DNA of 64,000 nt from Methylolobus aquaticus (GTDB lineage: Bacteria > Pseudomonadota > Gammaproteobacteria > Methylococcales > Methylococcaceae), in contig SEYW01000003.1 in assembly GCA_004168015.1 (NCBI GenBank), positions 124,001 to 188,000 on the forward strand, written 5' to 3'. This document shows positions 1 through 64,000 of this stretch, in pieces. A program made the translations under genes and the position numbers. The number at the start of each line of letters is the position of its first letter. The stretch's first letter is position 1. The notes under the pieces were generated by a model. The model worked only from the letters and a program-made list of their open reading frames with translations. It ran no database searches and was not told where the DNA came from.

Positions 1-170
1 TCGGGCAATAGGTCCAGCAGGGCCACGGTCAGCAAGGCACCGAGCGCGAAACTGACGCCGTGCGGCACGATGTCGGGATGACGGTGATGGGGGATCAGCA
101 GCAGCATCGATGCCGCCGCAACGCTCAGTACTCCACCCAGCAGCGTGAAGGCCACGATCCAGATCAGCAT
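1..170 (-). CDS. ZIP-family metal transporter, N-terminal fragment (runs off the window)
   Basis: Only the first 56 codons are present; the gene continues past the left edge. The visible part is a hydrophobic helix (residues about 2-26, with LLGGVLSVAA), a short His-containing loop (PHHRHP) and a second helix with SFALGALL ending in DLLP. This two-helix start is typical of ZIP (ZupT-like) divalent metal transporters of the inner membrane, which import Zn2+, Fe2+ or related ions. The ATG at 170 is used; an in-frame ATG at 188 would add six residues. The gene follows pgeF by a few tens of bases on the same strand and may be the last gene of rluD-pgeF-zip. The family call rests on a short stretch. 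Confidence 0.65.
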   Translation of the reverse strand, partial: MLIWIVAFTLLGGVLSVAAASMLLLIPHHRHPDIVPHGVSFALGALLTVALLDLLP

Positions 171-204
171 CCCGCCACCGCCCCGCATGCGGGAATGCGC
201 TGCC

Positions 205-927
205 CTACACGCGCCATATCAGCGTCGCCATACGCCCCGTGATGCCATCCCGCCGGTACGAAAAGAAGCGGTCCGGATCGCTGTACGTGCAGTGCCCGCC
301 CCCGTAGCAGTCGTCAACGCCGACAGTGTGCAGCTGCCGGCGGGCGATCGCGTAGATGTCGGCCAACCACTTGCCGTCGCCAACGGAACGGAAAGCGCCA
401 GCCAGCTCCGCATCGCCGGTAAGAAAGGTATCGCGCACCTCGTTGCCGACCTCGAAGGCCTCCGGCCCGATGGCCGGCCCGAGCCACGCGATCAGGCGGC
501 GCGTCCCCATTGCGGTGACAGTCGTTTCCAGGATGCCGGCCGCCAGACTCCGCCATCCGCCATGCACCGCCGCAACGCATTGTCCGTCGACAGAACACAG
601 CAGTACCGGGAGACAATCGGCCGTCATGACCGCACAGACCGGCCCAACGGCGGCGGTGAACGCCCCATCCGCTTCCGAACCGGTGGCGCCTTCCGCATCG
701 ACCACGCGGGAACCGTGCACCTGCCGGAGCCAGACCGGCTCCGAGGGCAGAGCCAGTGCCTCGCGCACCCGCTGCCGATTGCGCTGCACGACGGCGGCGG
801 CGTCGCCGACGTGATCGCCCAGATTGAGTGCCGCGTAGGAACCCTGGCTGAATCCGCCGGCCCGCAGCAAGCTGGCGGCCCGCACGCCCGGCGGCGCCGG
901 CCATTCCGGCGTCAGCCAGAACGTCAT
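205..927 (-). CDS. pgeF: Peptidoglycan editing factor PgeF (YfiH / multicopper-polyphenol-oxidase-like)
   Basis: 240-residue protein of the YfiH/PgeF family, cytoplasmic enzymes that remove misincorporated amino acids from peptidoglycan precursors; relatives hydrolyse or phosphorolyse purine nucleosides. Family motifs are present in order: QVHGSRVV, TADCLPVLL, AVHGGWRSLAAGIL, GPAIGPEAFEVG and a C-terminal CTYSDPDRFFSYRRD. They supply the conserved His-Cys-His metal set. The ATG at 927 is chosen because GAGGGAGGAGG lies just before it and because it overlaps the rluD stop by four bases (ATGA), so the two genes are probably translationally coupled. Longer upstream starts would lie inside rluD. 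Family assignment is secure; substrate is from family knowledge. Confidence 0.93.
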   Translation of the reverse strand: MTFWLTPEWPAPPGVRAASLLRAGGFSQGSYAALNLGDHVGDAAAVVQRNRQRVREALALPSEPVWLRQVHGSRVVDAEGATGSEADGAFTAAVGPVCAVMTADCLPVLLCSVDGQCVAAVHGGWRSLAAGILETTVTAMGTRRLIAWLGPAIGPEAFEVGNEVRDTFLTGDAELAGAFRSVGDGKWLADIYAIARRQLHTVGVDDCYGGGHCTYSDPDRFFSYRRDGITGRMATLIWRV

Positions 928-1883
928 GCCTCCTCCCTCAACACGGCCAGTAGGCCACGAAGATCGGCTGGCATCGGAGCGCACCATTCGAGCGATTCGC
1001 CGCTGGTGGGGTGCTGCAGTCCCAGGCGTTCAGCGTGCAGGGCCTGACGCCGGAAGCCGCGGAGCGCAACCGAAACCGTCTCGCTTGCGCCGGCCGGCAA
1101 GCGCAGCCGACCGTAGACCGGATCGCCGACGAGGGGATGATGCAGATGACTCATGTGAACGCGGATCTGGTGGGTGCGGCCGGTCTCCAGACTGACCCGC
1201 AGCAAGGTGTGTTGGGACAAACGTTCTTCAACCCGAAAATGCGTGACGGAGGGTTTACCCGCATGGTGTACGGCAAAACGCTTGCGGTCGACCGGATGAC
1301 GGCCGATGGGCTGATCCACGGTCCCGCCCGCGATGACCTCTCCCTGCACCAGAGCCAGGTATTGCCGCCGCGCTGTCCTGGCCTGGAGTTGCTCTACCAG
1401 CGACTTGTGGGCCGTCAGCGAGCGCGCAACCATCAGCAGGCCGCTGGTGTCCTTGTCGAGGCGATGCACGATACCGCAGCGCGGCAGCTTCGCCAATTCC
1501 GGCATCGCGTGCAGCAGTGCGTTCAACAACGTGCCACGACTATGGCCGGCTGCCGGATGGACAACGAGTCCGGCCGGTTTGTCAATAATGACAAGATCGG
1601 CATCCTGATGGACGATACGCAGCGGCAGATCTTCGGCGACATCGCCCACGGTCTCCTCGAGGTCCGCCCGCAGGGCCACGACTTCGCCACCGACGATGCG
1701 CTGCCGCGGCGCCACCTGGGCGCCGTCCAGCAGCGCACACCCGTTGCGGATCCAGCTCTGGAGCCGGCTCCGTGAGTACGCGGGAAATAGCTCGGTCAAT
1801 GCCTGATCGAAACGCAGGCCAGCCAGATGATCCGGAATCGCTACGACCTGGTCCGACCCTGGCGGCGCTGAAGCATCAGTCAT
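924..1883 (-). CDS. rluD: 23S rRNA pseudouridine(1911/1915/1917) synthase RluD
   Basis: 319 residues. The N-terminal S4 RNA-binding domain (about residues 15-75) is followed by a pseudouridine synthase domain with the catalytic motif HRLDKDTSGLL, whose Asp attacks the uracil base, and the later GRTHQIRVH motif. RluD modifies helix 69 of 23S rRNA, which is important for ribosome assembly. The ATG at 1883 is preferred over an upstream non-ATG extension because S4 homology starts shortly after it and the extension would run into bamD. It is transcribed divergently from bamD and is coupled to pgeF by an ATGA overlap. The rluD-pgeF pair next to divergent bamD is a common gammaproteobacterial arrangement. 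Confidence 0.95.
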   Translation of the reverse strand: MTDASAPPGSDQVVAIPDHLAGLRFDQALTELFPAYSRSRLQSWIRNGCALLDGAQVAPRQRIVGGEVVALRADLEETVGDVAEDLPLRIVHQDADLVIIDKPAGLVVHPAAGHSRGTLLNALLHAMPELAKLPRCGIVHRLDKDTSGLLMVARSLTAHKSLVEQLQARTARRQYLALVQGEVIAGGTVDQPIGRHPVDRKRFAVHHAGKPSVTHFRVEERLSQHTLLRVSLETGRTHQIRVHMSHLHHPLVGDPVYGRLRLPAGASETVSVALRGFRRQALHAERLGLQHPTSGESLEWCAPMPADLRGLLAVLREEA

Positions 1884-1891
1884 GATTGTCG

Positions 1892-1897
1892 GTATAA
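1892..1897 (+). promoter_or_regulatory. Candidate -10 box of the bamD promoter
   Basis: A perfect TATAAT lies 34 bases before the bamD ATG in the short rluD-bamD divergent gap. The expected -35 position, inside the rluD start, is poor (TGAAGC), so the call rests mainly on the -10 and its placement. Confidence 0.5.
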
Positions 1898-1930
1898 TCC
1901 CGAATCCCGGTCCAGAACGACTTTTCCCGC

Positions 1931-2824
1931 ATGGTTTCCTCGCGTTCACGATCCAGGATCGCCGACTACTTGAGGCACCTGGGTATGCTGCTGCTGTTCG
2001 CTTCACTGTCCGCGTGTTCGGTCACCAAGGACTTCTCGTCCCTGACGAACATCTTCTCGGGCGACGACAGCGAGGAGCCGCAGGACGAATTCTCGGCTTA
2101 CACGGAAGAACAGTTCGCCGAGGAAGCCAAGATTGCTCTCGATGAAGAACGGTGGACCAAGGCCATCCAATTATACGAGAAACTGGAAGCACGTTACCCA
2201 TTCGGTCCGTATACCACGCAAGCACAGATCAACATCGCCTACGCCTACTACAAGAACAACGAGCCCGACTCCGCGCTCGCCGCTGTCGACCGATTCATCA
2301 AGCTGAACCCGGCGCATCCCAATGTCGACTATGCGTACTATTTGAAAGGGCTGATCAACTACAACCGTGGCCTGACCTTCGTCGATCGCTTCGTTCCGAC
2401 CGATCCGTCCCAGCGTGACCCCGGCGCCGCGCGACTCGCCTTTCGCGACTTCGAGGAACTGGTCAACAAGTTTCCCAACAGCCGGTATGCGGAAGACTCG
2501 CGGAAGCGCATCACCGCATTGCGTAACAATCTCGCGATGTATGAATTGCATGTGGCCGAATACTATATGCGCCGCGGCGCCTACCTCGCCGCATCGCGCC
2601 GCGGCGCGGAAATCCTGCGCAACTACCAGCGCACGCCCGCAGTGCCTGAAGCGCTGCAGATCATGGAAGCGGCCTACCGGAAGCTGGAGATGGACGATCT
2701 GGCCGACGACATCAGCCGGGTCTACGCCTTCAACTACGCGAACGGCGTCCCCACCGAGGCCGAGGGCCTCGAATACGAACCCGCGCTCGCCGAACGTGTG
2801 ATGCGGACCCTGGGCTTCGAATGA
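1931..2824 (+). CDS. bamD: Outer-membrane assembly lipoprotein BamD (ComL)
   Basis: Essential lipoprotein of the BAM complex that inserts beta-barrel proteins into the outer membrane. The product has a hydrophobic signal with lipobox LSAC (lipidated Cys near residue 29), then TPR repeats: FAEEAKIALDEERWTKAIQLYEKLEARYP is the typical BamD first repeat, followed by TQAQINIAYAYYKNNE and later helices. It is 297 residues from the ATG at 1931; an in-frame ATG at 1985 directly before the hydrophobic core, with GAGG upstream, gives a more conventional lipoprotein signal and is an equally good start. It diverges from rluD. Function is secure. Confidence 0.95.
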   Translation: MVSSRSRSRIADYLRHLGMLLLFASLSACSVTKDFSSLTNIFSGDDSEEPQDEFSAYTEEQFAEEAKIALDEERWTKAIQLYEKLEARYPFGPYTTQAQINIAYAYYKNNEPDSALAAVDRFIKLNPAHPNVDYAYYLKGLINYNRGLTFVDRFVPTDPSQRDPGAARLAFRDFEELVNKFPNSRYAEDSRKRITALRNNLAMYELHVAEYYMRRGAYLAASRRGAEILRNYQRTPAVPEALQIMEAAYRKLEMDDLADDISRVYAFNYANGVPTEAEGLEYEPALAERVMRTLGFE

Positions 2825-3256
2825 GGCCAACGTCCGGGTCGTTCGCGCCTTGCGCACCCGGGGCCGCTCTCGCTCCATAATCGACCGCGCCAAACAGAAG
2901 GAGAGCGCTCTACCCGCGGCCGAATGGGCCAGCGCGCAACGAGCCAGCAACCCTACCGACAAGGTCCGGAGGGCGCCCTCGACACGCAGCAGGGCAAGAG
3001 CACAGGGCGGCCGGGCTCCGCCTTGCTCGGTCCGGGTCACTGCCGGGCAGTGCGATCAGCGAACCGCTACTCGGGTCACGCGGCCGCACGGTCGGACGAG
3101 TGCATCGCTCACCACTTATCACGGGAGGCGCGGCGAAGCCGCTCAGAGCGCGCTAAATGGCCCCGTCCGGCATCCATACCGATCTTTCTGGCGGGGGATG
3201 AGCTTCCGCCCGATCTCCGTCCGCCACGATTAGGAATCTGGAGCAGAAAACGGTTC
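2825..3256. other. 432-bp gap between bamD and the PfkB kinase, no gene recognised
   Basis: No convincing coding sequence is seen on either strand; the open frames are GC-driven and lack family character. The stretch holds a perfect 10-bp palindrome AGAGCGCTCT at 2902-2911 and a perfect 6-bp hairpin CACTGC-CGG-GCAGTG at 3038-3052, with several looser GC-rich inverted repeats. I could not match it to 6S RNA, RNase P RNA, tmRNA or a known riboswitch core by eye. Confidence 0.4.
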
Positions 3257-4180
3257 ATGGCCAAGTCGTCTTCCCCTGCTACACTCGACGTCCTCTGCGT
3301 CGGGCACGCCTCGTTCGATCTGGTACTCACCGTGCCGCACCATCCGGATGCGGACGAAAAGCTCTTTGCGGATAACCTGCTTGGCTGCGGCGGTGGGCCG
3401 GCCGCGAACGCGGCTATCACGGCGGCCCGCCTGGGTTCACTCGCGGCCTTCGCCGGCTATCTCGGACAAGATCTTTACGGCTCCACGCATCTCGAGGAAC
3501 TGCAGCACGCTCGTGTGGACACGCGGCTCGTGGCCCGCGGCAGCAGCCCGACACCGCTCTCGGTGGTTCTCGTGAAGCCGGACGGGCGCCGTGCCCTGGT
3601 CAACTACAAGGGCGGAACGGAGGCTCTCCGGGCTGATGCGATCGACTTCTCGCCTCTGGCACCCAGGGTCGTGCTGTTCGACGGCCACGAGCCCGACATC
3701 TCGACCCCACTGGCCACCGATATCCGGCGCGCCGGCTCGGCCATCACCGTGCTCGATGCCGGGTCGCTACATCGGGGAACGCAGGCGTTAATGGGACACG
3801 TCGACCACCTGGTCTGCTCCGAAAAATTCGCGGCGCAGTGGTTGCAGAAGGACGACCCCGCAGAGGCGCTCGGCCGGCTCGCGCAGGTCGCACCGGCGGT
3901 GGTCATCACGCTGGGGGAACGCGGCTTGATCTGGCGCATCGGCGGGGAGCAAGGTACGCTGAACGCGTTTGAGATCAACGCAGTTGACACGACCGGTGCG
4001 GGCGATGCCTTCCACGGGGCATTCGCCGCCGGCCTGGCAGCGGGGCTCCCGTGGACAGAGTTGCTGCGCCTGGCCAGTGCCGCCGGCGCGCTGTGCTGTG
4101 AGCGCCTCGGTGCCCGGCCGGCGATACCGACTCAGGCCGAGGTGTCCGCGCTGCTGTCCCGCGGCACCGCTGTCGGCTAG
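3257..4180 (+). CDS. PfkB-family (ribokinase-type) carbohydrate kinase
   Basis: 307 residues from the ATG at 3257. It has both PfkB signatures: an N-terminal substrate-side motif with GCGGGPAANAAITAARLG (about residues 37-54) and the C-terminal DTTGAGDAFHGAFAAGL, whose GAGD forms the anion hole and supplies the catalytic Asp. Such kinases phosphorylate sugars or nucleosides (ribose, fructose, adenosine) in the cytoplasm. The substrate cannot be read from sequence. The open frame extends 111 codons upstream without PfkB homology, so the ATG before MAKSS is used. It is convergent with der and shares a small hairpin with it at 4194-4207. Confidence 0.85.
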   Translation: MAKSSSPATLDVLCVGHASFDLVLTVPHHPDADEKLFADNLLGCGGGPAANAAITAARLGSLAAFAGYLGQDLYGSTHLEELQHARVDTRLVARGSSPTPLSVVLVKPDGRRALVNYKGGTEALRADAIDFSPLAPRVVLFDGHEPDISTPLATDIRRAGSAITVLDAGSLHRGTQALMGHVDHLVCSEKFAAQWLQKDDPAEALGRLAQVAPAVVITLGERGLIWRIGGEQGTLNAFEINAVDTTGAGDAFHGAFAAGLAAGLPWTELLRLASAAGALCCERLGARPAIPTQAEVSALLSRGTAVG

Positions 4181-4193
4181 CAGACCGACCCTA

Positions 4194-4207
4194 TCCGCAT
4201 GAGCGGA
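4194..4207. terminator. Small convergent hairpin between pfkB-like gene and der
   Basis: TCCGC-ATGA-GCGGA lies between the two convergent stops. On the plus strand a CTCAGTGC spacer and five T follow, so any terminator would be weak and bidirectional. The short stem keeps confidence low. Confidence 0.35.
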
Positions 4208-4208
4208 C

Positions 4209-5606
4209 TCAGTGCTTTTTCTTGACGTGCCGCATCATGCGGCGACGACTGCGCACCTGTCTTTCCGTCAGTTCGTTTTTGCGGCCCTTGAAAGGGTTGA
4301 GCGAACTGCGGAAATCGAGGCGCACCGGCACGCTCTGCAAGTCCAGCGCGGCGCGAAAGGCGTTCATCAGGTAGCGGCGATAGGCACCGGGTAACTCGTC
4401 GGTCTGATTTCCGTGAATCACGATCGTCGGCGGGTTGTGCCCCCCCATGTGGGCCACCTTGAGCCGGATCCGGCGCCCCCTAACCAGCGGCGGCTGATGG
4501 TCGGCCTGGAACTCCTGCAGCAGGCGCGTCAACAGCGAGGTCGGAAAGGCCGCGACCACAGAGCGGTGAATCTGGTCGACCGCCTCGAGCAGGTGCCCAA
4601 CGCCGGTGCCGTGCAGGGCCGAGATGAAATGCTTCTCGGCGAAATCGATGAAGGGCAGCTTGACGTCGATTTGCCGTCGCACGCGTTCCCTTTGATCTCC
4701 GGTCAGACCGTCCCACTTGTTCAGCGCAATCAGCAGGCCGCGCCCCATCTCGACGACGAGCCCCAGCAAATTGGCATCCTGGTCAGTGACGCCTTCGCTG
4801 GCATCGACCAGATAGATCACGACCTCGGCCTGTTCGACCGCCTTCAGCGCCTTGATCGCACTGAATTTCTCGATGACCTCCGAGACTCTGGCACGGCGGC
4901 GCAGACCGGCGGTGTCGATCAGCACATAGGCCTTGCCGTCCTTTTCGAACGGAACGTCGATACTGTCGCGTGTCGTACCGGGCTGGTCGAAGACGACCAC
5001 CCGCTGCTCACCGAGGATACGGTTCACGAGCGTCGACTTTCCGACATTCGGACGGCCGACGACAGCGATCCGGATACCGGGCGGTCCGGATGCCTCGGCA
5101 TCGGCGTCTGCCGGTGGTAGCAACTCGTCGAGCCGGGACAGCAATGCCTCCATCCCGGAGCCATGCGCGGCGGCGACCGGCAGCGGCTCGCCCAGCCCGA
5201 GTCCATGGAAGTCTGCCGTCACGACGTCGCTGCGCAGACCATCGACCTTATTCGCAACGACGACTAGCGGCTTGCCCATCCGGCGCAGCCGTTCGGAGAA
5301 ATACTGATCGCTGACGTTCAGGCCGGCGCGCGCGTCTACCAGAAACAGGATGACATCGGCCTCCTGGAGCGCGGCATCGACCTGCCGCATGGACATCTCG
5401 TCGATGCCATCGGCCATCTCCACCATACCCCCGGTATCGACGACCAGGAAGCGACGCTCACCCAGTTGCGCGCGGCCGTACCGCCGATCCCGGGTCAGGC
5501 CCGGATAATCGGCGACCAGGGCATCGCGGCTGCGCGTCAGGACGTTGAACAGCGTCGACTTGCCGACATTCGGGCGCCCAACCAGAGCGACAACCGGCAG
5601 GCCCAT
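4209..5606 (-). CDS. der: Ribosome biogenesis GTPase Der (EngA)
   Basis: 465 residues, the normal Der length. It carries two tandem GTPase domains, each with a full set of motifs: GRPNVGKST and DTGG with NKVD in domain 1 (from residue 9), and GRPNVGKST, DTAGLRRR and NKWD in domain 2 (from about residue 185). A C-terminal KH-like domain and basic tail (RRRMMRHVKKKH) follow. Der is essential for 50S subunit maturation. The ATG overlaps the bamB stop by one base (TGATG), so it is the last gene of the hisS-yfgM-bamB-der operon. Confidence 0.97.
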   Translation of the reverse strand: MGLPVVALVGRPNVGKSTLFNVLTRSRDALVADYPGLTRDRRYGRAQLGERRFLVVDTGGMVEMADGIDEMSMRQVDAALQEADVILFLVDARAGLNVSDQYFSERLRRMGKPLVVVANKVDGLRSDVVTADFHGLGLGEPLPVAAAHGSGMEALLSRLDELLPPADADAEASGPPGIRIAVVGRPNVGKSTLVNRILGEQRVVVFDQPGTTRDSIDVPFEKDGKAYVLIDTAGLRRRARVSEVIEKFSAIKALKAVEQAEVVIYLVDASEGVTDQDANLLGLVVEMGRGLLIALNKWDGLTGDQRERVRRQIDVKLPFIDFAEKHFISALHGTGVGHLLEAVDQIHRSVVAAFPTSLLTRLLQEFQADHQPPLVRGRRIRLKVAHMGGHNPPTIVIHGNQTDELPGAYRRYLMNAFRAALDLQSVPVRLDFRSSLNPFKGRKNELTERQVRSRRRMMRHVKKKH

Positions 5607-6790
5607 CAGTCGAGGCTCACTGCGGCGAGCGTGCCGCCGGAACTGTAGGCATACACGACATCGTCAAAGACCACTGGCGGGGCCTCTATCGGGGTGTCGT
5701 CGATCTGGATCCGTCCAGCGACGCTACCGTCCTCCTTGGAAAGGAAATGCAGATAACCTTCCATGTCGCCGACGACGAGCCAGTTTCGGACCGGAACGGG
5801 CGCAGTCAGTCGCCGTTGATGCAGGGCGGCCTGCTTCCACAGGTCACCGCCGTTGCCCACATCCAGTTGCCATACGTCGCTCACCGGATCCGTCAGATAG
5901 AGAAAACGTCGGTCCGCCGACAGCCCGGTGGGCGTGGACAGGTTCTCTCGCCGCCACAGCACCTCGCCATTGCTGAGCCCGACCGACGCGATGCCGCCCT
6001 GGTAACCGGACACGTAGGCCGTGTCACCCTTGATGACCGGCGTCGAGTCGATGTCAACCAGCCGCTCGATCTCGGAACGGCCATGGGGGATCGCGATGAC
6101 CGCTTCCCACTCCTGCTTGCCGTCTTCGAAGCGCAGCGCCATCAGCTTGCCGCTCGCGTAACCGTCCAGCACGAGGTCACCGGCGATGACCGGGGCGCCC
6201 CGGCTGCGCACGGACAGCGGCGGCACCGAACGTTCGTGGGACCACAGCGTGGCGCCGGTCTTTTCATCCAGGGCCGCGATGCGGCCGTCATTGCTGCGCA
6301 CCAGTACCCGCCCCCGGGTGATCTGCGGGAAGGCCAGGACTTCACTGCTGACGCTGGTGCGCCAGGCGATCTCGCCGCTATCGGGGTTGATCGCCAGCAC
6401 ATCGCCATTGTTCGATGCCACCACCAGTACGGTCTTGCCGATGACGGGGCCAGCCGTCAGCGTCAGCTCGACTTCCGTCGACCACAACTCGTTGCCGGTG
6501 GCCCGGTCGTAAGCCACAAGATACCCGAGGCGATCGGCAATGAAGACCCGGCCCGAGTCCACCGCCGGACGCAGGTTGACGTACTGGCCATCGTAGCCTT
6601 TACCGATGTCGTGATCCCACAGCGTGCGCACCGACAGGGTCGGCGTGATCTCCGCCAACTCGACGGGCGGATCGACTGGCTCGGTGGTATCGAACAGCTC
6701 GGTCAGCCCGCTGAACCCCTCCTTCAGCGCACCGAGGCCGGCACAGCCCGCCAGCAACGCACTCAGCAGCAACAGGGCAAGGCGCGTCAC
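5606..6790 (-). CDS. bamB: Outer-membrane assembly lipoprotein BamB
   Basis: 394-residue lipoprotein with signal MTRLALLLLSALLAGC (lipidated Cys16) and repeated PQQ-like beta-propeller blades, for example DRATGNELW, DPDSGEIAW-type, DEKTGATLW and LSNGEVLW. BamB is an eight-bladed propeller that docks on BamA POTRA domains and helps deliver outer-membrane proteins. The start overlaps the yfgM-like stop by four bases (ATGA) and the end overlaps der by one base, which indicates tight coupling. The order yfgM-bamB-der is the classical gammaproteobacterial arrangement. Confidence 0.95.
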   Translation of the reverse strand: MTRLALLLLSALLAGCAGLGALKEGFSGLTELFDTTEPVDPPVELAEITPTLSVRTLWDHDIGKGYDGQYVNLRPAVDSGRVFIADRLGYLVAYDRATGNELWSTEVELTLTAGPVIGKTVLVVASNNGDVLAINPDSGEIAWRTSVSSEVLAFPQITRGRVLVRSNDGRIAALDEKTGATLWSHERSVPPLSVRSRGAPVIAGDLVLDGYASGKLMALRFEDGKQEWEAVIAIPHGRSEIERLVDIDSTPVIKGDTAYVSGYQGGIASVGLSNGEVLWRRENLSTPTGLSADRRFLYLTDPVSDVWQLDVGNGGDLWKQAALHQRRLTAPVPVRNWLVVGDMEGYLHFLSKEDGSVAGRIQIDDTPIEAPPVVFDDVVYAYSSGGTLAAVSLD

Positions 6791-7422
6791 GATTTCGGCG
6801 CCGCCAGATCCTGGAGTTTCAGCTCGAGGAAGGGCGAACTTTGGCCCAGTTGTTTGGCCTGGAGGTACGCGGTCCTAGCCTCCTCGGTGCGGGCCAGCGA
6901 CAGCAGCAGATCCCCCTTGAGTTCGGCGTAAAGTCCCTGATAGGCCTCGGCCTTCTTGGCTTCCGGCGCGTCCATCAGTTTCAGGCCTTCTTCCTCCTGA
7001 TGCAGCGCCAGCATCACCTGTGCGGCTCGCAACCGGGCCAGCGCCTTCAGGTTATCGTCCTTGGCGTTCGCCAGAACGGTCAGCAGTTGATCCCGGGCAC
7101 CCACGAGATCGCCGCCGGCCATCTTGTACTTCGCACTGAACAGCCGCCCATACCATGCGTAGGCCGTCGACGGAAACTCGTCTGCCAAACGCTGGCTGAG
7201 TTTCAGCGCCGCTTCGGATTGCTTGTCATCATCGGCCTTCAGCAGTTGCTGAAACACGCCCGATGCCTGCTCGGCGGTTTGCTGCTGGCGGCTCTGCCAG
7301 ACATTCCAACCGGCGACGATCAAGGCCCCGAAGCCCACCCCGAACACGACCGAACGCGCATTCTCCTTCCACCAGCGCTTCAGCGCCTCGACGCGTTCTT
7401 CCTCGGTTAAATAATCATCCAT
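6787..7422 (-). CDS. yfgM: YfgM-like membrane-anchored TPR protein (ancillary SecYEG translocon subunit)
   Basis: 211 residues. A short cytoplasmic start rich in acidic residues (DDYLTEEERVEALKRWW) precedes one transmembrane helix (about 25-43, VVFGVGFGALIVAGW), then a periplasmic TPR-like domain. This is the YfgM layout; E. coli YfgM associates with SecYEG and PpiD. The ATG at 7422 is chosen because the TEEE-R-WW motif normally starts the protein; the frame extends upstream into hisS. It lies 10 bases after hisS and overlaps bamB by four bases. Confidence 0.9.
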   Translation of the reverse strand: MDDYLTEEERVEALKRWWKENARSVVFGVGFGALIVAGWNVWQSRQQQTAEQASGVFQQLLKADDDKQSEAALKLSQRLADEFPSTAYAWYGRLFSAKYKMAGGDLVGARDQLLTVLANAKDDNLKALARLRAAQVMLALHQEEEGLKLMDAPEAKKAEAYQGLYAELKGDLLLSLARTEEARTAYLQAKQLGQSSPFLELKLQDLAAPKS

Positions 7423-7432
7423 CGTGTATGCC

Positions 7433-8710
7433 TCAAAATCGGAAAAAATCGCGGAGATACTGCGGCAGCACCGACTGCTCCAAGGTAGTCTGATCACCGC
7501 CACCGCGCAGCGGCTTGACGCCGATCACGCCCACACGCGCCTCATCCTCACCCAGGATCAGCGCCAGCGCGGCCCCGCTACGGTCAGCCCGCTTGAACTG
7601 TGACTTGAAGCTGCCGGCACCGCAATTGGCGACCAGCTGCAACTGAGGCAGCGCGTCGCGCAGTCTTTCGGCCAGGACGCCGCCATGGCGCTCTGCGCTC
7701 TCCCCTACCTGGATCAGATAGACATGCGGCGCAGCGACGTCCACGCCCGCCGCCCCATCGTCCAGCAGTTCGATCAGACGCTCGACGCCGAGCGCGAAAC
7801 CGATGGCCGCCGAACCGCGTCCACCGAGTTGCTCGACCAGACCGTCGTAGCGGCCGCCCGCGCACACCGTGCCCTGCGCCCCGAGTTCGGTCGTCACCCA
7901 CTCGAACACGGTCTTGCAGTAGTAGTCCAGGCCGCGTACCAGCCGCGGATTGAGCACGTAGGCGAGCCCCGCGAGTTCCAGCCTTTCGCGCAGACCGTCG
8001 AAATGGCGCCGTGACTCGTCACCGAGGAAGTCGCTGAAAGCCGGAGCGTCGGCTATCAGCGCGGCCAGATCGGGGTTCTTGCTGTCGAGAATACGCAGCG
8101 GGTTCGCTTCGAGGCGGCGCAGGCTGTCGGGATCGAGCAGGGTCCGATAACGGCCGAAGTAATCCACCAGTTCGGCACGATAGGCGAGACGTTCGTCCAG
8201 CGTGCCCAGAGAGTTCAGCTGCAGTTCCAGGCGACCCGCGAGATTCAGCGCCGACCATAGCCGGCGGCTCAGCAGGATGACCTCGGCATCGATATCGGGC
8301 CCCGGCATGCCGTAGGCCTCCACCCCGATCTGATGAAACTGCCGATAGCGCCCTTTCTGTGGCCGCTCGTGCCGAAACATCGGCCCACCGTACCACAGTC
8401 GCAGTACTTGATTATGAAGCAGACCGTGTTCCAGGCAGGCGCGCAAGCAGCCGGCCGTTCCCTCCGGTCTGAGCGTCAGCGAGTCTCCATTGCGGTCGCC
8501 AAACGTGTACATCTCCTTCTCGACGATGTCCGTCACCTCGCCGATCGAGCGCTGGAACAGCTCGGTCTTCTCGACGATCGGCAGCCGGATCTCGCCGTAT
8601 CCGTAGGCGCCCATCACCCGGCGCACTTCGGCTTCAAGACGCTGCCAAGCGGGAGTCCGATCCGGCAGGATGTCATGCATCCCGCGTATGGCCTGTACCT
8701 TGTCTGTCAT
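7433..8710 (-). CDS. hisS: Histidyl-tRNA synthetase
   Basis: 425 residues, class II synthetase. Visible features: N-terminal IRGMHDILP (a HisRS hallmark), motif 2 with [21 protein letters not shown], the His-specific [15 protein letters not shown] and motif 3 GFALGVERL, followed by the alpha/beta anticodon-binding domain. It charges tRNA-His with histidine. The ATG at 8710 fits the usual [13 protein letters not shown] start; the longer frame overlaps pilW. It begins 40 bases after pilW and starts the hisS-yfgM-bamB-der block. The ispG and rodZ genes often found just upstream are not here. Confidence 0.96.
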
Positions 8711-8750
8711 CGCGGCAATTGGGGTGATTATCGGAGGAAGCGCACTTTCA

Positions 8751-9548
8751 TCAGTGACCGGCGAGCATCCCGGCGGCGACGCGCGCCTCGCGGCTGTCGG
8801 GATACTGCCGCTGCAACTGATCGACATGGCTCTGCGCAGCCGCACGGTCGCCGAGGGCGAGCTCCGTCTGCGCGGCCAACCAGAGCGACTCGGGGGACTG
8901 ACGCGCAAGGCCCCGGTAGCGGTCGAGGAAAACCCGTGCGGCGGCATAACGCCGGCTGGTGAAATTGAGCTTCGCCATTTCGAACAAGGCCGGCGCGAAC
9001 TGTGGGTTGCGTTCGAGCGCCCGACGAAAAAAGTCTTCGGCAGCGGCGTTCTGACCGGCCGCCCGTGCGCACAACCCCGCGTTTGTCAGTGGGATCCAGG
9101 GCTGCTGGTACAGCGGCTCGGCGATAACCCGCTGGACCTGCGCCATGCCTTCGTTGACGCGTCCGCGAGCGCAGAGGTAACGTCCGTAGTTGTTGCGGGC
9201 ACTGAAATTATCGGCGTCCAGGGACAAGGCCTTCTGGAAGTTTTGCTCGGCGTCCGGTAGTCGGTTCAGCCGCTCGTACAATACCGCGAGGGCATTGTAG
9301 GCTTCGCTGTTCCCGCTGTCGGCCTCGATCGCCCGGGTTAGATCCTGCAGGGCAACGGCGAGCGAACCCTGCTCCATGTACTGTACGCCAAGTTGTACAT
9401 AGACGTCGGACTCACTCAGAGAAGCGTAGGGATCACCCACGGATCCCGGCTTGGGAATCTCCAGCGGAGGCGGCGGCTCGGGCGTGCTCTCGCAGGCGAC
9501 GTTCATCGCCGCGATTCCCAGAGAGAGTCCAACGAGCCAACCATTCAT
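8751..9548 (-). CDS. pilW: Type IV pilus biogenesis/stability lipoprotein PilW (PilF)
   Basis: 265 residues. A signal sequence ends near Cys19 (NVAC), consistent with lipidation, followed by a Pro-rich linker and four to six TPR units ([60 protein letters not shown]). PilW/PilF is the outer-membrane pilotin that helps assemble the PilQ secretin. Its start overlaps the rlmN stop (ATGA). The rlmN-pilW-hisS order is standard, supporting the name. No other pilus gene is nearby, so its role is taken from family and synteny. Confidence 0.88.
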
Positions 9549-10654
9549 TGACCTACCGAATGAATTCTCTGGAAGCGCTGGCTGTTTCCGCGCTGCCGGA
9601 CCTCTCCGACCAGCTGCCCGCAGGCCGCATCGATATCCTCGCCACGCGTCTTCCGTCGGGTCGTGACCAGACCGGCCTCACGCAGGATGTCACCAAAACG
9701 CTCGATGGCTGCCGGGGTGGAGCATTGGTAGCCGGAGTTCGGGAACGGGTTGAACGGGATCAGGTTGACCTTGGACGGCACATGGCTCAGCAAGCGTACC
9801 AGTGCCCGCGCGTGGGCCGGTGTGTCATTGACGCCGTCGAGCATGACATATTCGAAAGTGACCTTGCGCCGGCTGTCGCGCCCCACGTAGCGCTTGCAGG
9901 CCGCGATCAGATCCCGTATCGGGTACTTGCGATTGATCGGCACCAGTTCGTCGCGCAGTCCGTCATCGGTGGCATGCAGCGATACCGCGAGGCTGATGTC
10001 GCTGACCGTCCGCAGTCGGTCGAGGGCCGGAACCACGCCCGAGGTGCTCAGTGTTACCCGGCGTTTGGACAGGCCATAGGCGAAATCATCCATCATCAGC
10101 CGCGTGGCCGTGACGACATTGTCGAAGTTGAGCAGCGGTTCGCCCATGCCCATCAGCACGACATTGGTGATGCGCTGCTGATCACCCAACGCGCGGGATG
10201 CAACCCAGAGTTGTCCGATGATTTCGGCGACGCCGAGGTTGCGGTTAAAGCCCTGACGTGCCGTCGAGCAGAAGGAGCAGGCCAGGGCGCAGCCGACCTG
10301 CGAGGAGACGCACAGCGTGCCGCGACCCGGTTCGGGGATGAAGACCGTTTCGATCCGATTGACCGGATCAACCTGCATCAGCCATTTCCGGGTGCCGTCG
10401 GCCGAGGCCTGCTCGTGAACCACCTCGGGCGCGCGGATCACGCATTGCTCCGCAAGCCGGCCCCGGAGACCCTTGCTCAGATTGGTCATCGCATCGAAAC
10501 CGTCCGCGCCGCGCTGGTGAAGCCATTGCAGCACCTGCTGGGCACGGAACGGCTTCTCGCCGATCTGCCGAAAATAGGCCTCCAGGCCCTCCCGATCTAA
10601 ATCGAGCAGGTTGACCGGAGCGGATACGTCAGCGGGTGCGGGGGCAGACTTCAT
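9545..10654 (-). CDS. rlmN: Dual-specificity 23S rRNA/tRNA adenine-C2 methyltransferase RlmN
   Basis: 369 residues from the ATG at 10654. It is a radical-SAM enzyme with the [11 protein letters not shown] motif (CxxxCxxC with the upstream Cys of GCALACSFC), [11 protein letters not shown], and the C-terminal catalytic Cys region near STPAAIERF. It methylates C2 of A2503 in 23S rRNA and A37 of some tRNAs. The start lies 26 bases inside the end of ndk; a TTG at 10675 is the only longer option. It is coupled to pilW by an ATGA overlap. Confidence 0.95.
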
Positions 10655-11060
10655 CGCTGTTGAAGAAGTACGCAATCTCCTGCGCTGCCGTGTCGCTGCC
10701 GTCGGAACCGTGCACGGCGTTCTCGTCGATGCTCACCGCGAAGTCGGCGCGAATCGTTCCCGGAGCCGCTTCTTTGGGATTCGTGGCGCCCATGATGTCG
10801 CGGTGCGCAGCGATGGCATTCTCGCCCTCGAGCACCTGGATCATGACCGGACCGCTGATCATGAAGGCGACCAGGTCGTTGAAGAACGGCCGCGCCTTGT
10901 GCACTGCATAGAAGCCTTCTGCATCGGCGCGGCTCAACTGCTTCATCTTGGCCGCGACGACCTTGAGCCCTGCCTTCTCGAAGCGGCTGTAGATTTCCCC
11001 AATGACGTTCTTCGCAACGGCATCCGGCTTGATGATCGACAGCGTACGTTCAACCGCCAT
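10629..11060 (-). CDS. ndk: Nucleoside diphosphate kinase
   Basis: 143 residues, exactly the usual size. It starts [15 protein letters not shown] and should carry the active-site His in the NAVHGSDG motif near residue 118, which is present. It balances NTP pools by phosphotransfer from ATP. The ATG at 11060 has AAGGAG eight bases upstream. It opens the ndk-rlmN-pilW transcription unit, with a likely promoter about 170 bases upstream. Confidence 0.97.
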
Positions 11061-11228
11061 GCTTGGCACTCCTTATGAAAGTTTGGATGAATCTGGAATC
11101 GGTTAGGGGCGGGACGGGGTACGGCACCGCTACCCTAAGGCTGGAGCGCGGCAACGGAACGTCGTCGAACCGCCATGCTTGGCCGAGATAAGGCAACTTG
11201 CGCCGCGAGGACCCGATTTAGCCTGCGG

Positions 11229-11257
11229 ATTGTAAAGGAATCGGCGCGCCTTGGTAA
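11229..11257 (-). promoter_or_regulatory. Candidate sigma-70 promoter of ndk-rlmN-pilW
   Basis: Read on the minus strand, TTACCA, a 17-base spacer and TACAAT form a good sigma-70 promoter right after the iscA stop. It would give a leader of about 160 bases before ndk. Confidence 0.6.
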
Positions 11258-11276
11258 GGCTTTCGCCTGGGGAGTG

Positions 11277-11600
11277 CTAGACCGTGAAGCTCTCGCCGCA
11301 ACCGCAACTGGCCTTCACATTGGGGTTATTGAAGCGAAACGCTTCGTTGAGCCCCTCGCGCCGATAGTCGACTTCGATACCGTCCAGATACGGTAAGGCA
11401 TCCTGACTGACGACGACCTTGACGCCATGCTGCTCGAACACTGCATCCTCCGGCAGCACGGAATCGGCATAGTCGATCACATACGCGAAACCGGAACAGC
11501 CCGATTTCTTGACCCCGAGCCGGAGGCCAATCGCGTCACTGCGCCGCGCCAGTTGTTTGTTGATCTGCCGCGCCGCACTCTCGGTCACCGTCAATGACAT
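11277..11600 (-). CDS. iscA: A-type Fe-S carrier protein IscA
   Basis: 107 residues. The three conserved Cys are present: C35 in KKSGCSGFAY and C99/C101 in the C-terminal CGCGESF. The C-terminal half (EGLNEAFRFNNPN) is closer to IscA than to ErpA. It carries or transfers iron or Fe-S clusters to apo-proteins. The ATG at 11600 follows a GAGAGGTGAGAAC-type ribosome site; the longer frame is unsupported. It lies 112 bases downstream of the cysteine desulfurase, where iscU would normally be found, and iscU is absent. Confidence 0.92.
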   Translation of the reverse strand: MSLTVTESAARQINKQLARRSDAIGLRLGVKKSGCSGFAYVIDYADSVLPEDAVFEQHGVKVVVSQDALPYLDGIEVDYRREGLNEAFRFNNPNVKASCGCGESFTV

Positions 11601-11712
11601 GTTCTCACCTCTCTCAATCGATGCATATTGGCTGTCGGGCGTGGGGCCGCCAACAGTTTGCGATCCAGCGAGTTCCCGGTGGCGCGAAGCCTCGGTCAAG
11701 CGACCGACTGGA

Positions 11713-12864
11713 TCAGACACTCGCGGCACGTGGCCAGTGCTCAGCACCCGTCTGTGCGGCAAACTGCTGCAACGCGGCGAGGAACTGGTCGACCTCATGC
11801 GCGGAGTTCGCAGGCCCCAGACTCACTCGCACTGCTGCCTTGGCGACGGCGGGTTCCACGCCCATCGCCAGCAGCACCGGACTGGGTTCGTCTACACCAC
11901 TGCCGCAGGCTGATCCGCTCGAGACGGCGAATCCGGCACGATCAAGCGTCATGACCAGCATCTCGCCATCATAACCGCGCAGTGCGAACTGCACGGTGTT
12001 CGGCAATCTCGCCCCATGCTCGGCAAACAGCGTGATGCCCGGCATCGCAGCCAACCCCTGTTCGAGGCGCTCCCGCAGCTGCCGAAAATGCCTGCTGCGC
12101 TCGTCGAGCGCGTTGCGCGCCAGTTCCGCGGCCTTCCCAAACCCCACGATCGCCGGAACGTTCTCTGTGCCGCCGCGCAGCCCGCGTTCCTGTCCGCCGC
12201 CATGCAGCAGCGGCACGAGGGAGACCGCCGGATCGCAGATCAGTGCGCCAGCACCCTTGGGGCCGAATATCTTGTGCGCCGACAGGGACATCAAGTGCAC
12301 GCCCGATCGGTGGAAATCGACAGGCACCTTACCCGCAGCCTGCACCGCATCAGTGTGCAACAAACCTCCCCGCTCGCGAACCGTGCCGGCGATCTTGGGA
12401 ATGTCGCTGATCGCCCCGGTCTCGTTGTTGGCCCACATCACCGAAGCGAAGCTGAGCTCTCCCGGCCGGAAGCGGTCGAGCTGCTCGGCACCGATGTCCC
12501 CATCGGCTCCGGCGGACAGCGTCTCCACACGCCACCCCATCGTCCGCAGGAAAGCCGCCGGCGCGCTGACGGCAGGGTGTTCCGTCGCCCCAACCGCAAC
12601 GGTACCCGGCCTCATCGAGAAGGCCAAACCCTTGATCGCGAGATTGTTCGACTCGGTGCCGCCGGAGGTGAAAGTCACCTCCGCGGGTTCGGCACCGACC
12701 AGTGCCGCGACCTGTTCCCGGGCCGCTTCCACCGCCCCACGACAGACACGGCCAAGCCGGTAGAGATTCGAGGCATTGCCGTACAAACGGGACAGATACG
12801 GTTCCATCGCCTCGCGGACCCGCTCGTCGAGCGGTGTCGTGGCGTTATGATCGAAATAGATCAT
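11713..12864 (-). CDS. iscS: Group I cysteine desulfurase (IscS/NifS type)
   Basis: 383 residues, a PLP enzyme that takes sulfur from cysteine for Fe-S clusters and tRNA thiolation. The start IYFDHNATTPLD, the PLP lysine motif LSAHKIFGPKG and the active-site Cys in SSGSACGSGV are all present; the short Cys loop places it in group I. It is about 20 residues shorter than E. coli IscS (404) and in length resembles NifS-like members. The start overlaps iscR by four bases (ATGA), which ties it to Fe-S regulation. Confidence 0.9.
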   Translation of the reverse strand: MIYFDHNATTPLDERVREAMEPYLSRLYGNASNLYRLGRVCRGAVEAAREQVAALVGAEPAEVTFTSGGTESNNLAIKGLAFSMRPGTVAVGATEHPAVSAPAAFLRTMGWRVETLSAGADGDIGAEQLDRFRPGELSFASVMWANNETGAISDIPKIAGTVRERGGLLHTDAVQAAGKVPVDFHRSGVHLMSLSAHKIFGPKGAGALICDPAVSLVPLLHGGGQERGLRGGTENVPAIVGFGKAAELARNALDERSRHFRQLRERLEQGLAAMPGITLFAEHGARLPNTVQFALRGYDGEMLVMTLDRAGFAVSSGSACGSGVDEPSPVLLAMGVEPAVAKAAVRVSLGPANSAHEVDQFLAALQQFAAQTGAEHWPRAASV

Positions 12865-13361
12865 CCGCCGGTATCGAAGGCCTGCACGTCCGACCGCAGT
12901 GCCATCTCGATCGGTTGACCGGCGCCATGCCGGTCCTGCCGCTCGGCGACCTGGCGGACGCTGCGACGCTGCAGGAGATCGTGCAGATTGATCGTCGCCA
13001 GATAGTTGCGTATCTGGTCGCTCAGACCCATCCAGAGATCGTGCGTCAGGCAGGGCTGATTGTTTTGGCAGTTCGCCTTGCCCCCGCAGCGCGTCGAATC
13101 GATCGGTTCGTCAACGGCGAGGATGATGTCCGCGACATTGATGAGTTGTGCATCGCGGCTGAGCTGATAGCCACCACCGGGACCGCGGACACCTTCAACC
13201 ATGCCGGCACGCCGCAAGCGCGCGAACAGCTGCTCCAGGTACGATAGCGATATGTCTTGCCGCTTCGCGATGTCCGTCAGCGTTACCGGACGCTTTTCGC
13301 TATGATAGGCAAGGTCGAGCATCGCCGTAACCGCATACCGCCCCTTCGTCGTTAACCGCAC
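12861..13361 (-). CDS. iscR: Fe-S cluster assembly transcriptional regulator IscR
   Basis: 166-residue Rrf2-family winged-helix repressor. The N-terminus MRLTTKGRYAVTAMLDLA and the 2Fe-2S ligands Cys92, Cys98, Cys104 and His107 match E. coli IscR numbering exactly. The holo form represses isc when Fe-S clusters are plentiful; the apo form activates stress genes at type-2 sites. It is the first gene of iscR-iscS-iscA and diverges from the HyuAB-type gene. Confidence 0.96.
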   Translation of the reverse strand: MRLTTKGRYAVTAMLDLAYHSEKRPVTLTDIAKRQDISLSYLEQLFARLRRAGMVEGVRGPGGGYQLSRDAQLINVADIILAVDEPIDSTRCGGKANCQNNQPCLTHDLWMGLSDQIRNYLATINLHDLLQRRSVRQVAERQDRHGAGQPIEMALRSDVQAFDTGG

Positions 13362-13401
13362 GGGCGTTCTCCCATTTGTTGATCAAAAGCGTAGGAAAAC
13401 A

Positions 13402-13430
13402 ATTAGGACACATCCGGTTTTAAGAGTCAA
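13402..13430 (-). promoter_or_regulatory. Candidate iscR promoter overlapping an IscR type-1-like site
   Basis: On the minus strand, TTGACT, a 17-base spacer and CCTAAT form a sigma-70-like promoter 41 bases before the iscR ATG. The -35 context ATTGACT...ACCGGATGTG resembles the known IscR site over the E. coli iscR promoter, so autorepression is likely. The operator call is by eye. Confidence 0.5.
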
Positions 13431-13484
13431 TTTCCCGAACGATCGCGGGGTGATCAAGCGCCCTCGCCCGCCTCGGTGACGGCC

Positions 13485-16400
13485 ATGCAGCGTGGCTGGG
13501 AGTTCTGGATCGACCGCGGCGGGACGTTCACCGACATCGTGGCGCGCAGGCCCGACGGGGTGCTTGAGGCGCGCAAGCTGCTGTCCCAGAATCCCGAGCG
13601 TTATGCGGACGCGGCCCTTCACGGGATCGCCGAGATCCTCACGGGCCGTGCGGAGAGCGCGACCCGGGTGTCGGCAGTCAAGATGGGTACGACCGTCGGC
13701 ACCAACGCGCTGCTCGAGCGCAAGGGCGAACCCACCGTTCTGGTAACCAACCGCGGCTTTGGGGACATCCTGCGGATCGGCTACCAGAACCGCCCCGATA
13801 TCTTCGCACTCGATATCCGGCTTCCCGACCGACTCTACACAGCCGTGATCGAGATAGCCGGCCGCATCGATGCGGCCGGGAGCGAACTCGAGCCCCTGGA
13901 ACTGGCCGACGTCGAGGCCCGCTTGCAACAGGTCTATCGACATGGCCAGCGTTCGGTGGCCGTGGTCCTGTTGCATGCCTGGCGCCACCCGGAGCACGAG
14001 ACGATGGTGGGCCAGGTCGCCGCCGACATCGGTTTTACCAATGTCGTTCTGTCGCACCGCACCAGCCCGACGATCCGGCTCGTCAGCCGCGGCAACACCA
14101 CCGTTCTGGACGCTTACCTGTCACCGGTCCTGCGCCGGTATGTGGAGCGGTTCGCCTCCGGCCTCGATAGGGTGCTGCAGCAGGTCGGCTCCGCCGGCCC
14201 ATGCCGGCTATCGTTCATGCAATCCCATGGCGGGCTGACCGACGCGACGCGCTTCGGCGGCAAGGACAGCCTGCTTTCCGGACCGGCTGGCGGCATCATC
14301 GGCGCCATCGCGAGTGCTCGCCGAAGCGGCTGCGAGAAGATCATCACCTTCGACATGGGCGGTACGTCGACCGACGTGGCGCACCATGCCGGTGCGCTGG
14401 AGCGCACCGAGGAGGCCGAGGTCGCTGGCATTCGGGTGCACTTGCCGCTGATGGCCATACACACGATCGCGGCCGGCGGGGGCTCGGTGCTGCGTTTCGA
14501 CGGCGGTCGCTACCGCGTCGGCCCCGAGTCGGCGAGCGCCAACCCGGGACCGGTCGCCTACCGCCGCGGCGGGCCGCTGTGCATCACCGACGCAAACCTG
14601 ATGGTCGGTAAACTCTATCCCGACTTCTTTCCCCGCGTGTTCGGGCCGAATGGGGACCAGGCGCTGGACAGTGCCGGAGTGCGGACCGCCTTTGCCGAGC
14701 TTGCTGCGGAGATCGCCGCGACTACCGGACGAACGGTCCAACCCGAAGCCGTTGCGGAAGGATTCCTGCGCGTGGCCACGGAAGGGATGGCCAATGCGAT
14801 CCGCAAGATCTCGGTCGAGCGCGGCCATGACGTCACTGACTATACCTTGTGCTCTTTCGGCGCCGCAGGTGGCCAGCACGCCTGCCAGATTGCGGATCGG
14901 CTCGGCATCCGACGCATTCTGATCCATCCACTCGCCGGCGTGCTATCGGCCTACGGCATGGGACTCGCGGACCATCGAATACTGCGCGGGCTGCCCGTGG
15001 CCATGGAACTGCGCGCGGCACTGATCGCCGAACTCGAACAACTCGCCTCGGAACTGGAGTCTGCCGCCCTCAACGAACTGGTCGCGCAAGGCATTGCGCG
15101 GGAAGGAGCGTCCGTGATGCGCCGCTTGCTGCTGCGCTACGCCGGGACCGATACACCCTTGGCGATTCCCTGGGGCACGGAACAGGCCATTCGCCGGGAC
15201 TTCGCGGACGCTCACCGTCAACGCTTCGGCTTCGTCGCTCCGGACAAACCGCTGGTCATCGAGCGCGTCGAGGTCGAAGCGATCGGGAGCGGCGAGCGCA
15301 TGGACGAAGCGGGGTATGCCGTGCGATCGCGTAGCGCCGGGACACCAGCCGCCTTGACGCAGATGTACTCCGGTGGCCGCCACCACGTGGCCGGCGTTTA
15401 CCGGCGGTCGGAATTGACTCCCGGGATGTACCTGAACGGCCCTGCCGTCATCGCCGAGGAGACGGCAACAACCGTCATCGAACCGGGCTGGTCCGCCGAG
15501 GTCTCAGCGAACGGGGACCTGCTCCTGCAGCGTATCGGAACCGAGTCCTGGCGCGCGGCCGGCGACACGGCCGTCGATCCGGCGATGCTGGAAATCTTCA
15601 GCCAGGCCTTCATGGCCATCGCCGAACAGATGGGGTTTGCGCTGCAGAACACGGCGCATTCGGTCAACATCAAGGAGCGGCTCGACTTCTCCTGTGCCGT
15701 ATTCGACCACCTCGGCGAACTGATCGCCAACGCGCCCCACATCCCGGTACACCTTGGCTCGATGGGAGAAAGTGTCAGGAACCTGCTGGAGGCGGTTGGC
15801 CGGAGCCTTTGCCCCGGCGACGTCTACCTGACCAACTCGCCGTACCACGGCGGAACGCACCTGCCCGACATCACGGTGGTTACGCCGGTTTACCTGGACC
15901 CTGCCGAACGACCAGCGTTCTACGTCGCCAGCCGCGGGCATCATGCCGACGTCGGCGGACCGACGCCAGGCTCGATGCCGCCGCACAGTGTATCGATCGC
16001 CGAGGAAGGCGTGCTCGCGGACAGCCTGCGCATCGTCGCCGGCCAACGCTTCGACGAAGCGGCCGTCCGCGACTGGCTGGGAGCGAACACGTACCCGGCC
16101 CGCAACCCGGACCAGAATCTGGCGGATCTCCGCGCGCAGGTTGCGGCCAATGAAAGGGGAGCCGAAGAATTGAGACGGCTCGTCGCCGATTATTCGCACG
16201 CGACCATCGCCGCGTATATGGGGCATATCAAGGACCACGCCGAAACCGCCGTGCGCGAGGTCATCGGGACGCTGACGGACGGGTCGTTCTCCTACCCGCT
16301 CGACGACGGGGCCGTGATCCGCGTCAACATCCGTGTGGATAGCGAGGCATGCCGTGCCCGCATCGATTTCACGGGAACCTCCGAGCAACAAACGAACAAT

Positions 16401-17159
16401 CTGAACGCGCCGGCGGCGGTCTGCCGCGCCGCGGTGCTGTACGTCTTCCGCACCCTCGTAAAACGCGATATTCCACTGAACGCCGGCTGCCTGCGACCGC
16501 TGGAGATCGTGATTCCTGACGGCTCGATGCTGAATCCATGCCCCCCGGCGGCGGTCGTCGCCGGGAATGTGGAGACGTCCCAATACATCGTCGACGCCTT
16601 GTACGGCGCCCTGGGCATCATGGCCGCCTCGCAAGGCACGATGAACAACGTCACGTTCGGCGATGATGATCTCCAGTATTACGAAACCATTTGCGGCGGT
16701 GCCGGCGCTGGACCAGACTTCGACGGCTGCGATGCGGTGCATACCCATATGACCAATTCACGGATCACCGACCCGGAGATCCTGGAAAGCCGCTTTCCGG
16801 TGCGGCTGGAAGAGTTCTCGATCCGGCGGGGAAGCGGTGGTGCCGGCCGTCATCGGGGAGGCAATGGAGTAACCCGGCGAATTCGTTTCCTGCAGCCGAT
16901 GAAGCTCGCCGTGCTGTCGAGCCACAGGCTGCACCCGCCGTTTGGCCTCGCCGGCGGCGAACCCGGTGCGCTGGGCCGCAACACCTTGGTGCGAGCGGAC
17001 GGCCGGAGCGAGGACTTGTCCGGGCGCGCGGCCTGCACTGCGCTGGAGGGCGACGTGTTGGTGGTCGAAACACCGGGTGGTGGCGGATTCGGTCAGGAAC
17101 GGGACCCGACGCCTCCGGACAGCGAGCACGCTGACGACAGCGCGACCGCTGCGACGTGA
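13485..17159 (+). CDS. Fused hydantoinase/5-oxoprolinase (HyuA-HyuB) protein
   Basis: 1,224 residues from the ATG at 13485 (a GTG at 13476 is also possible). The N-terminal half is HyuA-like, with the actin-fold signature [11 protein letters not shown] (about residue 9), [15 protein letters not shown] and [11 protein letters not shown]. The C-terminal half, from about residue 695, is HyuB-like ([40 protein letters not shown]). This single-chain layout matches ATP-dependent 5-oxoprolinase, which opens pyroglutamate to glutamate, and fused N-methylhydantoinases; the substrate is not certain. It diverges from iscR and no transporter or amidase gene accompanies it. Confidence 0.88.
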
Positions 17160-17401
17160 CGAGCCGTAGGAGCGACCGCCCCGAAACCTGAATGCTGGGA
17201 GCAAACCTGAAATGCGTGTATGCGACAGATTCCGGCCACAGCCGGAATTCGCTGCCGGTGGCGCTCAGCGGCATTCCATGTAAAATAATGGCTTATTCAC
17301 TTCGATCGGATCGATTGCGTGTCGCGAATTAACAACTCACGTTCACCCGACATCACGTCGTCCTGCGCTTCCATGGGCTTTACACGGTCATCGGCCGCAT
17401 C

Positions 17402-18085
17402 ATGAAAGCAGGATCACCGATGCGGCGCCGTTTGCGGGCGTGGTCCCGATCCTTGTTCCTGAGCCTGGTGTTCTGCCTGCCGCTGTTTTTCGCCGCCGCA
17501 TTTCGCGACTGGCAGCAGTATGTCGAGGAGATCCGGCAATGGTTCGCTCAGGTCGGTGTGCTGGCGCCGGCAATCTTCACGCTCGGTTCGGCGCTGCTGA
17601 CGGCGATCGGCATGCCGCGCCTGATCTTCTGTGCGGTTGGCGGCGTGCTCTTCGGCGGTGCCTGGGGTTTCCTTTGGAGCCATCTCGGCACCGTGCTGGG
17701 GGCTTATGGGGCGTTTGTGGTGGCCCGTTGGACCGCGCGCGATTACCTGTTGGCGCGTTATCCGAGCCTGCAGTCGCTGGCGGCGAAAATCGATGACTCC
17801 GGCTGGTGGTCCGTGATACTGATCCGTCAAATGCCCATTAGCGGCCTATACAACGACATCCTGCTGGCCCTGTCGCCCGTCACTCACGGCGCCTTCTGGG
17901 CGGGTACGCTGCTAGGGTTTCTACCGTTGGGTGTCACCGCAACCCTGATCGGTGCGGGCCTGATGCAAGCGGATATCAGCCAACTGACAGCCTATCTCGC
18001 GTCGGCAGCCATCGCGATGGTTGCGCTCGGCGGTGCCTGGAACTGGCTCGCATCCCGGACGCGGAAACCGGATCTGCGCTACTGA
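17402..18085 (+). CDS. TVP38/TMEM64 (VTT/DedA-like) membrane protein
   Basis: 227 residues with five to six hydrophobic segments. A first helix (about 16-33) is followed by the VTT-domain core GGVLFGGAWGFLWSHLGTVL (about 80-99) and the VARWTARDYLL motif, then the re-entrant MPISGLYNDI region. TVP38/DedA proteins act as lipid scramblases or support envelope homeostasis in the inner membrane. The ATG at 17402 or the one at 17420 could be the start. It stands alone, 240 bases after hyuAB; no operon partner is evident. Confidence 0.82.
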   Translation: MKAGSPMRRRLRAWSRSLFLSLVFCLPLFFAAAFRDWQQYVEEIRQWFAQVGVLAPAIFTLGSALLTAIGMPRLIFCAVGGVLFGGAWGFLWSHLGTVLGAYGAFVVARWTARDYLLARYPSLQSLAAKIDDSGWWSVILIRQMPISGLYNDILLALSPVTHGAFWAGTLLGFLPLGVTATLIGAGLMQADISQLTAYLASAAIAMVALGGAWNWLASRTRKPDLRY

Positions 18086-18322
18086 CGAGCGTCCCGCGGG
18101 CTCCGGTCGCCAGCGGTCGCGACGCGTGTCTACCGACTGCCATCAAGGTGTCGGAATCCGCGGCGCTATTCGATGTAGCCGCATTTGCCGCGTGGAACCG
18201 CTCGACGGAGGTACTAGCCATGGTTGCGCGCATTGCGTCGCTTGCCGTGGGCAGTCCTCGTGGAAAGGGATGAAATAGACGGGGGTATCGCAGGCCGTTC
18301 GTCCATGGATACCCCCGCGGCA

Positions 18323-18343
18323 GGTGGGCGGGCAAAGCCCACC
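18323..18343. repeat. REP-like hairpin GGTGGGC-N7-GCCCACC
   Basis: A perfect 7-bp inverted repeat with a GGGCAAA loop. Similar GTGGGCNNNCAAAGCCCAC hairpins are common dispersed intergenic repeats in gammaproteobacteria. It sits directly after the small minus-strand ORF and could also act as its terminator, though no T-run follows. Confidence 0.4.
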
Positions 18344-18354
18344 GCGAACTAAGG

Positions 18355-18495
18355 CTAACGCGCCGGAAACATGCGTTCGATTCGTTGCCGGGCGAGGCGG
18401 GAGCGCTGCGAGCTGGAGCAGCGATAGACATGGAGCGTATGCACCAATGCCCAGGAGTAGGTAAGCAGAGCTGCGGTGATGGGAAGAGCGATCAT
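18355..18495 (-). CDS. Possible small single-pass membrane protein, 46 residues
   Basis: This frame was too short for ordinary ORF calling. It starts at an ATG with ACAGGATG upstream and encodes a hydrophobic N-terminal helix (about residues 2-20, ALPITAALLTYSWALV) followed by a basic, Arg-rich tail (SRLARQRIERMF). The hydrophobic-then-basic layout is typical of small inner-membrane proteins with the tail in the cytoplasm. A hairpin follows the stop. No family is recognised and the call could be a chance frame. Confidence 0.4.
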   Translation of the reverse strand: MIALPITAALLTYSWALVHTLHVYRCSSSQRSRLARQRIERMFPAR

Positions 18496-18670
18496 GACGA
18501 TTCATCCTGTCGCGGGCCGACCTTGTGAAAGACGAAGCCAAAACGACAAGAAGCATAGCCGGCGCCGCGAGATATTCCTGCGTACGCGTTAACAGTTGGT
18601 TGCTGCGCCCGCAAACTTCACAAACCTGAGGCTCAGCGATACGACTTGACGTTGGCCGAACGCCACCCCG

Positions 18671-19903
18671 ATGACGCGCCCATCCATCTCTCGCTACGCG
18701 AATCTGATTCTCTTCCTCGGCGCCCGGCTATTCGCCACGATCGCCGTGCAGATGATCAGCGTCGGCGTCAGCTGGCAGGTTTATGCCCTCACTGGGGACG
18801 TGCTCGACTTGGGCTGGCTGGGACTGGCGCAGTTCGCTCCGTTAATCCCATTGGTCCTGCTCGCCGGCCACGCTGCGGACCGCTTCAGCCGGCAATGGAT
18901 CATCGCACTGTGTTACGGTCTGGAACTCGTCTGCGCGTTATTGCTGATGGCATTCAGAGCGGTACCGCAGGCCGACGTCGGGATGATCTTTGCAGTCATG
19001 GCGCTGCACGGCTCTGCCCGCGCATTCCTGATGCCCGCAAACCATGCGGTGCTTCGGGATCTAGTCCACCGGGATGATTTCGAGCGAGCGGTCGCCCTCA
19101 GTTCATCCACATTCCAGATCGGGGTCATCGCCGGACCCGCCGTCGGCGGCCTGCTTTATCTTGCGGGGCCCACCGCCGTGTACGCGTCGGCAGGGACACT
19201 CCTCGGCATGGCCATCATCCTGATCAGCAGCACGCGCCCGCGCCGAGCGCGGCCCGTCAGCGGTCCGCTCAGCCTGGAACGCTTGCTCGACGGCGTGCGT
19301 CATGTACGTTCCCGGCCAGTCATCCTGGGTGCGATTTCGCTGGATCTGTTCGCTGTTCTGTTCGGCGGCGCGTCAGCGCTATTGCCCGCCTATGCCAACG
19401 ACGTCCTCGGCGTCGGGCCGGCCGAACTCGGCCTGTTACGGACTGCGATGGCCCTGGGCGCGGCGGGCACTGGACTGCTGCTGGCGTTCAAACCCATCAC
19501 GCGGCGCGTCGGCCTCTGCATGTTCACCGGCGTTGCGCTCTTCGGCACGGCAACCCTTGGACTCGGCCTCTCAACCGACTTCCGGCTATCGCTGGTCGCG
19601 CTGGGGTTGATGGGTGCGGGCGACATGGTCGGCGTCTATGTCCGCCATACATTGATCCAACTGGACACCCCCGACGCCATCCGTGGTCGGGTCAGTGCCG
19701 TGAATTCCGTGTTCATCGGCGCTTCCAACGAGTTGGGGGAATTTGAATCGGGCCTGACCGCCGCCTGGTTCGGATTGGTGCCCGCGATCCTGATCGGCGG
19801 CACGGCGACACTGCTGGTCGTCTGCCTGTGGCTTTGGGAATTTCCGGCACTGCGCTCGATGGATCGCTTTCCGCGAGAGATGGCACGAAGCCCCCAACCT
19901 TGA
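18671..19903 (+). CDS. MFS exporter (EntS/MFS_3-like)
   Basis: 410 residues with about 12 predicted transmembrane helices. The start SRYANLILFLGARLFATIAVQMISVGVSWQVYALTGD and the loop AGHAADRFSRQ (MFS loop 2-3 pattern) match the MFS_3 group that includes the enterobactin exporter EntS and macrolide-type exporters. Substrate is unknown: no siderophore or resistance genes are adjacent. The ATG at 18671 begins about ten residues before helix 1. Confidence 0.85.
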   Translation: MTRPSISRYANLILFLGARLFATIAVQMISVGVSWQVYALTGDVLDLGWLGLAQFAPLIPLVLLAGHAADRFSRQWIIALCYGLELVCALLLMAFRAVPQADVGMIFAVMALHGSARAFLMPANHAVLRDLVHRDDFERAVALSSSTFQIGVIAGPAVGGLLYLAGPTAVYASAGTLLGMAIILISSTRPRRARPVSGPLSLERLLDGVRHVRSRPVILGAISLDLFAVLFGGASALLPAYANDVLGVGPAELGLLRTAMALGAAGTGLLLAFKPITRRVGLCMFTGVALFGTATLGLGLSTDFRLSLVALGLMGAGDMVGVYVRHTLIQLDTPDAIRGRVSAVNSVFIGASNELGEFESGLTAAWFGLVPAILIGGTATLLVVCLWLWEFPALRSMDRFPREMARSPQP

Positions 19904-20071
19904 GGCTAGCGAACGCGGCTAGGCGCCGAAGCCATGCCCAGCCCTTGGTTAAATGCCTGTCAGCGCACGCTCAACGTGGACACTGACGAAAAAAAGCATC
20001 GATCCTGCCGAAGCGTGTTTGCCTCGGTGGCTCGGCGCGGACAGGCAAGCCCGGGAGTAAGGCGGGATTCC

Positions 20072-20296
20072 CTAAGCGTCGAGATCGGGAATCAGGGCAC
20101 TCTCCGTCAGGGCAATCAGATCTTTGAGCCGCAGCTTGTGCTTTTTGAGCCGGCGCAACTGGATCTCGTCGGTCATGGCTTCGGACTGCAAGCGCTGGAT
20201 CAACTCGTCTAGCTGGCGATGCTCGGCACGCAATTCCCGCAAGTACGCGGTACGTCCGAAGGTTTCGGTTTCGATGTTGTCCGGATACTCGTCCAT
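20072..20296 (-). CDS. YdcH/DUF465 small coiled-coil protein
   Basis: 74 residues, almost entirely helical. LRAEHRQLDELIQRLQSEAMTDE followed by RRLKKHKLRLKDLI is the DUF465 signature (two antiparallel helices). Function is unknown across the family. It is alone, convergent with the MFS gene. The 200 bases upstream, before the channel gene stop, show no other gene. Confidence 0.85.
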   Translation of the reverse strand: MDEYPDNIETETFGRTAYLRELRAEHRQLDELIQRLQSEAMTDEIQLRRLKKHKLRLKDLIALTESALIPDLDA

Positions 20297-20499
20297 TCGG
20301 GCTGTTCGTTACCAGTTGGGAAAGTACCTCGTGGACCGGGGCGGGCTCCGGCACCGGAACCGCAACTCTTGCGGAGCGAGCATGGACCCGCTCGCTGTCC
20401 GGAACGCTCCCTTATCCGCGCGGCACTTAAGCTTACCAGTTGCGGGCGCGCGCGTGACATGTAGCCGGCGCAGGACACCCTGCAGGGACCTATGCGAGT

Positions 20500-21219
20500 T
20501 CAGTCCTTGCGCGCGTCTCGCGCACGCCGACTCTCGACGATCTCAACGGTGCGCAACCCCACGATGATCGCGACGATCACGACCAGATAGATCTGCCCCA
20601 CCAAAGCCTCGAGCGTGGTGAGCATCCGTGCCAGGGCCGTCAACGGCACGATGTCGCCATACCCGGTTGTCGTAATGGTGATCAGGCTGAAATACAGAAA
20701 GTCCGCTCGCCAGCCGTCATCCGCATCGGCTCCGGAGACGTTGGCGAACGAGCCGGGCTGCAGCGCTTCGAGAAACTCGAAGGCGAAGGTCCAAACGAAG
20801 GCCAGCAACACAAACACCACCTGAGCCGCAAACACGACATTTTGAGTGACCGAATGCTGTCGCCCGATAAAGCGCATCAGGACGAAAATGATCAGTCCGA
20901 AGTAGGCTGCGTTCGCGGCGCTGTGCCACAAACCCGCCACGACCGAAGCGGTGGTTACCTCGATGACCAGTGTCAATTGCGATATCAGCACCAAGACCAT
21001 CGTGATGAACAACAGTACTCGGCTGCGCCGATAGGCGATGATGCTGGGGAGGAAGATCGCGACGAACAGGCTGCCACGCAGTAGGTGCAGGATGAGCGGA
21101 CCTCGCAACAGCGGATAGCCAACCAGCAGCAGCAGCGTGGTGACGAACAGCCAGACGAAGCTGGTCTCGCGCAACGACCTCAGCAGCCCTCTAAATGGAC
21201 CATCCATCCTGGTCTCCAT
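20500..21219 (-). CDS. Ion-channel family protein with K+ selectivity filter
   Basis: 239 residues from the ATG at 21219 (a second ATG at 21207). It has four N-terminal hydrophobic helices, then a typical two-helix pore module: an outer helix (VVFAAQVVFVLLAFVWTF), pore motif TTTGYGD and inner helix (GQIYLVVIVAIIVGLR). TxGYGD specifies K+ selectivity in known channels. No RCK/TrkA domain is present, and the C-terminus is short and basic (ESRRARDARKD). It diverges from the CIA30 gene. Channel family is clear; ion selectivity is from the motif. Confidence 0.85.
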   Translation of the reverse strand: METRMDGPFRGLLRSLRETSFVWLFVTTLLLLVGYPLLRGPLILHLLRGSLFVAIFLPSIIAYRRSRVLLFITMVLVLISQLTLVIEVTTASVVAGLWHSAANAAYFGLIIFVLMRFIGRQHSVTQNVVFAAQVVFVLLAFVWTFAFEFLEALQPGSFANVSGADADDGWRADFLYFSLITITTTGYGDIVPLTALARMLTTLEALVGQIYLVVIVAIIVGLRTVEIVESRRARDARKD

Positions 21220-21401
21220 GAAACGTCCCGTTGACGGACCGCCGGCGCGGCATGAGACTCGCACCATCGCTTTGGCTGGGCCGCTTGTCAAGATCGATTC
21301 GGCGCGGAGCGGCTGCACTGCGTAAAGGTACACGATATCGCCCGTTGCTTTCCCACTCCCGCATCGTAGGGTACCATCCGAATGCCGATACGCCGCGATC
21401 G

Positions 21402-21908
21402 ATGCGCCAGCCTAACCAATCCTTCCTATCGTTCCCGGACTTCCTGTCGGTCACTCCCTTCCAAACCGTCAACGACGACGTCATGGGCGGCATCTCGACC
21501 AGCCGGGTAATGCATGAGGGCGACGCACTGATCTTCGCCGGCACCCTGTCCCTCGCCAGTGGCGGCGGATTCGCCTCCTTCCGCGGCCCGCTGCCGCTGC
21601 CGCTGCCGCTGCCGCCGGAGACCACCGTCCTCTCCGTGCATCTGCGTGGAGACGGGCAGCGCTACCGTATCACGCTAAGAACGGAACCCTGCGAAAATGG
21701 CTTGACCTATCAGGCGCCATTCGTGACATCAGGCCACTGGGAGTGGTTAAGCTTCTCGGCGAGTGATTTCACTGCCCGCCGTCGCGGCCGGCCCGTCGAA
21801 CATGCACCCGGGCTGGCGTTCCCGCAGGCCAAGGCTCTCGGCATCCTGATCGCCGACCGTCAGGCCGGCCCGTTTCGCCTCGCGCTACGCGAGGTGCGGG
21901 CCAGGTGA
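21402..21908 (+). CDS. CIA30-family protein
   Basis: 168 residues. FQTVNDDVMGGISTSRV near the start, the central FRGPLPLPLPLPLPPETT and GDGQRYRITLR are typical of CIA30 (complex I intermediate-associated protein 30) domains, a galactose-binding-like beta sandwich. Bacterial members have no firm function. The ATG at 21402 is used because the frame upstream overlaps the divergent channel gene. A repeated CTGCCG run encodes four Pro-Leu units. The stop overlaps the GTG of the ABC exporter (GTGA), indicating co-translation. Confidence 0.82.
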   Translation: MRQPNQSFLSFPDFLSVTPFQTVNDDVMGGISTSRVMHEGDALIFAGTLSLASGGGFASFRGPLPLPLPLPPETTVLSVHLRGDGQRYRITLRTEPCENGLTYQAPFVTSGHWEWLSFSASDFTARRRGRPVEHAPGLAFPQAKALGILIADRQAGPFRLALREVRAR

Positions 21909-23698
21909 CGGCTCCATCACCCATACCCGCAGGGGGCGCGCCCCGGCGGGTCTCGGCACTGAAGACTTTAGGGCCCTTCCTGCGGCCTTATCGGCTGCGC
22001 ATCGCTCTCGCCTTCGTCCTCCTGTGCATCGGCTCGGCCTCGATCCTGATGGTACCCGCGGGCTTCCGCAACCTCATCGATGAAGGCTTCCTGCGCGCCG
22101 GCGCCGGGCCCGAAACCACGGAACGCGCGCATTGGCGGTTCGTCGCACTCTTCGGCATCGGACTGGTCTGGTCATCAGCCGTCGCCGGGCGGTACTACCT
22201 GGTCAACTGGCTGGGTGAACGGGTCACAGCCGACCTCCGCAACGCCATCTATGCGCGCGTCCTGCGCCAGTCGCCGGCCTTCTTCGAGACGCTGCAGACC
22301 GGCGAGATCCTGTCCCGGCTGAGCGCCGATGCGACACTGGTCCAGACGGTGGTCGGTTCCTCGGCTTCGATGGGTCTGCGGAGCCTGTTTCAGGCTCTGG
22401 GCGGTCTGGCCATGCTGGCCGTCACCGACCTCCGGCTGTTCGGGATCACGGCTGGACTGCTGGCCACGCTGATATTGCCGCTCATCGTCCTGGGACGCCG
22501 CGTTCGCCGTCTGTCACGCGACTCCCAGGATCGTATCGCCGACGCGTCGGCTGTCGCCGGAGAGATCCTGAACGCCGCCAGCACCGTCCAGTCCTACACG
22601 CACGAGGACATCGAGGCCCGCCGCTACGCGGGGCTGGTCGAAACCGCCTTCCGGACGGCGATGACGCGCTCGCGATGGCGCGCCCTGCTGACCCAACTGG
22701 TCATCATGGCGGTCTTCGGCGCCATTCTCTTCGTACTGTGGCTGGGCGCACGCGCCGTGGCGGAAGGCAGCATGACCGGCGGCCAACTGACGTCGTTCGT
22801 GCTGTATGCCGTCATCGTCGCGGGAGCGGCAGGCACACTGTCGGAAGTGTGGGGGGACGTCATGCGCGCTGCCGGTGCAGCCGAGCGACTGATGGAACTG
22901 ATGCATGCCACGCCCTCGCTGACCCCGTCGCCCGCGCCGGTTCGACTGCCGCAAATGCATCGAGCCGGCATCCGCTTTGAACGCGTTAGCTTCCGGTACC
23001 CGTCACGCCCGCAGATTGCCGCGCTATCGGGTTTCGATCTGGCGGTCGATGAGGGCGCGACGGTCGCCCTGATAGGTCCCTCCGGAGCGGGCAAGACGAC
23101 GGTGTTCCTTTTGCTGCAGCGATTCTTCGACGTGAGCGAGGGGGCCGTGCGGTTCAACGGTACCGACGTCCGTGCACTCGCCCTGGACGAACTCCGCGAA
23201 GCCATCGCCGTCGTGCCGCAGGAGCCCGTGATCTTCTCGGCCGACGCGATGGAAAACATCCGCTACGGCCGGCCCGACGCCGATGACCAGGCAGTGATCG
23301 CTGCCGCGCGCGATGCGCAGGCCGACGAGTTCATCCAGCGACTCCCCGATGGTTATCGGACCTTCCTCGGCGAGCGCGGAATCCGGCTTTCCGGCGGTCA
23401 GCGGCAGCGTATCGCCATTGCGCGTGCCATTCTGAAGAACGCGCCGCTGTTGCTGTTGGATGAGGCCACCTCGTCGCTCGATGCCGAGTCGGAGCGTCTC
23501 GTGCAACAGGGGCTGACGACGGCCATGGCCGGACGCACGACGCTGATCATCGCCCACCGGCTCGCGACGGTGCAGCGCGCCGACTGCATCGTGGCCATGG
23601 AGCATGGCCGCATCGTCGAACAGGGACGACCCGATGCGCTGAAGCAATCCGGCGGTCTCTATGCGCGGCTTTCGGAGCTGCAATTGATTGGGGGTTGA
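21905..23698 (+). CDS. ABC exporter, fused membrane and ATPase domains (ABCB/MsbA type)
   Basis: 597 residues starting at GTG 21905. Six transmembrane helices (about residues 25-310) precede the ATPase domain, which has Walker A GPSGAGKTTV, Q-loop VVPQEPVIF, signature LSGGQRQR, Walker B LLLLDEATSSLD and the H-loop IIAHRLATV. It works as a homodimeric exporter of lipids, drugs or peptides. The nucleotide-binding motifs are all intact. It follows the CIA30 gene with a four-base overlap; that pairing is the only clue to its job. Confidence 0.9.
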   Translation: MTAPSPIPAGGAPRRVSALKTLGPFLRPYRLRIALAFVLLCIGSASILMVPAGFRNLIDEGFLRAGAGPETTERAHWRFVALFGIGLVWSSAVAGRYYLVNWLGERVTADLRNAIYARVLRQSPAFFETLQTGEILSRLSADATLVQTVVGSSASMGLRSLFQALGGLAMLAVTDLRLFGITAGLLATLILPLIVLGRRVRRLSRDSQDRIADASAVAGEILNAASTVQSYTHEDIEARRYAGLVETAFRTAMTRSRWRALLTQLVIMAVFGAILFVLWLGARAVAEGSMTGGQLTSFVLYAVIVAGAAGTLSEVWGDVMRAAGAAERLMELMHATPSLTPSPAPVRLPQMHRAGIRFERVSFRYPSRPQIAALSGFDLAVDEGATVALIGPSGAGKTTVFLLLQRFFDVSEGAVRFNGTDVRALALDELREAIAVVPQEPVIFSADAMENIRYGRPDADDQAVIAAARDAQADEFIQRLPDGYRTFLGERGIRLSGGQRQRIAIARAILKNAPLLLLDEATSSLDAESERLVQQGLTTAMAGRTTLIIAHRLATVQRADCIVAMEHGRIVEQGRPDALKQSGGLYARLSELQLIGG

Positions 23699-23873
23699 CG
23701 CAGCCGCCTGACCGACGGACCAGTCCACTCCGCGAGTGTCTGCTCTAGCCGTAAACGAGGGTCCCGTGCCGCGATTCGGTTAAACTGTGTCAGCCGCCAA
23801 AGCCCAGCCGTTCGAGTCGGGTCCTCCCGGTTCATCCGCTACGCCAGCGCGGCCCCTTCGGAGAGCCGCTGCC

Positions 23874-26294
23874 ATGGCCGATCTGCCTTCCTTTCTGGCG
23901 CACCAAGCCGCGCGGCACGCGACCTGCCTCGCGCTGCAGAGCCGTCCGCGCTACCGCACGATCCGCTGGACCTACCAGGACCTGTCGGTGCGGGCAGCAC
24001 TTGTCGCGGCCGATCTGGGCGACCGCGGTGTCGTCGCGGGCGATCGCGTGCTGCTGTTCGCGGAGAATTCACTCGACTGGGTCGCCGCGTTCTTCGGCAT
24101 CCTGACGCGCGGGGCCGTGGTCTTGCCACTGAACCCCAAGAGCCCCGCGTCGCAACTCGAACGCATCGTCGCGGCGGCGGAACCAAAGCTGGTTCTGGAT
24201 TCGATACATTCACCGTGGCCGCTGGCAGCCCTGCCGCTGATGACGATAGCTGTGCCGTTCTTCGACCGCGACCCGCCAGCTACCAGCGAGGTGTCGGCAG
24301 GCGTTGCCGGCGGCCTCGCCGAAATCATTTACACCTCCGGAACCACGGGCGATCCGAAGGGCGTCATGCTCTCGCATGCCAATCTGCTGGGGAATCTCGA
24401 AGGGGTGCACGCAGCCGTGCCACTGCAGCCGCAGGACCAGGTGCTGACGCTGCTGCCGCTATTCCATGTCTTCGGCCAGATGACCGGAATCCTGTGCCCT
24501 CTCCGAGCCGGGGCCAGCGTGACCTTTCTGGCAACCCCGACGTCTCGGGCGATACTCGAGGCCCTCGCTCATACCCGGGCCACGCACCTGGTCGTGATCC
24601 CCGAGGTGCTCAGGACGATGATGGACCGCCTGGAAACCAAGCTGGGCCGCCTGCCCCGGTGGTCCCGCCCGCTGCTGCGCGCCCGCATCCGCCGGCGCCT
24701 GTCGCCAACACTGCGGACCATCGTCTGCGGCGGCGCACCGCTGGATGCGGAACTGGAGGAGAAGTGGTGGGCACTGGGATTCGAGGTGCTGCAGGGCTAT
24801 GGCCTGACCGAAACCAGCCCTGTGATCGCCGCGAATACGCCGACCGCGCACCGCACCGGTACGGTAGGCCGCCCCATCGCCGGGGTGGAGGTCCGGATCG
24901 CCGGCGACGAGATCGAGGTCCGCGGTCCGGGCGTCATGCAGGGCTATTTCCGCAATCCCGCTCGCACCGCCGAGACTTTCGATGGCGACTGGCTCCGCAC
25001 CGGAGATGGTGGTCGTCTCGACCCGGACGGTTTCCTGCACGTGTTCGGGCGCCGGAAATATATGATTCTCGGACCAAGCGGAGAGAACGTGTTTCCGGAG
25101 GATGTCGAGGCCGAACTCAACCGCATCCCCGGCGTGATCGACAGCGCCGTGGTTGGCCTGGACCGCAACGGAAGAACGATCGTACACGCAGTCCTGATCT
25201 GCGACACCGGGGACGCAGCAGCAACCGTCGCCGCCGCGAACCGCCATCTGGCGCCCCATCAGCAGGTCACGAGCTGGTCGCTGTGGCCGGAGGCCGACTT
25301 TCCGCGCTCGGTGACGCGCAAGATCAAGAAGGAGGAGGTGATTCGGCGCCTGGCAGAACATCCCGAACCACCCGCCAAGCCGGACGGGCGCCACACGCCG
25401 CTGCGCCGGCTGATCGCCGAGTTGACGGGCACCCCCCTGAACGCGCTGTCCGATACCCTGCGTCCGGTCGGGGATCTGAACCTGGACTCTCTGCACCGCC
25501 TCGAACTCGTCGCCCGCATCGAGGACACGTTGGGCGTCGTGCTACAGGAGGTGGAGATCAAACCGGAAACGACGCTCGCCGAACTCGAAAATCGGGTGGA
25601 ACGGCAGTCCGCGCTAGCGCCATCCGTGGCCCGCTATCCGCGCTGGTCGCTGTCCGCCTGGGCCTGCGCGCTGCGGCCCGCGGCGCTGGCGATCTTCCTG
25701 CGCTCATGGCTGCAGCCGTTCTGTCGGCTGCACATCAGTGGCCTCGAACACTTGACCGAGGTTCGGGCACCGGTGCTGTTCATGGCCAATCACCGCAGTT
25801 ATCTCGACTCGGCCGTCGCGAGTTTCGCCCTGCCCGCGCGCATACGCAGCCGTCTCGCCATCGCGGCCTCCACGGAAGTGCTCTACCGGCAGTTCCCGTG
25901 GGCCGTCCCATTGGGGGAACTGGCGCTGAATGCGTTTCCGTTTCCGACCGGCAGCGACGAAAACATCCGGCCGGGACTCGAGTACATCGGGCGCCTGCTC
26001 GATGACGGGTGGAATGTGCTGGTTTTCCCCGAAGGCCAGATGAACCGCACGGATCAGCCATTGCTGGAACTCAAGGGCGGCACCGGGCTCCTGGCGGTTG
26101 AGATGGCCGTGCCGATCGTTCCGGTGGCGATCGTGGGCACGGCCGGAATCATGCCGCCCGGCCGTATCTTTCCCCAACGTCGCGCGACGGTGGACGTCCG
26201 CTTCGGCGCGCCCATGCAACCCGCCGAGGGAACCCGGGCCGACGTCCTGACCGCACGCGTGTACACGGCGCTGGGCAGATTGCTGTCCTCCTGA
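23874..26294 (+). CDS. AMP-binding acyl-activating domain + acyl-carrier domain + PlsC acyltransferase (Aas-like)
   Basis: 806 residues from the ATG at 23874, with GGAG upstream; a GTG at 23787 would add 29 residues. Domain 1 is an adenylate-forming synthetase (YTSGTTGDPKG at about 150, GYGLTETSP, TGDGG, KKEEV near 485). Domain 2 is a phosphopantetheine carrier (LNLDSLHRLEL, attachment Ser near 538). Domain 3 is a lysophospholipid acyltransferase with NHRSYLDS (HX4D, about 639) and FPEGQMNR. It could activate a fatty acid, hold it on its own carrier and transfer it to a lysophospholipid. Aas has the acyltransferase first and no such internal carrier, so this is a different order. Confidence 0.85.
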   Translation: MADLPSFLAHQAARHATCLALQSRPRYRTIRWTYQDLSVRAALVAADLGDRGVVAGDRVLLFAENSLDWVAAFFGILTRGAVVLPLNPKSPASQLERIVAAAEPKLVLDSIHSPWPLAALPLMTIAVPFFDRDPPATSEVSAGVAGGLAEIIYTSGTTGDPKGVMLSHANLLGNLEGVHAAVPLQPQDQVLTLLPLFHVFGQMTGILCPLRAGASVTFLATPTSRAILEALAHTRATHLVVIPEVLRTMMDRLETKLGRLPRWSRPLLRARIRRRLSPTLRTIVCGGAPLDAELEEKWWALGFEVLQGYGLTETSPVIAANTPTAHRTGTVGRPIAGVEVRIAGDEIEVRGPGVMQGYFRNPARTAETFDGDWLRTGDGGRLDPDGFLHVFGRRKYMILGPSGENVFPEDVEAELNRIPGVIDSAVVGLDRNGRTIVHAVLICDTGDAAATVAAANRHLAPHQQVTSWSLWPEADFPRSVTRKIKKEEVIRRLAEHPEPPAKPDGRHTPLRRLIAELTGTPLNALSDTLRPVGDLNLDSLHRLELVARIEDTLGVVLQEVEIKPETTLAELENRVERQSALAPSVARYPRWSLSAWACALRPAALAIFLRSWLQPFCRLHISGLEHLTEVRAPVLFMANHRSYLDSAVASFALPARIRSRLAIAASTEVLYRQFPWAVPLGELALNAFPFPTGSDENIRPGLEYIGRLLDDGWNVLVFPEGQMNRTDQPLLELKGGTGLLAVEMAVPIVPVAIVGTAGIMPPGRIFPQRRATVDVRFGAPMQPAEGTRADVLTARVYTALGRLLSS

Positions 26295-26350
26295 CCGGGC
26301 GTAGGATCTTTTGGGCGCCCCGCCCCGTCAACGCCACAGGAAGAACCCGG

Positions 26351-27316
26351 TCAGCGCTGGGACACGGGGCGCTGAGCACGCAGCCGCGGGAGCAGCGCGG
26401 ACATGACGCGATCATCCAGCTCCGGATCCTCGCTGACGAACGACAGCGCTTCGTGTTCGCGGCGCAGCCAGGTGTACTGCCGCTTCGCGAACTGCCGGGT
26501 CGCGACAATCGCCCGCTCGATCATTTCCGCATGGTCGCACTCGCCCTGCAAAAGAGACCAGATTTGGCGATAACCGACCGCGCGGATCGCCGGACGCGAT
26601 TCATCGAGATCACCGCGACGAAACAGGGCTTCAACCTCGGCAACCAAACCACGATCCAACATATCGAGGAAGCGCCAGCGGATACGCTCGTGCAAGCGTT
26701 CGCGGTCTGCCGGGGCCACGATCAGGCGAATCACACGGAACGGCAGGGGCTGGGTGGCCGCACGCTCCCACAGCGCCGTCAGCGAATGGCCGGTGAGCCG
26801 GTATACCTCCAGGGCCCGCTGGATGCGCTGCGGATCGTTGGGATGGATCCGGCGCGCGGCGGCGGGATCGACGACCTGAAGTTGGGCGTGCAGATGGTGC
26901 CAACCGAAGCGTTCCGCCTCATCATCGATCGCACGCCGCACTGCCGGGTCGGCTTCGGGCAAATCAGCCAGGCCCTGGAACAACGCATTGAAATACAACA
27001 TGGTGCCGCCCACGAGCAGCGGCAGCCGGCCGCGCTGCGCTATGTCCTGGATCAGGTTCAGGGTCTGGTCCCGGAACTGCCCGGTAGAGTAAGCCTCCCG
27101 CGGATCGATGATGTCGATCAGGTGGTGCGGTACACCAGCCCGTTCGTCCAGTGTGGGCTTGGCCGTGCCAATGTCCATGCCGCGGTAGACCAGCGACGAG
27201 TCGACGCTGATCACCTCGCCGTCGAAAGACTGGGCCAGCCGGATTCCCAACCCGGTCTTGCCCGAGGCCGTCGGGCCCATCACGGCCACGACGACCGGCA
27301 AGTCGGCCTTCTTCAC
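26351..27316 (-). CDS. miaA: tRNA dimethylallyltransferase MiaA
   Basis: 321 residues with GTG start at 27316. P-loop GPTASGKT (about 14-21), DSSLVYRGMDIGTAKP, PHHLIDIIDPREAYSTGQF, GGTMLYFNAL and the later RQIWSLLQGE region are all MiaA signatures. It transfers dimethylallyl from DMAPP to A37 of tRNAs reading UNN codons. The GTGA overlap with the mutL stop ties it to mutL, a conserved pair. The family usually has DSMQVYRG in the second motif; here it is DSSLVYRG. Confidence 0.95.
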   Translation of the reverse strand: MKKADLPVVVAVMGPTASGKTGLGIRLAQSFDGEVISVDSSLVYRGMDIGTAKPTLDERAGVPHHLIDIIDPREAYSTGQFRDQTLNLIQDIAQRGRLPLLVGGTMLYFNALFQGLADLPEADPAVRRAIDDEAERFGWHHLHAQLQVVDPAAARRIHPNDPQRIQRALEVYRLTGHSLTALWERAATQPLPFRVIRLIVAPADRERLHERIRWRFLDMLDRGLVAEVEALFRRGDLDESRPAIRAVGYRQIWSLLQGECDHAEMIERAIVATRQFAKRQYTWLRREHEALSFVSEDPELDDRVMSALLPRLRAQRPVSQR

Positions 27317-29100
27317 CGCCCGCGCAGGAACAGGCGATCGAGGTCCCGGGTACTGAACTGCACCCAGGTCGGCCGCCCGTGATTACACTGACCGCTGTTT
27401 TCCGTCGCTTCCATTTCGCGCAGCAGGGCATTCATCTCGGGCACAGTCAGTTTGCGATTGGCGCGGACCGAGCCATGACAGGCCAGTGTCGACAGAATCT
27501 CGTGGCGGTACTGTTCGAGGCGGGAACTGCGCCCGTGCAACACCAGATCCGACAGCAGATCGCGCACCAGGCTTTCGGCATCGACTTCGTCCAGCAGCGC
27601 CGGAATGCCGCGGATCAGCACCGAGCCGGGCCCGGCGCAGCTGAGTTCCAGTCCCAGAGCAGCGAGTTCCTCGCCATGCTCCTCCACAAGATCGGCCTCG
27701 GCTGCGCTGACCGCAATCTGGACCGGCAGCAGCAGCGGCTGGCAGGCAACGGCACCACAGGACCATTGCCGCTTGAGTTTCTCGTAAGTGATGCGCTCGT
27801 GAGCGGCATGCGCATCGACCACCACGAGCCCTTCCTGCGACTCCGCCAGAATGTACGCGCCATGGAGGTGCGCCAGCGCGAAACCGAGCGCCGGTATCTC
27901 CTGCCCGGTCGGCGCGGCCATTGGCGATCCCGCGCCTTCCGGGGAAGGCCGATACAGGTCGGCGTAAGCACGAACCTGATCGGCGACACCGAAGGACAAT
28001 GGCGCCTGGGCGGGGGTCCGGCTGCCGCCGAACGGCTGTGCCTCAGGGAAGGCCGGAGCCGGCGCTGACGCCAAACCGGTGGCCGTCTGCTCCTGCCCCG
28101 GCCGGTGATCGGCCAGGACTCTCTTGACCCCTCGGTGCAGAAAGTCATGGACCAGGCCGCTCTCGCGAAAGCGGACTTCGAGCTTGGCCGGGTGGGCATT
28201 TACATCGACCAGTACCGGATCGATCTCCAGATGCAGCACGTAGGCGGGATGACGTCCATGGTAGAGAACATCGTCGTAGGCCAGACGCAAGGCATGGCTG
28301 ACGATCTTGTCGCGAATCAGACGCCCGTTGACATAGAAGAACTGCAGGTCCGGCTGGCTGCGCGAGAAGGTCGGCAAGCCCAACCAGCCCGTCAGCCGCA
28401 GTTCGCCCACCGAAAAGTCCAGCCGCAGCGACTGCTGCAGAAACGCTTCGCCACACAGGAGTGCGACGCGCGCGCTCTGTTCATGATCATCGGTCGCGGG
28501 CCGCAGGTTCAGGATCTCACGCTGGTTGTGGCGGAGCTGAAAGCCGGTCCCGAAGCGGCTCAGTGCCATGCGCCGGATCAGCGTGTCGATATGCGAGAAC
28601 TCGGTCTTGTCCGACCGCAGGAACTTGCGCCGCGCCGGCGTATTGTAGAACAGGTCGCGAACCTCGACGGTCGTCCCCGGAGGATGCGCCGCGGGCTGAA
28701 ATTCGAAGCCGTCCTCGGTTCCGTCGGCGACGACCGACCAGCCGCAGGCGTCTTCCGCGGTACGCGAGGTCAGACGCAGGCGAGCGACCGAGCTGATGCT
28801 CGGCAGGGCCTCACCCCGAAAGCCCATGCTGCGAATCCGCTCCAGATCGCGCAGCGAAGCAATCTTGCTGGTCGCGTGACGGGACAGCGCCAGTGGCAGG
28901 TCCTCGCGGACAATACCGCAGCCGTCGTCGCGCACACGGATCAGCGCGAGCCCTCCCCGCTCGACATCGACGTGGACGGTTCCGGCACCCGCATCGAAGG
29001 CGTTCTCGAGCAATTCCTTGATAACCGATGCAGGCCTTTCAACCACTTCGCCGGCGGCAATCTGGTTGACCAGTTGGGGGGGCAGGATTTGGATACGCAT
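27313..29100 (-). CDS. mutL: DNA mismatch repair protein MutL
   Basis: 595 residues. N-terminal GHKL ATPase motifs: ELLENAFDAG, DDGCGI, ATSKI and GFRGEALPSI. A Pro-rich linker (about 330-400) leads to the C-terminal dimerisation domain. That domain has DAHAAHERITYE, close to the endonuclease motif DQHA(X)2E(X)4E with Q replaced by A, and ACHGSVRA plus CNHGRP, which also accompany endonuclease-type MutL. The start at 29100 fits the usual MRIQILPPQLVNQIAAGEV; the frame extends 45 codons upstream without homology. It diverges from fhs. Confidence 0.95.
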   Translation of the reverse strand: MRIQILPPQLVNQIAAGEVVERPASVIKELLENAFDAGAGTVHVDVERGGLALIRVRDDGCGIVREDLPLALSRHATSKIASLRDLERIRSMGFRGEALPSISSVARLRLTSRTAEDACGWSVVADGTEDGFEFQPAAHPPGTTVEVRDLFYNTPARRKFLRSDKTEFSHIDTLIRRMALSRFGTGFQLRHNQREILNLRPATDDHEQSARVALLCGEAFLQQSLRLDFSVGELRLTGWLGLPTFSRSQPDLQFFYVNGRLIRDKIVSHALRLAYDDVLYHGRHPAYVLHLEIDPVLVDVNAHPAKLEVRFRESGLVHDFLHRGVKRVLADHRPGQEQTATGLASAPAPAFPEAQPFGGSRTPAQAPLSFGVADQVRAYADLYRPSPEGAGSPMAAPTGQEIPALGFALAHLHGAYILAESQEGLVVVDAHAAHERITYEKLKRQWSCGAVACQPLLLPVQIAVSAAEADLVEEHGEELAALGLELSCAGPGSVLIRGIPALLDEVDAESLVRDLLSDLVLHGRSSRLEQYRHEILSTLACHGSVRANRKLTVPEMNALLREMEATENSGQCNHGRPTWVQFSTRDLDRLFLRGR

Positions 29101-29310
29101 GAGGTCAGCCGACACAACGGCCTTCATTGTAATGGGAAAGCGTCCGACTGATGCCGGGTGGCAGAAAAACCGCTCTGAAGGGCTGAAACTGGCTGTCCAA
29201 GTTGCTACCATCTTCGATGAATAACGGCTACCCAATGGTCCGCCACCCGAGGCTTGCCGCTACCCTGCACAACCGCGGGGACAGCGCAGGGAGCCCTTCA
29301 AGGAGTATCC

Positions 29311-30984
29311 ATGTCCGACATCGAAATTGCGCAATCCGCCCGGATGCGGCCCATCATCGAGCTTGCCCAAGACCTCCTGGGTATACCGCCTGAACACCTT
29401 GATCCGTATGGCCACTACAAGGCCAAACTGTCACTGGAATACATCGACCAACTGCCGGCCCGCCCCGATGCCAAGCTGGTGCTGGTAACGGCGATCAGCC
29501 CGACCCCGGCCGGAGAAGGCAAGACGACGACCACCGTCGGACTGGGGGACGCGCTGAACCGGCTCGGCAAAAGTACGATGATCTGCCTGCGTGAGCCGGC
29601 CCTGGGCCCCTGTTTCGGAGTCAAGGGCGGTGCCGCCGGGGGAGGCTATGCGCAGGTCGTTCCCATGGAGGACATCAACCTGCACTTTACGGGTGACTTC
29701 CATGCGCTCGCCGTAGCCCACAACCTGTTGTCGGCGATGATCGACAACCACCTCCACCACGGGAACGCGCTGAATCTCGACGCCCGTCAAGTCCATTGGA
29801 AACGCGTCGTGGACATGAACGACCGCGCGCTGCGGGACATCGTCGTCGGACTCGGCGGCGTTCCCAACGGTTTTCCGCGCCAGGACGGTTTCGACATCAT
29901 TGCGGCGTCAGAGGTCATGGCTATCCTTTGCCTGTCGAACTCGCTGCAGGAACTCAAGCATAGACTCGGCAACATCCTGGTCGGTTACACGCGCGGCGAC
30001 AACCGTCCGGTCTTCGCGCGTGACATCAACGCCCACGGGGCCATGGCGGTCCTGCTAAAGGATGCGCTGCGCCCGAATCTCGTGCAGACCCTCGAAAACA
30101 ACCCGGTACTGGTCCACGGCGGGCCCTTCGCAAACATTGCCCACGGCTGCAACTCGGTGGTTGCAACCAAAGCCTCCCTGAAACTCGCCGACATCGTCGT
30201 CACCGAAGCCGGCTTCGGCGCAGACCTGGGCGCCGAGAAATTCCTGGACATCAAATGCCGCAAGGCCGGGATCCAGCCTGACGCCGTCGTGCTGGTCGCG
30301 ACGGTGCGCGCTCTGAAATACCACGGCGGCGTTCCCGTCGCAGAGTTGCAAACCGAGAACCTCGCTGCGCTGGAAACCGGCTTTGCGAATCTGGCGCGGC
30401 ATTTCCAAAATCTGACTCAGCAATTCGGTCTGCCCTGCGTGGTCGCGATCAATCACTTCAGTTCCGACACCGACGCCGAGATCAATCTGCTGCAGCGCCG
30501 GGTGGGCGAACTGGGCGTACGGGCCGTGCTGTCCAAACACTGGGCGGAAGGCGGCAAGGGGGCGGAAGATCTCGCTCGGGAAGTGATGTCGACGCTCGAC
30601 AACGAGCCCCCCGAATTCCGCTTTCTGTATGACGAGCATGCGCCGCTTTGGGACAAGATCAAGGCCGTCGCCACGAAAATTTACGGTGCTGCCGACGTCA
30701 CGGCCGACTCCAAGGCGCGTGAACAACTGGCCCAGCTCAGCAAGGACTACAGCCACTTCCCGGTCTGCATTGCCAAGACTCAGTACTCGTTTTCCGGTGA
30801 TGCCAGCCTGAAGGGCGCCCCAACCGGCCATATTCTGTCGATACGCGAGGTCCGCCCCAGTCTTGGCGCCGAATTCGTCGTCGCTATCTGCGGCAACATG
30901 ATGACGATGCCTGGCTTGCCTCGAGTTCCGGCCGCGGAACATATCGACCTCGACGAGCAGGGCCGGATCACCGGTCTGTTTTAG
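29311..30984 (+). CDS. fhs: Formate-tetrahydrofolate ligase
   Basis: 557 residues. ATG at 29311 with AAGGAG seven bases before it. The nucleotide motif [15 protein letters not shown] (about 67-81), [18 protein letters not shown] and the C-terminal [10 protein letters not shown] match the family. The enzyme makes 10-formyl-THF from formate, ATP and THF in the cytoplasm, feeding purine and fMet synthesis or formate assimilation. It is a single gene, divergent from mutL. The 210-base gap to mutL shows no obvious riboswitch. Confidence 0.96.
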
Positions 30985-31059
30985 CGGCACTACGCGCCTG
31001 CCTGTCAGGTCAAAGTCGCTGTCCATGAATGCCCAACGCTGTCGAGAAGAACTTGCAGC

Positions 31060-31557
31060 ATGACGAACACATCGGTCTACGACTTTGCTCTACGAACGCT
31101 TGGCGGACACCCGCTCAAGCTGGCCGACTTTCGCGGGCGCGTCCTGTTGATCGTCAACACCGCCAGTCGATGTGGCTTCACACCGCAGTATGCCGGCCTC
31201 GAACGGCTGCACCGGGATTACTCAGAGCGTGGCCTGACGGTCATCGGCGTTCCGTGCAATCAATTCGGAGCGCAGGAACCCGGAGATTCCGAGGCGATCG
31301 CCGCATTCTGCGACACGCATTACGGCGTCAGCTTTCCGCTGTCGGAAAAGGAGGAAGTGAACGGCGACGGAGCTCACCCCTTGTTCAACTACCTCAAGCA
31401 GAGCGCTCCCGGCCTCCTCGGCACTACCGCGATTAAGTGGAATTTCACGAAGTTTCTGGTGAATCGCGATGGCCAGGTCGTTGCTCGTTACGCGCCGACC
31501 GACGCGCCGGAGTCACTGCGCAGTGCGATCGAGCGGCTGCTGGACCAGAACCATTGA
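31060..31557 (+). CDS. Glutathione peroxidase-family thiol peroxidase
   Basis: 165 residues. The catalytic tetrad is in place: Cys38 (NTASRCGFTPQY), Gln68 (CNQFGAQEPG), Trp127 and Asn128 (KWNFTKF). The peroxidatic residue is Cys, not selenocysteine. Bacterial enzymes of this type often use thioredoxin rather than glutathione as reductant. It has no export signal and is therefore cytoplasmic. It is 75 bases downstream of fhs; co-transcription is possible but not shown. Confidence 0.92.
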   Translation: MTNTSVYDFALRTLGGHPLKLADFRGRVLLIVNTASRCGFTPQYAGLERLHRDYSERGLTVIGVPCNQFGAQEPGDSEAIAAFCDTHYGVSFPLSEKEEVNGDGAHPLFNYLKQSAPGLLGTTAIKWNFTKFLVNRDGQVVARYAPTDAPESLRSAIERLLDQNH

Positions 31558-31676
31558 ACACGCAACGGGCCCAAGGGCTCAGAAAAACCGGCTGCGAACG
31601 CCGCGCGCCGACGGGTGGGGGACGGAAGCGCCGGATCATCTATCGGTAACTTCCGGCAGCCAGCCAGATCCGGAAC

Positions 31677-32885
31677 ATGAGTAACACGGACAGCAACTTC
31701 GAGGCTGACAGAGCGACCATACTGGCCGTCGACGACATGCCGGAAAACCTCGTGGTTCTGGGTGAACTGTTGCAGCCCCATTACCGCGTGCGGGCAGTGA
31801 ATAACGGCACACGTGCGCTTCGGGCCGCCGCCAGCGCGCCGCACCCGGACCTCATCCTGCTGGATGTGATGATGCCCGACATGGATGGATATTCGGTGCT
31901 TCAGGAATTGCAGGCTAATCCATCGACCAGGGACATCCCGGTCATTTTCGTGACCGCAATGGACCAGATGGACGACGAGGAACGTGGACTCGACCTGGGC
32001 GCGGTCGACTACATCACCAAGCCGATCCGCCCGGCGATCCTGCTCGCGCGCGTTCGGAACCATCTCGAACTGAAACGAACACGCGACTGGCTGAAGGACC
32101 AGACGGGGTTTCTGGAGTCGGAGGTCGCGCGGCGCATCCGTGAAAACCAGCTGATTCAGGACGTCAGCATCCGCGCCCTCGCCAATCTCGCCGAAACCCG
32201 CGACTGGGAGACCGGAAACCATATCCGACGCACTCAGGCCTTTGTGTCGTTGCTGGCCAATGCGCTGCGCGGCCATCCCCGCTTTGCGGAAGCCCTGACG
32301 CCGCGTCGCCTCGAACTGATCGTCAAGGCCGCACCGCTGCACGACATTGGCAAGGTCGGCATTCCCGATCAGATACTGCTCAAGGACTCACGGCTGACCG
32401 AGTCGGAATTCGAGATCATGAAGACCCATAGCCGGCTAGGCGCGGATGCCATTGACAAAGCCATGCGCGGCGCTCTGAACAGCGACGATTACGCGACGCT
32501 GCAAAAACACTGCCGGCTGGGATTTGAGGCGCTCGACCGCAGTGGTCAGGAAATCGAGGGTAGTCCACTCGCCTTCCTTGAAATCGCGAAGGAGATCGCG
32601 CTGCGGCATCACGAGAAATGGGATGGCAGCGGATACCCCGACGGACTGGCGGGCGAGGCAATACCGGTGCCCGCCCGCCTGATGGCTCTGGCTGACGTGT
32701 TCGACGCTCTGATCAGCCGTCGCGTCTACAAGGAACCGATCCCGCTGGACGAAACGGAAGGGATCATCGTGGCGGGTCGTGGCAGGCACTTCGACGCGGA
32801 TGTCGTCGACGCCTTCATGGCGCTCAGGGAGGAGTTCGCCGCGGTTGCATTCCGTTATCCGGACCAAACCCCGCCAAACCGCTAG
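31677..32885 (+). CDS. Response regulator with HD-GYP cyclic-di-GMP phosphodiesterase output
   Basis: 402 residues. A receiver domain (about 12-130) with phospho-acceptor Asp63 in LILLDVMMPDMDG, the switch Thr in FVTAMD and Lys in YITKPI precedes a linker helix and an HD-GYP domain: HDIGKVGIPD and HHEKWDGSGYPDGL are intact, so it should hydrolyse c-di-GMP. It is RpfG-like in layout. No histidine kinase is next to it, so the partner is unknown. No transmembrane segment is present. Confidence 0.93.
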   Translation: MSNTDSNFEADRATILAVDDMPENLVVLGELLQPHYRVRAVNNGTRALRAAASAPHPDLILLDVMMPDMDGYSVLQELQANPSTRDIPVIFVTAMDQMDDEERGLDLGAVDYITKPIRPAILLARVRNHLELKRTRDWLKDQTGFLESEVARRIRENQLIQDVSIRALANLAETRDWETGNHIRRTQAFVSLLANALRGHPRFAEALTPRRLELIVKAAPLHDIGKVGIPDQILLKDSRLTESEFEIMKTHSRLGADAIDKAMRGALNSDDYATLQKHCRLGFEALDRSGQEIEGSPLAFLEIAKEIALRHHEKWDGSGYPDGLAGEAIPVPARLMALADVFDALISRRVYKEPIPLDETEGIIVAGRGRHFDADVVDAFMALREEFAAVAFRYPDQTPPNR

Positions 32886-33031
32886 CCGATACCACAACCG
32901 AGCATCGCTCGGACAACGCCCTTGATTTCGGGATTGTTATCGGCTGGTCAACATCCGATGCCGCCGCATCGTGGCTCCGGCGCCGGGGCGATCAGGCAGA
33001 GATCGCCCCAACGGCCAGCGTGAAAGGACAT

Positions 33032-33937
33032 TCAACCGGTTCGGGCCCTTATCTGGCGCACGACCCATTCAATGACCATAACGGCATGGTCCCACATCCG
33101 GCGAGCCGCAGCCGCAAGGACGTTCCCCGCATCCTTTGCCGTGAGGCGAGCCAGCCGACCGCCCCACGCACGGGCGGCGAACGGGGCACCGAAGGCACCG
33201 ACCAGTGCGCCGATCACCGTCATGCCGGAAAACCACGATTCGGCTTCCGGCGCAGGCGCGCTTGCCGGTGCAGCCGCACTGGACATCCCGGTTCGATCAA
33301 CATCCGCGGGCGCCAACACCTGAGTCGGCGCAGGCCCCGGGCCGTAGTGGTCCCGAATCACCTGATCGGTCAAGCCCGGAATGCTCGGAAACGGCGCACT
33401 GCCCTTACCGACGATCAGCTGTGCCTTCATGCCCTTTTCCATGTGCTGCGCGATATCGCAGTGCACCAGATAGGTCTTGTCCTCGTTGGGCAGGATCAGC
33501 GTGCCGCTGATCTTGGCCGGCCCGGTGACTTCAAGATGGAACATGCCCTTGTCGTACATGTACTTCGGCAGGCCATGCATCATCCATTGATGACGGATGT
33601 GATCCTCGTTGATGAAGTGCACGGTCAGCTTGGTGCAAGGCTCGAAGCGAAACTCCTGCTGGTCGAACGCGAACATCGTTCCGGGAAAATTCTTCGAATA
33701 CTTATGCCCGGCGCGTACCGTCACTTCCTTGGTCGCGGCGATCTTGCTACATCCATCCGGCAGGCGATCTTTGTTCTGCCCCATGATCATGCCGCCATCC
33801 ATATCCATCAAATGGCCGTCACCATGATCCATCAGCATCGTGTGTTCGACGATTTCGTTGGATTCACCGGCAGGGTAAGCCGTCGTCGAAACGGCCGCGA
33901 CAGCAGAGGCCAGGAGTAAGCGTCTGAGCGTGTTCAT
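33032..33937 (-). CDS. Exported single-domain cupredoxin with C-terminal membrane anchor
   Basis: 301 residues. A signal peptide (about 1-23) is followed by a Met/His-rich stretch (residues 31-53, with HTMLMDHGDGHLMDMDG) that could bind copper loosely. The cupredoxin fold covers about 66-178. Type-1 copper ligands can be placed as His116 (HIRHQW), Cys160 (YLVHCD), His165 and Met170, with Cys-His-Met spacing 5 and 5. A Pro/Ala-rich linker leads to a hydrophobic segment (about 236-255) and a basic tail. It is the last gene of a three-gene copper cluster, eight bases after the multicopper oxidase. A TTG at 33949 would overlap that gene. Likely role: periplasmic electron carrier or copper donor; inferred. 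Confidence 0.8.
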   Translation of the reverse strand: MNTLRRLLLASAVAAVSTTAYPAGESNEIVEHTMLMDHGDGHLMDMDGGMIMGQNKDRLPDGCSKIAATKEVTVRAGHKYSKNFPGTMFAFDQQEFRFEPCTKLTVHFINEDHIRHQWMMHGLPKYMYDKGMFHLEVTGPAKISGTLILPNEDKTYLVHCDIAQHMEKGMKAQLIVGKGSAPFPSIPGLTDQVIRDHYGPGPAPTQVLAPADVDRTGMSSAAAPASAPAPEAESWFSGMTVIGALVGAFGAPFAARAWGGRLARLTAKDAGNVLAAAARRMWDHAVMVIEWVVRQIRARTG

Positions 33938-33945
33938 CGGGAATC

Positions 33946-35694
33946 TCAACCGGAAGTCTTGCTACGGAACTGGGTGATGAACTGGTTGGAAAGCGCCATC
34001 ACTCGCTCACGGTGAACAAACAAGAAGTAACCCAAGGTGCCCAACAAAAGGCCAAAGAACAGGTTTCCCCAGGTGCCTGAAGCGGATGCGGCCGGTGCGG
34101 CGGCAGTCGCAGTCGGAGTTGCCGCCGGCGCGGCCGGAACCTCGGTTTCGGGCAGAGCCAGACTGCCCCAGTCATCCGCCCATTCCTGCCAGACCGGTAC
34201 TTTCTTTTCCCAGAATTCCTTCGTGAAGTACGGCTTGAGGTCCATCCCGTGAGTCTTGGGAAGCCCCTTGTCATCGATGTACTGCTTGTAGACCAACAAG
34301 CTGATGCTGCCACCCTCGCCGACCCCATCGGTTGTAAAGGCCTTCTCGGTATGGTCGTGGAACATCCATATGCCCGACCCGAAACTGTGCAGGCCATCGT
34401 TGGTGGTGTTGATCTCGAGATCCAGTCGCTGCGCGGGGGCCATGGCGTATACGTCGCGCGTCACGCGCGCCTCGGGCCGCTGCGGCACACCGTCATAGTG
34501 GGTTTCAGTCGCCTTGTGACCATGGATATGCAAGGCCAGGCTCTCCGTATGCCCATTCAAAATGCGCAATTTAATCTTCTGATTGGGCTCGGCCACGATC
34601 AGCGACTCGCGCAATGTGTACGGAAATGCACGACCATTCAGCAAGTAGTAGTCATCCGTCGCGTCCGTGATGTCGTATTCCTGGTTGATTGCCCGGGCGA
34701 TCAGACGCGGGTCGTTGTACGACTGCGTCAGCTTGTGCAGTTCCTTGTCGACCGACTGGTAGTGGATGTCGTATTCCTGTTGATACTCCGCAGCAACGGC
34801 CGCGGACGGGTGCCGTACTTGCCCGGCCCCGACGTTCAGGGTCTGGACCCAGTTGTTCGGACGGTTTTCCTCCACGACCAACATGCCCGCCAATCCCATC
34901 GGAATGTGGGTGTGCGGCTGCACGTGGCAGTGGTAATACATGGTGCCGGCCTGACGCGGCTTGATCACATAGGTCTTGCTCTGACCCGGCATGACGTCCA
35001 TCTGACTCGTCTGTCCGACACCGTCATTGCCGTCGCCGCTGTGATCCATGAATGGATGATCGACGCCATGCAGATGGATGGAATGCGGGAAGTAGTGGCT
35101 GTTCTCGAGCGTGATCCACACGACATCGCCCTGCTCCACGCGAATCACCGGAGCCGGTGCCCTGAGATACGGATTGGCTTCAGCGCTGGCGAAACTCTTC
35201 GTGGACATATCGCGCGTCTTCGGGGCGAATACCCAGAAGGCGGGCTGGATGCCGGGCGCCACGTCGAAGGTTGGCACGACGCCCGGGAAGTCGGGCGAGT
35301 GCCCGTTGACTTCGATAACTTCCAGCTTGATCACGATATGGTCGGGGTCGCCGTCCCCGTCGATATCGTTCGTCTTACTGATGGCGTCCGCAGCGAGCTG
35401 CGTATCCATCAAGGTCTGCATGGAGATATTGTTCGTGCCCTTCACGAACGCCGCAATGTCGGCAGGATTGTCCGGATCGCACACCCGCGATTCCTGGATC
35501 GCAACGCCCTCGAGGGTTTGCGCATCGCGCCAGATCGAAGGTGTTCCGGTGTCACAGAACGGCTCCGATTTGCCGGGCGCCACTTTGGCGCTCGGCGGAG
35601 GCATATTGACGGCACTGGCGGGTGCGGCCCCGAGGGCGAGCATCGCACCGGCGAGGAAAGCAAACGAGCGATTGATCATCTTGCACGGGGCCAT
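33946..35694 (-). CDS. Two-domain multicopper oxidase, exported and membrane-anchored
   Basis: 582 residues from the ATG at 35694 (or 567 from the ATG at 35679, which begins directly before the signal peptide). Domain 1 has His204, HLHG 207-210 and HCH 255-257, His261 and Met266: a complete type-1 site plus half a trinuclear site. Domain 2 has HIHGH 389-393 and HDH 446-448 but no Cys, so only trinuclear ligands. A DxDxDGDxD calcium-loop-like motif lies at 110-118. An Ala/Pro/Thr linker (about 517-540) precedes a C-terminal transmembrane helix (about 543-560). Four HxH motifs point to O2 reduction to water; nitrite reductase is less likely. The electron donor and substrate are unknown. Confidence 0.85.
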   Translation of the reverse strand: MAPCKMINRSFAFLAGAMLALGAAPASAVNMPPPSAKVAPGKSEPFCDTGTPSIWRDAQTLEGVAIQESRVCDPDNPADIAAFVKGTNNISMQTLMDTQLAADAISKTNDIDGDGDPDHIVIKLEVIEVNGHSPDFPGVVPTFDVAPGIQPAFWVFAPKTRDMSTKSFASAEANPYLRAPAPVIRVEQGDVVWITLENSHYFPHSIHLHGVDHPFMDHSGDGNDGVGQTSQMDVMPGQSKTYVIKPRQAGTMYYHCHVQPHTHIPMGLAGMLVVEENRPNNWVQTLNVGAGQVRHPSAAVAAEYQQEYDIHYQSVDKELHKLTQSYNDPRLIARAINQEYDITDATDDYYLLNGRAFPYTLRESLIVAEPNQKIKLRILNGHTESLALHIHGHKATETHYDGVPQRPEARVTRDVYAMAPAQRLDLEINTTNDGLHSFGSGIWMFHDHTEKAFTTDGVGEGGSISLLVYKQYIDDKGLPKTHGMDLKPYFTKEFWEKKVPVWQEWADDWGSLALPETEVPAAPAATPTATAAAPAASASGTWGNLFFGLLLGTLGYFLFVHRERVMALSNQFITQFRSKTSG

Positions 35695-35777
35695 TGCGGC
35701 GTAGTGTGTGTAGCGCTAATTACGTCGGGCGACGTCCCTATCGTTCTCCCGAAGTGTCTCTCCAGATCGGGCAGGGA

Positions 35778-36365
35778 TCAGGCTGCCTTCTTTTTCTTCA
35801 GCAACTTGTCCACGATCGCCTGGAAGGCCGGATTCGACAGATAAAGGATGTAACCGACGGCAATCAGGATCACGGCGATCACGATGAACGTGGTGGTCGA
35901 GATTCCGCTGGCCGATGCACCCACCTTGAACGGGACGTGCGCGTCGACTTTTTGTCCTTCGTTCACCAGCGTGACATGCGCCAGGTAAGGACCGGGTTCC
36001 GTCAGGTTCAGCTGTGTGTTGTAGGTCCCCTTGGGGTTCTTCGTGGGCGCTTGGTAGAACACACGGGTGCCGGCAGGCTCCTTCGTAATCTCGAACTCCA
36101 CCGTCATCTCGCGCAGCGCTTTGCCCTCGTAGTCGAATACGATGGTGACCGGGCCCACTTCGGGAATGTCGTTACAGTACTCTGTGGTTCCGCCGATCTG
36201 CGGCTGATAAGCCGTGAAATGCACCAAGTGCGGCCCGACGTTAATCCGGCACTTGTCTGCCTCGACGCTCGCACCGCCATGGGCCCAGCTGGCCGACGGG
36301 GCCAATGCAGCCAGGAACAGGGTGATAACGAGCAGTCCGCCCCTTATAAAATTGGATGTACGCAT
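35778..36365 (-). CDS. Unknown exported protein with C-terminal anchor, first gene of the copper cluster
   Basis: 195 residues. Signal peptide to about residue 28 (cleavage near SWA-HGG), then a mature start HGGASVEADKC, a beta-rich domain of about 115 residues, a transmembrane helix (about 159-177, TFIVIAVILIAVGYILYL) and a Lys-rich cytoplasmic tail (LLKKKKAA). Two Cys (39, 64) and His29, His46 and His49 are conserved-looking and might form a disulfide or bind copper. I do not recognise a named family; the layout recalls FixH-like or copper-chaperone accessory proteins. It lies 83 bases upstream of the multicopper oxidase on the same strand. Confidence 0.7.
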   Translation of the reverse strand: MRTSNFIRGGLLVITLFLAALAPSASWAHGGASVEADKCRINVGPHLVHFTAYQPQIGGTTEYCNDIPEVGPVTIVFDYEGKALREMTVEFEITKEPAGTRVFYQAPTKNPKGTYNTQLNLTEPGPYLAHVTLVNEGQKVDAHVPFKVGASASGISTTTFIVIAVILIAVGYILYLSNPAFQAIVDKLLKKKKAA

Positions 36366-36547
36366 AAGATCTTCCCTCGCTTGCAGTTCAAGGTTGTTGT
36401 ATTTCTCTATCCGGAACTCAGAACAGAGTGTCTGGCTGGTCGTACGCTACGCGCTCGGAATGCCCGGATGCCGTTTCACCCGGCCTCAGCTTGAGGAGTG
36501 GCGACTATACATTAGCGTGCGCTCAACGGTCAAAACCTGACGTTTTG

Positions 36548-39500
36548 TCAACCATTGTCGTGCGAATGCCGTGCATCGAAGAGCTTCGAGAACGAAACGT
36601 ACACGGATGGTATGACAAATACTGTCAGAAAGGTTCCAATCGTCATGCCGCCGACGATAACCCAGCCGATCTGCTGTCGGCTCTCGGCGCCCGCCCCGGT
36701 CGCCAGGGCCAGCGGGAGAGCACCGAGGATCATCGTCAGCGAGGTCATGACTATCGGGCGCAACCTGAGCACCGCGGCAGTCGCCGCGGCATCGACGGCC
36801 GCCATGCCCGAGCGCGCGAGCTGGTTGGCGAACTCGACGATCAGGATGCCGTTCTTGGTGATCAGCCCGACGAGCATCACGAGGCCGATCTGACTGTAGA
36901 CGTTGAGCGTGCCCCCGCTGAGCTTGAGCGCGAGCAGCGCCCCGATCAGGGCGAGTGGCACCGTCAGCAGGATGATCAGCGGATCGGCGAAGCTCTCGAA
37001 CTGCGCCGCCAGCACCAGGTAGATGAAGGCCAGCGCAAACAGGAAAGTCAGGTACAGAGTTTGGCTGGACTCGCGAAATTCGAGCGACTGCCCGGTCAGA
37101 TCGGTCTTGAAGCTGGGCGGCAGCAACTCCCGCGCAACGCGGTCGAACTCGGCCAGCGCCTGCCCCAGCGTAAACCCCGGCGCGAGATTCGCGGAGACGG
37201 TCGCAGCCCGCAGGCGATTGAAGTGATTCAGTTCCTTGGCCGAGGCCAGCGTCTGCAAATCAACCACATTCGCCAGCTGTACGAGCTCGCCCTTTTCACT
37301 GCGCAAGTAGATGGAGAGGATGTCGCCCGGCACGGCGCGCTCGCTGTCCGCCAAGCGCACGATCACATCGTACTGTTCTCCCTCCCGCTTGAAACGGGTC
37401 ACCTGCCGGCCGCCGAGCAGCGTCTGCAGCGTGCGCCCGATCTCATCGATATCGACCCCGAGGTCGGCCGCCTTCTCCCGGTTCACGAACACGCGGATCT
37501 GCGGCTTGTCCATCTTCAGGTCGCTGTCGACGTTCATGATCCCGGGAAGCGTTGCGACCTTGCGCATGAAGCTGCCCACGCGCTCGTCCAGTTCCGCGTA
37601 GGTCGGCCCCTGGATCACGAACTGAACCGGCGGGTTCCGGAAATTCTGCCCGAGGGACGGAGGATTGATGGGAAAGGCGAGCACCCCCGGCAGGCTCGTG
37701 AATTTCGGCATCAGCTCGGCGGCGATTTGCTGCTGCGACCGTGTGCGCTCGCCCCATGGCACGAGCCGAACGAAGGCCAGCGCACTGTTGACCGGATTCG
37801 GCCGTTCCAACCCGGGCGCGACGACCATGAAATAGCTGCTGACTTCCGGGATGACGGCGACGAATTTTTCGATCTGCGCCGCGTACGCATCGGTGTAGTC
37901 GATCGATGCACCCTCGGGGGCGGAGATCGCACCGATGATGTTGCCGCGATCCTCCTGCGGCGACAGTTCCGACGGCAGCGCCGCAAACAGCCGGTAGGTC
38001 ACATAGCCCATCAGGCCCATCAACAGGAAAGTCCAGAGACCATGGCGCAGCCACACGCGCAGCAGCGCCTCGAAGCCCCGCATCATCCGTCCGGGCACGG
38101 CGGGCTCGTGGCCGCCGGCCTCTGGCCCGCTCGCGCGCAGCAGGCGGGAGCACATCATCGGCGTGAGCGTCAACGCCACGAAACCGGACACCAGCACCGC
38201 GCAGGATACCGCCAGCGCGAATTCCGAGAACAATCGCCCGGTGTTGCCGCTCATGAAGGCCAGTGGCGTGAAGACCGAGGCCAAGGTCAACGTCATCGCG
38301 ATCACGGCGAAGGCGATCTCCCGACTACCCTCCAGCGCCGCGGGAAACGGCTTCATGCCGGATTCGATGCGCCGGAATATGTTCTCCATCATGACGATCG
38401 CGTCGTCGACCACGAGACCGATCGCCAGCACCAGCGCCAGCAGCGTCAGGATGTTGACGGAAAAGTCGAACACATAAAGAAAGATGAACGCACCGATCAG
38501 CGACACCGGAATCGTCACGAAGGGAATCAGCAGCGTGCGGAACGAGCGCAGGAACACGAATGTGACGGCGAGCACCAAGCCCAGCGCTTCGAACAACGCC
38601 TTGTAGACGGCACGGATCGACTCCTCGATGAACAGCGAGGTATCGAAGGAAACCCGCAGCGTCATGCCCTCCGGCAGCGTCGCATTGATCTTCGGCAATT
38701 CATCCTTGACCAGCCGCGCGACTTCGAGCGTGTTGGCCGTCGCCTGTTTGACGACACCCAGTCCCACTGCCGGATTGCCGTTCACGCGCACGATGTTGCG
38801 CTCGTCCTCGGAGCCGATCTCGGCACGTCCGACGTCGGTCAGACGAATCGGATAGCCGTTGACCTCGCGGATGATCAGCGCATTGAATTGCTCGGGCGTC
38901 CGCAAGTCGGTTTCGCTGAAGACCGTCATCTCCCGCATCAGGCCCTCGATACGCCCGCCCGGGAGTTCGACGTTGCGACGCTGCAGTGCGTTCTCGACAT
39001 CCCCCACGGTCAGACCGTGCGCGGCGAGCCGGTCCCGATCGAGCCAGATGCGCATCGCGTAGCGCCGCTCGCCGCCGATGATCACATTCGAGACACCGGG
39101 CAGGGTCTGCAGGCGATCCTGCACAAAGCGGTCGGCAATGTCGGTGATCTCGAGCGCACTGTGGCGTTCGCTGGAGAACGCCAACCAGAGTACCGGCTGC
39201 GCGTCCGCATCGATCTTGCTGATGACCGGCTCTTCGATTTCCTCCGGCAGGCGGGCGCGCACGCGCGACACGCGGTCGCGCACGTCGGCCGCCGCCGAGT
39301 CCGGATCGCGTGCCAGGGTGAATTCGACCGAGATCCGGCTGACCTCCTCGCGACTGACCGACTTCAGAATCTTGATGCCCTCGATTCCGGACAGCGAATC
39401 CTCGAGCGGGCGAGTCACCTGGCTCTCGATGACCTCGGCGCTGGCGCCCTTGTAGACCGTGTTCACCGAGACCACCGAGGCGTCGATATCGGGATACTCG

Positions 39501-39604
39501 CGGACCGGCAGGCGTTCGAAGCACATGGCCCCGAGCAGGATCAGGATCAGGCTGGCGACGGTCGCCAGAACGGGACGTCGGATCGAGAGATCGGACAGGA
39601 CCAT
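36548..39604 (-). CDS. RND multidrug efflux pump, HAE1 family (AcrB-like)
   Basis: 1,018 residues. Twelve transmembrane helices in the 1+5+1+5 RND pattern with two large periplasmic loops. The start SDLSIRRPVLATVASLILILLG and the proton-relay helix GLVVDDAIVMMENIFRR (paired Asp) are typical. It exports hydrophobic compounds with a periplasmic adaptor and an outer-membrane channel. The ATG at 39604 is seven bases after the adaptor stop. No TolC-like gene is in the cluster. The copper cluster begins 182 bases downstream on the same strand, but a functional link is not shown; the HAE1 features argue against a CusA-type metal pump. Confidence 0.93.
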   Translation of the reverse strand: MVLSDLSIRRPVLATVASLILILLGAMCFERLPVREYPDIDASVVSVNTVYKGASAEVIESQVTRPLEDSLSGIEGIKILKSVSREEVSRISVEFTLARDPDSAAADVRDRVSRVRARLPEEIEEPVISKIDADAQPVLWLAFSSERHSALEITDIADRFVQDRLQTLPGVSNVIIGGERRYAMRIWLDRDRLAAHGLTVGDVENALQRRNVELPGGRIEGLMREMTVFSETDLRTPEQFNALIIREVNGYPIRLTDVGRAEIGSEDERNIVRVNGNPAVGLGVVKQATANTLEVARLVKDELPKINATLPEGMTLRVSFDTSLFIEESIRAVYKALFEALGLVLAVTFVFLRSFRTLLIPFVTIPVSLIGAFIFLYVFDFSVNILTLLALVLAIGLVVDDAIVMMENIFRRIESGMKPFPAALEGSREIAFAVIAMTLTLASVFTPLAFMSGNTGRLFSEFALAVSCAVLVSGFVALTLTPMMCSRLLRASGPEAGGHEPAVPGRMMRGFEALLRVWLRHGLWTFLLMGLMGYVTYRLFAALPSELSPQEDRGNIIGAISAPEGASIDYTDAYAAQIEKFVAVIPEVSSYFMVVAPGLERPNPVNSALAFVRLVPWGERTRSQQQIAAELMPKFTSLPGVLAFPINPPSLGQNFRNPPVQFVIQGPTYAELDERVGSFMRKVATLPGIMNVDSDLKMDKPQIRVFVNREKAADLGVDIDEIGRTLQTLLGGRQVTRFKREGEQYDVIVRLADSERAVPGDILSIYLRSEKGELVQLANVVDLQTLASAKELNHFNRLRAATVSANLAPGFTLGQALAEFDRVARELLPPSFKTDLTGQSLEFRESSQTLYLTFLFALAFIYLVLAAQFESFADPLIILLTVPLALIGALLALKLSGGTLNVYSQIGLVMLVGLITKNGILIVEFANQLARSGMAAVDAAATAAVLRLRPIVMTSLTMILGALPLALATGAGAESRQQIGWVIVGGMTIGTFLTVFVIPSVYVSFSKLFDARHSHDNG

Positions 39605-39611
39605 CGGGGAA

Positions 39612-40703
39612 TCAGCCCTGGGGTTCCAGCACCGACACGGTGGCGCCGTCGCGCAACTTGGTCTGGCCATCGGTCACGACACGATCGCCGGGAGCCAGTC
39701 CCGACATGATCTCCACCGCGCCCTGCCGATGACGGCCGGTCGTAACCTCGACCATGTTCACCTTGTCGCCGGCAAGGCGGAACACGTAGGCGCTGCTGCT
39801 CTTCTGCACGATGGCCTGTTCGGGCACGAACAGCGCCTCGCGCGTGCCGGCGAGCCCGAGCCGGATCCGCGTGAACATACCCGGCCGCAGCAGCATCCTG
39901 TCGTTCGGCAACCGCGCCCGGATCCGCACCGTTCGCGTCGCCTCGTCCAGGCGCGGATCGATCGCAAAGATCCTTCCGGCAAAGGTCCGGCCAGGGTAAG
40001 CCTCGACGCTGGCGGTAACTGCCAGCCCGTTGCCTATCGAACCCGAAAACTTCTCGGGAATCTTGAAATCGAGTTTGACCGGATCGACCGCCTCCAGATT
40101 GACGAGATCCTGGCCAACGGAAACGTAGTCGCCCACGCTGACTACGCGCAAACCGATAATGCCGTCGAACGGAGCCCGGATCACCATCTTCGCAAGGCGA
40201 ACCCGCTCGCGCTCGACCGTGGCATCGGAGACCTTCAGCTTGGCCAGTACCTCGTCGTACTGCTGCACGCTGGTCAGGTTCTTGCGGCGCATCTCCTTGA
40301 CCCGCTCGAAGTTCTGACGGTCCAGCAACTGCTGCGCTTCAGCCTGGGCCAGGGTGGCTCGGATCTCATCGGCGTTCAGCACGAACAGCTCATCGCCAGT
40401 CCGAACCTTCGCGCCTTCGGTGAAGCGAATTGCCTCGATGCGGGCAGCCAGTTCCGGACGAATCACCACCGACTCGTTCGCCGCCAGCGTGCCGACCGCG
40501 GTAATTTCGTCATCCACGCGCTCCTTCGAGACCCTCGCCACACGGACGCCGACGGCCGGCGGCGGCCCTGGGGATGGTGGCGTCGGCGCTGCCTGCTGCT
40601 CAGCGGGGAGATCGCCCGGGGCGACGGTTTGCCAATACCGCCACAGCCCCAGACCGGCAGCAAGTGCCAGCAGGGCGGTCAGCGCGAGAATTCGGGTCCG
40701 CAT
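39612..40703 (-). CDS. RND efflux periplasmic adaptor (membrane fusion protein)
   Basis: 363 residues. An N-terminal signal or anchor helix (about 5-22) has no lipobox Cys. A Pro-rich linker, lipoyl halves (VIRPELAARIEAI and APFDGIIGLRVVSVGDYV), a short alpha-hairpin between them and beta-barrel regions follow. It links the inner-membrane pump to an outer-membrane channel. First gene of the adaptor-pump pair; promoter would lie in the 188 bases up to grx. Confidence 0.92.
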   Translation of the reverse strand: MRTRILALTALLALAAGLGLWRYWQTVAPGDLPAEQQAAPTPPSPGPPPAVGVRVARVSKERVDDEITAVGTLAANESVVIRPELAARIEAIRFTEGAKVRTGDELFVLNADEIRATLAQAEAQQLLDRQNFERVKEMRRKNLTSVQQYDEVLAKLKVSDATVERERVRLAKMVIRAPFDGIIGLRVVSVGDYVSVGQDLVNLEAVDPVKLDFKIPEKFSGSIGNGLAVTASVEAYPGRTFAGRIFAIDPRLDEATRTVRIRARLPNDRMLLRPGMFTRIRLGLAGTREALFVPEQAIVQKSSSAYVFRLAGDKVNMVEVTTGRHRQGAVEIMSGLAPGDRVVTDGQTKLRDGATVSVLEPQG

Positions 40704-40891
40704 GTAAGGATATCGAAGAGGGCACGGCCACTCGTGCCGGCGATGAAAAATCGGCGGGGAAAGACTCCGGAATCCACCCGCGTGTCGGCGGTGGCCCGTG
40801 GCTGGCGTCGTACCGGAAACCGACCCTAACTGTCGTAGACGTATCCGGCTCGAAGGATCAGGACTGAGAGGAAATGCTCTCGGTCATGCGG

Positions 40892-41152
40892 TCAGCCGGC
40901 TTCGAGCAGCGCGTCCAGTTGTCCGGATCGGTCCAGGGCCGCCAGGTCGTCAAAGCCCCCGACATGGAAGTCGTCGATGAAGATCTGAGGTACTGTCCGC
41001 CGCTGCGTCCGGGCGATCATTTCGCTCAGGCGCGCCGGCTCAACATCGACCTGTATCTTTTCGATCTGCTCAACGCCTTTCGCGTTAAGCAACCGTTCCG
41101 CCATACGACAGAACGAACATAAGCGACTCGTGTACATCACGACTTTGGGCAT
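40892..41152 (-). CDS. Glutaredoxin (GrxC-like) with CSFC active site
   Basis: 86 residues. MPKVVMYTSRLCSFCRMAERLL places the dithiol site at Cys12 and Cys15; the usual CPYC is CSFC here. TVPQIFID (cis-Pro) and GGFDDL complete the glutathione-binding face. It reduces disulfides and glutathionylated proteins in the cytoplasm. The ATG at 41152 fits the family; the frame continues nine codons upstream. It diverges from the DUF2892 gene. Confidence 0.9.
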   Translation of the reverse strand: MPKVVMYTSRLCSFCRMAERLLNAKGVEQIEKIQVDVEPARLSEMIARTQRRTVPQIFIDDFHVGGFDDLAALDRSGQLDALLEAG

Positions 41153-41244
41153 GCCCGCTCCGGAAGAAGGGTTGAGCATTTAGTGTACCATGCACCCTCC
41201 GAGAACCGCCGCCTCGCGGCCGCTGATGAAGGGGTGAAAGAATT

Positions 41245-41469
41245 ATGACCACTGAACGCTGGGTCCGCGTCGTCGCCGGATTCTTTGTGTTGCTGTCACT
41301 GAGCCTGGGTATCGAGACCAGTCCCTTGTTCGTCAGTTCGAACTGGCTCTGGTTCACTGCGTTCGTCGGCGCCAATCTCTTGCAGAGCGGTTTCACCCGG
41401 CTCTGCCCGCTCGAAACGATCCTGAGAAAGATGGGCGTGAAATCTGCCGAGAGCGCCTGCTCCCGCTGA
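41245..41469 (+). CDS. DUF2892 (YgaP-like) small membrane protein
   Basis: 74 residues with two hydrophobic helices (about 8-25 and 33-50) and the CPLETILRKMGVK tail, typical of DUF2892 inner-membrane domains often linked to rhodanese or sulfur metabolism. Function is unknown. AAGAATT precedes the ATG rather than a clear ribosome site. Convergent with amtB. Confidence 0.85.
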   Translation: MTTERWVRVVAGFFVLLSLSLGIETSPLFVSSNWLWFTAFVGANLLQSGFTRLCPLETILRKMGVKSAESACSR

Positions 41470-41536
41470 CCGAAGCCTCACGTTCCGCGCGCCAGCCCCC
41501 CCGGGGCGGATCGCCGGTAACGTCGCCGCAATGAAA

Positions 41537-41558
41537 ACGGGCGCCCTGAGGCGCCCGT
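41537..41558 (-). terminator. Rho-independent terminator of glnK-amtB
   Basis: A 9-bp stem ACGGGCGCC / GGCGCCCGT with a four-base loop, followed on the minus strand by TTTTC. It lies about 30 bases after the amtB stop. Confidence 0.8.
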
Positions 41559-41585
41559 CCGCGAAGTCCGGAATGTCCGGTTCGA

Positions 41586-42995
41586 TCAGAGGTTGTAGCC
41601 GCGCTCGTTGTGCTCGGCCAGGTCGAGACCCAGCGTCTCGTCTTCCGGGGAAATCCTCAGGCCGCCGACCAGCAGGCCGACCACCTTCAGAATGATGTAG
41701 GTGCCGATCGTCGTGAAGACGACCGTGACCAACACGCCCTTGACCTGCACGCCAAGCTGCGCACCGATCGTGATGCCTTCAGCCAGGCCAGCGCCACCGA
41801 GCTCGGCCGCCGCGCACAGGCCGGTCAGAATGGCACCGACGATACCGCCGACGGCGTGGACACCGAACACGTCCAGCGAGTCGTCATAGCCCATCGCGCG
41901 CTTCAGTTTCGTCGAAGCCAGGAAGCACGCCACGCCGGCCACGCCACCGATCAGCAGCGCGCCCATCGGACCCGCGGTGCCGGCCGCCGGGGTGATAGCG
42001 ACCAGTCCGGCGACGGCGCCCGACACGATACCGAGGACGCTCGGCTTGCCGTGGGTCAACCACTCGCTAAACATCCAGGCCAGGGCCGCCGTGGCCGTCG
42101 CGATTTGCGTGGTTGCCATCGCCATGCCAGCCGTACCGTTCGCCGCCACGGCGCTGCCCGCGTTAAAGCCGAACCAGCCGACCCACAGCATCGACGCGCC
42201 GATCACGGTGAGCACCAGGTTGTGCGGCGGCATCGGGGTTTCGGGATAGCCTTTGCGCTTGCCGAGCATCAGCGCGGTCACAAAGCCCGCGATACCCGCA
42301 TTGATGTGAACGACCGTGCCGCCCGCGAAATCAAGGACGCCCCAGTCCCACATCAAGCCACCGTCACCGCTCCATACCATGTGGGCGATCGGGGTGTACA
42401 CCAACGTAAACCAGATTGCAGTGAATAGCAGCAGCGCGGAAAACTTCATGCGCTCGGCGAAGGCACCCACGGTCAACGCCGGGGTGATGATCGCGAACGT
42501 CATCTGGAAGGTCATGAACACCGTTTCGGGGATCGTCATGGTCAGGCTGTCGCGCTCCACCGAAGAGAGGAACGCCTTGCCGAAACCGCCAATCAACGAG
42601 TGGAAGTTGAACACACCCTTTTCCATGCCGGTGGTGTCGAAGGCCAGACTGTAGCCGTATAGCATCCACAGCACAGTCATCAACGACGTGATGGCGAAGC
42701 ATTGCATCAACACCGACAGCACGTTCTTCGTTCGCACCATGCCGGCGTAGAACAGCGATAGGCCGGGGATGGTCATGAACAGCACTAAAGCCGTGGAGGT
42801 CAGCATCCATGCCGTGTCACCGGAGTCCAGTTTCGGTTTTTCCTCAGCTGCCGCGGCCGTGTCCGGCGCGGCTTCGGTCTCGATGACCTCGACGATGGTC
42901 TCGGTGACCGTGCCTGCGGGCGAAACCGTCTCGGCGAATGCAGCGCCCGACAAACCCAAGCTCAGGAAAAGCAACAACCCAGTCAAATATCTCAT
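41586..42995 (-). CDS. amtB: Ammonium transporter AmtB
   Basis: 469 residues. A cleavable signal (about 1-21) is followed by a Glu/Ala-rich insert (about 22-55) and eleven transmembrane helices. GLSLFYAGMVRTKN, the NAGSAVAANG segment, and the pore histidines in the VVHINAGIAG and FGVHAVGGIVGA helices mark it as Amt/MEP. It conducts ammonium across the inner membrane and is blocked by GlnK. It is 15 bases downstream of glnK, the standard pairing, and ends in a strong terminator. Confidence 0.96.
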   Translation of the reverse strand: MRYLTGLLLFLSLGLSGAAFAETVSPAGTVTETIVEVIETEAAPDTAAAAEEKPKLDSGDTAWMLTSTALVLFMTIPGLSLFYAGMVRTKNVLSVLMQCFAITSLMTVLWMLYGYSLAFDTTGMEKGVFNFHSLIGGFGKAFLSSVERDSLTMTIPETVFMTFQMTFAIITPALTVGAFAERMKFSALLLFTAIWFTLVYTPIAHMVWSGDGGLMWDWGVLDFAGGTVVHINAGIAGFVTALMLGKRKGYPETPMPPHNLVLTVIGASMLWVGWFGFNAGSAVAANGTAGMAMATTQIATATAALAWMFSEWLTHGKPSVLGIVSGAVAGLVAITPAAGTAGPMGALLIGGVAGVACFLASTKLKRAMGYDDSLDVFGVHAVGGIVGAILTGLCAAAELGGAGLAEGITIGAQLGVQVKGVLVTVVFTTIGTYIILKVVGLLVGGLRISPEDETLGLDLAEHNERGYNL

Positions 42996-43010
42996 CTGAT
43001 TCTCCGTTTC

Positions 43011-43660
<650 letters not shown>

Positions 43661-43912
43661 ATGTTCGATCCCGCATCCCTCGATGAACTCTCCAAGCGTC
43701 TGGCCGACGCCATCCCCGGCGGCTTGGTGCAGATCCGCGACGAGATTCAGAGAAATTTCCGCGCCATCCTTCAGGGCACCTTGTCCCAGATGAATCTGGT
43801 CAGTCGCGAGGAATTCGACGTGCAGCGCGAGGTGCTGGCCCGCACCCGGGCCAAACTCGAAGCGCTCGAAGCCCAGATCGCCGAGCTGGAAAAGCAGCTT
43901 CTGAAGCCCTAG
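43661..43912 (+). CDS. ubiK: Ubiquinone biosynthesis accessory factor UbiK (YqiC/BMFP)
   Basis: 83 residues. The N-terminal amphipathic helix (DELSKRLADAIPGG) and the C-terminal coiled coil starting MNLVSREEFDVQREVLARTR are the YqiC/UbiK signature. It forms trimers and helps the soluble Ubi complex work with UbiJ in aerobic ubiquinone synthesis. It starts ubiK-comM-rep, next to divergent glnK-amtB, a common gammaproteobacterial neighbourhood. Confidence 0.93.
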   Translation: MFDPASLDELSKRLADAIPGGLVQIRDEIQRNFRAILQGTLSQMNLVSREEFDVQREVLARTRAKLEALEAQIAELEKQLLKP

Positions 43913-43931
43913 CGCCCGGCCGCGTCGCAGC

Positions 43932-45461
43932 GTGAGCCTGGCCATCGTCTACACGCGGGGAAGGCAGGGTATCGCAGCCCCGCTGGTCACGGTTGAAGTT
44001 CATATCTCCAACGGCCTGCCGAACTTCACCATCGTGGGCCTGCCCGAAACCGCCGTGAAGGAAAGCAAGGACCGCGTCCGCGGCGCCCTGCTCAATTGCC
44101 ACTTCGAATTCCCCGCCCAGCGCATCACCGTCAACATGGCGCCGGCCGACATTCCCAAGGAAGGCGGCCGCTTCGACCTGGCCATCGCACTCGGCATCCT
44201 CGCCGCCTCGGGGCAGATCCGTCGTGAAGCGCTGGCGGCGATGGAGTGCGTTGGCGAGTTGTCCCTGAGCGGCGAACTGCGGCCGATCGTCGGCGCCTTG
44301 CCGGTCACCGTCGAAGCCCGCAATGCGGGCCGATCGCTGGTTTTGCCCTGCGGCAATGCTGCCGAGGCCAGTCTGGTCGACGGCGCCGACATCATGCCGG
44401 CAGCTCACCTGCTTCAGGTTTGTGCGCAACTGAACGGTCAGGAATCCATCGCATTCGGGACCTCGGTCCCCGAATTCGAGGCGCCCGCAACCATCCCGCC
44501 GGATCCCCCCGATTTCGCGGACGTGCAAGGTCATTTCCAGGCCAAGCGCGCGCTGGAGGTGGCTGCCGTCGGCCGTCACAACCTGCTGATGGCGGGCCCG
44601 CCGGGCACGGGCAAGTCCATGCTCGCCACCCGCCTGCCGGGCATCCTGCCACCGTTGAGCGAGGCCGAAGCGCTGGAAACCGCGGCGATCGCATCGGTCA
44701 GCGAGTTGCCGTTCGCGCCTGCGCTGTGGCGAACGCCGCCGTTCCGCGCACCGCATCACACGGCCTCGGCACCGGCCCTGGTCGGCGGTGGCAGCAACCC
44801 GCGGCCCGGCGAGATCTCGCTGGCGCATAATGGCGTGCTGTTCCTCGACGAACTGCCCGAATTCGACCGCAAGGTACTCGAGGTACTGCGGGAACCGATG
44901 GAAGCCGGCACGATCACCATCTCGCGCGCGGCCCGGCGCGTCGACTTCCCGGCACGCTTCCAGCTCATCGCCGCGATGAATCCCTGTCCCTGCGGCTATC
45001 TGGGCGATGCCTCCGGACGCTGCCATTGCACCGCGGATCAGGTGCAGCGGTACCGCCAGCGCATATCAGGCCCATTGCTCGATCGCATCGACATGCATAT
45101 CGAGGTTCCGCGCATCGGACACGCGATGCTGCGCGACGCCAGCCCCGACCGAGAGGAAGCCAGCGCCACGATCCGCGCACGGGTTGCCGCGGCCCGCCAG
45201 CGTGCGCTGGACCGGAGTGGCGTGCCGAATGCCGCGCTGACGCCGCAACAGATCAAGCGCGTCTGCCGGCTCGATGCGCCGGGACAGAACCTGCTGGAGC
45301 AGGCGATTGAGCGGCTCGGCCTGTCGCACCGCGCCTATCACCGCATCCTGAAGGTGGCGCGCACCATCGCCGATGTCGCCGGCAGCGCCGACATTCTTCC
45401 GCCGCACATCGGCGAGGCGATCTCCTACCGCCGGCTCGACCGCCAAACCCCGGCCGCGTGA
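43932..45461 (+). CDS. comM: ComM/YifB AAA+ Mg-chelatase-like ATPase
   Basis: 509 residues, GTG start at 43932. The N-terminal Lon-S5-like part (GLPNFTIVGLPETAVKESKDRVR) precedes an AAA+ domain with Walker A GPPGTGKS (about 222), GEISLAHNGVLFLDELPEF (Walker B) and the Mg-chelatase C-terminal region NPCPCGYLGD with C-x-C. ComM is a hexameric branch-migration helicase that helps integrate DNA in natural transformation. It follows ubiK by 19 bases and rep by only three bases in the other direction, so the three may form an operon. Confidence 0.95.
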   Translation: MSLAIVYTRGRQGIAAPLVTVEVHISNGLPNFTIVGLPETAVKESKDRVRGALLNCHFEFPAQRITVNMAPADIPKEGGRFDLAIALGILAASGQIRREALAAMECVGELSLSGELRPIVGALPVTVEARNAGRSLVLPCGNAAEASLVDGADIMPAAHLLQVCAQLNGQESIAFGTSVPEFEAPATIPPDPPDFADVQGHFQAKRALEVAAVGRHNLLMAGPPGTGKSMLATRLPGILPPLSEAEALETAAIASVSELPFAPALWRTPPFRAPHHTASAPALVGGGSNPRPGEISLAHNGVLFLDELPEFDRKVLEVLREPMEAGTITISRAARRVDFPARFQLIAAMNPCPCGYLGDASGRCHCTADQVQRYRQRISGPLLDRIDMHIEVPRIGHAMLRDASPDREEASATIRARVAAARQRALDRSGVPNAALTPQQIKRVCRLDAPGQNLLEQAIERLGLSHRAYHRILKVARTIADVAGSADILPPHIGEAISYRRLDRQTPAA

Positions 45462-45464
45462 CGC

Positions 45465-47477
45465 ATGGCGATCGAACTGAACCCGCCGCAGCGCGCCGCG
45501 GTCACGACCGTCGACTGTCCGCTGCTGGTGATCGCCGGCGCCGGCAGCGGCAAGACGCGCGTAATTACCGAGAAAATCGCCCACCTCGTGCGCCAGGGCA
45601 CGGCGGCCCGCTATATCACCGCGGTCACGTTCACGAACAAGGCCGCGCGCGAAATGAAGAGCCGCGTCGGCCGTACCCTGGACGACCGCGAACTGCGTGG
45701 GCTGACGGTCTCGACCTTTCATGCCCTCGGGCTCGACATCGTCCGCCGCGAGCACAAGGCGCTGGGCCTCAAGTCCGGCATCTCGATCTTCGACGAGCAC
45801 GACCGGATGGCCGTGATCCGCGAGCTGTGCGCGCAGCACCCCGAACGCTTCGATGCCGATCTCGCGGCCGCGTACGCGAGCCAGATCAGCCGCTGGAAAA
45901 ACCTGTTCCTGCTGCCCGAGCAAGCACTGCAAGCGGCGACGGACGAGCCGCAGCGCGCTGCGGCGGGCCTGTATGCCGAACTGCTGCGCCTGCTGAAGGC
46001 CTATAACGCGGTGGACTTCGACGACCTGATCCTGCTGCCGGTCATGCTGTTCCAGCAGCACGAGGACGTGCTGGAGAAATGGCGCAACCGCATCCGGTAC
46101 CTGCTGGTCGACGAATATCAGGACACCAACGAAACCCAGTATCAGCTCGTCAAGCTGCTGACCGGGCGACTCGGCCGTTTCACGGTCGTCGGCGACGACG
46201 ACCAGTCGATTTACGCGTGGCGGGGCGCGCAGCCGGAGAACCTCGCGCAGTTGCAGCGCGATTTCCCGCGCCTGAAGGTCATCAAGCTGGAGCAAAACTA
46301 CCGCTCGACCGGACGGATCCTCCGCGCCGCGAATCAGTTGATCGCGAACAATCCGCACGTCTTCGAGAAGAAACTCTGGAGCGCCCTGGGCCACGGTGAT
46401 CCGATCCGGGTCTTGCGCCATGCGGACGAAATCGCCGAGGCGCGCCAGATCGCGTCCGACATCGTCCATCACAAGTTCCGTCACGGCACCGAGTTCCGTG
46501 ACTATGCCCTGCTCTATCGCGGCAACCATCAATCCCGGCTGTTCGAGCGCGCGCTGCGCGAGTTCAGCGTGCCGTACTTCATCAATGGCGGCCCGTCCTT
46601 CTTCGGCTACGCGGAGATCAAGGACGTGCTCGCCTATCTTCGGTTGATCATCAACCCGGACGATGACGCCGCCTTCCTGCGCATCGTCAACGTGCCGCGC
46701 CGCGAGATCGGACCGGCAACGCTCGAGAAGCTGGGCCAATATGCGCAGCGGCGGCATGTCAGCCTGTTCGATGCCTGCTTCGAGCTCGGGCTCGCGCAGG
46801 AACTGTCCGACTCCGCCCTGCAGCGGCTCCGGCATTTCTGCGAACGCATCAGCGACGTCGCCGACCGCTGCGAGCGCGGCGACACCTTCGGCGTTCTCGA
46901 CGACTTCATTACGGGCATCGGTTACGAGCATTGGCTGCGCGAGAACAGCGCCAGCGCCGCGACCGCCGAACGGCGTTACGGCAACGTGCGCGAATTGCTG
47001 GACTGGCTTAAGCGCATTGCCAGCGAGCAGGAACAGCAGAAGACCCTGGCCGAGTGCGTCTCCAAAGTGCTGCTGCTGGATCTGCTCGACCGCCAGGACG
47101 AGGAGAACAGCGGCGACCGCGTCAACCTGATGACGCTGCATGCGGCGAAGGGCCTGGAGTTCCCGTACGTCTATGTCGTTGGCGTCGAGGAGAACCTGCT
47201 GCCACACCAGACCAGCATCGAGGAAAACGGCATCGAGGAAGAACGCCGTCTCGCCTACGTGGGCATTACCCGGGCGCAGAAGCAGCTCACGCTGAGCTAC
47301 TGCTCGCAGCGCAAACGCTATGGCGAAGCGGTCAGTTGCGAACCCAGCCGCTTCCTCGAAGAATTGCCGCCGGAAGATCTGGAGTGGCCGGACCGCGTGC
47401 CGATTGACCCCGAAGAGCGCAAGGAGCGCGGCCGCGCCTCGCTGGCCCAACTGCGCAGCCTGTTAAGCGACGGTTGA
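45465..47477 (+). CDS. rep: ATP-dependent DNA helicase Rep
   Basis: 670 residues, close to E. coli Rep (673). Superfamily-1 motifs: Walker A AGAGSGKTRV (about 24), TFTNKAAREM, VDEYQDTN, GDDDQSIYAWRGA, LEQNYRST, TLHAAKGLEFPYV and VGITRAQ. Rep unwinds 3'-5' ahead of replication forks and removes bound proteins. The C-terminus lacks the longer UvrD tail. The tRNA-Arg gene follows after 24 bases. Confidence 0.95.
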   Translation: MAIELNPPQRAAVTTVDCPLLVIAGAGSGKTRVITEKIAHLVRQGTAARYITAVTFTNKAAREMKSRVGRTLDDRELRGLTVSTFHALGLDIVRREHKALGLKSGISIFDEHDRMAVIRELCAQHPERFDADLAAAYASQISRWKNLFLLPEQALQAATDEPQRAAAGLYAELLRLLKAYNAVDFDDLILLPVMLFQQHEDVLEKWRNRIRYLLVDEYQDTNETQYQLVKLLTGRLGRFTVVGDDDQSIYAWRGAQPENLAQLQRDFPRLKVIKLEQNYRSTGRILRAANQLIANNPHVFEKKLWSALGHGDPIRVLRHADEIAEARQIASDIVHHKFRHGTEFRDYALLYRGNHQSRLFERALREFSVPYFINGGPSFFGYAEIKDVLAYLRLIINPDDDAAFLRIVNVPRREIGPATLEKLGQYAQRRHVSLFDACFELGLAQELSDSALQRLRHFCERISDVADRCERGDTFGVLDDFITGIGYEHWLRENSASAATAERRYGNVRELLDWLKRIASEQEQQKTLAECVSKVLLLDLLDRQDEENSGDRVNLMTLHAAKGLEFPYVYVVGVEENLLPHQTSIEENGIEEERRLAYVGITRAQKQLTLSYCSQRKRYGEAVSCEPSRFLEELPPEDLEWPDRVPIDPEERKERGRASLAQLRSLLSDG

Positions 47478-47501
47478 ACTGTGATATAGTTCGCGTTCAA
47501 C

Positions 47502-47578
47502 GCGCCCGTAGCTCAGTTGGATAGAGTGTTGGCCTCCGAAGCCAAAGGTCGGACGTTCAAGTCGTCTCGGGCGCGCCA
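47502..47578 (+). tRNA. tRNA-Arg (anticodon CCG)
   Basis: 77 nt cloverleaf: acceptor GCGCCCG pairs with CGGGCGC, D-arm AGCTCAGTTGGATAGAG, anticodon loop CTCCGAA (CCG), T-loop GTTCAAG, encoded CCA. TATAGT at 47485-47490 is a likely -10. It corresponds to argX of E. coli, which is followed there by hisR; here tRNA-His is missing from the next slot. Confidence 0.96.
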
Positions 47579-47653
47579 CTCTATTACTTCTGCAGTGATA
47601 GAGCGCAGTTGTCTTACCCAGGGCCGGCAATCGGCCAAAGTCCAGTCAGTCGT

Positions 47654-48495
<842 letters not shown>

Positions 48496-48696
48496 ATGGA
48501 TAAGGAAACCGGACGAACCGACCCAGCGACCTTTCTTGATCGCGAGGACGCCATAGCGCGCGCAAAGAACATGGTCTCGCTGATCGCTGCACTCTTGCCC
48601 GACATCGACACCTACGGCGACGGTCCACGCGCAGGGATCCAAGCGGTCTGTGAGCACATCGAGGAATTGTTGGACGGCTCGCCGCGTCCCGTGTGA
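48496..48696 (+). CDS. Small hypothetical protein, 66 residues
   Basis: Unrecognised. The product is acidic (several D and E), with a central mildly hydrophobic helix (NMVSLIAALLPDID) and a C-terminal helix (AGIQAVCEHIEELL). No signal peptide or known motif is seen. The ribosome site is weak. It is the first of two small plus-strand ORFs between the tRNAs and the IS91-like element and may be a remnant cargo gene. Confidence 0.4.
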   Translation: MDKETGRTDPATFLDREDAIARAKNMVSLIAALLPDIDTYGDGPRAGIQAVCEHIEELLDGSPRPV

Positions 48697-48820
48697 TCGA
48701 CTAGGAGCCCCTCAGCGCCGATTCTGGCGGTCGCCGTCGAATGTCTCAGCAGCGCGCCAGCGACCGCAGGCCCGGGTGTATTATGGCTTTATCCCTCACA
48801 AACCCTTGAAGGAGGCCGAA

Positions 48821-49006
48821 ATGAGCGACGAAACCAAGAAACCGAGCGGTCCGGATTGGAAGGTGAACCCGGAACTGTTCGATGACTACGACATTCGCGA
48901 GGAACGCAAACCGACGCCAGAGAGCGAGGCCTACTACCAGAGCCTGATGGCGATGACGGGCGGGCTCGACGATGACGACGAGTCAGTCACCACAGACCAT
49001 GCCTGA
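48821..49006 (+). CDS. Small acidic hypothetical protein, 61 residues
   Basis: Unrecognised. A strong ribosome site (AAGGAGG seven bases before the ATG) supports translation. The product starts SDETKKPSGPDWKVNPELFDDYDIREERKP-type, is acidic throughout and ends GGLDDDDESVTTDHA. No transmembrane segment or domain is seen; acidic proteins of this size include antitoxins and DNA mimics, but nothing identifies it as one. Confidence 0.5.
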   Translation: MSDETKKPSGPDWKVNPELFDDYDIREERKPTPESEAYYQSLMAMTGGLDDDDESVTTDHA

Positions 49007-49599
49007 CCGCACAGCCGTCGCGCCGGAAGACGTTGGGTCGGGCGCAGCCGGAGCATCAGCCTCTCCTAAACGCCACTGACACAGCGCCCGCCCCACGATT
49101 ACGACTGCCCGATGCGGATAAGGAGTGGGCCTGCATGAGGACGCACTGGGCGAGGCGCTCGTTCCGAAAAGGCTTTAGCCGATCTCGCCGAAGACGCTTC
49201 TGTACCGACCTAAAGGCGCCCTAACGACTAAGCATTTATCCGTTGTGCGCAGGTGAGAGGCTCAGAGATGGGCACGACGCGGCTGCGCATGACGGATAAA
49301 TGTCTGTTGGACTATGCCGCGACGACCGCTGCGCTAGCCGGCCAGCAGTGGCCTTTATTGATAGGGGATTGTATTCCCGCAGTTGCACGAACGGGAAGCG
49401 GTGCGGGGTGATGCACCCGTTCCGGAGCACGGCAGAGAAGCCAAAACGAGCTCGGTCAGGGCTGAGGCAGGCGCTCGGGGCGCCCGGTTTCGAGTGGTTC
49501 GGGCGGTTATCCTGGCTGTAGGCCGAGCGCCACTGCAGGCACCCGCAGGGCCTGTGGCAATGCAGCGTTGGGTTTCGGGATTTGGTGAGTTTGGCGTCG
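49007..49599. other. 593-bp region before the IS91-like element
   Basis: Open frames here lack ribosome sites and family character. It contains the 20-bp imperfect inverted repeat at 49233-49302. The end of the IS91-like element must lie somewhere here or just inside, but its boundary cannot be fixed by eye. Confidence 0.4.
49233..49302. repeat. 20-bp imperfect inverted repeat, 30-base spacer
   Basis: Left arm 49233-49252 and right arm 49283-49302 match in 18 of 20 positions as inverted repeats (CATTTATCCGT..TGCGCAG). CTAAC lies ten bases to the left and GTTGGAC three bases to the right, which loosely recalls integron attC boxes. It could instead be an IS end or a recombinase site. Confidence 0.6.
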
Positions 49600-50727
49600 T
49601 CAGCCTCCTTCAAAGCGTTGCGGTAACAACCGGCCGCTGATCTGCAACTGTCCCTGCCGACAGGCAGGACACGGATAGCCGGCGAACGGCACAGGTTTTT
49701 CCGCCTTTTCGCTCGGTTCGGGCGATGGCGCCGCATCGATGGCGACCCGAATCTGGCTCAGTCGCTGTGTGCGGCAGCGGTTGGCCAGGAACCCGAAGTG
49801 ACGGATGCGCATGAAGCCCTTCGGCAGCACATGCAGCAGGAAACGACGGATCAGCTCTTCGCCGGAGAGGTTCAAGACCTTGTGGCGAGCCCCATCCCGG
49901 TAGTCCTTGTAATCCAGTTGGACCCGCTCGCCGTCGAGGTTCCGAATGCGGCCATCGGTCAACGCGATGCGGTGACTGTAACGACCCAGATAGTCCACCA
50001 CCGCCTCGGTGTGGGTGAGGCAAGGTTTGGAGTAGACCACCCAGTCGGCGGCCATCAGCCGGCCGAGCATGGCCCCGTGCTGCGCCGGATCTTCGAGGCG
50101 TGGCAGCTGACCCGCCTTGAGATGCTGCCGGAGGCGGCTGACGAAGCCGCCGCGAAGATGCCGGGACAAAGCCCGGACGGGGAAGAGGTAAGTGCTCTTG
50201 GCCGGGTGCCAGTCCCCTTGGTCCGAGAAGGCCCCACCCGGAATCAGGCAGTGCAGATGCACATGCTGACTCAATGTCTGGCCCCAGGTGTGCAACACTG
50301 CGGTCATCCCCAACTGGCCGCCGAGGCGTTTCGGATCGGCGCCGAAGGTCGACAGCGTCGCCCACACCGTCTCGAACAGCAGCGCGTAGATCACCTCGGG
50401 ATGAAGCTGCACCCAGGGATTCAGCGCATGCGGCAGCGTGACCACCAGGTGATGGTAGGTCACGGGCAGTACCGCCGTCTGCTGCCGTTCGCACCAAGCC
50501 TGTGAGGCCCGACGTTGGCAGCGCGGGCAGTGGCGGTCGCGGCAGGCGAAATAGTGCGGGACTGCTTGCCCGCAGTGGTCGCAGTCCAGCCGCAGTCCGC
50601 CCAGTGCCGCGGTGCGGCAGTCGAGGAGGTGATGACAGACCTGCCACTGGTGCAAACTGAGTCGATGACGGTCGCTGTAGTCAGCGAGGCAACGCTGCAA
50701 GACCGCTTGCAAGGAGGCGTCAGCCAT
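49600..50727 (-). CDS. tnpA: IS91-family transposase (HUH, rolling-circle)
   Basis: 375 residues from the ATG at 50727. The N-terminal zinc-binding part has CDHCG and CRDRHCPRCQ; the catalytic core has THLV-type TLPHALNPW, the HUH metal motif HVHLHCLIPGG and the nucleophile region YLGRYSHRIALTD; a C-terminal CPACRQG motif may bind a further zinc. These match IS91/Y2-type transposases. The start overlaps the end of the recombinase gene by eight bases. No internal stop or frameshift is seen. Confidence 0.9.
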   Translation of the reverse strand: MADASLQAVLQRCLADYSDRHRLSLHQWQVCHHLLDCRTAALGGLRLDCDHCGQAVPHYFACRDRHCPRCQRRASQAWCERQQTAVLPVTYHHLVVTLPHALNPWVQLHPEVIYALLFETVWATLSTFGADPKRLGGQLGMTAVLHTWGQTLSQHVHLHCLIPGGAFSDQGDWHPAKSTYLFPVRALSRHLRGGFVSRLRQHLKAGQLPRLEDPAQHGAMLGRLMAADWVVYSKPCLTHTEAVVDYLGRYSHRIALTDGRIRNLDGERVQLDYKDYRDGARHKVLNLSGEELIRRFLLHVLPKGFMRIRHFGFLANRCRTQRLSQIRVAIDAAPSPEPSEKAEKPVPFAGYPCPACRQGQLQISGRLLPQRFEGG

Positions 50728-51571
50728 GACCCACCTCCAGCGCGGCGACCAGGTCATGCGCCCCGTGGCCCTCGCGGTAATCCGGCACCCAATGGACATA
50801 GCGCAAGGTCGAGTGAATATCCTGGTGGCCGAGTAGCCGCTGGAGACGATGGACCGGCAGTCCGGCCTCCAACTGATGCGTCGCATACGCGTGGCGCAAA
50901 CTGTGGATGCCGCCGATCTTCTTGATTCCGGCGCGCGCCTTGGCCCGAGTAAACGCCTTCTGCACGGTGGTCTCGGTCAGGCCATCGGTCAGCGTGCGGC
51001 CCGGAAACAACCCGTCGCTGGGACGAAACAGCCGCCAATAGGCCCGCAACTGGGCCAGCAGGGTGTCCGACAACGGCACCAACCGATCTTTGGCACCCTT
51101 CCCTTGTGCCACCCGCAACAGCTTTCGCTCCCCATCGATGTCGCGTACCTTCAGTGCCACCAGTTCACTGAGGCGCAGCCCACAGCCATAACACAGAGTC
51201 AGCATCATCCGGTGTTTGGGGTTGGCACAGGCAGTGAGAATCCGTCCCACCTCGGCGCGGGTCAGCAGTTCCGGAATGCGTTGCGCCTTTTTGGGAATCG
51301 GGATGTCGACGTCGAAGGCAGGCCACGCGAGCACCTGTAGATACAGAAAGCGAATGCCATGCAGAAACAGCCGGCAGCTCGCCCCGGACAGGCCGCGCTC
51401 GGTGGCCAAGTACTCGAAATAGCGGCGAAGGTCGTCGATGCCCAGTTGATCCGGAGCACGATGGTAGTAGCGCGCCAAATCCTTGACGGCGGCCAAGTAG
51501 CTTTCGTGCGTTCGGACTGAGAAGCCACGCACCTGCATGGCTTTAATCATCTGTGCGCGTAAGGCGGTCAT
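50720..51571 (-). CDS. XerD-like tyrosine recombinase of the IS91-like element
   Basis: 283 residues. An N-terminal SAM-like domain (SVRTHESYLAAVKDLARYY) precedes the catalytic domain with Arg (GCGLRLSEL), Lys (GKGAKDRLVP), HSLRHAYATH and GHQDIHSTLRYVH, giving the full R-K-H-R-H-Y set. It probably helps resolve or integrate the element with the overlapping transposase. It is encoded first in the unit, upstream of tnpA. It is not an integron integrase by its visible motifs: the extra integron-specific patch is absent. Confidence 0.88.
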   Translation of the reverse strand: MTALRAQMIKAMQVRGFSVRTHESYLAAVKDLARYYHRAPDQLGIDDLRRYFEYLATERGLSGASCRLFLHGIRFLYLQVLAWPAFDVDIPIPKKAQRIPELLTRAEVGRILTACANPKHRMMLTLCYGCGLRLSELVALKVRDIDGERKLLRVAQGKGAKDRLVPLSDTLLAQLRAYWRLFRPSDGLFPGRTLTDGLTETTVQKAFTRAKARAGIKKIGGIHSLRHAYATHQLEAGLPVHRLQRLLGHQDIHSTLRYVHWVPDYREGHGAHDLVAALEVGHG

Positions 51572-51740
51572 CGCTCATCTCCTCTGGCAAAGGTCCGGGT
51601 GGACCGTTCCAGAGTTTGAACGATGCGGCTAGGTCGGAAAGTCGAGCAAAAGCCCCGCGGAGCGGTTTAGTTCAACAGAAGTTTGAAAGACAATGTTAGA
51701 CAAAGCTGCCATAAGGTTCGGTTTTATAAGCGACTTAGAT

Positions 51741-51789
51741 CGGATTGTGATTCCGGTTGTCGTGGGTTCGAGCCCCATCGGTCACCCCA
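51741..51789 (+). pseudogene. 3' half of a tRNA-His (GTG) gene
   Basis: CGGATTGTGATTCCG (anticodon stem-loop with GTG), GTTGTCGTGGGTTCGAGCCC (variable loop and T-arm) and a GGTCACC-C-CA 3' end match tRNA-His from position 28 to CCA. The 5' half (acceptor strand and D-arm) is replaced by unrelated sequence. It is therefore an attachment-site remnant or a tRNA broken by deletion, not a working tRNA. Confidence 0.85.
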
Positions 51790-52233
51790 CCTTTTCAATG
51801 AGTTAGCGTCTCGGCTCCGATTCCGATTGTTGCCGGCGTCTTTTGAGCAGTTCTTACCAGCTGGCAGGCGTTCGTAGGATCAGCTCGGACCGCGCGTGAT
51901 CACTCCGTTCAATCGCTGCGGTTCAGACTGCACTGTGCCGTTGATGACTTCATCGTTCACGTCCCTCCGGAATTCCTTGTTAGGCTCCCTCTGCCCGCCT
52001 TCTTTGTATGTCGGCTACGATGCTGTCGGGTTCCCCGCGCCAACTCTTCATGCGATTCACCAATCGCGGTCATGTAGGTCGCCTAGGACCTCTGGCAGGC
52101 CGCAATGACGCGACGCGGGCGCATGGCTCTAACGATGAACTGGCCAGCGGGTCACGTTTGAGATCAGATAAAAAGACGTGACAGTTGCCATGTGTACATG
52201 ACAAAAAATCGGAAATGATGCTAGGATCGGCTC
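51790..52233. other. 444-bp gap after the tRNA-His remnant
   Basis: No gene recognised. The last 60 bases are AT-rich (GATAAAAAGACGTGAC... ACATGACAAAAAATC) and hold the likely promoter of the ATPase gene. Codon-like structure is absent on both strands. Confidence 0.35.
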
Positions 52234-53688
52234 ATGCGAGTCTCAAAGGAAGAACTCATTGCCGTCTTGGCACCGTTCAACCCCTGGTGGCGTGGCGAGC
52301 CCATAGCGGACCTGCCGAGCTGGAGAAGAGCGGCGTGGCGGGAACTGAATCGATGGCTCACCAGCCCGCCGACCCACCGAGCGGTATTGGTATCGGGTGC
52401 AAGGCAGGTGGGCAAGACCACCCTGTTGTTGCAGCAGATCGAGGCACTTCTCGAACGAGGCGCTTCACCGGCGAACATTCTTTACGCCACCTTTGACCAT
52501 CCGCTCCTGAAGCTGGCCGGCATTGACGCCGTACTCGAGGCGTGGCGCGAGCGTGAACCGCGCGTCGATGGTCCCGAATATCTGTTGCTCGACGAGGCGC
52601 AGTTCATCCGCGACTGGGGCACCTGGGTCAAGCATCAGACCGATTTCAATAAACAGCGCCGTATCGTCTTCACCGGCTCCGCGATGCCGCTGGTGGAGGC
52701 GGAACAGGAATCCGGAGTGGGACGCTGGCATACGATACGGCTAACCACCCTCTCGTTCTACGAGTACCTGCAGATCAAGAAACTGCAGCTGCCGGAACTA
52801 CCGGCCCTCCGCAGTCTGACCGAGCTGTTTGACTGGTCGCCGCCGCAGTTCTATCGCGCCCGGGAACTGGCCGCCCCCTATGTTGGCCACTTCCACGAGT
52901 ACCTGATTCGAGGCGGTTTTCCGCAGACGGCGCAGGTCGAGAGCATCACGCAGGCGCAGCGCTTGCTCCGCGAGGACATCATCGACAAGGTCCTCAAGCG
53001 CGACATGACTGCTCTGTTCGGCGTGAGGCGAATCCTCGATCTGGAGCACACCTTTCTCTACCTCTGCATGCACGATGGCGGCTTGCTGAACATTTCCGAC
53101 CTCTCCAGCAACCTGGAGGTCAAGAGGCCCACCGCTCAGCACTTCATAGAGCTGCTGGAAGCCTGTCACTTGATCTATCGCCTTCCCCCATTCGGGTACG
53201 GCAAGGACGTCCTGAAGGGCCGCTTCAAGGTCTACCTCGCCGACGCGGCCATAGCGCCGGCCGTTCTACTCAAGGGCAAGAGCGTGATCGATGATGCGGC
53301 AGCTTTGGGTGCGGCAACCGAGACCGCCGTCTTCAAGCACCTGTTTGCTCGCTTCTATCCCCAAAGCGTCCGTTTCACCTACTGGCACGGCAAACAGGGC
53401 CGCGAAGTCGATCTGGTTGCCGAGATCGGTCAGCAACTGATTCCCTTCGCGGTGAAATACCGGGCGCAGCACACGGGTGCGCGCGAGCTCAAGGGGCTGA
53501 TCGAACTGTGCGAACAAAAGAAGATCGACCGGGGCTACGTCGTCACCAAGTCGCTGGATGATTTTGGCCTGATGACCGGATTGCCGCAGATCGGTGAAAC
53601 CAGACCACAAATCATGCGCCTGCCGGCCCCGCTGCTGTGCTACTGGATGGGTGCATCGGAACTGACTCAAAAAGACGTGCCGGATTGA
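52234..53688 (+). CDS. AAA_14/DUF4143 family ATPase
   Basis: 484 residues. Walker A GARQVGKTTLL (about residue 55), Walker B EYLLLDEAQ (about 115) and FTGSA sensor are in the AAA_14 domain; the C-terminal part is DUF4143-like with a nuclease-fold-like segment GREVDLVAEIGQQLIPFAVKYR. Such ATPases are common in mobile and accessory DNA of bacteria and archaea and have no established function. It lies directly upstream of the zeta-like fragment, which it may have disrupted. Confidence 0.85.
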   Translation: MRVSKEELIAVLAPFNPWWRGEPIADLPSWRRAAWRELNRWLTSPPTHRAVLVSGARQVGKTTLLLQQIEALLERGASPANILYATFDHPLLKLAGIDAVLEAWREREPRVDGPEYLLLDEAQFIRDWGTWVKHQTDFNKQRRIVFTGSAMPLVEAEQESGVGRWHTIRLTTLSFYEYLQIKKLQLPELPALRSLTELFDWSPPQFYRARELAAPYVGHFHEYLIRGGFPQTAQVESITQAQRLLREDIIDKVLKRDMTALFGVRRILDLEHTFLYLCMHDGGLLNISDLSSNLEVKRPTAQHFIELLEACHLIYRLPPFGYGKDVLKGRFKVYLADAAIAPAVLLKGKSVIDDAAALGAATETAVFKHLFARFYPQSVRFTYWHGKQGREVDLVAEIGQQLIPFAVKYRAQHTGARELKGLIELCEQKKIDRGYVVTKSLDDFGLMTGLPQIGETRPQIMRLPAPLLCYWMGASELTQKDVPD

Positions 53689-53723
53689 TTCGAGATTCGA
53701 TACTCACCAAAGACCCGATCCCT

Positions 53724-54032
53724 TCGTCTCTGCGCCTGATTGAGCGCTTGCGGAGGGCGGGCTGGCGGGTGGAGCTGATCTGCCTGGCCTTGCCGAACGT
53801 CGAGATCTTCCGACTACGCGTGGCGGAACGGGTCGCTCATGGCGGCCACGATATCCCATTGGCTGACGTTGCTCGGCGTTTCCCGCGGGGTCTGCATAAC
53901 CTGCTGCAGGCGTTTTCCCCGGGGGTCGATTCTGTGCGCCGCTTCATGAATGCCGGGGCCGAGCCGGAATTGGTGTTCGAGCATAAGGGACCGATCGCAC
54001 CATTTTTCACCCGCGCTGGTTTGCCCATTTGA
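53724..54032 (+). pseudogene. C-terminal fragment of a zeta-toxin-like P-loop ATPase
   Basis: The frame from 53724 reads SLRLIERLRRAGWRVELI, ALPNVEIFRLRVAERVAHGGHD and DIPLADVARRFPRGLHNL, the second half of COG4185/zeta-like kinases. The N-terminal half with the P-loop and ETT(L/F)SG motif is missing; the frame upstream is non-homologous and runs into the ATPase gene. Without the P-loop it cannot phosphorylate. About 100 of the usual 190-200 residues remain. Confidence 0.8.
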
Positions 54033-54048
54033 TGCAGGAGTCTGAACG

Positions 54049-54258
54049 ATGAATCCGCAATCCCCTTCCGATTCCGCCGACGGCAGCACCCCCACAGCGG
54101 ACACCCTGGCTATGTTGGACTGCCTGCGTTCTGCGGTGGCGGAAACGCTGGAGCGCAAGCGCCGGCTGGGACAGTATTTCGTGCAGTGGTCGCCGGAAGG
54201 CCCGCGCTTCAGCGGCCCTGATGCACCCGAGAAAGCGCAGCCGCCGAACGGGACCTGA
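54049..54258 (+). CDS. Small companion protein of zeta-like ATPases, 69 residues
   Basis: CLRSAVAETLERKRRLGQYFVQW, with the ERKRRLGQY block, recurs in small proteins encoded next to COG4185 zeta-like ATPases and is thought to be the antitoxin partner. AGGAG eight bases before the ATG supports translation. It is intact although its partner is truncated, so it may persist as an orphan. The partner role is inferred from neighbourhood. Confidence 0.6.
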   Translation: MNPQSPSDSADGSTPTADTLAMLDCLRSAVAETLERKRRLGQYFVQWSPEGPRFSGPDAPEKAQPPNGT

Positions 54259-54448
54259 ATCTCATACAGCTCCGTCTGCTCAGGATCGGCGCGTTTCGTA
54301 ACCTCAAGGCGCTGACACGGTGCTTTCCCAGAGAATTTGAATCCGCCGCTACCGCACCGGCCCCGCCGCGCAACGCGACCTGCGCGAGATCGCAGGTCCG
54401 TTGCGTGAACGGCAGGGTGGTTGGCGCACTTCGTCTGAAACCCTATCT

Positions 54449-55561
54449 CTAGGGTTCGCAGGTGCCTGTTTTCAGGCACTGAATCTTGTCGTTACGCCAG
54501 GTTTCGATCGCTGCCCACGGACCGAGAATCCGTTGCCTGTTGGAAAAGGGTTCAGTCGGATAGTTGCAGCCGCTCCACCATGCCGCCGGCTTGAAGAGCG
54601 TATTGGGCAGGTTGGTAACGGGATCGTTCTCGCAGAACATCGTGCCTGAATAGGCGACAGGGCGAGCCTGCAGATTGATGTAACCGGCGATGTCGAGAGC
54701 ATCCTGGGTCTTCAGGGTGCCGGGCTTGCCAAACGGCATGTGGTTTCTGATCACGCCGGCAAGGTTCGGGGTCTGGATGTAGGCCGCGCCCATGGTCCAC
54801 GCACGCCGACCCCAGAGCGAGGGCACGCGCGGACGCCCCTCGTCCGACCGCAGCTTGCCCATGCCCGGACCGTCGGCATCGTGGCACGAACTGCAGCCCC
54901 GATCTTTGTACAGCGCCTTGCCTCGGGTGGCATTGGCAGACATCGTCTTCCAGTTCGGGTCCACGATCGGCATAGCCTCGCCGGGCATCGTGCGCCATCC
55001 AGTGGACGTCTTCATGGCGGGGTCCGTGACGCTATCGCGTACCCAGTTGATGTAGGCGACGATCTTGTTCATGACGTCGCTGTCCTTGTCGATCACATTG
55101 CCGCCGCCGCCGCAGTTCTTGATGCAGTCATTGATCGCGTCCTTGAGATCGCGGTTGTAGTTGAAGCTCCGGAAGTAAGGCAGGCTCGTATATTTGTCCG
55201 GCGATTGGTACACGGGGTTACCGCCCGGGGTCTGTGCCGAACCGAAGTGGCAGGACGTGCAGGCATTGGGCGAAACGAAGATCGTCGAGCCGTCGGGGTT
55301 CTTGATGTTGCCGTTGGGCCCGATGGTGTTGGTCGTGTCGTGGGTGTAGCTGAAGCCGTCGATCACATCCTGAGGAGCGTCATCGATATTGCGGCACTGC
55401 AGCCATGTCGCGTTTTCCTCGCAGTTCGGCACGACGATCTTGTCGCCCTTGCCATCAAGTCCCAGTGCCTGGCCGTCGGCGGAGCTGCCTCCGGAGAAGC
55501 TCGTGGCATTCGCTATGCCGCACATCAATGTGGCCAGCAGCGCTGAAGTTATTGTTCTCAT
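54449..55561 (-). CDS. Dihaem cytochrome c, TsdA (thiosulfate dehydrogenase)-like
   Basis: 370 residues from the ATG at 55561; the longer frame lacks homology. Signal peptide about 1-19 (cleavage near ANA-TSF). Haem sites: C101-T-S-C104-H105 and C223-S-S-C226-H227. The C-terminal domain (ATRGKALYKDRGCSSCHDADGPG, PSLWG, NHMPFGKPGTL, DIAGYI) is like the TsdA second domain; TsdA couples two thiosulfate to tetrathionate or the reverse. Extra Cys at 47, 56, 146 and 150 are unusual. Thiosulfate specificity is not proven by sequence. It diverges from the 331-residue hypothetical gene. Confidence 0.8.
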   Translation of the reverse strand: MRTITSALLATLMCGIANATSFSGGSSADGQALGLDGKGDKIVVPNCEENATWLQCRNIDDAPQDVIDGFSYTHDTTNTIGPNGNIKNPDGSTIFVSPNACTSCHFGSAQTPGGNPVYQSPDKYTSLPYFRSFNYNRDLKDAINDCIKNCGGGGNVIDKDSDVMNKIVAYINWVRDSVTDPAMKTSTGWRTMPGEAMPIVDPNWKTMSANATRGKALYKDRGCSSCHDADGPGMGKLRSDEGRPRVPSLWGRRAWTMGAAYIQTPNLAGVIRNHMPFGKPGTLKTQDALDIAGYINLQARPVAYSGTMFCENDPVTNLPNTLFKPAAWWSGCNYPTEPFSNRQRILGPWAAIETWRNDKIQCLKTGTCEP

Positions 55562-56082
55562 TATGAACCCCCGTTCAAGGCGGAAAGAGTGGGCCGATGG
55601 GCGATACCCGTAGGCGTGCTCGCGGGCTTGCCCAGCGTTGGCAGTCATTGCATCCTGCGACGCAATGTCACACTGAGTGCATGCCTTGCATGAGCGAGAA
55701 GGTTCAAGGGTGGGGCTGACCGCCTTGTTGCTTCTGACGAGGGGGCAATCGGTAAGCCGGCGATAAGACCAAGGCCGGGGCGGCTTTGGATCAAGCGACG
55801 GGCAGCCCGACCTTTGCGTACTGCGGCGTCCGTCTGCCCCAGTGTTGGGAGGAACAACGGCGGCCGTCTTGCGCAATAGTGCATGCCAATGTGCGATGCT
55901 TGCCAAAGCCCCACAAGTCCTTTAGTTTCCTACGGGATTTCAAGGGCCACGAGGGTCTTGCCGACACTGCCGCGGCGCGGACTTCCTATGGGTCCTTGCG
56001 ATGCTCCATCCGGCGATCCTCACCGAGGTCCCGCGGAGCCGCGCCGAACCTGTTGATTCCGGGTCTACCGAGGAGCCATTCG
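55562..56082. other. 521-bp divergent region between the TsdA-like gene and a hypothetical gene
   Basis: Should hold two promoters. CATTGC at 55646-55651 and GCAATG at 55662-55667 form a 6-bp inverted repeat spaced by ten bases, about 85 bases before the cytochrome start; it could be an operator. The 430-codon open frame running through the right half is unsupported before 56083. Confidence 0.35.
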
Positions 56083-57078
56083 ATGATGCACGATGCCCGA
56101 CACCCCATGAACGGCGGAGCGCCATTGCCATCCGCCCCGTTCGATGGCCACCTGCTCAACCGGCTGTGCAAGGAAACCCTCGCCGGCTCGGGCGACGAGG
56201 CGCTGCTGGCGCGTCTGCAGCAGGCCTATCCGGAGTATCCGCTGCGTATCGCACGCAAGGGGCACGAGTGGTACCGCTTGGGCGGCATCATCAAGCCCGA
56301 CGGCACCCGCGTCGCGCCGGATGTCAACGAGTGGGCGGAGCGCACGTTCATCGAGTGCGGACAGAACTTCAACACGCTGCTGGACCATTGCGAGACCGAG
56401 CGCTTCCTGGTCACGCAGCACAGCGGCGTCAGCCTGTATCTGGTCGCCGAGACCGGCCCGAACGCCGAGGATTTCGTGCAGATCGAGGTGGATCGGACCC
56501 AGGAGTTCGCGCATCGCTATCTGATCGACGACGCCCAGTTGCCGGAGGATCTGGAGGAACTCATAGACCCGATCGATCCGGTCAACGTCGAACCCTTCGC
56601 AATTGGGCCACCGCGTTATACCTACCGGCGCAAGACCGACGTCGCGCTGTTCATGCAGGAACTCGGGCGCCATCGCGCTGACCGTCACCCGGCTCAGCGG
56701 TTCATGGACGATTGGAACCGCAGCAGCGCCGGTGTGGACAAGCGCTTCTGCGAACCCTGGAGCCTGCGCCTGTTCCAGCATATCGGCCGTCACGGAGAGC
56801 AGATCATGAACGTCGAGATCGTGCGCAATCCTCTCGGCGACGTGCCCCGTCTGGAAAGCGCTGAAGGCAGGAAGGGCAAAGCGCTGGCGACCTTGATCGG
56901 GCGCTTCGACAGCCAGGCCGGCTATCCCTTCGCGTGGTACTTCCATATGCTGAAAGGCCTGGTTTCGCCGCATGTCGGGGAGGCAGTCAGCCGGGACCTG
57001 ACCAACGACTACGCTTATCTGCCGGCGCGCGATGCCGCGATCGTGAAGGACTGGGCGGCTACTCCCTACTGTCTCTGA
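56083..57078 (+). CDS. Hypothetical protein, 331 residues
   Basis: Not recognised. The ATG pair at 56083/56086 follows GAGGAG. No signal peptide or transmembrane helix; the product is rich in charged and aromatic residues (WYRLGGIIKPDGTRVAPDVNEW, TYRRKTDVALFMQELGRH, WSLRLFQHIG) and has many His and Cys. Conserved-looking features include HCETERF and PFAWYFHMLKG. It is probably cytoplasmic. It sits between the TsdA-like gene and rnfA, transcribed towards rnf but 294 bases away. Confidence 0.6.
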   Translation: MMHDARHPMNGGAPLPSAPFDGHLLNRLCKETLAGSGDEALLARLQQAYPEYPLRIARKGHEWYRLGGIIKPDGTRVAPDVNEWAERTFIECGQNFNTLLDHCETERFLVTQHSGVSLYLVAETGPNAEDFVQIEVDRTQEFAHRYLIDDAQLPEDLEELIDPIDPVNVEPFAIGPPRYTYRRKTDVALFMQELGRHRADRHPAQRFMDDWNRSSAGVDKRFCEPWSLRLFQHIGRHGEQIMNVEIVRNPLGDVPRLESAEGRKGKALATLIGRFDSQAGYPFAWYFHMLKGLVSPHVGEAVSRDLTNDYAYLPARDAAIVKDWAATPYCL

Positions 57079-57372
57079 CTCAGCGCGCGCCGCAAAGCCC
57101 GCTCTGAGCTGCCGGTTCCCGTCACCGCTCCGGGGGCCGGCGCGGCCCACTCCCTCCAGTCTGCGGCGGTGCTGCCGGAGTCTTTGTTTGAAATCTGACA
57201 AAGGCGCGGAATAGCGCCGGGCCCTGTGACTTTCCCGACAAGGTGCCCTCCCCAGGTTCCCTTCCCGACACAGGCCAAATTCCTCACTCCGCAGGCGGTT
57301 GAACCCCGGTCCTGACGCTGGCACAAGGCATGCTTGTTCCCTAAGCGTAACCCGCTTCAGGACACGACAGGC

Positions 57373-57954
57373 GTGAATGACTACCTGATGGTTTTGCTGG
57401 GCTCGGCGCTCGTCAACAACGTCGTGCTGGTCAAGTTCCTCGGCTTGTGCCCCTTCATGGGGGTTTCCAAGAAGATCGACTCGGCCATCGGCATGGGGTT
57501 TGCGACGACCTTCGTGCTGACCCTGACCGCCGTGGCGAGTTGGGTCATCGAGCACTTCATTCTGATCCCGCTCGGCATCGGTTTCCTGCGCATCCTGTCA
57601 TTCATCCTCGTGATTGCCGCGGTCGTGCAGTTCACCGAGATGGTCGTGCGCAAGACCAGCCCGGTGCTGTATCAGGGACTGGGCATTTTCCTGCCGCTGA
57701 TCACCACGAATTGCGCGGTGCTTGGGGTTGCGTTGCTGAACATCCAGCAGGACTACGACTTCCTGCACAGTGCGCTGTTCGGTTTCGGCTCTGCCCTGGG
57801 CTTCACACTGGTGATGGCCATTTTTGCCGGCATCCGGGAACGCATCGCGCTGCTGGCGGTGCCCGATGTTTTCTCGGGCGCGCCCATCGCGTTCATCACC
57901 GCCGGCATTCTGTCGCTGGCATTCATGGGTTTCGCGGGCTTGAACACACACTAG
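57373..57954 (+). CDS. rnfA: Rnf electron transport complex subunit RnfA
   Basis: 193 residues, the E. coli RnfA length, from the GTG at 57373; an ATG at 57388 would remove the first five residues. Six transmembrane helices. [18 protein letters not shown] and [14 protein letters not shown] supply the two Cys that hold the membrane-embedded Fe-S centre with RnfE. First gene of the rnf operon. Confidence 0.96.
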
Positions 57955-57973
57955 CGTCGGATCGGGAAAGCGG

Positions 57974-58522
57974 ATGTACATACTCTTCGCCATCATCAGT
58001 CTGACCGGAATGGGCTTGTGTCTCGGCTTTCTGCTCGGGGCCGCGGCACGTTATCTCAAGGTGGAAGCCAACCCGTTGATCGAGGAGATCGAGGCCCTGA
58101 TGCCCGGCTCCCAGTGCGGGCAGTGCGGTTACCCCGGCTGCCGGCCCGCGGCCGAGGCCTTGGTCGCGGGCGAGGCGCCGGCTACGCTGTGTCCGCCGGG
58201 CGGGCGGGCGCTGGCCGAACAGCTCGCGAACAAGTTGTCCATCGATCTCGATTTGTCGGATGTCGAAGACCAGGTGCCGATGGTGGCCCGCGTCGACGAA
58301 TCCAACTGCATCGGCTGTACCCGGTGCTACAAGGTCTGCCCGACCGACGCCCTCGTCGGGGCTCCCAAGCAGATCCACGCGGTCGTCGCCGATGCCTGCA
58401 TCGCCTGCGCCAAGTGTGTCGATGTCTGTCCGACCGAATGCCTCCGTATCCAGCCGGTCAAGGTGACGCTGCGCAACTGGCGCTGGCCCAACCCCGAAGC
58501 GGCTCCGGCCAAGGCGGCATGA
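57974..58522 (+). CDS. rnfB: Rnf complex subunit RnfB (Fe-S)
   Basis: 182 residues. N-terminal transmembrane helix (about 4-24), a 4Fe-4S motif CGQCGYPGC followed by distal Cys, and two ferredoxin-type sites CIGCTRCYKVCP and CIACAKCVDVCP. RnfB takes electrons from ferredoxin at the cytoplasmic face. It lies 19 bases after rnfA and overlaps rnfC by four bases. Confidence 0.96.
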   Translation: MYILFAIISLTGMGLCLGFLLGAAARYLKVEANPLIEEIEALMPGSQCGQCGYPGCRPAAEALVAGEAPATLCPPGGRALAEQLANKLSIDLDLSDVEDQVPMVARVDESNCIGCTRCYKVCPTDALVGAPKQIHAVVADACIACAKCVDVCPTECLRIQPVKVTLRNWRWPNPEAAPAKAA

Positions 58523-60015
58523 CCATGTGGCCCTTCGCTTTCACTACCTTCTGGTCCCGCCCGAAAATTCGCGGCGGCGTTCATCCCGAGCCGCGCAAGG
58601 AGGCGACCGCCGGGCTGTCGATCGATAGCGACTTCCCGTTGCCGGAGAAGCTCTATCTGTCGCTGCAGCAGCATGTCGGGCAGCCCGCCGAGCCGGTCGT
58701 CCGGGTCGGAGATCGGGTCCGCAAGGGACAGTTACTGGCGGCGAGTCAGGGGAATATCTCCGCGCCGGTTCATGCGCCGACCTCGGGAGTCGTCTTCGAC
58801 TTGATGGATTACCCCGCGGCTCACCCTTCGGCGTTGCCGACGCCGACACTGGTGCTGGAACCCGATGGCGAGGACCAGTGGCTGGACGTGCTCGACGCGA
58901 CCGACCCGTTCAGCCTGAGCCCCGAGGAGATTTCCAAGCGAGTGGGCGCTGCAGGCATTGTGGGCATGGGGGGCGCCGCGTTCCCGTCGGCTGTCAAACT
59001 GAACCTGGGCCGCCGGAACCGGATCGAAACCCTGCTGATCAACGGCGGCGAGTGCGAGCCCTATCTGACCTGCGACGACCGACTGATGCGCGAACGCGCG
59101 GCCGATATCGTCGACGGCATCCGCATCATGCTGCGGGCCCTGGAATGCAGCCGCGCCATCGTCGGCATCGAGGACAACAAGCCCGAGGCCTATGCCGCGA
59201 TGTGCGAGGCGGCCGCGCCCTTCGCCGCCGCTGTGGAGGTCGCCCTGGTGCCGTCCCTCTATCCGATGGGCTGGGACAAACAACTGATAGGCTACCTGAC
59301 CGGCAAGGAAGTCCCGGCCGACGGCCGCTCCGCCGACGTCGGCGTACTGATGCACAACGTCGCCACGGCCTATGCGATCCAGCAAGCCATCCGCTTCGGC
59401 AAGCCGCTGATCAGCCGTGTCGTGACAGTCTCCGGCAAGGCGGTCGGGACCCCGCGAAACGTGGAGGCGCCGATCGGGACGCCGCTGGCCGACCTGCTCG
59501 CCTACTGCGACCTCGAGCCCGAGACGGCCACCCGCTACATCATGGGCGGACCGATGATGGGCGATGTGCTGCCGCACCCCAACGTCCCGCTAGTCAAGGG
59601 TGCCTGCGGCATTCTCGCGCTGACCGACGCGGAAGTCGCCGCATCCGATGCGAAGGCCTGTATCCGCTGTTCCCGCTGCGTTGCCGCCTGTCCCGCCGGC
59701 CTGATGCCGCTGGAGATGATGACGCGCATCAGGGCGGGGCAACTCGAATCCGCCGTCGGCTACGGGCTCAAGGACTGCATCAGTTGCGGCTCGTGCTCTT
59801 ATGTCTGTCCCTCGGAAATCCCGCTAGTTCAGTATTTCAAATACGCGAGCAGCGAGCTGATCGGGCGGCAGCAGGCCCAGCTCAAGGCCGAACAGACCAA
59901 ACGCCTGGCCGAGGAAAAGCAGGCCCGCATCGCTCGCTACAAGGCTGAGCAGGCCGCGTTGGCCGCCGCACGCAGGGCCAAGAGCCAGCAACGCAAGGCG
60001 GAGGAAGCGGCATGA
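58519..60015 (+). CDS. rnfC: Rnf complex subunit RnfC (NADH/Fe-S)
   Basis: 498 residues from the ATG at 58519, which overlaps the rnfB stop (ATGA). GIRGGVHP-type start, NADH/FMN-binding GIVGMGGAAFPSAVKL, and two 4Fe-4S sites CIRCSRCVAACPAGLMP and CISCGSCSYVCPSEIP. A Lys/Glu/Ala coiled-coil tail (about 435-498) is typical of gammaproteobacterial RnfC. It is the NAD-reactive subunit. Confidence 0.96.
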   Translation: MTMWPFAFTTFWSRPKIRGGVHPEPRKEATAGLSIDSDFPLPEKLYLSLQQHVGQPAEPVVRVGDRVRKGQLLAASQGNISAPVHAPTSGVVFDLMDYPAAHPSALPTPTLVLEPDGEDQWLDVLDATDPFSLSPEEISKRVGAAGIVGMGGAAFPSAVKLNLGRRNRIETLLINGGECEPYLTCDDRLMRERAADIVDGIRIMLRALECSRAIVGIEDNKPEAYAAMCEAAAPFAAAVEVALVPSLYPMGWDKQLIGYLTGKEVPADGRSADVGVLMHNVATAYAIQQAIRFGKPLISRVVTVSGKAVGTPRNVEAPIGTPLADLLAYCDLEPETATRYIMGGPMMGDVLPHPNVPLVKGACGILALTDAEVAASDAKACIRCSRCVAACPAGLMPLEMMTRIRAGQLESAVGYGLKDCISCGSCSYVCPSEIPLVQYFKYASSELIGRQQAQLKAEQTKRLAEEKQARIARYKAEQAALAAARRAKSQQRKAEEAA

Positions 60016-61094
60016 GTCGAACCGTACCGGCCCTTCTGCGCGCGCAGCCCGACAGCCAGGTCCAGGCGATCATGGGCCAGGTCATGCTGGCGCTGATTCC
60101 GGCGACGGCCTTCGGTCTGTTCCTGTTCGGGCTTCCGGCGGTGTTCCTGTTCGCCGTGACCGTGCTGGCCGCGCTGGGCTTCGAAGCGATGTGCCTTTCG
60201 CTGGCTGGTAAGCCGGTCAAGTCCACATTACTGGATGGGTCGGCGGTGCTGACAGGGTGGTTGCTCGCGATGACCCTACCGCCCTGGGCTCCCTGGTGGA
60301 TCGGCGTGGTGGGCTCGGGTCTGGCGATCGTGATCGGCAAGCAGGTCTTCGGCGGGCTCGGCCAGAACATTTTCAATCCGGCCATGCTGGCGCGCGTCGC
60401 GCTTCTGGTGTCATTTCCGCTGGAGATGACGACATGGGCCAACGTTGCACCCCCATTGTCGGACGGAGCAAGGGGGCTGTTCGATAGCCTCGCGATCACC
60501 TTTGGCGCGTCGCCGGTCCCGGACGGAATGACGGGTGCGACGATGATCGGGCACATCAAGACCGAGTTCTCACAGGGACATGGTCTCGAGCACGCGTATA
60601 GCGCCGGCGATTATGATGTGGTCAAGTCCTTTCTGGGGTGGTCGCGTGGCAGTCTCGGGGAGAAGTCGTCGGTGTTGCTGCTACTCGGTGGGCTCTGGAT
60701 GCTACGCCGAAAGCTCATCACCTGGCACATCCCGGTTTCGATGTTGCTGACGGTGTCGGTGTTGGCCGGTATATTCGCCTTCGTGGACGGCGACCGCTAC
60801 CCGGGACCGCTGTTCCACCTGTTCTCCGGCGCCCTGATGTTGGGGGCATTCTTCATTGCGACCGATTACGTCACCTCTCCGAGTAGCCAGGTTGGGCAGC
60901 TGATCTTCGGTGCAGGCTGCGGGTTGATCGTCTTCGTGATCCGCACCTGGGGTGGCTATCCCGAGGGTGTCGGCTTTGCCGTGCTGCTGATGAATGCGAT
61001 GACACCGACCATCGACCACTACGTGCGTCCGCGGATCTATGGCCGCGATCGCAAGGGAAGGCCTCTGGATCTGCCCGCGGGTAACGACGGATGA
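60012..61094 (+). CDS. rnfD: Rnf complex subunit RnfD (FMN, membrane)
   Basis: 360 residues with ten or so transmembrane helices. The covalent FMN site lies in DGMTGATMI (Thr in GAT). It is part of the ion-translocating core. ATGA overlaps tie it to rnfC and rnfG. Confidence 0.95.
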   Translation: MSRTVPALLRAQPDSQVQAIMGQVMLALIPATAFGLFLFGLPAVFLFAVTVLAALGFEAMCLSLAGKPVKSTLLDGSAVLTGWLLAMTLPPWAPWWIGVVGSGLAIVIGKQVFGGLGQNIFNPAMLARVALLVSFPLEMTTWANVAPPLSDGARGLFDSLAITFGASPVPDGMTGATMIGHIKTEFSQGHGLEHAYSAGDYDVVKSFLGWSRGSLGEKSSVLLLLGGLWMLRRKLITWHIPVSMLLTVSVLAGIFAFVDGDRYPGPLFHLFSGALMLGAFFIATDYVTSPSSQVGQLIFGAGCGLIVFVIRTWGGYPEGVGFAVLLMNAMTPTIDHYVRPRIYGRDRKGRPLDLPAGNDG

Positions 61095-61786
61095 GCAGCG
61101 ATCAGGCACGCCTGCGCGGATCCGCCGCTGGCCGTTGGCAGGCGCTGCGGCGGCAATTCGACGATCTCGACACCCTGCGCCAGCGGCTCGACTATCAGAC
61201 TTACGTGCTGGCGGCGGCGGCCTTGTTGGCCAGCGTGTTGCTGGGGGTGGGCGATCTGGCCACGAAAGGCTCGATCGAGCGTCGCCAGGCCGAAGACCTG
61301 CTCGCGACGCTGGAACAGGTTCTGCCGTCTGGCCTCTACGACAACGATCTGCTGCGGGACTCGGGCACGGTTGCCGATACCGGGGAACAGGGCCTCGGTG
61401 TGGTGCCGGTATATGTGGCCCGCAAGGGTGGTGCGGTGACCGCGGTGGCTTTCAAACTGTCCGCCAAGGGCGGCTATTCTGGTCCAATCGCGCTGGTCAT
61501 GGGCGTCAGTGCTGACGGGGTGGTGCTTGGAACGCGCGTCGTCGCCCACGCCGAAACGCCGGGACTGGGCGACAAGATCGAACGCAACAAGTCGGACTGG
61601 ATCACCTTTTTCGACGGACGTTCCCTGGAGAACACCTCGCCCGAGCGCTGGCGCGTCAAGAAGGACGGCGGCGATTTCGACCAGTTTGCCGGCGCGACCA
61701 TTACGCCGCGGGCGGTCGTCGGCGGCGTTCAGGCCGGCCTCAAGTTCTTTCAGCGGCACCGGGAAGAGCTGCTTTCTCCTCGCTGA
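61091..61786 (+). CDS. rnfG: Rnf complex subunit RnfG (FMN)
   Basis: 231 residues. A single transmembrane helix (about 38-58) anchors a periplasmic FMN-binding domain. The flavin attachment motif reads FAGATIT; the family form is often (S/T)GAT, so the first position is Ala while the acceptor Thr is kept. GLGDKIER is also typical. The N-terminus is unusually long before the helix (about 35 residues). Confidence 0.94.
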   Translation: MSSDQARLRGSAAGRWQALRRQFDDLDTLRQRLDYQTYVLAAAALLASVLLGVGDLATKGSIERRQAEDLLATLEQVLPSGLYDNDLLRDSGTVADTGEQGLGVVPVYVARKGGAVTAVAFKLSAKGGYSGPIALVMGVSADGVVLGTRVVAHAETPGLGDKIERNKSDWITFFDGRSLENTSPERWRVKKDGGDFDQFAGATITPRAVVGGVQAGLKFFQRHREELLSPR

Positions 61787-61798
61787 TGCGGTGATGCC

Positions 61799-62488
61799 AT
61801 GAATCAAGAATTCCGGAAAATTGCCCGCGACGGATTGTGGGACAACAACATCGTCTTCAGCCAGAGCATCGGTCTGTGCCCGCTGCTGGCGGTCACCGGC
61901 ACCGCGACCAACGGCCTGGGCATGGGACTCGCGACAGCCGCCGTCATGGTGGTCTGCAATGTCCTGATATCCCATGGACGGGCGCTGATCCCGCCGGAGA
62001 TCCGCATTCCGATCTTCGTCGTGCTGATCGCGATGGTGGTCACGTTGGTGGACATGGTCATGAATGCCTGGCTGCACGAAATGCACAAGGTATTGGGCCT
62101 GTTCATCCCGCTGATCGTCACGAATTGCGCGATTCTCGGCCGCGTCGAAGCCTTTGCCTCGCGCCGGCCGCTGGCCCAGTCGGCGGCGGACGGTCTGATG
62201 ATGGGCCTCGGGTTCACGCTGGCCCTGGTGGTCCTGGGCGCCGCGCGGGAGATCGTCGGCGCCGGTACGCTGTTCGCCGATGCCGCGCTGCTGATGGGTG
62301 ACTCCTTCGCCTGGCTGGAGACTGTCGTGATAGACCCCTACCGCGGCTTCCTGTTGATGGCCCTGCCGCCGGGCGGGTTCCTGATGCTCGGCTTCATCCT
62401 GGCAGGCAAGAAGTTGATCGATCGCCGGCTGGCGGCCAGACAGCAACGCGCGATGCCGATCGGCGACTCGCTGGCAGAAAATTCCTGA
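61799..62488 (+). CDS. rnfE: Rnf complex subunit RnfE
   Basis: 229 residues with about six transmembrane helices. NIVFSQSIGLCPLLAVT and IPLIVTNCAILGR provide the Cys pair that complements RnfA. It is the last membrane subunit of the complex and lies 12 bases after rnfG. Confidence 0.95.
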   Translation: MNQEFRKIARDGLWDNNIVFSQSIGLCPLLAVTGTATNGLGMGLATAAVMVVCNVLISHGRALIPPEIRIPIFVVLIAMVVTLVDMVMNAWLHEMHKVLGLFIPLIVTNCAILGRVEAFASRRPLAQSAADGLMMGLGFTLALVVLGAAREIVGAGTLFADAALLMGDSFAWLETVVIDPYRGFLLMALPPGGFLMLGFILAGKKLIDRRLAARQQRAMPIGDSLAENS

Positions 62489-62500
62489 CGGGTATCCGGC

Positions 62501-62791
62501 ATGAATGTAGGTGTGTGTTACGCTGATTCGGACCGCCAACTCTGGCTCAGGATGGATGTGCCGGAGGACAGTTCGGTCGAGCAGGCGATCCTGCGCTCGG
62601 GGATACTGAAGCGGTTCCCCGAGATCGATCTGGCGACGCAGAAGGTCGGAATTTTCGGCAAGCTCGTCAAACTCGATGCCCCGGTGAAGGAGGGGGACCG
62701 CATCGAAATCTATCGGCCCATCATCGCCGACCCCAAGACGGTCCGGCGGCGCAGGATCGGCGATGATGATGACGAGGACGACGATGACTGA
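62501..62791 (+). CDS. rnfH: RnfH-family ubiquitin-like protein
   Basis: 96 residues. RnfH signature MNVGVCYADSDRQLWLRMDVPE, SGILKRFPEIDL, VGIFGKLV and EGDRIEIYRP, followed by KTVRRRR and an acidic tail (DDDDEDDDD). Its role is unclear; it often sits near rnf or ratA. Twelve bases after rnfE, it is probably co-transcribed. Confidence 0.93.
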   Translation: MNVGVCYADSDRQLWLRMDVPEDSSVEQAILRSGILKRFPEIDLATQKVGIFGKLVKLDAPVKEGDRIEIYRPIIADPKTVRRRRIGDDDDEDDDD

Positions 62792-62857
62792 TCGTTCGCC
62801 GGAGGGTCCAAGGGCTGGAGTGAAACAAGACAACGTTAACCTGGATATATCGGAATA

Positions 62858-63322
62858 ATGAAAGGCGACAGCAAAGTCATCGAATACCTCAATCGCGTAC
62901 TGCTGAACGAACTCACGGCGATCAATCAGTATTTCCTCCACGCCCGCATGTTCAAGAACTGGGGCTTCAAGAAGCTCAACGAGCACGAATACAAGGAATC
63001 GATCGACGAGATGAAGCACGCCGATCTGGTGATCGAGCGCGTGTTGTTCCTCGAAGGCCTGCCCAACCTGCAGGACCTCGGGAAGCTGCGCATCGGCGAG
63101 AACGTCCAGGAGTGCCTCAGCTGCGACCTGCTGCTGGAGCATGACGCGCTGCCGGTGCTGAAGGAGGCGATCGCCCATTGTGAGAGCGTCGGTGACTACG
63201 TCAGCCGCGAACTCTTCGAGCACATCCTGGAGAGCGAGGAAGAGCACGTCGACTGGCTGGAAACGCAGTTGGGCCTGATTCAGGCGATCGGGCTCGAGAA
63301 TTACCTCCAGTCCGGCGTGTGA
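62858..63322 (+). CDS. bfr: Bacterioferritin
   Basis: 154 residues. Ferroxidase ligands Glu18, Glu51, His54, Glu94, Glu127 and His130 and haem ligand Met52 are all present at the E. coli numbering. It stores iron as a 24-mer with haem between subunits. It is 66 bases after rnfH, in an AT-richer gap that likely has its own promoter. Confidence 0.97.
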
Positions 63323-63531
63323 CCGGACGGGTGCCAGGCCCGCGTGCGCGTTCCCTGCGTCGTCGCGCCGGCCCAGTCGCGCTGTGAGCCGGGTGCCTTA
63401 GTCCCGGTGGCGGGGCCGTTTACGGACTCTCTCTCCGCCCATGGTCGGTTCCCGCCGACGACGGCTGACAAGGCGGGCGGCACCGGAACGGTCCCCGTGC
63501 CCACGACTACATGCGATGCGGAGAGGGAGAA

Positions 63532-63894
63532 ATGAGCGAACGAAACTGGGACAAACGGGGTGAAGCGATCTGTGCGCGTCTCGTGACCGAGATGCACAAG
63601 CTGGGCTTCATGCCCGGGCAGTTGCGTGACAAGCCGGTTTACGCCCAGGCGGCGTTCGAGACCAGCCGCGACCCTTACAGCGGGATGAACACACTGTGCG
63701 CATCCTGGAAGAACGCGACCGGCGCGCGCGTGGGATTGATGAAATTCCATGGCGATGGCTCGTTCTATGCTGAGTACGACGTCGTTCAGCCGCATCCGCG
63801 CGATCCTCGCTGGTTCGTGGAAAGCGTGGTGGCCTGGGGGCGCGACGAGGTCATCAAGAGCGAGGCCAAGCTCCTGCCCGCACTCGGGGAATGA
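63532..63894 (+). CDS. Hypothetical protein, 120 residues
   Basis: Not recognised. GAGAGGGAGAA precedes the ATG. The product is soluble, with two short motifs that look conserved (GFMPGQLRDKPVYAQAAF and LMKFHGDGSFYAEYDV) and a C-terminal helix. No signal peptide. It stands 209 bases after bfr and has no further gene before the window ends; 63895-64000 shows nothing recognisable. Confidence 0.65.
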   Translation: MSERNWDKRGEAICARLVTEMHKLGFMPGQLRDKPVYAQAAFETSRDPYSGMNTLCASWKNATGARVGLMKFHGDGSFYAEYDVVQPHPRDPRWFVESVVAWGRDEVIKSEAKLLPALGE

Positions 63895-64000
63895 GTTCGG
63901 GCATGGCGCCGCTCCTCCGTATGTGCTGTCCGCGGAGTTCGGCCGATTGGACGGCTCGCCTGTCGAGCGCCACCGTACCCGGCCGCTGATGCCCGATCCC

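Follow-up and report, generated by a model that had tools for sequence, protein, structure and literature searches.

A PmoD homologue, a two-domain multicopper oxidase and a type-1 cupredoxin form a conserved gene cassette of bacteria with copper membrane monooxygenases

The copper membrane monooxygenases (CuMMOs) comprise pMMO, AMO and hydrocarbon monooxygenase. In this study, we asked what three adjacent minus-strand genes in a window of 64,000 nucleotides (the whole stretch of DNA analysed) encode, and whether their products serve such an enzyme. An original prediction had described them as exported, membrane-anchored copper proteins forming a dedicated periplasmic electron-transfer unit. 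All three open reading frames were found at the coordinates claimed, with the gene order running from 36365 to 33032 (Table 1). Because conservation spans 61 relatives and 55 named loci, chance is excluded, and the three copper-protein genes are genuine. The probable start codon of the cupredoxin is the ATG at 33937 instead of the TTG at 33949. Promoter and terminator matches in the region were no more numerous than in shuffled sequence, and no structured RNA was found in the locus.

Table 1. Features of the locus, by position in the window
Feature	Positions	Strand	Remarks
PmoD homologue, 195 aa	35778..36365	-	Signal peptide, periplasmic copper-binding domain, C-terminal membrane helix, KKKK tail
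PmoD copper motif C39-x6-H46-x2-H49 ... C64	36174..36251	-	Cx9HxnC class
PmoD C-terminal transmembrane helix, residues 158-176	35838..35894	-	Hydropathy 2.55, strong
Two-domain multicopper oxidase (MCO), 582 aa	33946..35694	-	N-terminal extension and C-terminal helix; Pfam Cu-oxidase_3/2
MCO DxDxDGDPD loop, residues 110-118, N-terminal extension	35341..35367	-	Invariant alignment columns; Ca-binding-like
MCO domain 1 HSIHLH	35068..35085	-	Type-1 (T1) His204 and trinuclear His207/His209
MCO domain 1 H255-C256-H257 ... H263 ... M266	34897..34932	-	T1 Cys/His/Met and T3 His; spacing identical to 3G5W
MCO domain 2 HIHGH (389-393)	34516..34530	-	Trinuclear cluster ligands
MCO domain 2 HDH (446-448)	34351..34359	-	T3 ligands; domain without T1 Cys
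MCO C-terminal hydrophobic helix (541-560)	34015..34074	-	AlphaFold2 helix; hydropathy 1.59 at 542-560, borderline
Type-1 cupredoxin, 305 aa as TTG ORF	33032..33949	-	Membrane-anchored
Cupredoxin N-terminal Met/His-rich segment (HTMLMDHGDGHLMDMDGGMIMG)	33779..33844	-	M48 invariant, M56 nearly
Cupredoxin T1 motif C164-DIAQ-H169-MEKG-M174	33428..33460	-	H120 upstream; set H120/C164/H169/M174 complete
Cupredoxin membrane helix (240-262)	33164..33232	-	AlphaFold2; hydropathy 1.55 at 240-258, borderline; amphipathic helix 271-304 next
Sigma-70-like promoter match	36504..36533	-	Upstream of PmoD; sole such match in region; weak
RND permease and adaptor genes	36548..40703	-	Upstream of cassette, same strand; outside core unit

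The protein predicted to carry His and Cys residues at its mature start was searched against the PDB. The results showed a sole match, to PmoD (6CPD; E 6.5e-12 with the single sequence), and 6CPD matched at E 6.5e-27 over 113 positions with the profile. It has the PmoD/AmoD hallmarks described by Fisher et al. 2018 (PMC6189053), namely membership of the sequence family, a signal peptide, two invariant cysteines (C39 and C64) and a C-terminal transmembrane helix, and on this sequence evidence it is a PmoD homologue; the His and Cys residues noticed earlier are the PmoD copper motif. Two motif classes, Cx9HxnC and Cx7MxHxnC (CuA), were defined in PMC6189053, where Cx9H-type PmoD bound copper and formed no CuA. 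In the motif stretch CRINVGPHLVH, Leu stands where the CuA class has Met, ruling out a CuA-type PmoD. The window protein also lies beside an MCO and a T1 cupredoxin, outside a pmo operon. In the motif scan, rows in which signal-peptide or start-extension cysteines had been picked were left out.

The MCO matched the N. europaea blue copper oxidase (3G5W) and a metagenomic laccase (2ZWN) by sequence, at about 24% identity, and by fold. All have two cupredoxin domains, with T1 in domain 1 only, identical C-x6-H-x2-M spacing and trinuclear histidines shared between the domains. The predicted T1 ligand set (H204/C256/H263/M266) was complete, and all eight trinuclear-cluster histidines, which the first reading had left unlisted, were present. 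Three elements set the cassette MCO apart from 3G5W and 2ZWN: an interdomain stretch, a membrane helix at the C-terminus, and an N-terminal extension that carries a conserved Cys pair as well as the invariant DxDxDGDPD loop, for which a Pfam FG-GAP match was weak (E 0.09). CopA-type copper resistance (TIGR01480; 47.1 versus a cut-off of 478.95 bits) and CueO (35.2 versus 525 bits) were rejected as identities on scores far below both curated cut-offs and on their different partners, and NirK was rejected on its score (43.1 versus 296.3 bits) and the complete trinuclear His set. Neither copB nor a copper ATPase or copper regulator was found beside the cassette. The layout does differ from copAB and cueO, as had been proposed.

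The cupredoxin showed a His, Cys-x4-His-x4-Met ligand pattern on a cupredoxin fold (AlphaFold2 model, pLDDT 80.7), giving the second complete type-1 set expected. Its fold was closest to auracyanin and to the NirK cupredoxin (electron-transfer) domain 2DV6, and it scored just below the Pfam Cu-oxidase_2 cut-off (18.9 versus 20.4). The T1 Cys and three conserved His were kept in 89 of 90 homologues. Copper tails elsewhere were extremely His-rich in Nitrosomonas and EGKCG-rich in family f7. In 9CCK (N. maritimus) and 2DV6 (Hyphomicrobium), a two-domain copper oxidase fold is likewise paired with an extra T1 cupredoxin; these are fusions, whereas the cassette has separate membrane-anchored proteins and PmoD.

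To assess export and anchoring, we took 19-residue hydropathy maxima as the measure of strength. N-terminal signal segments were visible by eye in all three proteins, with maxima of 1.83 in PmoD, 1.81 in the MCO and a weak 1.09 in the cupredoxin. The C-terminal anchors, with basic tails (KLLKKKKAA; FRSKTSG; RQIRARTG), were strong in PmoD and borderline in the other two. AlphaFold2 placed helices at residues 541-560 and 562-580 of the MCO and at 240-262 and 271-304 of the cupredoxin. A clear C-terminal hydrophobic segment was found in 91 of 97 PmoD, 76 of 108 MCO and 80 of 90 cupredoxin homologues, in keeping with the transmembrane helices proposed for the outer two proteins.

We examined whether the three genes occur together. 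The trio was contiguous in 32 of the 35 f1-family genomes bearing the MCO, the remaining three being interrupted by contig ends, and many bacteria that oxidise methane, ammonia or alkanes have it too; MCO and cupredoxin were adjacent in 86 of 106 loci with room. The idea of a dedicated unit thus held, and the genes were not mostly apart, but Methylovulum/Methylobacter/Methylomonas-type genomes had the MCO apart from PmoD and cupredoxin, and Nitrosomonas had only the MCO–cupredoxin pair, with no adjacent PmoD. Among 398 genomes of the phylum, a full-length orthologue was found only in the two gammaproteobacterial genomes that are CuMMO-positive. The RND genes adjoined the cassette in three f1 genera only (g1, g9 and g12) among the genera examined, and the pump is multidrug-like, ruling it out as a core part. 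Taken together, PmoD, the two-domain MCO and the type-1 cupredoxin almost certainly constitute a conserved three-gene cassette of CuMMO-running bacteria.

The source genome carries pmoCAB on a different contig (C42), and the cassette in the window is not near pmo; the original prediction had missed both the PmoD identity and the pMMO of the organism. Given these two, the unit is CuMMO-associated rather than one for generic electron transfer or copper resistance. All 41 PmoA-positive relatives had the MCO, and the three relatives without it (G001, G030 and G052) were all PmoA-negative; G052, a single-contig, 99% complete genome, also lacked PmoD and cupredoxin. In ten contigs, a pmoCAB-type operon continued as PmoB–PmoD–MCO(–cupredoxin), contiguously in L034-L038, L093, L094, L106 and L142 and with a 0.9 kb gap in L095. 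These came from Binatia, Porticoccaceae, Pseudomonadales, Hyphomicrobiales and families f6 and f7 of the window's order. Such recurrence in methane, ammonia and alkane oxidisers, at times inside the CuMMO operon, indicates that the cassette probably supplies CuMMO with copper or electrons. Ten gammaproteobacterial MAGs carried the cassette or the MCO–cupredoxin pair, most with PmoD too, and had neither PmoA nor PmoC; Halieaceae, Woeseiaceae and Lysobacterales are among these apparently CuMMO-negative lineages. Strict CuMMO exclusivity is therefore ruled out, and CuMMO cannot be the sole client.

In one methanotroph genome (G060), the copper ligands were lost in all three cassette proteins, and this concerted loss suggests that the three function jointly. 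After ligand loss, the frames were still open and third codon positions changed fastest; the cupredoxin signal peptide was apparently gone, and that copy may be decaying. The strict MCO–cupredoxin pairing and the concerted loss fit a joint redox function.

As to mechanism, we tentatively favour over its rivals, at somewhat under an even chance, a tethered cuprous-oxidase relay controlling copper loading and redox state for CuMMO, its cuprous oxidase activity being modelled on CopA/PcoA and CueO, which are periplasmic copper oxidases. The three proteins would sit together on the periplasmic membrane face, where PmoD and the Met/His-rich cupredoxin tail would take up Cu(I). Its electron would enter at the T1 site of the cupredoxin, move to that of the MCO and reach the trinuclear cluster, where O2 would be reduced to water, and Cu(II) would then be released to CuMMO or kept away from it; in CuMMO-free relatives the relay might serve another periplasmic copper use. 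Against the relay stands the usual role of full T1 cupredoxins, which is to carry electrons and not to act as chaperones. The occurrence in CuMMO-free MAGs, the absence of an adjacent PmoD in Nitrosomonas, the split units, the distance from pmo in the window, the lack of copper regulator or copper ATPase neighbours and the multidrug-like character of the adjacent RND pump also count against it. On the wider history of the trio, it is possible, at clearly less than even chances, that it is the accessory half of an extended CuMMO system, pmoCABD-MCO-cupredoxin, intact in alkane-type operons and Binatota, and that this half supplies electrons or redox-conditioned copper to the monooxygenase, was later relocated in methanotrophs and survives alone in CuMMO-free gammaproteobacteria.

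The first reading's idea, extended to pMMO, is an electron-transfer unit for CuMMO or respiration. Electrons of the quinol pool or of a cytochrome would reach CuMMO by way of the tethered cupredoxin (and PmoD), while the MCO would form a side branch disposing of surplus O2 or electrons. The auracyanin-like fold, the fused cupredoxin–MCO/NirK proteins, the strict adjacency, the linkage to CuMMO operons and the joint ligand loss in G060 all speak for it; yet the cassette has no quinol- or cytochrome-interacting gene, an O2-reducing MCO would divert electrons away from CuMMO, the Met/His/Cys-rich tails suggest copper handling, and the cassette also occurs without CuMMO. We consider this rival less likely than the relay, at well under even chances. 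Hydroxylamine and NO are made by CuMMO bacteria, and the MCO might detoxify or oxidise a small by-product such as these or nitrite, the cupredoxin accepting or donating the electrons. The Nitrosomonas enzyme is among the nearest solved MCOs and NirK is structurally close, but the intact trinuclear set and low NirK score, the presence of the cassette in alkane-type operons and CuMMO-free genomes, and the lack of recognised nitrogen-oxide genes beside it in the loci read, where neighbours were only partly annotated, make this quite improbable. Least probable of all is a chiefly structural or assembly role for CuMMO with the copper sites secondary: the frames of G060, open and with third codon positions changing fastest, and the highly conserved non-ligand MCO stretch VEENRPNNWVQTFNVGAG would fit, whereas ligands are intact in nearly all other homologues, CuMMO-free genomes have the cassette, and the G060 cupredoxin copy may be degenerating.

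PmoD genes near MCOs were already reported in 2018–2019: generally in PMC6189053, and for Methylacidiphilum Kam1 and Methylococcus capsulatus in PMC6688271. In M. capsulatus, expression of a pmoD beside an MCO (the MCA2130 locus) is reported to fall without copper, and we infer that MCA2130 is the orthologue. That part of the layout is therefore not new. The cupredoxin partner, the CuMMO-operon form and the distribution are undescribed in PMC6688271, and our literature search found no report of the partner, of fusion to CuMMO operons or of CuMMO-free occurrence; literature on MCA2129 and on pHMO with copper oxidase held nothing on the cassette. Every PmoD genome was said to have a CuMMO (PMC6189053); contrary to this, relatives of the window PmoD occur in genomes without PmoA or PmoC. 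The route by which copper and electrons reach CuMMO in vivo is an unsolved problem, and most of the activity is lost once the enzymes are purified (PMC6189053). G060, with its ligand-less versions, and the CuMMO-free genomes offer natural test cases, and the anchored copper-protein trio, which continues CuMMO operons in several lineages of two phyla, provides concrete candidates for the missing components.

The second product of the three adjacent genes (table), at 582 aa, is a two-domain multicopper oxidase (MCO), nearest to 3G5W and 2ZWN both by sequence and by fold, with a full set of type-1 (T1) and trinuclear ligands. Its N-terminal extension, which has no assigned domain, holds an invariant DxDxDGDPD loop accompanied by a Cys47/Cys72 pair. 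Upstream of it, the 195-aa protein had a single PDB relative, Methylocystis PmoD (6CPD; E 6.5e-12; profile E 6.5e-27); the third product, of 305 aa, is a T1 cupredoxin scoring slightly under the Pfam cut-off. The PmoD and MCO genes are 83 bp apart, and the MCO stop overlaps the TTG start of the cupredoxin ORF; an ATG 8 bp from the MCO stop is the more likely start. The export signals and C-terminal anchors that the original prediction assigned to all three products were present, most strongly in PmoD, the operon's first gene. By hydropathy they were borderline in MCO and cupredoxin; AlphaFold2 models showed C-terminal helices in both, and most homologues had clear C-terminal anchors. A multidrug-like RND permease and adaptor lie upstream of the cassette; such a pair also accompanied it in genera g9 and g12 and was absent in the other genera examined of f1, the window's own family.

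Coordinates of the cassette genes and associated features
Feature	Location	Strand	Remark
PmoD homologue, 195 aa	window 35778-36365	minus	ORF
Two-domain MCO, 582 aa	window 33946-35694	minus	ORF
T1 cupredoxin, 305 aa	window 33032-33949	minus	TTG ORF
Alternative cupredoxin ATG	window 33937	minus	
MCO DxDxDGDPD loop	window 35341-35367	minus	
RND permease and adaptor	window 36548-40703	minus	
Second PmoD, window's genome	L002:1396-2641		contig C32
G060 cassette	L047:3363-6197		contig C73
Second cassette-clade PmoDs, genus g15	L061:5762-7513; L062:4800-6702		
AOB cupredoxins	L103:9556-10578; L058:6306-7307		
Family f7 cupredoxins	L037:3362-4210; L038:2531-3361		

Of 61 relatives searched, 58 gave an MCO, 57 a cupredoxin and 59 a PmoD. 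By coordinates, the trio was contiguous in 32 of the 35 MCO-bearing f1 genomes, contig ends cutting it in the other three. PmoA of the copper membrane monooxygenase (CuMMO) occurred in 41 relatives, all with MCO, and the three MCO-negative relatives were all PmoA-negative (Fisher probability about 0.03, by hand); one complete genome (G052, genus g20) lacked PmoA and all three cassette proteins. Across 398 genomes spread over the phylum, full-length MCO occurred in just two, the window genome and the amoCAB-bearing G162 (59% identical). G443 held one partial relative (45%) without recognised partner genes. In G247, which belongs to another class, has a CuMMO and yielded nine PmoD matches, no MCO was matched at E 1e-15.

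Ligands were complete in 103 of 112 MCOs, and six others deviated solely by a Leu in place of the axial Met; MCOs of genus g9 (L023, L024, L026, L028, L029, L077) carry this T1 replacement, like high-potential laccases. Cys and three His were kept in 89 of 90 cupredoxins. The sole genome with lost MCO ligands was G060, which bears pmoA/pmoC and has no other cassette: HLHG became ALFG, HCH and HDH were missing, and the cupredoxin Cys/His and PmoD-motif Met were lost too. Its frames are open and third codon positions still change fastest. Since its cupredoxin appears to have lost the signal peptide, this cassette is possibly decaying.

The window's organism is a pMMO-bearing bacterium, with pmoC, pmoA and pmoB on a different contig; named loci in its relatives (Methylovulum, Methylobacter, Methylococcaceae) put it close to the Methylococcales. 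Elsewhere the linkage is direct: families f6 (L034-L036) and f7 (L037-L038) have pmoC-pmoA-pmoB-PmoD-MCO-cupredoxin, all on one strand and separated by small gaps, and a Binatia MAG (L094) repeats this order. A Pseudomonadales MAG (L093) had this order from pmoA onward; two further MAGs, one of Porticoccaceae (L106) and one gammaproteobacterial (L142), had pmoA-pmoB-PmoD-MCO and then a contig end, and a Hyphomicrobiales MAG (L095) had pmoA-pmoB, two PmoDs and MCO, with a 0.9 kb gap and a contig end. L127 read MCO-cupredoxin-pmoCAB. Family f6 is consistent with Cycloclasticus: pHMO is reported to be absent from cultivated Cycloclasticus and present in other members (PMC12510462). In the MCO tree, most deep branches were operon-linked (L094, L106, L093, L095, f7, f6), whereas stand-alone forms from the methanotroph families were mostly nested inside; as some deep forks are open, the tree suggests, rather than proves, that linkage is ancestral. 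MCO-linked PmoDs fall in at least two PmoD clades, so it looks as if the PmoD partner is needed rather than merely inherited. The window's genome has a second PmoD, of the Cx8MHxnC type, overlapping a copC gene, and two g15 genomes have a second cassette-clade PmoD (about 60% identical) divergent beside a lone pmoC.

The trio is not universal. Nitrosomonas has an MCO-cupredoxin pair with no adjoining PmoD, and Methylovulum, Methylobacter and Methylomonas-type genomes have a lone MCO, with cupredoxin and PmoD at another place where checked. Ten gammaproteobacterial MAGs, Halieaceae, Woeseiaceae and Lysobacterales among them, have the whole cassette (seven MAGs) or just MCO paired with cupredoxin (three MAGs), and searches of these ten for PF02461 and PF04896 gave zero matches; PF04896 matched in 4 of 5 CuMMO-bearing MAGs searched in parallel. 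MAG incompleteness could account for single cases, but hardly for all ten. The CuMMO-free cassettes conflict with a 2018 paper stating that a CuMMO is encoded in all genomes with a PmoD (PMC6189053). That PmoD and MCO genes are neighbours was already reported in 2018 and 2019 (PMC6189053, PMC6688271), and a Binatia paper mentions pmoD alone (PMC8262859). In the main texts of open-licence papers we found neither cupredoxin described as a partner nor a six-gene operon with CuMMO, and likewise no account of the cassette in Binatia or of CuMMO-free occurrences; supplements may hold one.

Two candidate roles of the trio are copper handling and electron transfer. Copper handling is supported by the mature cupredoxin N-terminus, which is rich in Met/His in the window, spectacularly His-rich in Nitrosomonas and furnished with EGKCG repeats in f7. 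The AOB cupredoxins have a His-rich N-terminal region of about 100 residues, and in L103 the MCO gene is preceded by an RND pump and adaptor in divergent orientation. The EGKCG/EGSCG repeats at the f7 N-termini resemble bufferin-type substrates of MNIO (PF05114) enzymes, one of which is encoded on another contig in each of the two f7 genomes. The window PmoD's class binds copper without forming CuA (PMC6189053), and copper-dependent expression was published for a pmoD-MCO locus (PMC6688271), both again in favour of copper handling. Electron transfer is supported by the T1 cupredoxin itself, by its pairing with MCO and by the fusion proteins 2DV6 and 9CCK as precedents. We infer that the two roles may be united in a relay, in which Cu(I) would be oxidised via cupredoxin and then MCO.
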